A DNA stretch of 34,385 bases, from NCBI GenBank assembly GCA_027623205.1, contig JAQBYC010000045.1:1-34385 (forward strand), read 5' to 3'. A program made the translations under genes and the position numbers. The stretch is from Pseudomonadota bacterium. GTDB lineage: Bacteria; Pseudomonadota; Alphaproteobacteria; GCA-2731375. Of the stretch, positions 1 through 34,385 are shown piece by piece (positions within the stretch are counted from its first letter, which is position 1; each line of letters begins with the position of its first letter). Under the pieces are notes generated by a model. That model was not told where the DNA came from and did not search any database. It saw only the letters and a program-made list of their open reading frames with translations.

Positions 1-1018
1 GGCGGGCGGCCTCAAGCGGTTTCTGCCCGCCATGCGCCACCAGCGAGCCGCCGATGAAAACGATGGCGGCCAGGCGATAGTAGAGGCCCATTTCGCCCAT
101 GCTATCGCCCAAATAAATTTCCGTTCCTGGGACGATGGGCTGTTCCTGACTGCGCCGGGCGATGCTCAGGCCCTGGGCCGCCAGCGCCGCCGCGATCTCG
201 TCGCCGCGGGCCGCGTGACGCGGCACCAAAATCGTCAACAGGTTGGGAAAGCGCGCCGCCAGGTGCCGGTGCGCCGCGCCAATGATCGCCTCTTCACCGG
301 GATGGGTAGAGGCGGCCAGCCACAACGGCCGCCGGTCAATGGCCATTTCCAGGAGCCGCAGGTTCCGGGGGTCGCAGGGCAGAGGTGGCGATGCGGCTTT
401 CAAATTGCCGTGGCAGGTAACAAATTGCGCACCCAGGGTCGCCAACCGCTCGGCATCGGGGGCGCTTTGCGCGATGCAAACCTGGAACGCCCCCAGCAGT
501 GGCTTGATCAGAAAAGGCAGGCGGCGCCAGCGCCGGTACGACCGCTCCGACATGCGGGCATTGATCAACGCCATGGGCACGCCGCGCGCGGCGGTCTGGT
601 GAATTAGATTGGGCCATAGCTCCGATTCGACCCACAGCGCCAAATCGGGCCGCCAATGCTCAAGGAACCGGTTGACCGCGGATGGGCGGTCAATGGGCAG
701 GTATTGATGCATGGCGCGGCTTGGCAGACGATCGGCCATGATCCGGGCCGAGGTTACGGTGCCCGAGGTCAACAAGATGTGCAGCCCCTGATCCTGCCGC
801 AAAAGCCCCTGGATCAGGGGCAGCACCGAAATCGTTTCACCGACCGAAGCGCCATGCACCCAGACCAGGCGGCCAGGGGGCCGCGCCCGGCCCGCCTGCC
901 CCAGGCGTTCGCCAACACGGGCCGGGTCTTCCTTGCCCTGGCGCAGACGGTGGCGCAGATACCAGTTGGCCAGCGGACCCAGTAGGATGGTGGTGCCGCG
1001 GTAGAGTGCCGCGATCAT
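1..1018 (-). CDS. waaA: 3-deoxy-D-manno-octulosonic acid (Kdo) transferase, 3' part cut by window edge
   Basis: Transfers Kdo from CMP-Kdo to lipid A precursor at the inner face of the cytoplasmic membrane (family knowledge). The frame opens at ATG 1018 with a hydrophobic N-terminal anchor (MIAALYRGTTILLGPLANWY). It then shows hallmarks of the GT30 family: VWVHGASVGE around residue 52, the LTSGTVTSA segment, WVESELWPNL, AASTHPGEE, and GGQKPLEAA right at the left edge. About 339 codons are present and the family is usually about 420, so the C-terminal part lies outside the window. The start overlaps the stop of the preceding DUF374 gene in an ATGA, so translation is probably coupled. Order msbA-DUF374-waaA is a common alphaproteobacterial lipid A cluster. 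Confidence 0.93.
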   Translation of the reverse strand, partial: MIAALYRGTTILLGPLANWYLRHRLRQGKEDPARVGERLGQAGRARPPGRLVWVHGASVGETISVLPLIQGLLRQDQGLHILLTSGTVTSARIMADRLPSRAMHQYLPIDRPSAVNRFLEHWRPDLALWVESELWPNLIHQTAARGVPMALINARMSERSYRRWRRLPFLIKPLLGAFQVCIAQSAPDAERLATLGAQFVTCHGNLKAASPPLPCDPRNLRLLEMAIDRRPLWLAASTHPGEEAIIGAAHRHLAARFPNLLTILVPRHAARGDEIAAALAAQGLSIARRSQEQPIVPGTEIYLGDSMGEMGLYYRLAAIVFIGGSLVAHGGQKPLEAAR

Positions 1019-1743
1019 GCTGCCGTCCCATGTTCAGCGGGGGCTGCTGCCGTTCCGGCCAGGCGATCGGCCCGTTCGGTCACCGCCGTGAGGGCGGCTT
1101 CGACCTGGCGGCGGGCCGCCTCCCGCGCGGAACCATCGATCCCGCGCTCTATGGTGATCGGCTCGCCAAACACCATGGCGCCTTTGGAAAATGGCAAGGC
1201 GAAATGAAACCGATCCCAGGTGCGCAAGGTATGATAACGCCCGGTGCAAACCGCGAAAGGCACGATCGGTGCGCCGGACAGGCGGGCCAGGGCAATAACG
1301 CCGGCGCTCAGACGCATCGCCGGTCCCCGGGGACCATCGGGCGTGATGCCGATCGAATGGCCCTGTTTCAGCGACGCCAGCATTTCGCGCAGGGCGGCGG
1401 ATCCACCCTTGTCCCGCTGCCGTTCCCGCCGGTGGGTGGAACCGCGCACCATGACCATGCCGAAATGGCCCAGGGCGCGGGCGATCAATTCACCGTCGCC
1501 ATGGCGCGATACCAATAAATGCACGGGCGTGGTGCCGGGCCAGGCGATCGGCACCATCATCAGCCGGCCATGCCAGGTCACGAAGATGATGGCCCGCCCC
1601 TGGCCCAACAGATCAGGAATGACCCGATCATTGATGATCTGCCATTTGGTTGTGAGGTTAACCAGACGAACATACAGGGCCGCCAGGAAGCCAACGGCCG
1701 CCTGGCCCGGGGATGTGCCCAAAAACCGTTTGCCCAGGCGCAC
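1015..1743 (-). CDS. DUF374 lysophospholipid acyltransferase-family protein
   Basis: A 242-residue protein of the DUF374 family, related to the LPLAT acyltransferases and usually found beside waaA and lpxK. Visible motifs are TWHGRLMMVP (residues about 56-65, the HX4D-like block), SRHGDGELIARAL, VRGSTHRRE and TPDGPRGP, the last typical of DUF374. An N-terminal hydrophobic stretch suggests membrane association. It lies 5 nt after the msbA-like stop and overlaps waaA by 4 nt, so the three genes are very likely one transcript. The role in lipid A or outer-membrane lipid assembly is inferred from context; the acyl donor and acceptor are unknown. Confidence 0.85.
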   Translation of the reverse strand: MRLGKRFLGTSPGQAAVGFLAALYVRLVNLTTKWQIINDRVIPDLLGQGRAIIFVTWHGRLMMVPIAWPGTTPVHLLVSRHGDGELIARALGHFGMVMVRGSTHRRERQRDKGGSAALREMLASLKQGHSIGITPDGPRGPAMRLSAGVIALARLSGAPIVPFAVCTGRYHTLRTWDRFHFALPFSKGAMVFGEPITIERGIDGSAREAARRQVEAALTAVTERADRLAGTAAAPAEHGTAA

Positions 1744-1748
1744 CGATG

Positions 1749-3587
1749 TCAGCTCCCAAGCCGTGCGGGAACCCCGGTTTCGGGGCCATGGGCGTCTTCC
1801 GACCTGGCGAATTGCAGCCGGTATAGTCGGGCATAGCTGCCATTTCGCGCCAGCAGCGTCTCGTGATCACCGCTTTCCGTCACCCGGCCATCCTCCAGCA
1901 CATAAATATGATCCGCCGCCCTGACCGTCGAGAGACGATGTGCAATGACCAACGTGGTGCGGCCGGCCTTCAAGGCGTCCAACGCCAACTGCACGTCGCG
2001 CTCGGCCTCGCTGTCCAGGGCCGACGTGGCCTCATCCAACAGCAGGATCGGGGCATCCTTCAGCATTGCCCGGGCAATGGCGATGCGCTGACGCTGACCA
2101 CCCGACAGGCGGACGCCATTCTCGCCGACCCTGGTGTCGTAGCCCAAAGGCAGGGCGGTAATAAAGTCATGGGCTGCCGCTGCCTGCGCGGCGGCGGCGA
2201 TTTCCGCCGCCGTGGCACCGGGCCGGCCATAGGCGATGTTGGCCGTCACGGTGTCGTCGAACAGGGTAATATCCTGACTGACCAGCGCCGTGGCCGCCCG
2301 CAGACTGTCGATCGTAACGTCCCGGATATTCTGGCCATCGATCTCCACCAGTCCGTCATCTGCATCGTAAAAGCGCGGCAACAGGTTCATCAATGTGGTT
2401 TTGCCGGAACCGGACGGCCCGACCAGCGCAACCGTGCTGCCGGGGTCAATTTGCAGGTCGACTCCATGCAGCGCGGCCGTCTCGCCGTCATAGGAAAATC
2501 GCACATCCCTATAACTGATCGCCCCCCGATCCACCATCAACGCTCTGGCGTCGGGCTTTTCAACGATAGTTGGCGCCACATCCAGGACCGCGAAGATCCG
2601 TTGCGCCGCCGCCAAACCTTCCTGCAGCGCGGTATTCAGGCTGGCCAAACCTTTTAGGGGTTGGTAGGCCATCAGCAATGCGGCCAAAAATGACATGAAC
2701 TCCCCCAGGGACAGAACGCCTTCCTGGGCCCGCCAGCCGCCATAAAATATCGCCAGGGCCACGGTCACGCCGCCCAATGCCTCGGTCACCGGCGCGGCGG
2801 CGGAGCGGGTGCGAATGGCCCGCATGATTTCCTTCAGCCGCCGTTCAATACGGTCCCTGATGCGTTCTGTCTCGCCTGCCTCCATGCCGTAGGCTTTGAC
2901 CAGTCGTACGCCATCCAGGGTTTCACTAAGCTGGCTGGCGAGCTTGCCGGTTTCCTCCTGGGCCGCGGTGGATGCCTTTCGCATGCGCTTCCCCAATTTG
3001 CGGATGGCGATGCCGACCAGGGGAAAAACCAACACCACGATCATGGCCAACTGCCAATCCTGCACGAACATCACCGCGGCCAGCGCCAGGGCGGTCAAGG
3101 CATCCTTGGCTATGCCGGTAACCGCCCGGCCCACTGCCTCCTGCAGCAGGCTGGCGTCGTAGAGAAAAGATGACAGCAATTGGCCTGAATGCACCGAATG
3201 CAAATATGCCAGATCGGCGGAAATCAAATGCCGGTACATCTTGACCTGGACCTCGGCAATAATGCGCTGGCCGACCCCGTTCATCAGGATGCTTTGCAGA
3301 TAGGTCGCCCCGCCGCGTAAACAGGCCAACGCAACCAGGGCAAGGGGCACGATGACCAGCATCCCTGGCACCTGCTGTACAAATACCTGGTCAATGGCCG
3401 GCTGCAACAACCAGGCGTTCAGTCCCGTGGTCGCGGCTACCACCGCCATGAACCCAGCCGCCCATAGCAGCCGGCCGGCATGGGGGAGAACGTATTCCCT
3501 TAACAGCCGCAGCAGCAGCCGATGGCTGAGTTGCGGCGGCGGTGCGCCGGCCTGCGGTTCGGGCTGCGTGGCTACGGTCAAATCCAT
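1749..3587 (-). CDS. msbA: MsbA-like ABC exporter (lipid A flippase type), fused TM and ATPase domains
   Basis: A half-transporter of about 612 residues. The N-terminal half holds about six membrane segments (residues about 35-320). The C-terminal half is a complete ATPase: Walker A GPSGSGKT near 390, Q-loop VSQD near 437, signature LSGGQ near 495, Walker B ILLLDEATSALD near 514 and the H-loop IAHRLST near 548. Family members export lipid A or other lipids and drugs across the inner membrane as homodimers. Neighbouring DUF374 and waaA genes favour the lipid A role. ATG 3587 was chosen over an upstream TTG at 3599, because a GGGA sits just ahead of it and the TTG has no ribosome site. A perfect 8-bp inverted repeat lies about 45 nt upstream of the start. 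Confidence 0.88.
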   Translation of the reverse strand: MDLTVATQPEPQAGAPPPQLSHRLLLRLLREYVLPHAGRLLWAAGFMAVVAATTGLNAWLLQPAIDQVFVQQVPGMLVIVPLALVALACLRGGATYLQSILMNGVGQRIIAEVQVKMYRHLISADLAYLHSVHSGQLLSSFLYDASLLQEAVGRAVTGIAKDALTALALAAVMFVQDWQLAMIVVLVFPLVGIAIRKLGKRMRKASTAAQEETGKLASQLSETLDGVRLVKAYGMEAGETERIRDRIERRLKEIMRAIRTRSAAAPVTEALGGVTVALAIFYGGWRAQEGVLSLGEFMSFLAALLMAYQPLKGLASLNTALQEGLAAAQRIFAVLDVAPTIVEKPDARALMVDRGAISYRDVRFSYDGETAALHGVDLQIDPGSTVALVGPSGSGKTTLMNLLPRFYDADDGLVEIDGQNIRDVTIDSLRAATALVSQDITLFDDTVTANIAYGRPGATAAEIAAAAQAAAAHDFITALPLGYDTRVGENGVRLSGGQRQRIAIARAMLKDAPILLLDEATSALDSEAERDVQLALDALKAGRTTLVIAHRLSTVRAADHIYVLEDGRVTESGDHETLLARNGSYARLYRLQFARSEDAHGPETGVPARLGS

Positions 3588-3630
3588 ATTCCCGCACAAT
3601 GACTTAGGCGAAATTCATCGCCCCACCCTA

Positions 3631-3651
3631 GCATGTTTCCTTCAAACATGC
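3631..3651. repeat. 8-bp perfect inverted repeat upstream of msbA-like gene
   Basis: GCATGTTT, 5-nt spacer, AAACATGC. It lies between the interspersed repeat at 3667 and the start of the msbA-like gene, about 45 nt upstream of that start. It has no T-tract on the msbA-proximal side, so it looks more like an operator or leader hairpin than a terminator. No regulator can be named. Confidence 0.4.
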
Positions 3652-3666
3652 CCGGACTCTTTAAGA

Positions 3667-3734
3667 ATAGAGCAATTGAACCAATTACTTAAGCCGCGAA
3701 TGCGAATCCGTTGAATTGAAAATTGCTCCGGATC
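3667..3734 (+). repeat. Interspersed palindromic repeat, copy A
   Basis: Core of 59 bp (3670-3728) bounded by GAGCAATT and AATTGCTC, with an inner CAATT/AATTG pair and a central CGC..GCG mini-hairpin. The sequence matches copy C at 28990-29057 in 51 of 59 core positions and copy B at 13758-13827 in 47 of 59 (counted by eye). Similarity extends a few bases each side (ATA before, CTCCGGATC at the end). It sits 4 nt from the stop of the ferritin-like gene and upstream of the msbA-like gene. It has no coding potential of its own. Confidence 0.85.
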
Positions 3735-3738
3735 CGGC

Positions 3739-4815
3739 CTACTCCGCGGCCTGGATGGTCTGGGTGACATGGGCCTGTGCGTCAAATTCCTCGGCCACCC
3801 TTTCATCGCCGGCAAGCAGCTGATCCACATCCAGATTAGGATCGCAGAGTTCCAGCAGGCCCATTTTCTCGAACGCGGCCTGCACGTTTTTCGACCACAT
3901 ACCAATATCGCGCACGATGGGGACGATCCGGCTGAACAGGCGCGTTCGGAACAAACGCGTGCCTTCGGATTGCTCGACCCATTGCACGCACTCTTTTTCC
4001 GGCAGGCCAATCGCGCCCCAAAGCTCGCTCGCCGTGAAGCGGTCCCGCATCAGCCAACAGGCTTCGATCAGGAATTCCTCCCGTTCCGCCATCTCGCTGG
4101 CGCTAAGATCGGGATAGAGGCCGCGCAATGCCAGGCGGCCGAAGGCCACATGGCGGGCTTCATCCTGCATGACATAGGCATTTACCGAGGCCGACAGCGG
4201 ATTCTTGCTCATATCGCGAATGGCGTGAAAGGCGGCCAAGGCCAGTCCTTCAATCAGCACCTGCATGCCCAGGTAGTTAAAATCCCATCGCTTGTCGTGC
4301 AGGACATTCTCCAGCAGAGTGGCCAGGGGCGGGGTAATTGGATAAGCGATTTCAAACTTTTCGTGCAGCAGGCGCGAATAGGCCTCCACATGGCGGGCCT
4401 CGTCCATCACCTGGGTCGCGGCATAGAACTTTGCGTTGATATCGGGCACGGTTTCAACGATACGCGCGGCAACCATCAAGGCGCCCTGTTCACCATGGAG
4501 GAATTGGGAAATCTGCCAAGCCTGACTATGGCGGCGCAGATTGGCGCGCTCTTTCTGGTTCATCTTGTCCCATAGGGGCGAGCCATAAATGCGGACCATT
4601 TCATCCGGCATTTCCATCGGGTTCTCCGGGTCCAGGTCCAGGTCCCAGTTGATCCGGGTGTTGGCGTCCCACTGCTGCTGCTTGCCTTTGTCATAAAGCT
4701 TCAAGAGGGCGTCGTTGCCATCCTCATACTCCCAGGTGAAATGAACATCGTTCTGGCTGTCGACCTGCCATCCGGTCTCTTTGACCGGCAACTGATAGCG
4801 ATACATGGATGTCAT
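3739..4815 (-). CDS. Ferritin-like diiron-carboxylate protein (R2-like), substrate unknown
   Basis: A 358-residue, largely helical protein. Two iron-ligand modules are visible. The first is GEQGAL (Glu near 109) followed by MDEARHVEAY (near 138-147); the second is IEGLALAAFH (near 189) followed by QDEARHVAFG (near 217-226). The paired E...DEARH pattern is that of the ferritin-like superfamily that includes ribonucleotide reductase R2 and AurF-type N-oxygenases. No ribonucleotide reductase large subunit is nearby, and length and motifs fit a stand-alone diiron oxidase or oxygenase rather than NrdB. ATG 4815 is preceded by GGGGAAA at suitable distance. It is monocistronic as far as can be seen, with an AT-rich palindrome about 70 nt upstream. 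The physiological reaction is not known. Confidence 0.8.
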   Translation of the reverse strand: MTSMYRYQLPVKETGWQVDSQNDVHFTWEYEDGNDALLKLYDKGKQQQWDANTRINWDLDLDPENPMEMPDEMVRIYGSPLWDKMNQKERANLRRHSQAWQISQFLHGEQGALMVAARIVETVPDINAKFYAATQVMDEARHVEAYSRLLHEKFEIAYPITPPLATLLENVLHDKRWDFNYLGMQVLIEGLALAAFHAIRDMSKNPLSASVNAYVMQDEARHVAFGRLALRGLYPDLSASEMAEREEFLIEACWLMRDRFTASELWGAIGLPEKECVQWVEQSEGTRLFRTRLFSRIVPIVRDIGMWSKNVQAAFEKMGLLELCDPNLDVDQLLAGDERVAEEFDAQAHVTQTIQAAE

Positions 4816-5358
4816 GATAATTTCCCCGTTTCCTGAAATGCCGGCGCCCTTTTTCGGCAGGGTTACGCCGCGCCTGATACCTCAATTATTTTGTTAATAA
4901 TCGGAGCCTTGTGGTTGGGCAAGAGGTCAGAAAGGTTACTCTGTCGCAGCGCCATGCGATGTACCGACCGCCGCATCCTCGAAAATGCTCTGGCCGTAGG
5001 GTCCATCCGTCCAGGGCCAAGAGCGCCCAATCGATCTCCCGGCAATTTTCCCACCTTTGGCCGCTATGTCGAGAGCTTTCTGACCGCGGCGATCGCCGCC
5101 GCCGCCGACGAGACCTATGCCGAACGGGTCGGTCCTTTGTTGCAGCAAAATTCGGACGATATACATGTCAATGTTCAACTCGTTGAATAGCCTGCGCCGC
5201 CGGGCCCAGGCCGGGCCCAGGCCGCGCCTAGCTGCCGGCGGGCGGCGGTCGAGTTCGCCCTGTTCGAATTTGGCTGCGATCTCAATCAATCCATCGATCT
5301 GGATAAAGACTTGCGGTGGAGCGGGTGGCTCGGTGACTCGATGAAGATTGAAAATGTC
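4816..5358. other. 543-bp stretch without a confident gene; possible gene remnant on plus strand
   Basis: No family is recognised here. On the plus strand, frame 1 stays open from 4891 to a TAG at 5188-5190. From about 5050 it has a coding-like codon pattern (third positions mostly G or C) and a plausible helix, FGRYVESFLTAAIAAAAD. The same frame reopens after the TAG and again reads like protein (FALFEFGCDLNQSIDLDKDL) up to about 5310. This suggests a decayed gene or C-terminal fragment rather than an intact gene. An 11-bp direct duplication (GGGCCCAGGCC twice) lies at about 5202-5223. The left end holds the AT-rich promoter region of the diiron protein gene. Confidence 0.4.
4885..4901. promoter_or_regulatory. 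AT-rich palindrome upstream of diiron protein gene
   Basis: ATTATT, 5-nt spacer TTGTT, AATAAT, centred about 78 nt upstream of the ATG at 4815. It stands out in an otherwise GC-rich region and could be an operator overlapping the promoter. AT-rich palindromes are typical of iron-responsive operators, and the downstream gene is an iron protein, but the match to any Fur or Irr consensus was not tested. Confidence 0.3.
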
Positions 5359-6504
5359 CTAATGCCAGCGTTTGGCGACTTCCTCCAGCATGACCTCGGT
5401 CGCGCCGCCGCCGATGGCGTGCAGGCGGGCATCGCGGACCATGCGTTCGATGGCGCCTTCGCGGATATAGCCCATGCCGCCGTGGAACTGCTGGCAATTG
5501 TACATCACTTCCTGGGTGACCTCGGCGCAGTGGGCCTTGACCATGGAAACCTCGGCCACGCAGTCCTTGCCCTGACTGTCCAGCCAGGCGGCATGGTACA
5601 GCAATTGCCGGGCCGCCAGCAGCTTGCATTGCGACATCGCCAGGCGCTGGCGGATGCCCTGTTTGTCGATCAGCGCGCCGCCAAAGGCCTTGCGCTCGCG
5701 CACATACGCGATGGTCATTTCCAACGCCTTGGTCGCTTCGCTGGTGGCCATGGCGCCAATGCACAGGCGTTCGTTCTGGAAATTCTGCATCACCGCGTAA
5801 AAGCCGCGGTTCTCCTGGCCCAGCATGTTTGCCGCCGGCACCCGGCAATCCTCGAAGAACAACTCGGCGGTATCCGAGCAATGAATGCCGAACTTTTCCA
5901 GCTTGCGGCCGATCTTGAAGCCCGGCGCGCCGCGCTCGACAATGAACATGGAAATCCCGCGCGAACCCTTGGCCTCCGGATCGGTCTTGGCGGCGACGAA
6001 GTAGAGATCGCCGTAGTAGCCGTTGGAGATGAACATCTTCGAGCCGTTCAACACCCACTCATCGCCGCTGCGCACCGCCCGGGTGCGCAGGCCGGCGACA
6101 TCGGAACCGGCATCCGCTTCACTGACCGCAATGGCGCAGATGGTCTCGCCGGACATAATGCCGGGCAGGTATTTGCCGATCTGCCGCTCGGTGCCCGCGT
6201 AGACCAGATGCGGCGAGGACATGGCGCTGTGGACCATGACGGTGACGCTGACGCCGCCATAGGTGGAGCGGCCCAGTTCCTCGGCCAGGACGATCATGGC
6301 GAACACGTCCATCCCGCTGCCGCCGTATTTTTCCGGAAATCGCAGCCCGAAATAGCCCAGTTCGCCCATCTTTCGCAGCATCTGGCGCGACACCTTGCCC
6401 TCCCGTTCCCAGGCATCCCCATGAGGCTTGATTTCCGCCTCGACAAAGCGGCGCACCTGATCGCGCAGCAGATTATGTTCTTCCGTGAAATAGATCGAAT
6501 CCAT
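5359..6504 (-). CDS. Acyl-CoA dehydrogenase family protein
   Basis: A flavoprotein of 381 residues that would oxidise an acyl-CoA to the enoyl-CoA and pass electrons to ETF. Family features in order: N-terminal helical domain (MDSIYFTEEHNLLRDQVRRF), FPEKYGGSGMD, the FAD-binding loop AVSEADAGSDV near residue 128, the beta domain with LNGSKMFISNGYYGD, and the C-terminal helical domain with QFHGGMGYIREGAIERMVRDAR near the end. The catalytic acid is not assigned with certainty. ATG 6504 is chosen because GAGGGAG lies about 8 nt upstream and the family alignment begins here; the frame is open further upstream, but that part looks non-coding. No beta-oxidation partners are adjacent. Confidence 0.9.
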   Translation of the reverse strand: MDSIYFTEEHNLLRDQVRRFVEAEIKPHGDAWEREGKVSRQMLRKMGELGYFGLRFPEKYGGSGMDVFAMIVLAEELGRSTYGGVSVTVMVHSAMSSPHLVYAGTERQIGKYLPGIMSGETICAIAVSEADAGSDVAGLRTRAVRSGDEWVLNGSKMFISNGYYGDLYFVAAKTDPEAKGSRGISMFIVERGAPGFKIGRKLEKFGIHCSDTAELFFEDCRVPAANMLGQENRGFYAVMQNFQNERLCIGAMATSEATKALEMTIAYVRERKAFGGALIDKQGIRQRLAMSQCKLLAARQLLYHAAWLDSQGKDCVAEVSMVKAHCAEVTQEVMYNCQQFHGGMGYIREGAIERMVRDARLHAIGGGATEVMLEEVAKRWH

Positions 6505-7353
6505 CAATGCGGCTCCCTCTGAGCGTCGCCCTGGAAAACACGCGCGCCTAGCCGGAGCGGCGGCTCGGATAGCGGTCCAAGCCGACGGATTATGCCGCCA
6601 CGGGATTTGTTCGTCGTTGATTTCCATCAATCGCGTGCGGCGATCGTCGATTCTGGATTCGGCACGAACGGCCCAATTGCGGGCGATCGAGCCATCCCAT
6701 GACATCGCTGCCGTATTCATGCCGGGGGGCAGATGCAGGGGATAGATTAAAACCAGGCGTCGATGACAGAGCGGCGGCGTTATCAATATCGACGGCGGCG
6801 CCGGTGCCGATGACGCCAAACATCGAGGGTGTTTCAGGACATTTGAAAGAAACGAATATGGGAGGGTGAAGGCGTGGAAGAGACGGCCCAATCTCTCAAC
6901 ACCAATCCAACAAGTTATGCTGTGCTAACATTCTGTATCAGAAAACAGAGATAGCCTGCGGCTTGCAACTTGGTCGTTACGGCATCCCATGACATTCGGT
7001 CATCCTGCTTTTCATGCCAGATAGGGCCCTGGCCTGCGGCGTATCATGAAACCCGTGAGGCCAGCCTTCCTGGTTATAGACGCGGCGGCGTTTGGCTGTT
7101 GGTCGGGCCGGGATGGCGGCAGGCCGGTTGAATGGTTTGCGGCGTCCCGCGTGATGGCGGCAGTACCGGCTTTCATCTGGTATTGGAGACAGGTTATTGG
7201 TTCGATAATTCCTGTACTCAGCAGGCGTCTATCTGTGCTGGCCGGGTTGTGTGGTCTCGGCAAGGTAGTCGATTGGATCGGGCGATTGAGCGGCTCCTTA
7301 CCATCAGGCGCAAACCTTACCACGCGCTATCGACCGCTGTATTTCCTGTTTAT
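6505..7353. other. 849-bp stretch without a recognisable gene
   Basis: No protein family, RNA gene or mobile element was recognised on either strand. A minus-strand frame at 7012-7323 (about 103 codons, proline and arginine rich) and an overlapping plus-strand frame from 7046 are both open, but neither shows a ribosome site or a familiar motif. The segment 6890-7010 is AT-richer. Together with 8263-8688 this flanks the lone mrr gene, so it may be the relic of an insertion or decayed accessory DNA. Confidence 0.5.
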
Positions 7354-8262
7354 CTATTCAAAGAAGTCTTCGTCAATTTTCTTGAGGTATAGGAGTTCTT
7401 CGTTCCGGCAGCCTATGTTGTATCGGATCATCAGGCGCGCGAGATGGACGCCGTCGACCAGAACAATGCGCGTGCCCAATCCCTTTGCGGTTTCAGTTGC
7501 CGATGAACTGAAGCCAGATGTAGTAACGAAGATCCCCTTCTGGGCTTTTTTCAAACTCAAAGCGCCAAAAAAGCCCCGAATTGCGCTGGCGCCGACATTA
7601 TTGCCGTCCGCATACCGTTTGGCCTGGACGTAAATTTGATCGACGCCCAATGGGTCCTGGTCAATGACGCCGTCGACGCCGTCGTCGCCGCTCCTGCCTA
7701 AGGCACGGCCAGCATCTTCCGATGTGCCGCCATAACCCATGGCGATCAATAGCTCCACAATTAGGTTCTCGAAAAAGGCAGGGCTTGCCTCCCTCACCCT
7801 GTCAAGAAGTTCACCGGATAGGGCCAATGTGATTATCTTATGGGCGGCCCTTAACTCTTCGTCTGGAGTTATCGCGCTGTCTATCGAGGCAACGGTGGTC
7901 TGGGCTTTTTCATCTTTTTCCGTGGTTCGGTTCAGGAATTGCTGAAATTCGTCAAACTGTTCCAGATACTCCTTATTGATATGGGCGGACTGGTCGGTCA
8001 GGGTCGATTTGCCCCGGTCCGTAATCACGAAATGCGCTCGCTTTGTTGCCCTTACGAGACCGGCTTGCTTGAGATAGCTCTTCGCCCAATGAACGCGGTT
8101 GCCGAATTTGGTCTGTTTGCCACTGGGTAGAAGCTCATCACGCTCGTCATCGCTAAGACCTAACTTAGTGACGAGTGTTGCCACAACATCACTGATCCTG
8201 ACTTCGCCGCCAGCCGCGCATTCCAGCGTGGGCCGCATCAGAGCTTGATAGTCTGGTATCAT
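7354..8262 (-). CDS. mrr: Mrr-type restriction endonuclease
   Basis: A 302-residue protein with the two-domain layout of Mrr. The N-terminal Mrr_N winged helix covers about residues 8-90 (YQALMRPTLECAAGGEVRIS, HWAKSYLKQAGL, ITDRGK). The C-terminal PD-(D/E)XK nuclease domain shows FENLIVELLIAMGYGG, then GDDGVDGVID (catalytic Asp) and VQAKRY (the QxK half of the site), then FVTTSGFSSSA. Mrr enzymes cut methylated DNA, so no partner methylase is needed, and none is seen. Its base composition is visibly less GC-rich than that of the neighbours, and it stands alone between two gene-poor stretches, consistent with horizontal acquisition. Start at ATG 8262. Confidence 0.9.
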   Translation of the reverse strand: MIPDYQALMRPTLECAAGGEVRISDVVATLVTKLGLSDDERDELLPSGKQTKFGNRVHWAKSYLKQAGLVRATKRAHFVITDRGKSTLTDQSAHINKEYLEQFDEFQQFLNRTTEKDEKAQTTVASIDSAITPDEELRAAHKIITLALSGELLDRVREASPAFFENLIVELLIAMGYGGTSEDAGRALGRSGDDGVDGVIDQDPLGVDQIYVQAKRYADGNNVGASAIRGFFGALSLKKAQKGIFVTTSGFSSSATETAKGLGTRIVLVDGVHLARLMIRYNIGCRNEELLYLKKIDEDFFE

Positions 8263-8688
8263 GCTTCCCTCTTTTCAGCCCCCATTGGAAAGGCAAGAGG
8301 CTATCAAACGCCACGCGGGCAGGCTAGGGGGATGAACATCCCATTTATGCGTGAGGATCCGGCAAACTGGTGTTTGGGTCAAATTGCGCCGATATATCCG
8401 GGAAATGTAGCCAAGCGATTTGCGGTAACGATGAAAACAAATTGTACGGAATTTTGAAAAAATTCAAACTTACACTTGGCGTCACTCTAAACAAGTTTTC
8501 AGTCCACCGGGGCAGGGGTCGGGGTGCCATAGCATATTGACAGCACCTTCAGGTTGGGCACACCCTGCAAATATATCGTTTCCCGCAGGGTGAATGTTTT
8601 GTGGTAGACGTCGGGTCAAGCTGGGCCCCGTGCGCTTCGAGATACTGCGATGTTTACTGGGGCATTCACTGAAGGAAAGAGCTGGAGC
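8263..8688. other. Gene-free stretch between mrr and the selenoprotein gene
   Basis: A 426-bp, relatively AT-rich spacer between two divergently oriented genes, so it should contain both promoters. No convincing ORF was found. It contains the inverted repeat at 8561-8592 and, near its right end, the AAGGAAAG that could serve as ribosome site for the gene at 8689. Confidence 0.5.
8561..8592. repeat. 8-bp perfect inverted repeat upstream of selenoprotein gene
   Basis: CACCCTGC (8561-8568), 16-nt AT-rich spacer, GCAGGGTG (8585-8592), about 100 nt ahead of the ATG at 8689. There is no T-run directly after it. It could be an operator dyad or a leader hairpin; no regulator can be assigned. Confidence 0.35.
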
Positions 8689-9318
8689 ATGTCAGAACCG
8701 ATCGTATTGGAAATATTCACTGATTACGTTTGACCGTGGTGTTATCTCAGTACCGGGCGTATTGAAAAGCTGAAACGGAATTTCGATATCGAGGCGAAAT
8801 GGGTGCATTTTCCCCTGCACCCCGACACCCCCCAGGAAGGCCGCAGCCTGGCGGATTTGTTCGCGGGCCGGGATATGGACCTGGATGCCATGTACACCCG
8901 CATGAAGGGGCTGATGGACGCCGAAGGGCTGCCCTACAGTCACCGTACCCACACCTACAACAGCCGTCTGGCCCAGGAACTGGGCAAATGGGCCGATACC
9001 CAGCCGGGCGGCGAGGCCATTCACGATGCCTTGTACCGGGCCTATTTCGTCGACGGCGTGAACGTGGGCGATGTGGAGGCCCTGCTGGTGGTGGCCCAGG
9101 CGGTGGGCCTGGACGTCGAGGCCGCGCGCGAGGTGCTGGAAAGCCGCAGCTTCAAGGACGCGGTCGATGCGGATTGGGAAAAATCGCGGCAGTATGGGGT
9201 GACCGGCGTGCCCACTTTTGTCGCCGGCCGCCAGGGCGTGGTTGGGGCCCAACCCTATGAAGCGCTGGAACAGCTGCTGCAGGCGGCCGGGGTCGGGGCA
9301 AAATCGGAGTCGGCCTGA
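8689..9318 (+). CDS. FrnE/DsbA-family thiol oxidoreductase, probable selenoprotein (UxxC, in-frame TGA at 8731-8733)
   Basis: Read from ATG 8689, the frame gives MSEPIVLEIFTDYV, then TGA, then PWCYLSTGRIEKL, and stays open to a TGA at 9316-9318: 209 residues if TGA 8731 is read through, the usual FrnE length. FrnE proteins carry DxxCPWCxxG at this place, so the TGA replaces exactly the first catalytic cysteine (residue 15), and Cys18 remains. The rest is intact: HPDTPQEG, the helical insertion, DWEKSRQYGVTGVPTF with the cis-Pro loop near 175. A SECIS-like hairpin lies at 8747-8765. AAGGAAAG at 8672-8679 is a possible ribosome site. FrnE-type enzymes catalyse dithiol-disulfide exchange. Alternatives are a nonsense mutation of TGC/TGT or a sequencing error. 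An automatic caller would start at GTG 8803 and lose the active site. Confidence 0.8.
8747..8765 (+). promoter_or_regulatory. Candidate bacterial SECIS hairpin
   Basis: Directly after the in-frame TGA (8731-8733) the RNA can form UCAGUAC / GUAUUGA, 7 pairs including one G-U, closing a 5-nt loop CGGGC. The loop begins 20 nt after the UGA. Bacterial SECIS elements are known as short hairpins within the coding region, with the apical loop roughly 16-37 nt past the UGA and a G among the first loop positions; this hairpin fits on all three counts. It would bind SelB carrying Sec-tRNA. Folding was done by eye. Confidence 0.7.
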
Positions 9319-9352
9319 TGGATCGGCCTAATGGATCGGCTTAATGGATTGA
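9314..9352. repeat. 13-bp tandem repeat, three units, across the convergent stop codons
   Basis: Units CCTGATGGATCGG (9314-9326), CCTAATGGATCGG (9327-9339) and CTTAATGGATTGA (9340-9352). The first unit contains the TGA stop of the FrnE-like gene; the third contains the TAA stop of the convergent SDR gene on the other strand. It looks like local slippage duplication of a stop region. It has no hairpin or T-tract of a terminator. Confidence 0.8.
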
Positions 9353-10090
9353 TCCGTCCGTCGCCAAGGCGGCGGGCGGCGCATCCGCCGCCACCCAAAG
9401 CCCGGTTTCCGTAAAACCCGGCTCGGCCAGGCGGATCAAGGTTTCCGCCACATGTTCGGGCGGCGGCAGTTGGCCGGGGTCTTCGCCGGGAAAGGCCGCG
9501 GCCCGCAATGCCGTCCGCGTCGGGCCGGGATTGACCAGATTGACCCGCACCTTGGTTTTCTCGGTTTCCCGGGCATAAATCTGGGCAATGGCGTCCAGGG
9601 CCGCCTTGGTCGAGGCATACAGCGCCCAATAGGGCCGCAAATGGCGCGCCGCGCCGGAGGTCACGAAAACAACCCGCCCGGCATCGGATTGCCGCAACAG
9701 GGGATCCAGGGAACGGATCAGGCGGTAGTTGGCCGTGACGTTCAGGTCGTAGGCGCGCTGCCAAACCTCGGGCCGAATGTGTCCCACCGGGGACAGATCG
9801 CCTAAAATCGCGGCATTGCCGACCAGAATATCCAATTTGCCCCAACGTTCGAAGATCTGCCGGCCCAGGTCGTCGATGGCGGCGAAATCGGACAGATCCA
9901 TGGGCACCAACGTCGCGCTGCCGCCCGCCGCCTTGATGTCGTCGTCGACCTCTTCCAGCCCGCCGGTGGTTCGCGCAATCAGAATGACATGGGCGCCTTC
10001 GGCGGCATAGGCCTTGGCCACCGCCGCCCCGACCCCGCGCGAGGCGCCGGTGATCACGGCAAGGCGATCTTTCAGACGTTGGCCCATCAT
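9341..10090 (-). CDS. Short-chain dehydrogenase/reductase (SDR) family protein
   Basis: A 249-residue classical SDR: NAD(P)-binding TGASRGVGAAVAKAYA near residues 14-28, NNAG-like VGNAAILG near 90, catalytic Ser in VFVTSGAARH near 145, and YASTKAALDAIA with the Tyr-x3-Lys pair near 157-161. The substrate is unknown. ATG 10090 (or the adjacent ATG 10087) lies 7 nt after the purF stop, making it the last gene of radA-cvpA-purF-SDR. An SDR directly after purF recurs in alphaproteobacteria. It ends convergently with the FrnE-like gene inside a tandem repeat. Confidence 0.88.
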   Translation of the reverse strand: MMGQRLKDRLAVITGASRGVGAAVAKAYAAEGAHVILIARTTGGLEEVDDDIKAAGGSATLVPMDLSDFAAIDDLGRQIFERWGKLDILVGNAAILGDLSPVGHIRPEVWQRAYDLNVTANYRLIRSLDPLLRQSDAGRVVFVTSGAARHLRPYWALYASTKAALDAIAQIYARETEKTKVRVNLVNPGPTRTALRAAAFPGEDPGQLPPPEHVAETLIRLAEPGFTETGLWVAADAPPAALATDGSIH

Positions 10091-10097
10091 CCCGCCG

Positions 10098-11570
10098 TCA
10101 GTTGTGTTCGGCCAGCAGGGACAGCTGCGCCGGCGCCCGGCCCTGCACCAGATCAACCAATGGCACGGGATATTCGTCGGTAAAACAGGCATCGCAATAT
10201 TGCGGCTGGCGGTTGTCCCGGTTGGCGCCGCCGACCGCCTGGTACAGACCGTTGATGGAGATGAACGCCAGGCTGTCGACGCCGATTTGCCGCGCCATGG
10301 CGTCCACATCCATGTTGGCGGCCAGCAATTCGTCGCGGCTGGGGGTATCAATGCCGTAATAGCAGGGATTGGCCGTGGGCGGCGAGGCGATGCGCATGTG
10401 GACTTCGGTGGCGCCGGCCTCGCGCACCATCTGCACGATTTTTTGCGAGGTGGTGCCGCGCACGATCGAATCGTCGATCAAGACCACCCGCCGGCCCTCG
10501 ATCTCGGCCCGGTTGGCGTTATGCTTCAACTTGACGCCAAAGTTACGGATACTCTGGGATGGCTCGATAAATGTGCGGCCGACGTAATGGTTGCGGATGA
10601 TGCCCAATTCGAACGGGATACCGGCTTCCTCGGCATAGCCGATGGCGGCGGGCGTGCCGGAATCGGGCACCGGTATGATCACATCGGCCGGCACGAAGCT
10701 TTCCCGCGCCAGATTGGCGCCAATGGCCTTTCGCACCGTATAGATGGAACGGCCATTGGTAATACTGTCGGGCCTGGAGAAATAGACATATTCGAAGATA
10801 CAGGCCCGCGACTTGGCGGGGGGAAAGGGCATCAGGCTTTCTATGCCGTCGCGGCCGCAGACGATGAGTTCGCCCGGCGCGACTTCACGGACAAAATCGG
10901 CGCCGATAATGTCCAGGGCGCAGGTCTCAGAGGTGAGGATCGGCGCCCCATCAAGATAGCCCAGTATCAACGGCCGCACCCCCAGGGGATCACGCACGCC
11001 GATCAGCTGATGGTCGGTCATGGCAACCAAACTGTAGGCCCCGACCACCGCCTTCAGGGCATCGATCATGCGGTCCAAAAGATCGTGATAGCTCGACGTG
11101 GCGATCAGATGCAGGATCACCTCGGTATCCATGGTGGATTGAAAGATGCAGCCGCGTTTGACCAGCTGGCTGCGCAAGGTTCCCGCGTTGGTCAGATTGC
11201 CGTTATGACCGATGGCAAATCCGCCTGTTTGCAATTCCGCGAACAGGGGCTGGACATTGCGCAGGATCGTGTCACCCGTGGTCGCATAGCGGTTGTGCCC
11301 CAGGGCGGCATCGCCGGGCAGCCGGCTAATGACGGCCTCGGAGTTGAAATTGTCGCCCACCTGGCCAAGGCAGCGATGGGAATAGAAATGTCCGCCGTCG
11401 TGGGTGACGATGCCCGCGGCTTCCTGCCCCCGATGCTGCAAGGCGTGCAGTCCCAACACCGTGTTGGCGGCGGCATCCGCGCTGCCGATAATACCGAACA
11501 CCCCGCATTCTTCGTGAAACTTGTCGCCATCGGCGGCGGCAACGGCGAAGGGATGGGTGGTCAATTCCAT
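10098..11570 (-). CDS. purF: Amidophosphoribosyltransferase
   Basis: First step of purine synthesis: PRPP plus glutamine to 5-phosphoribosylamine, in the cytoplasm. The 490-residue protein has a 21-residue leader before the N-terminal nucleophile Cys22 in CGVFG, the glutaminase motifs [15 protein letters not shown] and GHNGNL, and in the C-terminal half the PRPP loop [13 protein letters not shown]. The leader is normally removed so that Cys22 becomes the N-terminus. Length and motifs are complete. It sits 49 nt after cvpA, the same partnership as the enterobacterial cvpA-purF pair. Confidence 0.97.
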
Positions 11571-11619
11571 GGCGCGGCCTTTGCTGCCTTGGCGCTCGAA
11601 TGGCGCCCTGAGCGCTGCT

Positions 11620-12330
11620 TCACTTGTCGGTCCGGTTCTGAATAAGACGGTTCATATCGTCGCGCGAGCCGGATGTATAGCCGCTTTCACTGGGTTTGTC
11701 AGCGTCCGCACCCGACTTGGGCATGGCGCCTTTCAGGCGCGCCGCCGCCCGGCCGGTTTTAATGGCCTTGTCGAGAGAGGAATTCAATTTCTGGCCGCCC
11801 TCCCGGCCTAATTTCCCCACCCCCGCCAAGCCTTTGCGGATGTCCTCCGGCGCCAGGCTGGCCAGCAACCCGGCGGTATACTCGATGGCCGGCATCGCGC
11901 GGGCATCGCGCAGCCAGCCGGGTTGCTCATCCCGGGCCAGGAATTGCACCAGGACCAGATAAGCCAGGGCGGTCACGACGGCGCCGCGAAGCAGGCCAAA
12001 CAAAAAACCAAGCGAGCGGTCCAGGACGCCGATGTCGCTACGCTGCACCCGCCGCGATATGGCGGTTGACAGCAACGAGGCCAGGGTCAATACCACGACG
12101 AAAATGCCGACCGCCGCAATACTGTCGGCAATCAGGTTCTGGTCGATATAACGCCGCACGATGGGTTGCAGCAGCGGGAACAATTCCAGCGCGGCGATCG
12201 CGGCAATGACCCAGCCGGCGATAGACAGGACTTCCTTGACGAAGCCGCGGCTAAAGGCCAGCCAGCCTGAAATCAGCACGACGGCCAGGATCACCAGATC
12301 GGTCACATTGATGGGTAATTCGCTTAGCAT
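11620..12330 (-). CDS. cvpA: CvpA family membrane protein
   Basis: A 236-residue protein with about four membrane helices in the first 165 residues: INVTDLVILAVVLISGWLAF, a helix at the VLSIAGWVIAAIAALEL segment, SIAAVGIFVVVLTLASLLS and LLRGAVVTALAYLVLVQFL. The tail is soluble and lysine-rich. Motifs SRGFVKEVLSIAGW and DRSLGFLFGLLRG are family hallmarks. CvpA is linked to colicin V production and envelope homeostasis; its molecular action is unclear. It starts 7 nt after radA and precedes purF in one operon. Confidence 0.92.
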   Translation of the reverse strand: MLSELPINVTDLVILAVVLISGWLAFSRGFVKEVLSIAGWVIAAIAALELFPLLQPIVRRYIDQNLIADSIAAVGIFVVVLTLASLLSTAISRRVQRSDIGVLDRSLGFLFGLLRGAVVTALAYLVLVQFLARDEQPGWLRDARAMPAIEYTAGLLASLAPEDIRKGLAGVGKLGREGGQKLNSSLDKAIKTGRAAARLKGAMPKSGADADKPSESGYTSGSRDDMNRLIQNRTDK

Positions 12331-12337
12331 GGCCGTT

Positions 12338-13732
12338 CTATACGGCCTTCACGCCATCCGTGGCAAACAGTTCCACCAGTTCGGGCAGGCGGCCTATTTC
12401 GCGAACCGTCAGGGGGCTTTTGCGGGGTTTGCGCCAGGGCGGGGTCAGGGCCTGGGAAAAACCCAATTTGGCGGCTTCCTTCAGACGCAATTCGGCTTGC
12501 GCCACCGCCCGCACCTCGCCCGACAGACTGATCTCGCCAAACAACACGGCTTCCTGGGGTACCGGTACCTCCATCAGAGATGAAACCAGGGCCGCGGCCA
12601 CCGCCAGATCCGCCGCCGGTTCGCCAATGCGCAGCCCCCCGGCCACGTTCAGATAAACATCGTGCCCCGCCATGCCCAGGCCACAGCGGGCATCCAGCAC
12701 CGCCAACACCATGGCCAGGCGGTTGCCGTCCCAGCCGACCACCGTGCGCCGCGGCGTACCGGGCGGCGACGGCGCGACCAGCGCCTGGATTTCCACCAAC
12801 ACCGGCCGGCTGCCCTCCAGGCCGGCGAATACGGCGCTGCCGGTGATATCGCCGCCCGCCCCCCGGTTGGCCAGAAACAGGGCGGAGGGATTGGTGACTT
12901 CCATCAGGCCGGCATCGCTCATCTCGAAGACGCCGATTTCATCTGTCGGGCCATAGCGGTTTTTCACGGCGCGGAGAATGCGGAATTGATGGCCGCGCTC
13001 GCCCTCGAAATACAGCACGCAGTCGACCATATGCTCCAATACCCGCGGCCCGGCAATCTGTCCGTCCTTGGTCACGTGGCCCACCAGCAACAGACAGATG
13101 TCGCGCCGCTTGGCGGCCCGGATCAATTCCTGGGCCGAGGCGCGGACCTGGCTGACGGTACCGGGCGCGGCTTCCACGCTATCCACATACATGGTCTGGA
13201 TCGAATCAATGACCACCACATGCGGCGCGTCCGGGCTTTCGAGCGTGGCGACGATATCGCGTACCGAGGTCGCCGCGGCCAGATCCAGGGGCGCGGCTTC
13301 CAGACCCAGTCGCCGCGCCCGCAGGCGTACCTGCGCCGGGGCCTCCTCGCCCGAAATATAGGCGCAGGCGACGCCCCGTTGGGCCAACCGCGCCACGACC
13401 TGCAATAAAAGCGTCGATTTTCCGATGCCCGGATCGCCGCCAATCAGAATGGCCGAACCCGGCACCAGACCGCCGCCACAGACCCGGTCGAATTCGCCGA
13501 TCCCCGAGCCCGTACGCGGTCCCTCCATCTCGCCATGCTTGTTCAATTTGCGAAAGTCCAGAAGGCGGCCCCTAGGCTGACCCTTGCCCATCACCATGCC
13601 GCGTGGCGGGGCCTCACGCTGCGCTTCCTCGGATATGCTGTTCCACTCGCCGCAGGCCGCACAGCGGCCGGACCACTTGCCGTGCGCCGCGCCGCAGCTT
13701 TGACAAACAAATTGATCAACCGCCCTGGGCAC
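12338..13732 (-). CDS. radA: DNA repair protein RadA
   Basis: A 464-residue RecA-like ATPase that promotes branch migration in recombination repair. The N-terminal zinc finger has Cys10, Cys13, Cys24 and Cys27 (CQSCG...CAACGEW). Walker A is GDPGIGKST at 99-107, Walker B is VVVIDSIQTMY, and the RadA-specific KNRYG motif is present (AVKNRYGPTDEIGVFEM). A Lon-like C-terminal domain follows (VGWDGNRLAMVLAVLD, GGLRIGEPAADLAVAAAL). It is the first gene of the radA-cvpA-purF-SDR operon. Interspersed repeat copy B occupies its upstream region. Confidence 0.96.
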   Translation of the reverse strand: MPRAVDQFVCQSCGAAHGKWSGRCAACGEWNSISEEAQREAPPRGMVMGKGQPRGRLLDFRKLNKHGEMEGPRTGSGIGEFDRVCGGGLVPGSAILIGGDPGIGKSTLLLQVVARLAQRGVACAYISGEEAPAQVRLRARRLGLEAAPLDLAAATSVRDIVATLESPDAPHVVVIDSIQTMYVDSVEAAPGTVSQVRASAQELIRAAKRRDICLLLVGHVTKDGQIAGPRVLEHMVDCVLYFEGERGHQFRILRAVKNRYGPTDEIGVFEMSDAGLMEVTNPSALFLANRGAGGDITGSAVFAGLEGSRPVLVEIQALVAPSPPGTPRRTVVGWDGNRLAMVLAVLDARCGLGMAGHDVYLNVAGGLRIGEPAADLAVAAALVSSLMEVPVPQEAVLFGEISLSGEVRAVAQAELRLKEAAKLGFSQALTPPWRKPRKSPLTVREIGRLPELVELFATDGVKAV

Positions 13733-13757
13733 AGCTCTTACCTATCTATACAGGACC

Positions 13758-13827
13758 ATCGGCGAGCGCGATTTGCAATCAATTGGAGTCGCGAACGCGG
13801 CTTAAGTAATTGGTTCAATTGCGCTAA
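13758..13827 (-). repeat. Interspersed palindromic repeat, copy B
   Basis: On the minus strand, core 13824 down to 13766 matches copy A in 47 of 59 positions; the first 29 positions differ at one base only. The centre forms a perfect CGCGTTCGCG mini-hairpin. It sits about 37 nt past the mlaF stop and upstream of radA. Its orientation relative to the flanking genes is opposite to copy A, so it is not a fixed promoter element. Confidence 0.82.
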
Positions 13828-13863
13828 CCTGAAGCTTCCGAGCACATTTGGATCATCCGTGCT

Positions 13864-14634
13864 CTATGTTACGTCCAGCGCAAAGGGGCCCTCTTCGCGC
13901 CCGTGGATAAATTGATCGACAAAGGGATTGTCGCACTGGTCGATTTCGTCGACGCCCCCTGCCCAGATGATCTGTCCGCCGTATAGCATGGCAACCCGGT
14001 CGGCGATGGTGCGCGCCGATGACATGTCGTGGGTGATGGTCAAGGTGGTGGCGCCCAGGTCGCGCACGCATTCGGTAATCAGCTTGTTAATCACATCGCC
14101 CATGATCGGATCCAGGCCGGTTGTCGGTTCATCAAAAAAAATGATATCCGGTTCGGTGGCGATGGCCCGGGCCAGGCCGACCCGCTTGCGCATACCCCCC
14201 GAAAGTGCGGACGGATCACTTTCCGCCATGTCTTCGTCCAGTCCCACCTTTGCCAGCTTATCGATCGCTATGGCCCGCGCCTTTTCCCGCTCCATGCCGG
14301 CGCCTTCAATCAGACCAAAGGCGACATTTTCCCAAATCGTCAGGGAATCGAACAATGCCGCCGACTGGAATAGCATGCCGAACTTGGTCAAGACCCGTTC
14401 CCGCGCCGCCCCACGCAAGCCCACGGTCTCTTCCCCGTCAATGCGGATGCTGCCCCGCTCGGGTTGCAACAAGCCCAGAATGCATTTCAACAGGACCGAT
14501 TTGCCGGTACCCGAGCCACCGATGACCACCACCGACTCGCCCTTGGCGAGCGACAGGTTCAGGCCATTCAGCACCACCTTCGGGCCAAACGACTTGTGCA
14601 CATCCGAAAGTTCCAGGCGCGGCGTGTCGTTCAT
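13864..14634 (-). CDS. mlaF: MlaF-type ABC transporter ATP-binding protein
   Basis: A 256-residue ATPase that energises phospholipid transport between inner and outer membrane (Mla system). Walker A is GGSGTGKS near 38-45, Q-loop MLFQSAALFDSLT, signature LSGGMRKRVGLARA, and Walker B IIFFDEPTTGLDPIMGDVI, which carries the DPI sequence typical of the MlaF/Ttg2A family, then H-loop ITHDM. It directly follows the MlaE permease, 10 nt apart. The substrate-binding MlaD and the MlaC and MlaB genes are not adjacent, so the system is split. Confidence 0.92.
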   Translation of the reverse strand: MNDTPRLELSDVHKSFGPKVVLNGLNLSLAKGESVVVIGGSGTGKSVLLKCILGLLQPERGSIRIDGEETVGLRGAARERVLTKFGMLFQSAALFDSLTIWENVAFGLIEGAGMEREKARAIAIDKLAKVGLDEDMAESDPSALSGGMRKRVGLARAIATEPDIIFFDEPTTGLDPIMGDVINKLITECVRDLGATTLTITHDMSSARTIADRVAMLYGGQIIWAGGVDEIDQCDNPFVDQFIHGREEGPFALDVT

Positions 14635-14644
14635 TGCGGCAAAT

Positions 14645-15421
14645 TCATTGCGAAAAGAACGCTTCGGTCACGAAATAGTTCGAAATCAGAATCAGAATTA
14701 ACGATGACACGACCGCATCCGTTGTGGCCCGCCCCACGCCCTGGGCCCCGCCTTTGGAGTTAAAGCCATGGTAACAGCCCATCAGGGCGATCAGGAAACC
14801 AAATACCGCCGCCTTCACCAGACCGGAGGTAACGTCCATGGCTTCCAGAAAATCGTAGGAATTCTTCAGATAAACGGCGGAATTGAAGTTCAGGCGATGG
14901 ATACCGACCAGATAGCCGCCCATGACACCGATGATATCGGCAATCAGCACCAGGATCGGCGTGGTCACCGTGGCGGCAACCAGCCGTGGAACGACCAGAT
15001 AGCGGAAGGGATTGGTTTGCAGGGTGATCAGGGCATCCAGCTGCTCCGTAACTTTCATGGTGCCCAGTTCCGCCGCGATGGCGGCGCCAACCCGGCCGCC
15101 CAGCATCAAGCCCGCCAGGACCGGGCCCAATTCACGGGTCAGGCCCACAACCACGATGTTGGGCACCGCGCTTTCCGCGCCAAACCGGGCGGAGCCGAGA
15201 TAAATCTGCAAGGCCAGCACGGCGCCCGTGAACAGGGCGGTCAGGCCCACCACGGGCAGCGAGTAATAACCAATGGTCATCATCTGTTGGAGGCACAGAC
15301 GCCAATAGAATGGCGGCGTCACCACGGCGGACAGGGACTTGCCCGTAAACATCGACAGACGCCCGATGGTGGCCAGAAAAGCGAGGAAAAATCGGCCAAC
15401 GATCGCCAATGGATTATACAT
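14645..15421 (-). CDS. mlaE: MlaE-type ABC transporter permease
   Basis: A 258-residue membrane protein of the MlaE family, with about five hydrophobic segments. Motifs include FTGAVLALQIYLGS, ELGPVLAGLMLGGRVGAAIAAELGTMKVTEQLDAL (the family core helix and loop), PRLVAATVTTPILVLIADI and GCYHGFNSKGGAQGVGRATT near the C-terminus. It pairs with MlaF for inner-membrane phospholipid transport. ATG 15421 is chosen: it overlaps the alr stop by 8 nt, and homologues start near MYNPL; the open frame further upstream lies inside alr. Confidence 0.92.
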   Translation of the reverse strand: MYNPLAIVGRFFLAFLATIGRLSMFTGKSLSAVVTPPFYWRLCLQQMMTIGYYSLPVVGLTALFTGAVLALQIYLGSARFGAESAVPNIVVVGLTRELGPVLAGLMLGGRVGAAIAAELGTMKVTEQLDALITLQTNPFRYLVVPRLVAATVTTPILVLIADIIGVMGGYLVGIHRLNFNSAVYLKNSYDFLEAMDVTSGLVKAAVFGFLIALMGCYHGFNSKGGAQGVGRATTDAVVSSLILILISNYFVTEAFFSQ

Positions 15422-16658
15422 CGCCGACGGCCTCCGTCCCGGCCGCCGCGGTGGCGTCAAGATAGCGCCGGTGATAGCGCCGGCCCAGCGCGGTCATGAT
15501 TTCATAGCCGATGGTGCCGGCCCTGCCGGCCACCGCGTCAATGGTCTCGCCACCGCCGCCGATCAGTTCGACCAAGGCGCCGGGATGGGCTGCATCCAGT
15601 GGCGCCTCGGTAACATCAAGCGTGATCAGATCCATGGAAACGCGCCCCACGACTGGTACCGAAATTCCGGCAAGACGACCCATTCCTTGCCCGGACAACG
15701 AGCGCAGATAGCCATCAGCATAACCCACCGGAACCGTGGCTATGCGCCGTGGTCCTGTGGCCCGATGGGTGGCACCGTAGCCAACGCATTGGGGAGTGTC
15801 AATTTCCCGCACCTGAATGATCTTGCCCCACAGGCGGACCACCTCCCGCATGGGGTTGGCCTGCGCCGGTGTCGGATTGACGCCGTAAAGGGCAACGCCG
15901 GGCCGCACCAGGTCGTAATGATAGTCGGACCCGAGAAAAATGGCCGAGGAATTGGCCAGGGACGCGGGTGCGGGGGGCAAGGCGGCCCTCAGGCGGTCAA
16001 ACAATTGGCGCTGTTCAGGGTTCATGGCATGGCCGGGTTGGTCCGCACAGGCCAGATGGCTGATCAGAAAACGCAGGTCGATGCCAGCCAGGCGCGCCGG
16101 CGCGGCGGCCAGGGCCATGGCGTCATCGGCCGACAGTCCCAGCCGATTCATGCCCGTATCCAGATGCAGGGCGGCGGCCAGGGCCCCGGTCCCAGACGCC
16201 CCGGCCCCAGACGCTCCGGTCGGTGATATTTGGGCCCGGCTTTTGCGGGCCCAAAGGTCAAGCTGTTCCAGCGTGTTCAATACCGGGATCAGACCGTGGG
16301 CCAGGAAGTCCTCCTCGGTGCCGGGCAAAATGCCATGCAGAACGTAAATTTCGGCGCGGTCGTGATCTTGCCCAACAGTCTGGCGCAGGCTTTGACGCAA
16401 GGCGATCCCTTCGCCCACATGGGCCACAAAGAAGGTGCGGCAACCCAGCCGCGCCAGCAGCGGCCCAACCTGATCCGCGCCGAGGCCATAGGCATCCCCC
16501 TTCACGACGGCGGCGCATTCCGCCGTGCCCGCGCGCCGGCTCAGAACTTGATAGTTTGCCGCCAGGGCGGCCAGGTCAATTTCCAGAACCGCGCCGGCTT
16601 GGGCGCCGGGAACGCCGGCAAATGACCTGGTATAATCCGTATCGGTTCTAGCGCTCAT
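15414..16658 (-). CDS. alr: Alanine racemase
   Basis: PLP enzyme making D-alanine for peptidoglycan. The 414-residue protein has AVVKGDAYGLG with the PLP lysine at about 53, HLDTGMNRLG, SNSSAIF-like LANSSAIFLG, YDLVRPGVALYG, the catalytic Tyr in CVGYGATHRA, VPVGYADGY and RVSMDLITLDVT. A short Gly/Ala/Ser/Thr linker near residue 148-158 is encoded by a 15-bp triplicated tract and is probably neutral. The start overlaps the end of dnaB by 11 nt and the end overlaps mlaE by 8 nt, so all three are probably cotranscribed. Confidence 0.94.
   Translation of the reverse strand: MSARTDTDYTRSFAGVPGAQAGAVLEIDLAALAANYQVLSRRAGTAECAAVVKGDAYGLGADQVGPLLARLGCRTFFVAHVGEGIALRQSLRQTVGQDHDRAEIYVLHGILPGTEEDFLAHGLIPVLNTLEQLDLWARKSRAQISPTGASGAGASGTGALAAALHLDTGMNRLGLSADDAMALAAAPARLAGIDLRFLISHLACADQPGHAMNPEQRQLFDRLRAALPPAPASLANSSAIFLGSDYHYDLVRPGVALYGVNPTPAQANPMREVVRLWGKIIQVREIDTPQCVGYGATHRATGPRRIATVPVGYADGYLRSLSGQGMGRLAGISVPVVGRVSMDLITLDVTEAPLDAAHPGALVELIGGGGETIDAVAGRAGTIGYEIMTALGRRYHRRYLDATAAAGTEAVGDV
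16183..16227. repeat. 15-bp tandem repeat inside alr
   Basis: Three units on the plus strand: GCCCCGGTCCCAGAC (16183-16197), GCCCCGGCCCCAGAC (16198-16212) and the diverged GCTCCGGTCGGTGAT (16213-16227). The unit length keeps the alr frame and encodes the low-complexity segment SPTGASGAGASGTGA between two conserved blocks. Confidence 0.8.
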
Positions 16659-18165
16659 CGGGATAGCGGCCCGCGACCTCCAGGTTTGAGAACTTGGTGA
16701 ATTCCCGCTCGAACTGCATGCGGACCGTGCCGGTGGGGCCGTGACGCTGTTTGCCGATAATCACTTCGGCAATGCCGTGGATCCGGTCCATTTGTTCCTG
16801 CCATTTCAGGTGATCCGGCGTGTTTTCCTCGGGCTGTTTGCGTTCGTGATAATATTCTTCCCGGTAGACGAACATGACCACGTCCGCGTCCTGCTCGATG
16901 GAGCCCGATTCACGCAGATCCGACAGCAGGGGTCGCTTGTCCTCGCGCGCCTCCACCTGCCTGGACAGTTGGGAGAGAGCCAAAACAGGGACATTTAATT
17001 CCTTGGCCAGGGCTTTCAAACCCTGGGTGATTTCGGAAATTTCCTGGACCCGGTTCTCGCCGCGGCCCGAGCTCCGCAGCAGTTGGAGGTAATCAACCAC
17101 GACCAGACCCAGGTCGTGCTGCCGTTTCAACCGCCGGGCCCGGGTGCGCAGGGCCGAGACGGTCAAGGCCGGCGTATCATCAATATACAGAGGCGCCTGT
17201 TCGATGGCCTGGGACGCGGTCACCAGACGGGAAAACTCGTCCGAGGTGATTTCGCCCCGGCGGATCTTTTCCGAGGTGATGCGGGCCTGTTCCGCCAACA
17301 GGCGGGTGGCTAATTGCTCGGCGGACATTTCCAGGCTGAAAAATGCCACGACCGCGCCATCGACGACCTTTTCCTGGCCAGTCTCCAGCCGTTTCCGCTT
17401 GATGTTATGGGCTGCGTGAAAGGCGATGTTGGCGGCCAGCGCTGATTTGCCCATGGCCGGCCGGCCGGCCAGGATAATCAGATCGGATGGATGCAGGCCG
17501 CCCAGCTTTCGGTCCAGATCGACCAGACCGGAGGAAACACCGATCATCTGGCCGTCCCGTTGGAAGGCTGCCGCGGCCATGTCGATGGATGAGGCCAAAA
17601 TGGTGTCGAAGGACACCAAACCCCGATCCGACTGGCCATGTTCCGCCAGATTGAACAAATTCTGTTCCGCGGCTTCGATCTGCGCCCCGGCCTCCACGTC
17701 GACATCCGCGACATAGGCCTCGTTGACCATGGTCTCGCCGATTTCGATCAGGCCCCGGCGCAGGGCCAAATCAAAGATCGTCCGGCCGTAATGTTGGGCG
17801 TTGATCACGGTGACCGCGGCGCCGGCCAAACGGGCGAGATATTGCGCCCCGCCGACTTCCGCCAGGGCCTCGTCCTGATCAAAGAAATACTTCAGGGTTA
17901 CCGGGTTGGCGATCTGTCCCCGTTCGATCAGCTTGAGGGCGGCGGCATAAATGCGCTGGTGGCCCGGTTCTTGGAAATGTTCCGGGGCGAGGAAATCCGT
18001 GACCCGATTGGCGGCATCGTTATTGACCAGGATCGCGCCCAGCAAGGCTTGTTCGGCTTCAAGATTGGCCGGCGGCGTGCGGTAACCGGCGGTGGACTCC
18101 GGTTCTCCCATTTGGATTTCCCCAATGGTGGCGAGAACCGGACTATTTGGTCTATCTGCATTCAT
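16648..18165 (-). CDS. dnaB: Replicative DNA helicase DnaB
   Basis: Hexameric helicase of the replication fork, 505 residues. The N-terminal DnaB domain starts at PPANLEAEQALLGAIL. After the linker come Walker A GRPAMGKSALAANIA, FFSLEMSAEQLATRLL, VVVDYLQLL (Walker B), LAKELNVPVLALSQLSRQVE and SDLRESGSIEQDADVVMFVYREEYY, then KQRHGPTGTVRMQF at the C-terminus. No intein or insertion is seen. ATG 18165 is taken as the start; ATG 18111 is an alternative, because the family homology begins only after it. Overlaps alr by 11 nt. Confidence 0.96.
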   Translation of the reverse strand: MNADRPNSPVLATIGEIQMGEPESTAGYRTPPANLEAEQALLGAILVNNDAANRVTDFLAPEHFQEPGHQRIYAAALKLIERGQIANPVTLKYFFDQDEALAEVGGAQYLARLAGAAVTVINAQHYGRTIFDLALRRGLIEIGETMVNEAYVADVDVEAGAQIEAAEQNLFNLAEHGQSDRGLVSFDTILASSIDMAAAAFQRDGQMIGVSSGLVDLDRKLGGLHPSDLIILAGRPAMGKSALAANIAFHAAHNIKRKRLETGQEKVVDGAVVAFFSLEMSAEQLATRLLAEQARITSEKIRRGEITSDEFSRLVTASQAIEQAPLYIDDTPALTVSALRTRARRLKRQHDLGLVVVDYLQLLRSSGRGENRVQEISEITQGLKALAKELNVPVLALSQLSRQVEAREDKRPLLSDLRESGSIEQDADVVMFVYREEYYHERKQPEENTPDHLKWQEQMDRIHGIAEVIIGKQRHGPTGTVRMQFEREFTKFSNLEVAGRYPDER

Positions 18166-18374
18166 ATGGCGGCAACCTATCACGGCGGGCGGCCGCTTCC
18201 CCCGTTCGATCTCCGCAGCCTGGGAAAAGCTGTGGGCAACAGAACGAAGCATCCCCTGAATCCCGTGCATAACTGTCATTGGCCGATGAAATCATGCAAC
18301 AATTCAGAACCCGGTTGGAGGACCAAAGGGCCGCACAAAAAGTTCCGCGGCAGGCAAAAATCCGGCGTCCCGGT

Positions 18375-19622
18375 TTACGCCGCGCGCGAATCGGATTTGG
18401 CGCCCCGGCGCGCCCGCCGCCTTTCTTCATCAAAGATATAGTCGCGGGTTTGCGGTGCCGCGTCCGCCGTCTTTGTCAACTGCACCTGAAAGACGACGTG
18501 GCCGCCGTATCGGAAGGCGACTTCGCTGCTGCCGAGATAAAATTCCCACATGCGGCAAAAGCGTTCGTCGAACAAGGCAGCGACCTTGCCCCGGTTGGCC
18601 TGAAACCGCCGGCGCCAATGGCGCAATGTTTCAGCGTATTGCAGGCGGAAAACCTCGACATCGGTAATGTACATGTCGGCTTTTTCCACGGCGGTTGAGA
18701 TTTCCGACAACGAGGGGCTGTAGCCGCCGGGAAAGATGTACTTGTTGATCCAGGGGTTGGTTGCGCCAGGCCCATCGGCCCGGCCAATGGTGTGCAGCAC
18801 GGCAACGCCGTCATCAGTCAAAAGTCCCCGCACTTTGCGGAAGAATTCGCCGTAGTGGCCAAGCCCCACATGTTCGAACATGCCCACCGAAATGATGCGG
18901 TCGAACGACCCTTCAACGCTCCGGTAATCTCGCAACGCAAACGAGACGAAGCGATCCAAATTCGCCTCGGCGGCCCGTTGATTGGACAATTTGTGCTGTT
19001 CCCTTGACAAGGTCACGCCTTGGACCAGAACATGTTCGTACTGCGCAAGGTGCAGGCCCATGCCGCCCCAGCCCGAGCCGATGTCGAGCACCCTATGGCC
19101 TGGCCGCAAGAGCAGCTTGGCTGCCAGGTGCCGCTTTTTGTTCAACTGCGCCGTCTCCAAGTCGTCTTGCGGCGATCGAAAATAGGCGCAGGAATATTGC
19201 CGGTCTGAATCCAGGAACAGATCATACAAGTCGCCCGTCAGATCATAATGATGGGCCACGTTGCGCCTGGCCCGATGGGCCGGATTGTATTGCCGCAAAC
19301 GCCGGGCGGTCGCGCGTAGGGGAGTGGTGACGAATCTTTGCAGCCAATGATCTGGTTGCCCCCAGCCGATGTTTCTGCCCACCAGGTCGAGGAAATCAAA
19401 AATTTCGCCATTCTCCACCGTCAAGGTGCCGTTCATATAGGCCTCGCCGGTATACAGCATGGGATTGGTAAACAGTTGCCACTGCAATGCGCGGGTATGG
19501 AGGCGTACGGTGATCTCTGGTCCCACCCGGCTTCCCTCAAAACGCTGGCTGCGTCCCCCAACGTCGATTACGGTCAAGCAACCCGTATGCATCAGTCGAT
19601 TCAAAAACCCGGCTAAAAACAT
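18375..19622 (-). CDS. cfa: Cyclopropane-fatty-acyl-phospholipid synthase family methyltransferase
   Basis: A 415-residue SAM-dependent enzyme that adds a methylene group to unsaturated acyl chains of membrane phospholipids. Visible: N-terminal lipid-binding domain, VAHHYDLTGDLYDLFLD, YSCAYFRSPQDDLETAQ, SAM motif HRVLDIGSGWGGMGL, VTLSREQ, FDRIISVGMFEHVG (catalytic core Glu), NPWINKYIFPGGYSPSL and a C-terminal region with RRFQ.NR and MWEFYL. ATG 19622 is preferred, because GGGGG lies about 7 nt upstream; ATG 19640 is possible. Single gene between rplI and dnaB. Confidence 0.92.
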   Translation of the reverse strand: MFLAGFLNRLMHTGCLTVIDVGGRSQRFEGSRVGPEITVRLHTRALQWQLFTNPMLYTGEAYMNGTLTVENGEIFDFLDLVGRNIGWGQPDHWLQRFVTTPLRATARRLRQYNPAHRARRNVAHHYDLTGDLYDLFLDSDRQYSCAYFRSPQDDLETAQLNKKRHLAAKLLLRPGHRVLDIGSGWGGMGLHLAQYEHVLVQGVTLSREQHKLSNQRAAEANLDRFVSFALRDYRSVEGSFDRIISVGMFEHVGLGHYGEFFRKVRGLLTDDGVAVLHTIGRADGPGATNPWINKYIFPGGYSPSLSEISTAVEKADMYITDVEVFRLQYAETLRHWRRRFQANRGKVAALFDERFCRMWEFYLGSSEVAFRYGGHVVFQVQLTKTADAAPQTRDYIFDEERRRARRGAKSDSRAA

Positions 19623-19779
19623 GATTAACCCCCGGTGCAACTTCCTCGCTTTGACTGGTTCCTTTCAGACGGCACTCGCCAGCCTCGCGGTGAGCGCCTG
19701 AATTTTAACTCAAACCTGAACCGGGGGTAAAGCGTTAATGGATTATGGCAAGTATCAGTTCTGCGCATGACTGCCGCGC

Positions 19780-19811
19780 AAAAAAAAGGCGGCACGGAAA
19801 CCCGCGCCACC
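19780..19811 (-). terminator. Rho-independent terminator after rplI
   Basis: On the minus strand: GGTGGCGCGG, loop GTTT, CCGTGCCGCC (10 pairs, two of them G-T), followed directly by eight T. It lies 76 nt past the rplI stop and ends the rpsF-rpsR-DUF2232-rplI operon before cfa. This is the clearest terminator in the window. Confidence 0.88.
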
Positions 19812-19886
19812 TCTGTTTCTAAACGATAATCGGTGTTATTGGCTGTCTTTGGCCACCGTCGGCACCGTTTTCGCGTCGGCGTCTTC

Positions 19887-20444
19887 CTACGCCTCCGCCT
19901 CTTCTGCCATCGTTGCCTCGTCCGCTAAATCAGCGGCATCCAGATCGTCGTCCTCCTCGGCCGCGGGATCCTCGCCGGCAGCCTGCCGCGCCCCCTCTGC
20001 TGCAGAGCGGGCGACGTTGGCGATAACGTTGATGTGAACTTCCGGGTGCAGGTTGACCCGGACCGCATGCAGGCCAAGGGTTTTGATCGGTCGGTTCAGC
20101 GCGACCTGAGAGCGCTCTATCTTGAAGCCGATCGCATCCAGGCCTTCAACGATATCGCGCACCGAGACGGAGCCATAAAGCTGACCCGACTCGCCAGCTT
20201 GCCGGATCACCATGAAGGTCGTTTCCGGCATGGATTTAGCCACGCTCTCGGCTTCCGCGCGCAGCACCAGATTGCGTGCTTCCAACTCGCCGCGGCGGGT
20301 CTCGAACGACGCCAGGTTTTCCGCCGTGGCGCGCTGCGCCTTGCCCTGAGGCAGCAAATAATTGCGGGCAAAGCCGTTCTTGACGCTGACCACCTCGCCC
20401 ATTTGACCAAGTGACTCAATTCGTTCCAAAAGGACGACGTCCAT
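19887..20444 (-). CDS. rplI: 50S ribosomal protein L9
   Basis: Structural protein of the large ribosomal subunit. The 185-residue product begins [19 protein letters not shown] and has the L9 signature [16 protein letters not shown], a central helix and a C-terminal domain with [12 protein letters not shown] and HINVIA. The last 35 or so residues are an Ala/Glu/Asp-rich acidic tail beyond the usual 150-residue fold, a common alphaproteobacterial extension. The start codon shares one base with the stop of the DUF2232 gene (TAATG). Last gene of the operon, closed by a strong terminator. Confidence 0.96.
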
Positions 20445-21394
20445 TATTCCTCCTTACCGGCGTTGCCGCCGCTGTCGCCGGCACCGCCGGTACTGTTCAA
20501 ATCATTGCCGCCACGCAAGCGTAGCAGTGCGTTCACCAAGCCCACGCCGGCAACGATCACCGGCAGCGGCCACAACAATAAAAGTCCATAAAACAGGATC
20601 AATATGGCCACGCGCCCTTTCCAGGGCCGCGAAATGCCATGAATGACTGCTAAACCGAGGAGGAAATACGGCACAATGGCGATCGCTGCAAGGGTTTTAC
20701 CAAATACCCCCGGCAGGCCGCTCAGGCTGGACAGCAAAAGGGCCGCCAACAACACCCCGATCCAGGCCACCGGCAAGCGAATATCCGCCAATTCCGGGGT
20801 GGGACGCAGGTTGTAGCCAAAGCGCACCAACAGGCCCTGCGCCAGGGTGCCATTGAAGATCAGGCCTAAAGTCCAGGAGACCGCAAAAAAGGCCGGCAGA
20901 TAGTCAAGCAAGGCCAGTAACATGTCCCGCTGTTCCGGCTCCGGGAAGGCCGCCGCGAACGGCGCCATCACGGTTTCCAAATAGGTCATCAGGCCATCGC
21001 CAAACAGCCCCATGGCAGCCAGAGCCAGCACAAACCCGGCCAACGCCATGCCCGACATCCATAACAGCAAATGCCCTGGCGGATACCAATGCAACTGGCC
21101 ATGATTGTCGCTGCGCGACAACAATGCCTGACGGCTCAAGACAATGACGGGAAGGCCATAAACCAGTGCTTGTGTCGCGGCAAAGGCCGGACTGGTGAAG
21201 GGTAGGCTCACGGCACCGGCCACCAGCATGGCAATGCCGGCGCCCCGTACGCCCATGCCCAGGCCGGCCAAGAACAGGGGCAAGGGCGCGATATAGGCCA
21301 GCAGCAAACCGCCAGAGGCCGGAAGCGTCAGCGCAATCTGAAGCAAGCCGCTTATCAGGCCAGCCGCTACGGCGATTGAAATGTTTCGTGACAT
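20444..21394 (-). CDS. DUF2232 family membrane protein
   Basis: A polytopic membrane protein of about 316 residues with eight or so hydrophobic segments (for example [54 protein letters not shown]). It has the layout of DUF2232 proteins, which in alphaproteobacteria regularly sit between rpsR and rplI, as here. The function is unknown. Start ATG 21394 (MSRNISIAV) is preferred over ATG 21430 because membrane homology begins there, but the choice is not secure. Overlaps rplI by one base. Confidence 0.82.
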
Positions 21395-21475
21395 TGCCAA
21401 GGACCCGCCGGTTACCGCCCGGGGGCCCATAATACCGCCCGTCGGGTTATACCAGGAAGGGCAGGGTTGAAGGAT

Positions 21476-21733
21476 CTATTGCAGAACGAACGGCAACAAA
21501 GCCAAAATCCGCGCCCGCTTGATCGCGCGCGCCAGTTCCCGCTGCTTCTTGGCCGATACCGCGGTAATGCGGCTGGGGACAATTTTACCCCGCTCGGACA
21601 AATAACGCTGCAACAGCCTGACGTCCTTATAGTCGATCTTGGGCGCATTGGCGCCCGAGAACGGGCAGGTCTTGCGCCGGCGGTAAAAGGGCCGCCGCAG
21701 GGGGAGCTGTGAAATCTTGACATCCAGGGACAT
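21476..21733 (-). CDS. rpsR: 30S ribosomal protein S18
   Basis: Small-subunit protein that pairs with S6 on 16S rRNA. The 85 residues contain [34 protein letters not shown] and the S18 signature [19 protein letters not shown]. Starts 3 nt after the rpsF stop. Complete. Confidence 0.97.
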
Positions 21734-21736
21734 GTG

Positions 21737-22231
21737 CTAATCCTCTTTGCTTTCTTGGCTCGCCGCGGCGCCATCCAGGCTCGCCGCGTTTTCGACTGCG
21801 GCGTCACCCGCCGCGACTTTCCGGGCGGGGCCGTCGTCGTCTGGACGGCTGTCACGCTCGGAGTGCTCGCGGTCACGGCCTTCGCGGACGCCGCGCCCAC
21901 CACGTCCGCCACGGGACTGCATCATCGCTGAAGGGCCTTCCTCCAACTCGTCGACGCGTACGGTCATGTAGCGGAGGATGTCCTCGTGCAGGCGCAGGTT
22001 GCGCTCCAACTCCAGCACCGCAGCAGAGGGCGCATCCAGGTTCATCAAGACATAATGACCCTTGCGGTTTTTCTTGATTCGATAGGTAAGGCCGCGTACC
22101 CCCCAATATTCGGTCTTTGCGACCGAGCCGCCATTGTCCGCCACCAGCTTGGTGAAATCTTCGGTCATGGTTTCAACCTGTTGGGATGAAACGTCCTGGC
22201 GCGCGATAAACACGTTTTCGTATAACGGCAT
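21737..22231 (-). CDS. rpsF: 30S ribosomal protein S6
   Basis: Small-subunit protein, 164 residues. The S6 fold starts at [20 protein letters not shown], with [20 protein letters not shown] and LNLD-like [20 protein letters not shown], then [15 protein letters not shown] disordered Arg/Gly then acidic tail of about 60 residues follows ([19 protein letters not shown]). ATG 22231 is chosen, because GGAG lies about 11 nt upstream and the fold begins here. First gene of the rpsF-rpsR-DUF2232-rplI operon, divergent from fabD. Confidence 0.96.
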
Positions 22232-22443
22232 GCTTGTCCGTTGCTCCTTCGGTACGGCCCGCGGGACACCCAGGGGTCGTGTTGTCAATATGGCCGCAGT
22301 TCGTACTTGCGGGCCGCGTGGATTAACCAAATCGTTAAAATAACCTGCCAAATGGCCTTGCCTGATTTAACCGACGCCAGCGTTGCCGCTTTTGTCCAGG
22401 CGGCAGCCATGCCAAAGCGGCCCGGCGACCCAGGTAAGGCGCG

Positions 22444-22461
22444 GCATATATGCACATATGC
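22444..22461. promoter_or_regulatory. Palindrome in the rpsF-fabD divergent promoter region
   Basis: GCATAT, 6-nt spacer, ATATGC in the intergenic region between the divergent ribosomal-protein and fatty-acid operons, about 86 nt ahead of the fabD start. It is one of the few AT-rich spots there, so it may overlap a promoter or be an operator. No consensus was matched. Confidence 0.3.
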
Positions 22462-22546
22462 GGCGAGGGCGCAAGCCGGCTTGACAGGTCCGGACCACTG
22501 GCTATGAAGGATGGCAGAGTGGATCATTGCAGTAAGGGAGGTGGCC

Positions 22547-23488
22547 ATGGCGCGCGCTTTAGTATTTCCGGGTCAAGGCAGCCAGACCGTGGGTATGGGG
22601 AAGGCATTGGCGGATGCCGTGCCGACCGCCCGCGCGGTCTTTGAAGAGGTCGACGAAGCGTTGAACCAGAACCTCTCGCGGCTGATGTTCGAAGGGCCAA
22701 TCGAGGAACTGACCCTGACTGAAAACGCCCAACCTGCCTTGATGGCCATGAGCCTGGCCGTGGTGCGGGTGCTGCGGCACGACGGCGGGCTGGAATTCGG
22801 CAGACATTGTCAATTCGTCGCCGGCCATTCCCTGGGCGAATATTCCGCCCTTTGCGCGGCCGATGCCCTGGATCTGGATGAGACGGCGCGCCTGTTGAAA
22901 CGGCGCGGCCAGGCCATGCAACAGGCGGTGCCGGTGGGACAAGGCGCCATGGCAGCGCTGCTGGGCCTGGACTTCGAGACGGCCCAGGCGGTTGCCCGGG
23001 ACGCGGCGGAAGGTCAGGTTTGCGATATCGCCAATGACAATGCGCCGGGCCAGGTGGTCGTCAGCGGTAATGTGGAAGCGGTTGAACGGGCGGTGGATTT
23101 GGCCAGGGAACGGGGTGCGCGGCGGCCCATGCTGCTGCCGGTCAGCGCGCCGTTTCATTGCGCCCTGATGCAGCCGGCAGCGGACGTCATGGCGGATGCC
23201 TTGCGACAATCGCAGCTTCGCGCGCCGGTGGTGCCCCTGATCGCCAACGTCAATGCATCCGCCGTGTCCGAGCCGGCGGAAATCCGTGATCTGTTGGTGA
23301 AACAGGTTACAGCCATGGTGCGCTGGCGGGAATCGGTGCTGTTTTTGCGCGGCCAAGACGTGGACAATCTGGTCGAAGTCGGTGCCGGTAAGGTGCTGAC
23401 CACCATGCTGAAACGTATTGACAAGGAAATATCCGGCCAGGCGGTGAGCGAGCCGGAAGATATCGAAGCTTTCCTCAAATCGTTGTAG
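22547..23488 (+). CDS. fabD: Malonyl-CoA:ACP transacylase
   Basis: Loads malonate onto acyl carrier protein for fatty acid elongation. The 313-residue protein has FPGQGSQTVGMGK at the N-terminus, the nucleophile Ser95 in AGHSLGEYSAL, LLKRRGQAMQQAVP with the CoA-binding Arg, and SAPFHCALM with the catalytic His. ATG 22547 has GGAGGT 6 nt upstream and is clearly the start; earlier in-frame codons are leader. First gene of fabD-fabG-acpP-fabF. Confidence 0.97.
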   Translation: MARALVFPGQGSQTVGMGKALADAVPTARAVFEEVDEALNQNLSRLMFEGPIEELTLTENAQPALMAMSLAVVRVLRHDGGLEFGRHCQFVAGHSLGEYSALCAADALDLDETARLLKRRGQAMQQAVPVGQGAMAALLGLDFETAQAVARDAAEGQVCDIANDNAPGQVVVSGNVEAVERAVDLARERGARRPMLLPVSAPFHCALMQPAADVMADALRQSQLRAPVVPLIANVNASAVSEPAEIRDLLVKQVTAMVRWRESVLFLRGQDVDNLVEVGAGKVLTTMLKRIDKEISGQAVSEPEDIEAFLKSL

Positions 23489-23526
23489 ACCAAACCTTAT
23501 TCGTCAGTTTTTGGGAGCTGTGAGCC

Positions 23527-24264
23527 ATGTTTGATCTTTCCGGAAAATCCGCCCTGGTCACCGGCGCCTCGGGCGGCATAGGTGGCGCCATTGCCCGTCA
23601 TCTGCATGGCGCTGGCGCCATGGTCGGGCTGTCGGGTACCCGGGTCGATGCACTGGAGACGCTGGCGGCGGAACTGGGTGGGCGGTGCGCGGTACTGCCC
23701 TGTAACCTGGGCGATGGGACGGCGGTGAGCGCCCTGATCGGTCAGGCGGATGACGCTCTGGGCGCAGTGGATATTGTTGTCAACAACGCCGGCCTGACGC
23801 GGGACAACCTGGCCCTGCGCATGAAGGATGAAGATTGGGAAGAGGTCATGGCGGTAAACCTGACCGCGGCCTTTCGCCTGTCAAAGGCGGCCTTGCGGGG
23901 CATGATGAAACGGCGCTGGGGCCGAATCGTCAATATCACCTCTATTGTCGGGGTAACGGGCAACGGCGGGCAGACCAATTACGCAGCCTCGAAGGCTGGT
24001 ATCATTGGCTTCAGCAAATCACTGGCCCAGGAAGTTGCATCGCGCAACATCACCGTCAATTGCCTGGCGCCGGGCTTCATCCAGACCCCGATGACCGATG
24101 CCCTGGATGCGGCGCAACGGCAGACACTGCTGGCCGGCATTCCGGCGGGGCGATTGGGTGTGGTTGACGACGTTGCCGCCGGCGTGTTGTACTTGGCCAG
24201 TGACGAGGCCGCGTATATTACCGGTCAGACATTGCATATCAATGGCGGCATGGCGATGATCTGA
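23527..24264 (+). CDS. fabG: 3-oxoacyl-[ACP] reductase
   Basis: NADPH-dependent reduction of beta-ketoacyl-ACP. The 245-residue SDR has TGASGGIGGAIA, NNAGLTRDNLALRMK (FabG-typical), catalytic Ser139, Tyr152 and Lys156 (NITSIVG, NYAASKAG), CLAPGFIQTPMTD and the C-terminal YITGQTLHINGGMAMI. TTGGGAGCTGTGAGCC upstream gives a ribosome site. It follows fabD by 38 nt. Confidence 0.97.
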   Translation: MFDLSGKSALVTGASGGIGGAIARHLHGAGAMVGLSGTRVDALETLAAELGGRCAVLPCNLGDGTAVSALIGQADDALGAVDIVVNNAGLTRDNLALRMKDEDWEEVMAVNLTAAFRLSKAALRGMMKRRWGRIVNITSIVGVTGNGGQTNYAASKAGIIGFSKSLAQEVASRNITVNCLAPGFIQTPMTDALDAAQRQTLLAGIPAGRLGVVDDVAAGVLYLASDEAAYITGQTLHINGGMAMI

Positions 24265-24431
24265 TGCGGCGCTATGATCAATCGACGCCGGTGCATTCGG
24301 GGTCTTGGCCTTTGTGAACGTTCATGCTACCAAGCCACGCCTTTCCTGTTTGGCAAGCGAACCGGCCAGCATGGTAGAGTCAAAATTAATGTATGAAGTT
24401 TTACAAACCGATAGCGCGAAGGAATTAACAC

Positions 24432-24668
24432 ATGAGCGATACTGCCGATCGCGTAAAAAAGATCGTTGTTGAGCATCTGGGCGTGGAAGAAGACAAAGTT
24501 ACCGTGGATGCCTCATTTATAGACGACCTCGGCGCCGACAGCCTTGATACGGTTGAATTGGTGATGGCGTTCGAAGAAGAATTCGGCATCGAAATTCCCG
24601 ATGATGCCGCGGAAAAGATCGCCACCGTCAAGGATGCCATAACATTTATCGACGCCAACGCTTCCTGA
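24432..24668 (+). CDS. acpP: Acyl carrier protein
   Basis: Acidic 78-residue carrier of growing acyl chains. The phosphopantetheine site is Ser37 in [20 protein letters not shown], and the fold ends with [20 protein letters not shown] lies about 9 nt before the ATG. The 167-bp spacer after fabG includes an AT-rich segment (about 24370-24430) that probably carries a separate promoter, as usual for this highly expressed gene. Confidence 0.98.
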
Positions 24669-24762
24669 ACCGCATCCCGTCGCGGGTCCGTGCCGCGAAC
24701 CCCGTGGCAGGAGCGCGTGCGGGCTGTCAGGTTAGTGTTGGTTGCGCCGACGGAGGCTGGAG

Positions 24763-26028
24763 ATGAGCGAACGCAGGGTCGTTGTCACCGGAATGGGTCT
24801 TGTCACGCCACTCGGCGTGGGGGTTGATGCTGTGTGGCAACGTTTGCTGAACAGCCAATCAGGCGCCGGTCAGATCAAGAAAATCGATACCGCCGGACTG
24901 CCCGTCAAAATTGCCTGCGAAGTTCCCTTGGGTGCCGTGGCGCCAGACTTTAACGCGGATCACTGGGTGCTTCCGAAAGAGCAGCGGCGGATCGATGATT
25001 TCATCATATTCGGTCTGGCCGCTGCGGAACAGGCGCTGGCCGACGCCGGCTGGAAACCAGATGACGAAGAGTCGCGTCTGCGCACCGGTGTGCTTGCCGG
25101 CTCCGGCATCGGCGGTCTGGCAACCATCGAGGACGCGGCCATTACCTTGCATGAAAAGGGCGCGCGGCGGATCAGTCCGTTTTTTATTCCGGCCTCCCTG
25201 ATTAACCTGATTTCTGGCAACATCTCGATCAAATACGGCTTCAAGGGGCCTAATCACGCCATCGTCACCGCCTGCTCCACCGGCGCCCATGCGATCGGCG
25301 ATGCCGCCCGCATGATCATGCTGGACGATGCCGACGTGATGGTCGCGGGCGGCGCCGAGGCGGCGATTTCGCGCCTTGGGATGGCTGGTTTCGCGGCTAG
25401 CAAGGCGCTGTCGAGCCATTTCCAGGACGAGCCGACCCGCGCCTCGCGACCCTTTGACAAGCAACGCGATGGCTTTGTGATGGGCGAGGGCTCGGGCATG
25501 GTGGTATTGGAAGAACTGGAGCATGCCAAGGCCCGTGGCGCCAAACTCTATGCCGAGGTGTCCGGCTATGGCATGTCGGGGGACGCCTATCATATTACCG
25601 CACCGGCGCCGGACGGCGATGGCGCCTATCGCTCCATGGCGGCGGCCCTGCGCCGGGCCAAGCTCAACCCGGATGATATCGACTATATCAACGCCCATGG
25701 CACCTCGACGCCCCTGGGCGATGAGATCGAAGTGGGGGCGGTGAAACGCCTCTTCGGCGATGCGGGGAAACGCCTCTCCATGTCGTCGACCAAATCGGCC
25801 ATTGGGCATCTGCTGGGCGCGGCGGGTAGCGTCGAGGCCATCTTTTCGATCCTTGCCATGAACCACAACGTGGCGCCGGCCACCCTGAATTTGGACGACC
25901 CATCGGACGGGCTTGATATTGACCTGGTCCCGCATACGCCAAAGGAGCGGCCCATACGGGCCGTATTGTCGAATTCCTTTGGCTTCGGTGGCACCAATGC
26001 GTCCCTGGTGCTGACGCCGGTGGATTAA
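24763..26028 (+). CDS. fabF: 3-oxoacyl-[ACP] synthase II
   Basis: Condensing enzyme of fatty acid elongation, 421 residues. It has VVVTGMGLVTPLG, catalytic Cys171 in VTACSTGAHAIG, the His pair in INAHGTSTPLGD and SAIGHLLGAAGSVEA, and the C-terminal NSFGFGGTNASLVL. ATG 24763 is preceded by GGAGG at 7-nt spacing, so an ATG 21 nt upstream is rejected. Follows acpP. Confidence 0.97.
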   Translation: MSERRVVVTGMGLVTPLGVGVDAVWQRLLNSQSGAGQIKKIDTAGLPVKIACEVPLGAVAPDFNADHWVLPKEQRRIDDFIIFGLAAAEQALADAGWKPDDEESRLRTGVLAGSGIGGLATIEDAAITLHEKGARRISPFFIPASLINLISGNISIKYGFKGPNHAIVTACSTGAHAIGDAARMIMLDDADVMVAGGAEAAISRLGMAGFAASKALSSHFQDEPTRASRPFDKQRDGFVMGEGSGMVVLEELEHAKARGAKLYAEVSGYGMSGDAYHITAPAPDGDGAYRSMAAALRRAKLNPDDIDYINAHGTSTPLGDEIEVGAVKRLFGDAGKRLSMSSTKSAIGHLLGAAGSVEAIFSILAMNHNVAPATLNLDDPSDGLDIDLVPHTPKERPIRAVLSNSFGFGGTNASLVLTPVD

Positions 26029-26045
26029 TATAGGGTTTCCGCGCC

Positions 26046-27032
26046 ATGTCCCGGCGCCTGGTCCGGCTTTGCAGTGGTGTTTTTCTGTTTGGTCTGGTTG
26101 CCGCTGGCGGTGCCTTTGGCTGGGGCTACGCCCAGTTCACCCGGCCGGGACCCACTGCCGTTGACCGCACCGTGCTCCTGGCCAAAGGCAGCAGCCTGCA
26201 GGATATTGCCGAAAGCCTGGCCGTGGCGGGCGTCATCGAGCACCCGCTGGTTTTTCGCATCGGCGTGCGCATGGGTGGTTGGGCCCGTGGCCTTAGGGCG
26301 GGGGAATTCCGCTTTCCCGCGCAGATCAGCATGCGCGGGGCGATGGAAATCCTGCGCATGGGCGTTACGGTGGTGCACCGGTTGACGATCCCGGAAGGCT
26401 TGAGCAGCGGTCAGGTGGTCGCCCTGTTGTCGCAAACCCAGGGGCTGCGCGGCGATCTTGCCGCGCTGCCTGCTGAAGGCACGCTGCTGCCGGAGACCTA
26501 TCATTATTCCTACGGTGACGAGCGGGCGGTCCTGCTGGCCCGCATGACGGAGGCCATGAATACGACGCTCGCCACGCTGTGGCCGGCACGCGACCAGGAC
26601 TTGCCGTTCGCCAACCCGGAGCAGGCCCTGATATTGGCCGCGATCGTGGAAAAAGAAACCTCCCTGCCAGCGGAAAGACCGCGCATCGCCGGCGTCTTTA
26701 TCAATCGGCTGCGCCGTGGCATGCGCCTGCAATCGGACCCGACCGTGGTATATGGACTGACCGGGGGCGGCAAGCCCTTGGGCCGCGCCTTGCGCCTGGA
26801 CGATCTGGATCGCTATACGCCCTACAATACCTACCGCATTGCCGGCCTGCCGCCAGGACCCATTGCCAATCCGGGACGGGCGGCCATTGACGCGGTGTTG
26901 CACCCAATGGTCAGTAATGAATTGTATTTTGTCGCGGACGGCACCGGCGGCCATGCCTTTGCCACCACTTTTGCCCAGCACCGTCGCAATGTGGCGCGCT
27001 GGCGCCGCGCCAAAGCCGCCCGCGAGCCGTAA
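26046..27032 (+). CDS. mltG: Endolytic murein transglycosylase MltG
   Basis: Inner-membrane lytic transglycosylase that cuts nascent peptidoglycan strands. The 328-residue protein has one N-terminal membrane helix (LCSGVFLFGLVAAGGAFGWG), a LysM-like region (SSLQDIAESLAVAGVIEHP), and the YceG catalytic domain with LLPETYHY, AAIVEKET (catalytic Glu), RIAGVFINRLRRGMRLQSDPTVVYGL, YNTYRIAGLPPGPIANPG and HAFATTFAQH. Starts 18 nt after fabF, continuing the same operon. It is placed before yicC and gmk as in other alphaproteobacteria. Confidence 0.95.
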   Translation: MSRRLVRLCSGVFLFGLVAAGGAFGWGYAQFTRPGPTAVDRTVLLAKGSSLQDIAESLAVAGVIEHPLVFRIGVRMGGWARGLRAGEFRFPAQISMRGAMEILRMGVTVVHRLTIPEGLSSGQVVALLSQTQGLRGDLAALPAEGTLLPETYHYSYGDERAVLLARMTEAMNTTLATLWPARDQDLPFANPEQALILAAIVEKETSLPAERPRIAGVFINRLRRGMRLQSDPTVVYGLTGGGKPLGRALRLDDLDRYTPYNTYRIAGLPPGPIANPGRAAIDAVLHPMVSNELYFVADGTGGHAFATTFAQHRRNVARWRRAKAAREP

Positions 27033-27159
27033 TAGCGATTTCCCGACAGCCTGAACTTCTTATATAATGCGCCCCACCCTCGAAGTGTTTCGGGCCGGTA
27101 AGTCGAAACATATGCTGTCTGAAAACGCGCTGGCGCATGGATCGAAGGATATCGACAAG

Positions 27160-28047
27160 TTGACTGTTTCCAGTATGACCGGATTTGCCCGGGCGGCGGG
27201 TGGCAAGGGCGCCTATTCCTGGGCTTGGGAAATCAAAAGCGTCAATAGCCGCGGCCTCGACTTGCGTTGCCGTTTGCAGGGCGGCCTGGACGGTTTGGAG
27301 GCCAGGGTGCGGGCCGCGGCCGCCCGGCGCTTTCACCGCGGTCACCTGGCCATGAACCTGACCCTGAACCGGGCCGGGGGGGAGACCTGCGTGCAAATTA
27401 ACACCGGGGTGTTGGAGCAGATGCTGGCGGTGGCAAACGATCTGGCGGGACGGATCAATGCCGCGCCGCCAACCGTGGAGGGCTTGCTGGCACTGCGCGG
27501 CGTGGTGGAAACAGTGGAACCGAAGGATTCGGAGGACGAACGCCAGGCATTGGAAGCCGGCGTCTTGACCTGTCTGGAAGAAACCCTGGATTTATTGACC
27601 GCCGACCGCCAGGCGGAAGGGCAGCGCCTGGACGACATTATCAGCGCCCAGGTTGATAGCATCGCCGCGCTGACGAAAAGCGCCGGCGAACTGGCCGCCC
27701 TGCAACCGGCGGCGTTGAAAGCCCGGCTGCAACAACAGGTGGCCGATATTCTTGACGGCGCCGCCGCCCTGTCCGAGGAACGTATGTTGCAGGAGGCGGC
27801 CCTGCTGGCCACCAAGGCCGATGTGCGCGAGGAACTGGATCGCCTGATGGCCCACGTCGGCGCGGCGCGGGATCTTCTCGCCGACGATGGCGCAATTGGG
27901 CGGCGGCTGGATTTCCTGGCCCAGGAATTTAATCGGGAAGCCAATACATTGTGCGCCAAATCCCAGGATGCGGGGTTGACCAAAATCGGTATCGAGTTGA
28001 AAACCATAATCGATCAATTCCGCGAACAGGCGCAGAATATTGAATAA
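27160..28047 (+). CDS. yicC: YicC family endoribonuclease
   Basis: About 295 residues. The family N-terminus SSMTGFARA is followed by WEIKSVNSRGLDLRCRLQGG, RVRAAAARRFHRGHLAMNLTL, the central helical region, and the C-terminal DUF1732 signature GRRLDFLAQEFNREANTLCAKSQD then IGIELKTIIDQFREQAQN. YicC proteins are RNases (family knowledge). Start is uncertain: TTG 27160 (LTVSSMTGF) fits the family length, while the frame is open back to ATG 27067 and an internal ATG lies at 27175. Its end overlaps the gmk start by 8 nt. Confidence 0.92.
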   Translation: MTVSSMTGFARAAGGKGAYSWAWEIKSVNSRGLDLRCRLQGGLDGLEARVRAAAARRFHRGHLAMNLTLNRAGGETCVQINTGVLEQMLAVANDLAGRINAAPPTVEGLLALRGVVETVEPKDSEDERQALEAGVLTCLEETLDLLTADRQAEGQRLDDIISAQVDSIAALTKSAGELAALQPAALKARLQQQVADILDGAAALSEERMLQEAALLATKADVREELDRLMAHVGAARDLLADDGAIGRRLDFLAQEFNREANTLCAKSQDAGLTKIGIELKTIIDQFREQAQNIE

Positions 28048-28705
28048 TCAGATTTCAGACCCGACCGCCTTGGGCGGACAGATATCCCGTCGCGGCTTGA
28101 TGCTGGTGCTGTCCTCGCCATCGGGGGCAGGAAAGACCACCCTGTCCCGCCGTCTATTGGCGGAAGATCCCGACCTGACTATGTCGATTTCCGTCACCAC
28201 CCGGCCGAAACGGAAAGGCGAGCGGGAAGGCGTCGACTATATTTTTGTCGAACCGCTTGAATTCGATTTAATGGTGAACCGGCGGCAATTACTGGAACAT
28301 GCAAAGGTCTTCGATCACTACTATGGCACCCCGGTCAAACCCGTCGAAGACGCCTTGAACGCGGGCCGCGATGTATTGTTTGATATCGATTGGCAAGGCA
28401 CCCAGGATTTGAAGGAGGAAATGCGGGATGACCTGGCCAGCATTTTCATCCTGCCGCCCTCGACCAGGGAACTGGAACGCCGCCTGAAAAGCCGCGCCCG
28501 GGACAGCGACGACGAGGTGGCCCGGCGCATGTCGAAAGCGGCGGACGAGATCAGCCATTGGCCGGAATACGACTATGTTGTCGTCAACCATGATGTGGAC
28601 GTGGCCTTGGCGCAGGTGCGCGCCATTCTGACCGCCGAGCGCCTGAAACGGGTGCGGCAGGCCGGTCTGGGTGACTTCGTCAAACGCCTGCGCGACGGTC
28701 AGTAA
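28040..28705 (+). CDS. gmk: Guanylate kinase
   Basis: Phosphorylates GMP to GDP. 221 residues: P-loop LSSPSGAGKTTLSRRLL near 25-33, SISVTTRPKRKGEREGVDY (GMP binding), FDHYYGTPVKPVEDAL, LFDIDWQGTQDLKEEM and IFILPPSTRELERRLKSR. The start is TTG 28040, overlapping the yicC stop; the next in-frame ATG (28100) would cut the first 20 residues but leave the fold almost intact, so it cannot be excluded. Confidence 0.95.
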   Translation: MNNQISDPTALGGQISRRGLMLVLSSPSGAGKTTLSRRLLAEDPDLTMSISVTTRPKRKGEREGVDYIFVEPLEFDLMVNRRQLLEHAKVFDHYYGTPVKPVEDALNAGRDVLFDIDWQGTQDLKEEMRDDLASIFILPPSTRELERRLKSRARDSDDEVARRMSKAADEISHWPEYDYVVVNHDVDVALAQVRAILTAERLKRVRQAGLGDFVKRLRDGQ

Positions 28706-28777
28706 TACCACTTTGCGGGCCATCGCCATGCAGGCGCGGGCGGTCGGGGACTGCCGAATAGATCGGGGAATATCCGC

Positions 28778-28993
28778 ATGAGCGTTAGCAAGGTCGTCAA
28801 GCGGCATCTCGATGCCGCCATCGCCGAAGCCGGCCTGCAGGGCCACCCGCCTGAAACCGTGGCCCGCACCATGCTATCCTTCGTCATCGGGGTCTACCGT
28901 GAACACCGTGACCTGGCGGATATCCGCGAGGAACTGATATCCGCGATCGAGAACCTCGACCCCGATGAACCTTATGAATTCATGCGGCCATAG
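28778..28993 (+). CDS. Small conserved hypothetical protein downstream of gmk
   Basis: A 71-residue protein, helical and charged, with the pattern ETVARTMLSFVIGVYREHRD, then EELISAIENLDPDEPYEFMRP. I recognise it only as a small alphaproteobacterial protein with this ARTMLS...NLDPD..Y.FMRP pattern; no function is known to me. ATG 28778 is preceded by a weak GGGGAATATCC. Its TAG stop (28991-28993) is formed by the first bases of interspersed repeat copy C. Confidence 0.7.
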   Translation: MSVSKVVKRHLDAAIAEAGLQGHPPETVARTMLSFVIGVYREHRDLADIREELISAIENLDPDEPYEFMRP

Positions 28994-29057
28994 AGCAATT
29001 GAACCAATTACTTAAGTTGCGATAGCGACTCCGATTAATTGAAAATTTCTCCAGATC
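28990..29057 (+). repeat. Interspersed palindromic repeat, copy C
   Basis: Core 28993-29051, same orientation as copy A and identical to it in 51 of 59 positions. The flanking ATA on the left and CTCCAGATC on the right also match copy A. It lies between the convergent small gene (stop inside the repeat) and rsmA. The terminal stem GAGCAATT/AATTTCTC has one mismatch. Confidence 0.85.
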
Positions 29058-29107
29058 AAGAACGATGGATCCGGGGCAGCCATCAGTTTCCACATATAGC
29101 GGTGTTC

Positions 29108-29983
29108 CTATCGGCCCAGGAAGGGAGTGGCCGCAGGCGCGGCGGCAACGGCGCGGGCCAGGGCGCAGAATTGTTCCACGCTTAGATTTTCCGCCCGCAG
29201 GGTCGGCTGCAATCCCGCTGCCGCCAATACAGGGATGGGATCAGGGCAGATTTGTTTCAGGCTGCCGCGCAACATCTTGCGCCGTTGCCCAAAGGCCGCG
29301 GCGACGACGGCTTGCAGAACCTCCGCCGGCGCCGGCGCCAGCGGGACAGGCCGCGGCGCCAGGGCGACTACGGTCGATGTGACCTTGGGCGCCGGGATGA
29401 AGGCGCGCGGCGGCACATCGAACAGGGCCGATGCCTGGCACCGCCATTGCACCATGACCGATAGGCGGCCATAGGCCTTGGCGCCCGCCTGTGCGGTGAT
29501 ACGCTGGGCGACCTCTTTCTGGAACATCAAAATCAGGCGGTCGAAGAGGGCCAGCCGGTCCAGCCATTTGAATAGCAATGGGGTCGAAATATTGTACGGC
29601 AGATTGGCGACGATCCGGCCAGGACGAGGGACGAGGCCGTATTCATCCAGGGTCAAGGCATCCGCTTCCACCAAGGTCAGGCGTCCCGGCACCACCGCGG
29701 CCAATTCTTCCAGCGCGGCGAGACAGCGGCGGTCCCGTTCCACCGCGATGACATGGCCGGCGCCTTCCGCCAACAACGCCCTGGTCAGACCGCCGGGACC
29801 GGCGCCGATCTCCAGTACCGTTGTTCCGGCCAGCGGCCCGCCGGCGCGGGCGATCTTTCGGGTCAGATTGAGATCCAGCAGAAAATTCTGCCCCAAAGAC
29901 TTCGTGGCCCTGATTTCGTGCCGTTCAATTACCTCCCGCAAGGGCGGCAGATCGGACGGCAGACTGTCGGGAGGCGGACCCAT
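29108..29983 (-). CDS. rsmA: 16S rRNA (adenine(1518)-N(6)/adenine(1519)-N(6))-dimethyltransferase
   Basis: KsgA-type enzyme that dimethylates two adenines near the 3' end of 16S rRNA in late 30S assembly. 291 residues: SLGQNFLLDLNLTRKI, SAM motif VLEIGAGPGGLTRALL, VIAVERDRRCLAAL, LVEADALTL, catalytic VANLPYNISTPLL, LMFQKEVAQRI and PRAFIPAPKVTSTVV. Starts one base after the pdxA stop, the usual surA-pdxA-rsmA operon. Confidence 0.96.
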   Translation of the reverse strand: MGPPPDSLPSDLPPLREVIERHEIRATKSLGQNFLLDLNLTRKIARAGGPLAGTTVLEIGAGPGGLTRALLAEGAGHVIAVERDRRCLAALEELAAVVPGRLTLVEADALTLDEYGLVPRPGRIVANLPYNISTPLLFKWLDRLALFDRLILMFQKEVAQRITAQAGAKAYGRLSVMVQWRCQASALFDVPPRAFIPAPKVTSTVVALAPRPVPLAPAPAEVLQAVVAAAFGQRRKMLRGSLKQICPDPIPVLAAAGLQPTLRAENLSVEQFCALARAVAAAPAATPFLGR

Positions 29984-29984
29984 C

Positions 29985-31079
29985 CTATTCCGAGGCTGGG
30001 CAATTGGCCGCCAGGGCCCGGCGGCGGGCCATCAGTCCGGCATAGGCCACGGCGGCGGTCAGGCTCAAGGCGTTGGCACGGCCCTTGCCGGCAATATCAA
30101 GCGCCGTGCCATGATCGGGCGAGGTGCGGACGATGGGCAGGCCCAGGGTAATATTGACGCCGGAGTCGAACCCCAGGGTCTTGACCGGGATCAGCGCCTG
30201 ATCATGGTACATGCAGACCGCCACGTCGTAGGTTTGCCGGGCCGCTTCATGAAACATCGAGTCCGGCGCTATGGGCCCGGCCACGATGATGCCCTGGGCG
30301 CGCAGTCGATCGATGGCGGGCTGGATGATCTCGGCTTCGGCGCTGCCCAGATCGCCGGCCTCGCCGGCATGAGGGTTCAGGCCGGCAATCGCCAGGCGGG
30401 GCGGCGAATAACCCAGATCTCGCGCCAGCGCGGCGGCGGTAATCGTCGCGCACTCCACGATCAATTCCGTGGTCAGGCCGGCCACGGCGTCTTCCAGGGG
30501 CAGATGAATGGACACGGGCACGGTTTTCAGGCCTGGGCAGCTCAACATCATGATCGGCCGATGGCCGCCGCCGCAAAGCGCGGCCAGATACTCCGTGTGG
30601 CCGGGATGCGCGAAGCCGGCCGCATGCAGAATGGATTTCTGGATCGGGTTGGTGACGACGGCGGCGGCTTGACCGGACTGCACATGGCGCACGGCTGTTT
30701 CAATGGCGCCCAGCACCGCCGGCGCGTTGGCCTGGTTCAATCTGCCCGGTTCGGCTGGTTCGGCCAGGGCGTGCGGATACACGGGCAGCCCGGCTTCAAA
30801 ACAATCCATGGTCTCACCCGGGGCCGTGATCTCTATAATGGCCTGGCTTGCCTTGTGCCCTTTCCGCCAGACCTTCGCCAGGGACGTCGCCGTGGCGCGT
30901 ACCTGGTTCGGATCGGCGATCAGATAAAACGGCGGTAGATCATAAACCGCCCGGCGCGCCCAGGTCTTCAAGGCGATTTCTATCCCGATGCCGGCTGGCT
31001 CGCCCATGGTCATGGCGATGGGGGCCAAGTGCGGGCGTTGGGTCGGCGGCGCTGGCGGCCGGGCCTGGGTTGTGCCCAT
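29985..31079 (-). CDS. pdxA: 4-hydroxythreonine-4-phosphate dehydrogenase
   Basis: NAD-dependent step of the DXP-dependent pyridoxal 5'-phosphate pathway. 364 residues: MTMGEPAGIGIEI near the N-terminus, TNPIQKSILHAAGFAHPGHTEYLA (metal-binding His), MMLSCPGLKTVPVSIHLPL, LAIAGLNPHAGEAGDLG, GPIAPDSMF, VAVCMYHDQALIPVKTLGFDSGVNITLGLP (metal-binding His) and TSPDHGTALDIAGKG. The start shares one base with the surA stop (TGATG). Confidence 0.96.
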   Translation of the reverse strand: MGTTQARPPAPPTQRPHLAPIAMTMGEPAGIGIEIALKTWARRAVYDLPPFYLIADPNQVRATATSLAKVWRKGHKASQAIIEITAPGETMDCFEAGLPVYPHALAEPAEPGRLNQANAPAVLGAIETAVRHVQSGQAAAVVTNPIQKSILHAAGFAHPGHTEYLAALCGGGHRPIMMLSCPGLKTVPVSIHLPLEDAVAGLTTELIVECATITAAALARDLGYSPPRLAIAGLNPHAGEAGDLGSAEAEIIQPAIDRLRAQGIIVAGPIAPDSMFHEAARQTYDVAVCMYHDQALIPVKTLGFDSGVNITLGLPIVRTSPDHGTALDIAGKGRANALSLTAAVAYAGLMARRRALAANCPASE

Positions 31080-32404
31080 CAGCGCAGTTCCACGACCGCC
31101 GACCGTCGCAAGTCGCGCAGGTAGCGCTCCGCCAGCGTGGCCAGACGGCGGCTGGTCAGGTCCTCGACAATACTTTCCCGGCTGGGCCCATCGCCTTTTA
31201 TTTCCTCGCGCGTGCAGACCATCAGCAGCATGACGGTATCCTGGTTGCTGATCGGTGCGCTGAGGCGGCCAATGGCTAGATCCTTGACGGCGGCGCCGAT
31301 GTTTTCCGGCAAATCCGTCAACGCCACGGTGCCCAGATCGCCGGCGGGGGCGGCCTGCAACTGCGTGGCGACGGCATCAATCCCGGCGCAACCCGTGGCG
31401 CTTTGCGATGCCGCCCGGACCAATTGCTTTTGGGCTTCAATGGCCCCCGCATCCGCCCCCTGGACCGGCGGCAAAATGATCTGTTTCATGCTCAGCTTCA
31501 TGCTGCTTTTACCAACCGGCGCGATCTCCCGGCGTTCGTGCAATTGCAGCAGATAGAAACCGCCCGCGGCCCGGATCGGTTCGGAAACTGCCTCCACCTG
31601 CAAATTTGCAATAGCCTGGTCCAAAATCGGGGAAAGCTGGCCCGGTTGCACCCAGCCCACGGCGCCGCCCTGGGCCGCCGTGGCGCCGCGGCTGAATTGG
31701 CGGGCCATGGCGGCAAACGCGGCGCCGTCGCGCAATTGCTGCAGCAGCCCCATGGTGGTGCGGCGCACCTCATCTTCCTGCTCCGGGGTATCGATGGAGA
31801 GGAAAATTTCCGAGATCCTATGTTCGGAGCGCCCTGCGTTGGCCTTCAACCTGGCCAGAACCTCGTCGATCTCTTCATCGCCGATTTGTACGCTTCGGCC
31901 CAATCGGCGGCGGACCAGCTTGGACCATGCGATTTCCGCCCGTAACTGGCCTTCCAGCGCGGCTTCGGGGATTTGGTTTGCCTTCAAATACCGGCCCAAC
32001 TGGCCGCGCGGCACTTTGTTCGTCTGTTCAATGAAACCGAAAGCGCGATCCAAATCGGCTTTGTCGACCTTGATCGATTGGCTTTTCGCGGCCTGATTTT
32101 TCAAATTTTCATCGATCAACCCGCGCAGAACCTGTTGCCGCAGGCGGCGGCGCATCTCTTCCGTATCTTTCAGTCCGCTGGTGGCAATCACCAGTTGGAT
32201 GCGTTGCTGCACATCGTAGCGCGAGACCACTTCGTCATTGACGATGGCCGCGATGCGCTGGATGTCCTGCGCCGACGCCGCGCCGACGGTTATGCAGGCC
32301 GCCCCGGCAAGTGCAGCCGCGGCAAACAACGGCAACAACAAGGCGCGTCCCGCCATTGCCATGGGGATCGCGGCAACTTGTTTCGGTTTCAAAGGCGGTG
32401 CCAT
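31079..32404 (-). CDS. surA: SurA-type periplasmic peptidyl-prolyl isomerase/chaperone
   Basis: Periplasmic chaperone for outer-membrane proteins, about 441 residues from ATG 32404, which has GGGAG about 11 nt upstream. A signal peptide is visible (MAMAGRALLLPLFAAAALAG, cleavage probably after ASA near AQD). Then come the SurA N domain (IAAIVNDEVVSRYDVQQRI, RQQVLRGLIDENLKNQAA), one parvulin domain with ISEIFLSIDTPEQ, FSRGATAAQGGAVGWVQPGQL, and a second, diverged parvulin-like region. Heads surA-pdxA-rsmA. The lptD gene, commonly just upstream, is not there. Confidence 0.92.
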   Translation of the reverse strand: MAPPLKPKQVAAIPMAMAGRALLLPLFAAAALAGAACITVGAASAQDIQRIAAIVNDEVVSRYDVQQRIQLVIATSGLKDTEEMRRRLRQQVLRGLIDENLKNQAAKSQSIKVDKADLDRAFGFIEQTNKVPRGQLGRYLKANQIPEAALEGQLRAEIAWSKLVRRRLGRSVQIGDEEIDEVLARLKANAGRSEHRISEIFLSIDTPEQEDEVRRTTMGLLQQLRDGAAFAAMARQFSRGATAAQGGAVGWVQPGQLSPILDQAIANLQVEAVSEPIRAAGGFYLLQLHERREIAPVGKSSMKLSMKQIILPPVQGADAGAIEAQKQLVRAASQSATGCAGIDAVATQLQAAPAGDLGTVALTDLPENIGAAVKDLAIGRLSAPISNQDTVMLLMVCTREEIKGDGPSRESIVEDLTSRRLATLAERYLRDLRRSAVVELR

Positions 32405-32540
32405 CCGGCGAACATCTCCCGGCCAGTCATGCTGCATTCAAAATAGCGGCTTGGCGTCCGCAATTGAAGGGCGCCGCGGCTCTTTTTCCCGCGCTTTTCC
32501 CGCGCCCTATTCTTCTGCCTCATTTGCGACCCCATTTCGG

Positions 32541-33851
32541 CTATGCGCCCACGGCCGCCTCCGCCCTTGGCTGCGCATAGCGGGCGGCCAGCACGGTCAC
32601 CGTGGCCAGCAGCATGAAAATCGGCGCAAACCAGAACAGCAGGCGCGGCTCGCCCTGATCCATCAGCCAGCCAAAAAACACCGGCGTGACCGCGCCGCCC
32701 AGATTAAGGCCGGTGGAGACAAAACCGAATACCTTGCCCATGGAGCCTTCCGGCGTCACGGCCCGCACCAGCATATCCCGCGACGGCATGATGGCGCCGA
32801 AATTCAGCCCCGCCAGGGCCATGGCCGCGATCACCCAGCCGGCGGACAGCAGGACATTGCCCACCAGGAAAATCACCAGGGCGGTGACCAGAAAACCGCC
32901 GACCGCCACCCATTCGTGATGCCGTGTGCGATCGGCGATCTGGCCGCCAAGCAGGACGCCGACGGCGCTGCCGACCAGAAACGCCGTCAGGGCCATTTGC
33001 GCCCCTTCCAGCGAGATATCCTGGATGGCGATGAAGGCGGCCACGGCGAACGTGGACAGGCCGCCCTGGGACATGGACAACATGACGAAAAACAGAAAGC
33101 ACATGATGATCGGCATGGACAGCAACAGCGCCACGCCGCTTTTCGGCGCCGCCCCGCCCTGCGCCGGGACGCGGGCCGCATCGGTGCCGGCGACCTTTGC
33201 CAGCGGCGGCGCCTTTTTCCTGGGCGCGGCGTCCGACAAGTGCCGCCGGGCGAACAACAACGGCAGCCAGACCGCCAGACCGAACAGGCCCGTCAGCATC
33301 AGACCCGTACGCCAGCCCCAATGGATCGAGGCATAGGCCATCACCAGCGGCGCCACCGCACCGCCGGCAAAACCGGCGAAGGTATGCAGACTGAAGGCCC
33401 GGCCCATGCGCTGGTTCGAGATCGAGGCCGACAGCAAGGCATAATCGGCCGGGTGATAGACGCTGTTGGCAACGCCGGCCACGGCGGCCAGGATCAACAT
33501 GGTGGTATAGCCGGCAAACGCCCCCATGCCTACATAGGCCAGGGTTGAAACGGCAACGCCGCAGATCAGCAGGCGCCGGGCGCCGAAACGGTCCACCAGA
33601 AAGCCCATGGGCACATGGGTTAGCCCCGAGGCGACGTTGAAAACCGTCATGATCAGGCCCAGGGCGGCATAACCGACACCGAAATCCGCCTTCAACAGCG
33701 GCAGAATGGGCGGCAGCAGATAGATCAGGTAATGGCTGAGAAAATGCGCCCCGCCGACCAGGCCGATCACCCTGGTGTCGCTGGCTGGCGCCCCGGTGGC
33801 GCGCCTATCCCTGTCGCCGGCGCTGGCGCCGCTGCGTATGGTTACTGTCAT
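32541..33851 (-). CDS. MFS transporter
   Basis: A 436-residue protein with about 12 membrane segments in two halves joined by a charged loop near residues 195-225 (RRHLSDAAPRKKAPP). Motif A-like FLVDRFGARRLLI follows helix 2, GGQIADRTRHHEW is its counterpart in the second half, and VYHPADYALLSASI and FSLHTFAGFAGGAVAP are characteristic of a bacterial MFS subgroup that includes Fsr-like efflux proteins. The substrate is unknown. ATG 33851 (MTVTIRSG) is chosen; the open frame further upstream has no transporter features and overlaps the divergent receiver gene. Confidence 0.88.
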   Translation of the reverse strand: MTVTIRSGASAGDRDRRATGAPASDTRVIGLVGGAHFLSHYLIYLLPPILPLLKADFGVGYAALGLIMTVFNVASGLTHVPMGFLVDRFGARRLLICGVAVSTLAYVGMGAFAGYTTMLILAAVAGVANSVYHPADYALLSASISNQRMGRAFSLHTFAGFAGGAVAPLVMAYASIHWGWRTGLMLTGLFGLAVWLPLLFARRHLSDAAPRKKAPPLAKVAGTDAARVPAQGGAAPKSGVALLLSMPIIMCFLFFVMLSMSQGGLSTFAVAAFIAIQDISLEGAQMALTAFLVGSAVGVLLGGQIADRTRHHEWVAVGGFLVTALVIFLVGNVLLSAGWVIAAMALAGLNFGAIMPSRDMLVRAVTPEGSMGKVFGFVSTGLNLGGAVTPVFFGWLMDQGEPRLLFWFAPIFMLLATVTVLAARYAQPRAEAAVGA

Positions 33852-33976
33852 GAACTCTGTACTAGCTGCTTTCGCCCTGACTGTCACGGGGCCTGTTGCC
33901 GTTGCTTTGATTGCCGCGCGGCTTGGGGTAAGCTGGACGCCCGCCCCCCGTTGCCGCGCCCCTGAAGGCTGTATTA

Positions 33977-34348
33977 TTGCGGGTTGGCACCACGGACCGC
34001 ATGGCCCTGGCCGATTTCGCCGCCGACCTGGTGGTGGCCGACGTTGGCACCTCGGATCAGGAAACCAGAGCCCTGTTAAAGAGCCTGCGCGATCCTGCCG
34101 CCTCGCCCCGCAAGGGCCTGCCGGTGATTTGTCTGTTATCACTAAGCAGTCCGGCGCAGGTGCATGGCCTGATCAAGCTGGGTGTGGATCACGTCATGAT
34201 CAAGCCGATTTCGGCCAACGCATTGTGCGATCTGGCCCAGCATCTGTGCGACAACCCCATGCCGCAGATCACCGTGCCTGGATATACCGGACCGGACCGC
34301 CGCCGCCTGCCCGACGAATCCTTTACCGGCCCCACCCGCCGCCGTTAG
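33977..34348 (+). CDS. Response-regulator receiver-like protein, N-terminally shortened
   Basis: 123 residues from TTG 33977. The C-terminal two thirds of a CheY-like receiver are clear: DLVVADVG with the phospho-acceptor Asp22, GLPVICLLSL (beta 4), LIKLGVDHVMIKPIS with the conserved Lys76, and the usual Asp-Lys spacing. After it comes a tail with GPDRRR and GPTRRR motifs, typical of a Rhodospirillales receiver family. Missing is the normal N-terminus: the acidic Asp-Asp pair and beta 2/alpha 2, about 30 residues. The frame is closed by TAA at 33929, so no earlier start restores them. It may be a degenerate or truncated regulator, or a frameshifted gene. Confidence 0.65.
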   Translation: MRVGTTDRMALADFAADLVVADVGTSDQETRALLKSLRDPAASPRKGLPVICLLSLSSPAQVHGLIKLGVDHVMIKPISANALCDLAQHLCDNPMPQITVPGYTGPDRRRLPDESFTGPTRRR

Positions 34349-34385
34349 GCCGTTTCGATTTTTATCGAAACGGCCTAACGGCGGC
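34338..34385. repeat. Perfect 22-bp inverted repeat with 4-nt T loop at the window edge; possible terminator
   Basis: Left arm 34338-34359, loop TTTT, right arm 34364-34385, all 22 pairs perfect. The left arm overlaps the last codons and TAG stop of the receiver gene. It reaches the last base of the window, so it may extend further. A hairpin this long directly at a gene end may serve as a terminator, although no T-tract after it can be seen here. Confidence 0.75.

What the first reader, a model, noticed from the sequence alone, without database searches (positions are those of the whole stretch)
8689..9318. Probable selenoprotein: FrnE/DsbA-family oxidoreductase with a Sec-x-x-Cys active site
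Seen: ATG 8689 opens a frame that reads DYV-TGA-PWCYL and continues without another stop for 195 codons through a complete FrnE-like domain with an intact cis-Pro loop. The TGA falls precisely on the first cysteine of the family CxxC motif. TGA is used as a normal stop elsewhere in the window, so this is not a reassigned code. Known: Sec commonly replaces the attacking Cys of thioredoxin-fold CxxC motifs, and I recall Sec-containing DsbA-like proteins from marine metagenomes (not verified). Inference: this is a UxxC oxidoreductase that ordinary gene callers truncate to a domain without its redox centre. The alternative is a recent nonsense mutation, but the open frame after it looks fully conserved.
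Basis: partly seen in the sequence, partly recalled or inferred. Interest (0 to 1): 0.9.

Follow-up and report, generated by a model that had tools for sequence, protein, structure and literature searches.

The report
Selenocysteine-containing FrnE/DsbA-like oxidoreductase gene
The in-frame stop codon is real and almost certainly encodes selenocysteine, the rare 21st amino acid, in the active site of a redox enzyme; it is a well-supported new member of a selenoprotein family described in marine bacteria in 2005, not a new kind of thing.

Summary
ATG 8689 opens a 209-codon frame with one internal TGA (8731-8733), at the first position of the family's CPWC motif (U-P-W-C). (1) The window's own genome carries tRNA-Sec, selA, selB and selD. 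(2) Of 80 close relatives, 67 have TGA at this column and 13 have Cys (TGC/TGT); none has any other residue. (3) Twenty bases after the TGA lies a 7-bp hairpin with a 5-nt loop. It pairs in 99.4% of cells, has compensatory double changes in four of seven pairs (0 of 500 shuffles reach this), fixes otherwise rare codons, and is gone from the Cys forms. (4) selA is present in 26 of 29 sampled TGA-form genomes but 3 of 13 Cys-form genomes (p = 4e-5). (5) The predicted fold (pLDDT 93.5) matches Deinococcus FrnE best. Nonsense mutation, sequencing error and code change are practically excluded. The family is known: DsbA-like, COG2761, UxxC selenoproteins from the Sargasso Sea (2005) and Global Ocean Sampling (2008). 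New details are the RNA element's covariation and a tree in which Cys forms appear to derive twice from Sec forms. The likely role, cytosolic thiol-disulfide exchange, is inferred; substrate and reductant are unknown.

The parts
8689..9318 (+). CDS of the selenoprotein, 209 aa with Sec at residue 15, stop TGA 9316-9318
8731..8733 (+). In-frame TGA (UGA), predicted selenocysteine codon, first position of the U-P-W-C motif
   Evidence: TGA in 67 of 80 relatives, TGC/TGT in 13
8740..8742 (+). TGT, resolving Cys18 of the UxxC motif (the only Cys in the protein)
   Evidence: invariant in the alignment
8747..8765 (+). Predicted bacterial SECIS hairpin: stem TCAGTAC (8747-8753), loop CGGGC (8754-8758), stem GTATTGA (8759-8765); 20 nt between UGA and apical loop
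   Evidence: covariation and conservation in 68 Sec genes, lost in 13 Cys genes
9199..9219 (+). cis-Pro loop region of the thioredoxin fold (VTGVPTF)
   Evidence: translation and conservation

Best explanation
The gene encodes a roughly 23 kDa cytosolic FrnE-type (DsbA superfamily) selenoprotein. UGA at codon 15 is read as selenocysteine by SelB and tRNA-Sec because of a hairpin 20 nt downstream (bSECIS). Sec15 is the attacking residue and Cys18 the resolving residue of a U-P-W-C centre, which cycles between selenenylsulfide and selenolate/thiol to exchange disulfides in cytosolic substrates. Shown by computation: the TGA, its conservation, the RNA element, the Sec machinery in the same genome, the fold and the motif. 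Inferred: actual Sec insertion, thiol-disulfide exchange activity, cytosolic location (no evident signal sequence). Substrate and electron donor are unknown.
For: tRNA-Sec with anticodon tca; selB 399.5 bits; selA 582.1 bits; two selD genes, one with its own in-frame TGA. TGA 67, TGC 10, TGT 3 at the column in 80 relatives, 61-93% identical, from Alpha-, Beta- and Gammaproteobacteria, Acidobacteriota, Rokuibacteriota and Myxococcota. All twelve full-length matches of 70% identity or more in 30 kindred genomes have TGA. Hairpin: 99.4% of cells paired, 4 of 7 pairs with double compensatory change, 0/500 shuffles as high, not reproduced by sliding. Codons CTC, AGT, ACC, CGT, ATT in the hairpin are 88-99% fixed against a mean of 62% elsewhere, although CGT and AGT make up only 8% and 6% of Arg and Ser codons in the rest of these genes. 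The hairpin is not formed in Cys forms. selA in 26/29 Sec-form vs 3/13 Cys-form genomes, Fisher p 4e-5. AlphaFold pLDDT 93.5 with residue 15 at the N-terminus of the first helix; best PDB matches are D. radiodurans FrnE (TM 0.85-0.87) and SCO1869.
Against: Folded alone, the hairpin is weak (-5.9 kcal/mol, no better than shuffles) and misses the free-energy cut-off of -7.5 in the published bSECIS model (PMC13188914); the support is comparative. Two of the kindred TGA-form genomes (G003; G025, 77% complete) and 3 of 29 sampled ones lack a detectable selA, as expected for incomplete assemblies but not proven. No conserved gene neighbour suggests a pathway. No protein-level data.
Confidence: 0.97

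Rival explanations
1. Recent nonsense mutation or sequencing error in an ordinary Cys-type FrnE gene (pseudogene).
For: A single-base change from TGC or TGT gives TGA; the window comes from a fragmented assembly (228 contigs).
Against: The same TGA is found in 67 of 80 relatives from several phyla and in all close orthologues of the genus; the rest of the gene is conserved; the hairpin is under selection at RNA level.
Confidence: 0.005
2. TGA is reassigned to Trp or Cys genome-wide (alternative code), or read through without Sec.
For: TGA is read through in this gene.
Against: Sec machinery is complete in the genome. The gene itself ends in TGA, and the long ORFs of the window close normally under table 11. 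The only substitutes at the column are Cys codons, never Trp. Cys forms lose the hairpin and mostly lack selA.
Confidence: 0.01
3. A short independent ORF starting at GTG 8803 is the true gene and the upstream TGA is its natural boundary.
For: A mechanical ORF of 171 aa exists there.
Against: Residues 1-30, including the first strand and the active-site helix, are strongly conserved in both Sec and Cys relatives, and a FrnE domain without them has no redox centre.
Confidence: 0.01

Closest known systems
DsbA-like selenoprotein family (COG2761 / PF01323, UxxC): Sargasso Sea 2005 (PMC1088965), 'DsbA 1' of GOS 2008 (PMC2398784), 'DsbA-like protein form 1' (PMC13188914)
   Same: Same Pfam domain, same Sec position (U of UxxC), predicted bacterial SECIS just downstream, abundant in marine bacteria; COG2761 is the FrnE group (from my own knowledge).
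   Different: Published member sequences could not be fetched here, so orthology with this exact clade is very likely but not tested sequence against sequence.
FrnE of Deinococcus radiodurans (DR_0659; PDB 5cnw, 5cp1, 5coh)
   Same: Best sequence and structure match; CPWC against UPWC; predicted cytosolic DsbA-superfamily oxidoreductase, with a mutant sensitive to cadmium and diamide (PMC8945050).
   Different: DrFrnE uses Cys and has a C-terminal CXXXXC pair thought to regenerate its active site; the window protein has Sec, is 209 aa long and has no Cys other than Cys18.
Cys-type FrnE paralogue in the same genome (C134:14607-15212, L103)
   Same: Same family, about 30% identity, Cys at the active-site column.
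   Different: Separated from the Sec clade by a very long branch; no TGA.

Membership tests
DsbA-like (FrnE, COG2761/PF01323) UxxC selenoprotein | DSBA-like thioredoxin domain over the full length | tested here: met
   PF01323 E 9.6e-37, residues 7-198; fold matches FrnE, TM 0.85-0.87
DsbA-like (FrnE, COG2761/PF01323) UxxC selenoprotein | In-frame TGA at the first position of the CxxC motif, with Cys in homologues | tested here: met
   TGA 67, Cys codons 13 of 80; PDB FrnE has Cys there
DsbA-like (FrnE, COG2761/PF01323) UxxC selenoprotein | bSECIS hairpin geometry: loop 3-9 nt, stem 4-16 bp, G in the first two loop positions, 16-37 nt from the UGA | tested here: met
   Loop 5 nt (CGGGC), stem 7 bp, 20 nt spacer; model from PMC13188914
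DsbA-like (FrnE, COG2761/PF01323) UxxC selenoprotein | bSECIS minimum free energy at most -7.5 kcal/mol (search-model cut-off, not a definition of the protein family) | tested here: not met
   -5.9 kcal/mol for the hairpin alone, -7.04 for the consensus. The papers say that some elements of known selenoprotein genes miss this model's constraints, so this lowers the fit to that model, not family membership
DsbA-like (FrnE, COG2761/PF01323) UxxC selenoprotein | Sec-decoding genes selA, selB, selC, selD in the same genome | tested here: met
DsbA-like (FrnE, COG2761/PF01323) UxxC selenoprotein | Sec detected in the protein | not testable with these tools
   needs mass spectrometry or 75Se labelling
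Deinococcus-type FrnE with C-terminal CXXXXC | Second conserved Cys pair at the C-terminus | tested here: not met
   No Cys besides residue 18 in the 209 aa; also absent in S. roseofulvus FrnE (PMC8945050)

The most novel reading that the evidence does not exclude
Within a widespread, mainly marine and soil FrnE subfamily, Sec is the ancestral state: the sampled Cys forms (a 12-member Rhodospirillales clade and one betaproteobacterium) arose from Sec forms by loss of Sec, together with loss of the hairpin and usually of selA. In this subfamily the exchange would have run from Sec to Cys, at least twice.
Probability: 0.6. Interest if true: 0.4.

Novelty: new member of a known kind. Interest (0 to 1): 0.3.

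Why it matters
Ordinary gene callers would truncate this enzyme to a piece without its redox centre, here and in dozens of related genomes. The comparative set (80 Sec, 20 Cys sequences) gives a clean test bed: a compact, covarying bSECIS with natural Cys controls that lack it, in a family whose activity, as far as the reviews read here show, has not been characterised.

Tried and rejected
Folding the region downstream of the TGA as a single sequence gave no signal above shuffles; the signal is comparative only. Looking for conserved neighbours around the gene in 80 loci gave only genus-level synteny (an SDR-family gene, purF, cvpA-like and radA-like genes, named by eye), no functional partner. 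Literature search for 'FrnE' with 'selenoprotein' found nothing relevant; the family is filed under 'DsbA-like'. Nonsense mutation, sequencing error, code reassignment and internal start were considered and rejected (see rivals). One call fetched an irrelevant E. coli stretch, not used.

Full report
Observation. The window at 8689-9318 (+) encodes MSEPIVLEIFTDYV-U-PWCYLSTGRIEKL..., one TGA at 8731-8733 followed by 194 open codons and a terminal TGA. The read-through product is a full-length DSBA-like domain (PF01323, E 9.6e-37), and the closest solved relatives by sequence are D. radiodurans FrnE and Streptomyces SCO1869, in which position 15 is the first Cys of CPWC. A plain ORF list gives only a 171-aa piece from GTG 8803 lacking the active site.

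Is the TGA conserved? A scan of one genome per species returned 80 relatives. At the aligned column 67 have TGA, 10 TGC and 3 TGT; nothing else occurs. The TGA forms come from Alpha-, Beta- and Gammaproteobacteria, Acidobacteriota, Rokuibacteriota and Myxococcota (record titles, taxonomy; all are metagenome-assembled genomes, so single assignments may be wrong). In 30 genomes most related to the window's own, all twelve full-length matches of 70% identity or more carry TGA; distant matches (about 27-33%), including a paralogue in the window's own genome, carry Cys. A recent mutation or a sequencing error cannot produce this.

Machinery. The same genome (5.0 Mb, 97% complete) has a tRNA-Sec with anticodon tca, selB (399.5 bits), selA next to selB (582.1 bits), and two selD genes. 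One of these selD genes is itself a selenoprotein with an in-frame TGA in its GGGUGSKI motif (my reading of the sequence); the other is a 758-aa fusion of an NADH-dehydrogenase-like domain (named from its sequence, not tested) with SelD.

RNA element. Twenty nucleotides after the TGA, counted to the apical loop, lies TCAGTAC-CGGGC-GTATTGA (8747-8765). Across 68 Sec genes (50 distinct rows) 99.4% of cells pair; four of seven pairs show changes on both sides that keep the pair (12 cells; none of 500 shuffles reaches this, and sliding the partner by 1-3 columns destroys it). The U-A to C-G exchange at one pair couples an AGT-to-AGC (in one case AGT-to-ACC) change with an Ile-to-Val change. The codons in the hairpin are 88-99% fixed although, elsewhere in these genes, conserved residues have a mean top-codon share of 62%, and the fixed CGT and AGT are rare choices (8% of Arg and 6% of Ser codons). 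In the 13 Cys forms the stem is broken. The geometry fits the published bacterial SECIS model (PMC13188914), but the free energy of the hairpin alone (-5.9 kcal/mol) misses that model's cut-off of -7.5 and is not better than shuffles. I therefore rest the case on comparative evidence.

Sec and Cys forms. In a tree of 100 proteins the 80 Sec and 13 near Cys forms make one fully supported group against distant Cys FrnEs. The 13 Cys forms fall in two places inside it: a fully supported Rhodospirillales clade of 12, and one betaproteobacterial sequence nested with Sec forms with strong support. The label needs three changes on the tree, at least two forced by well-supported branches. With the root on the distant Cys FrnEs this reads as one gain of Sec and two reversions to Cys; the inner branching is poorly resolved and the outgroup branch is very long, so the direction is likely, not shown. 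Consistently, selA is found in 26 of 29 sampled Sec-form genomes but in 3 of 13 Cys-form genomes (Fisher p 4e-5). The selA-less Sec-form genomes are probably incomplete assemblies, which I could not verify.

Mechanism. AlphaFold gives a confident DsbA-type fold (pLDDT 93.5; computed with Cys in place of Sec), with residue 15 just before the first long helix, and the best solved matches are FrnE structures (TM 0.85-0.87). No signal sequence is evident, so the protein is probably cytosolic, as FrnE proteins are predicted to be (PMC8945050). Sec15 should be the attacking selenolate and Cys18 the resolving thiol. Unlike D. radiodurans FrnE there is no C-terminal CXXXXC pair, so regeneration must come from another reductant such as glutathione or thioredoxin (inference). 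No neighbour conserved outside the genus suggests a substrate.

Known or new. A DsbA-like selenoprotein assigned to COG2761 with a UxxC motif was reported from the Sargasso Sea in 2005 (9 sequences; PMC1088965), again as 'DsbA 1' in the GOS data (63 sequences; PMC2398784), and is listed in the 2022 and 2026 reviews (PMC9312934; PMC13188914). By domain, motif and Sec position this gene belongs to that family; I could not align it to the published sequences directly. It is a new, very well supported member of a known kind. The parts I did not find described in the passages I read are the covariation of its RNA element and the evidence that Cys forms may derive from Sec forms.

Noticed in passing
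L098 (own genome C63:21997-22926): selD is itself a selenoprotein gene: one in-frame TGA in the HGGGUGSKIAP motif (stop count; motif read).
   Followed up: partly
L099 (own genome C163:12743-13660), ORF 262-2538: Second selD copy as a 758-aa fusion of an NADH-dehydrogenase-like N-terminus with a Cys-type SelD; why the genome holds both a Sec-type and a Cys-type fused SelD is unexplained.
   Followed up: partly
L103 (own genome C134:14607-15212): Ordinary Cys-type FrnE paralogue, about 31% identical, coexists with the Sec form.
   Followed up: partly
L057, L064, L083 (genomes G032, G034, G035): Three genomes with the Cys form of the subfamily still carry selA, so Sec-to-Cys exchange in this gene may precede loss of Sec decoding.
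   Followed up: no
window 7354-8262 (-): 302-aa ORF upstream of the selenoprotein gene that looks like an Mrr-type restriction endonuclease (recognised by eye, not searched); not among the conserved neighbours in other species.
   Followed up: no
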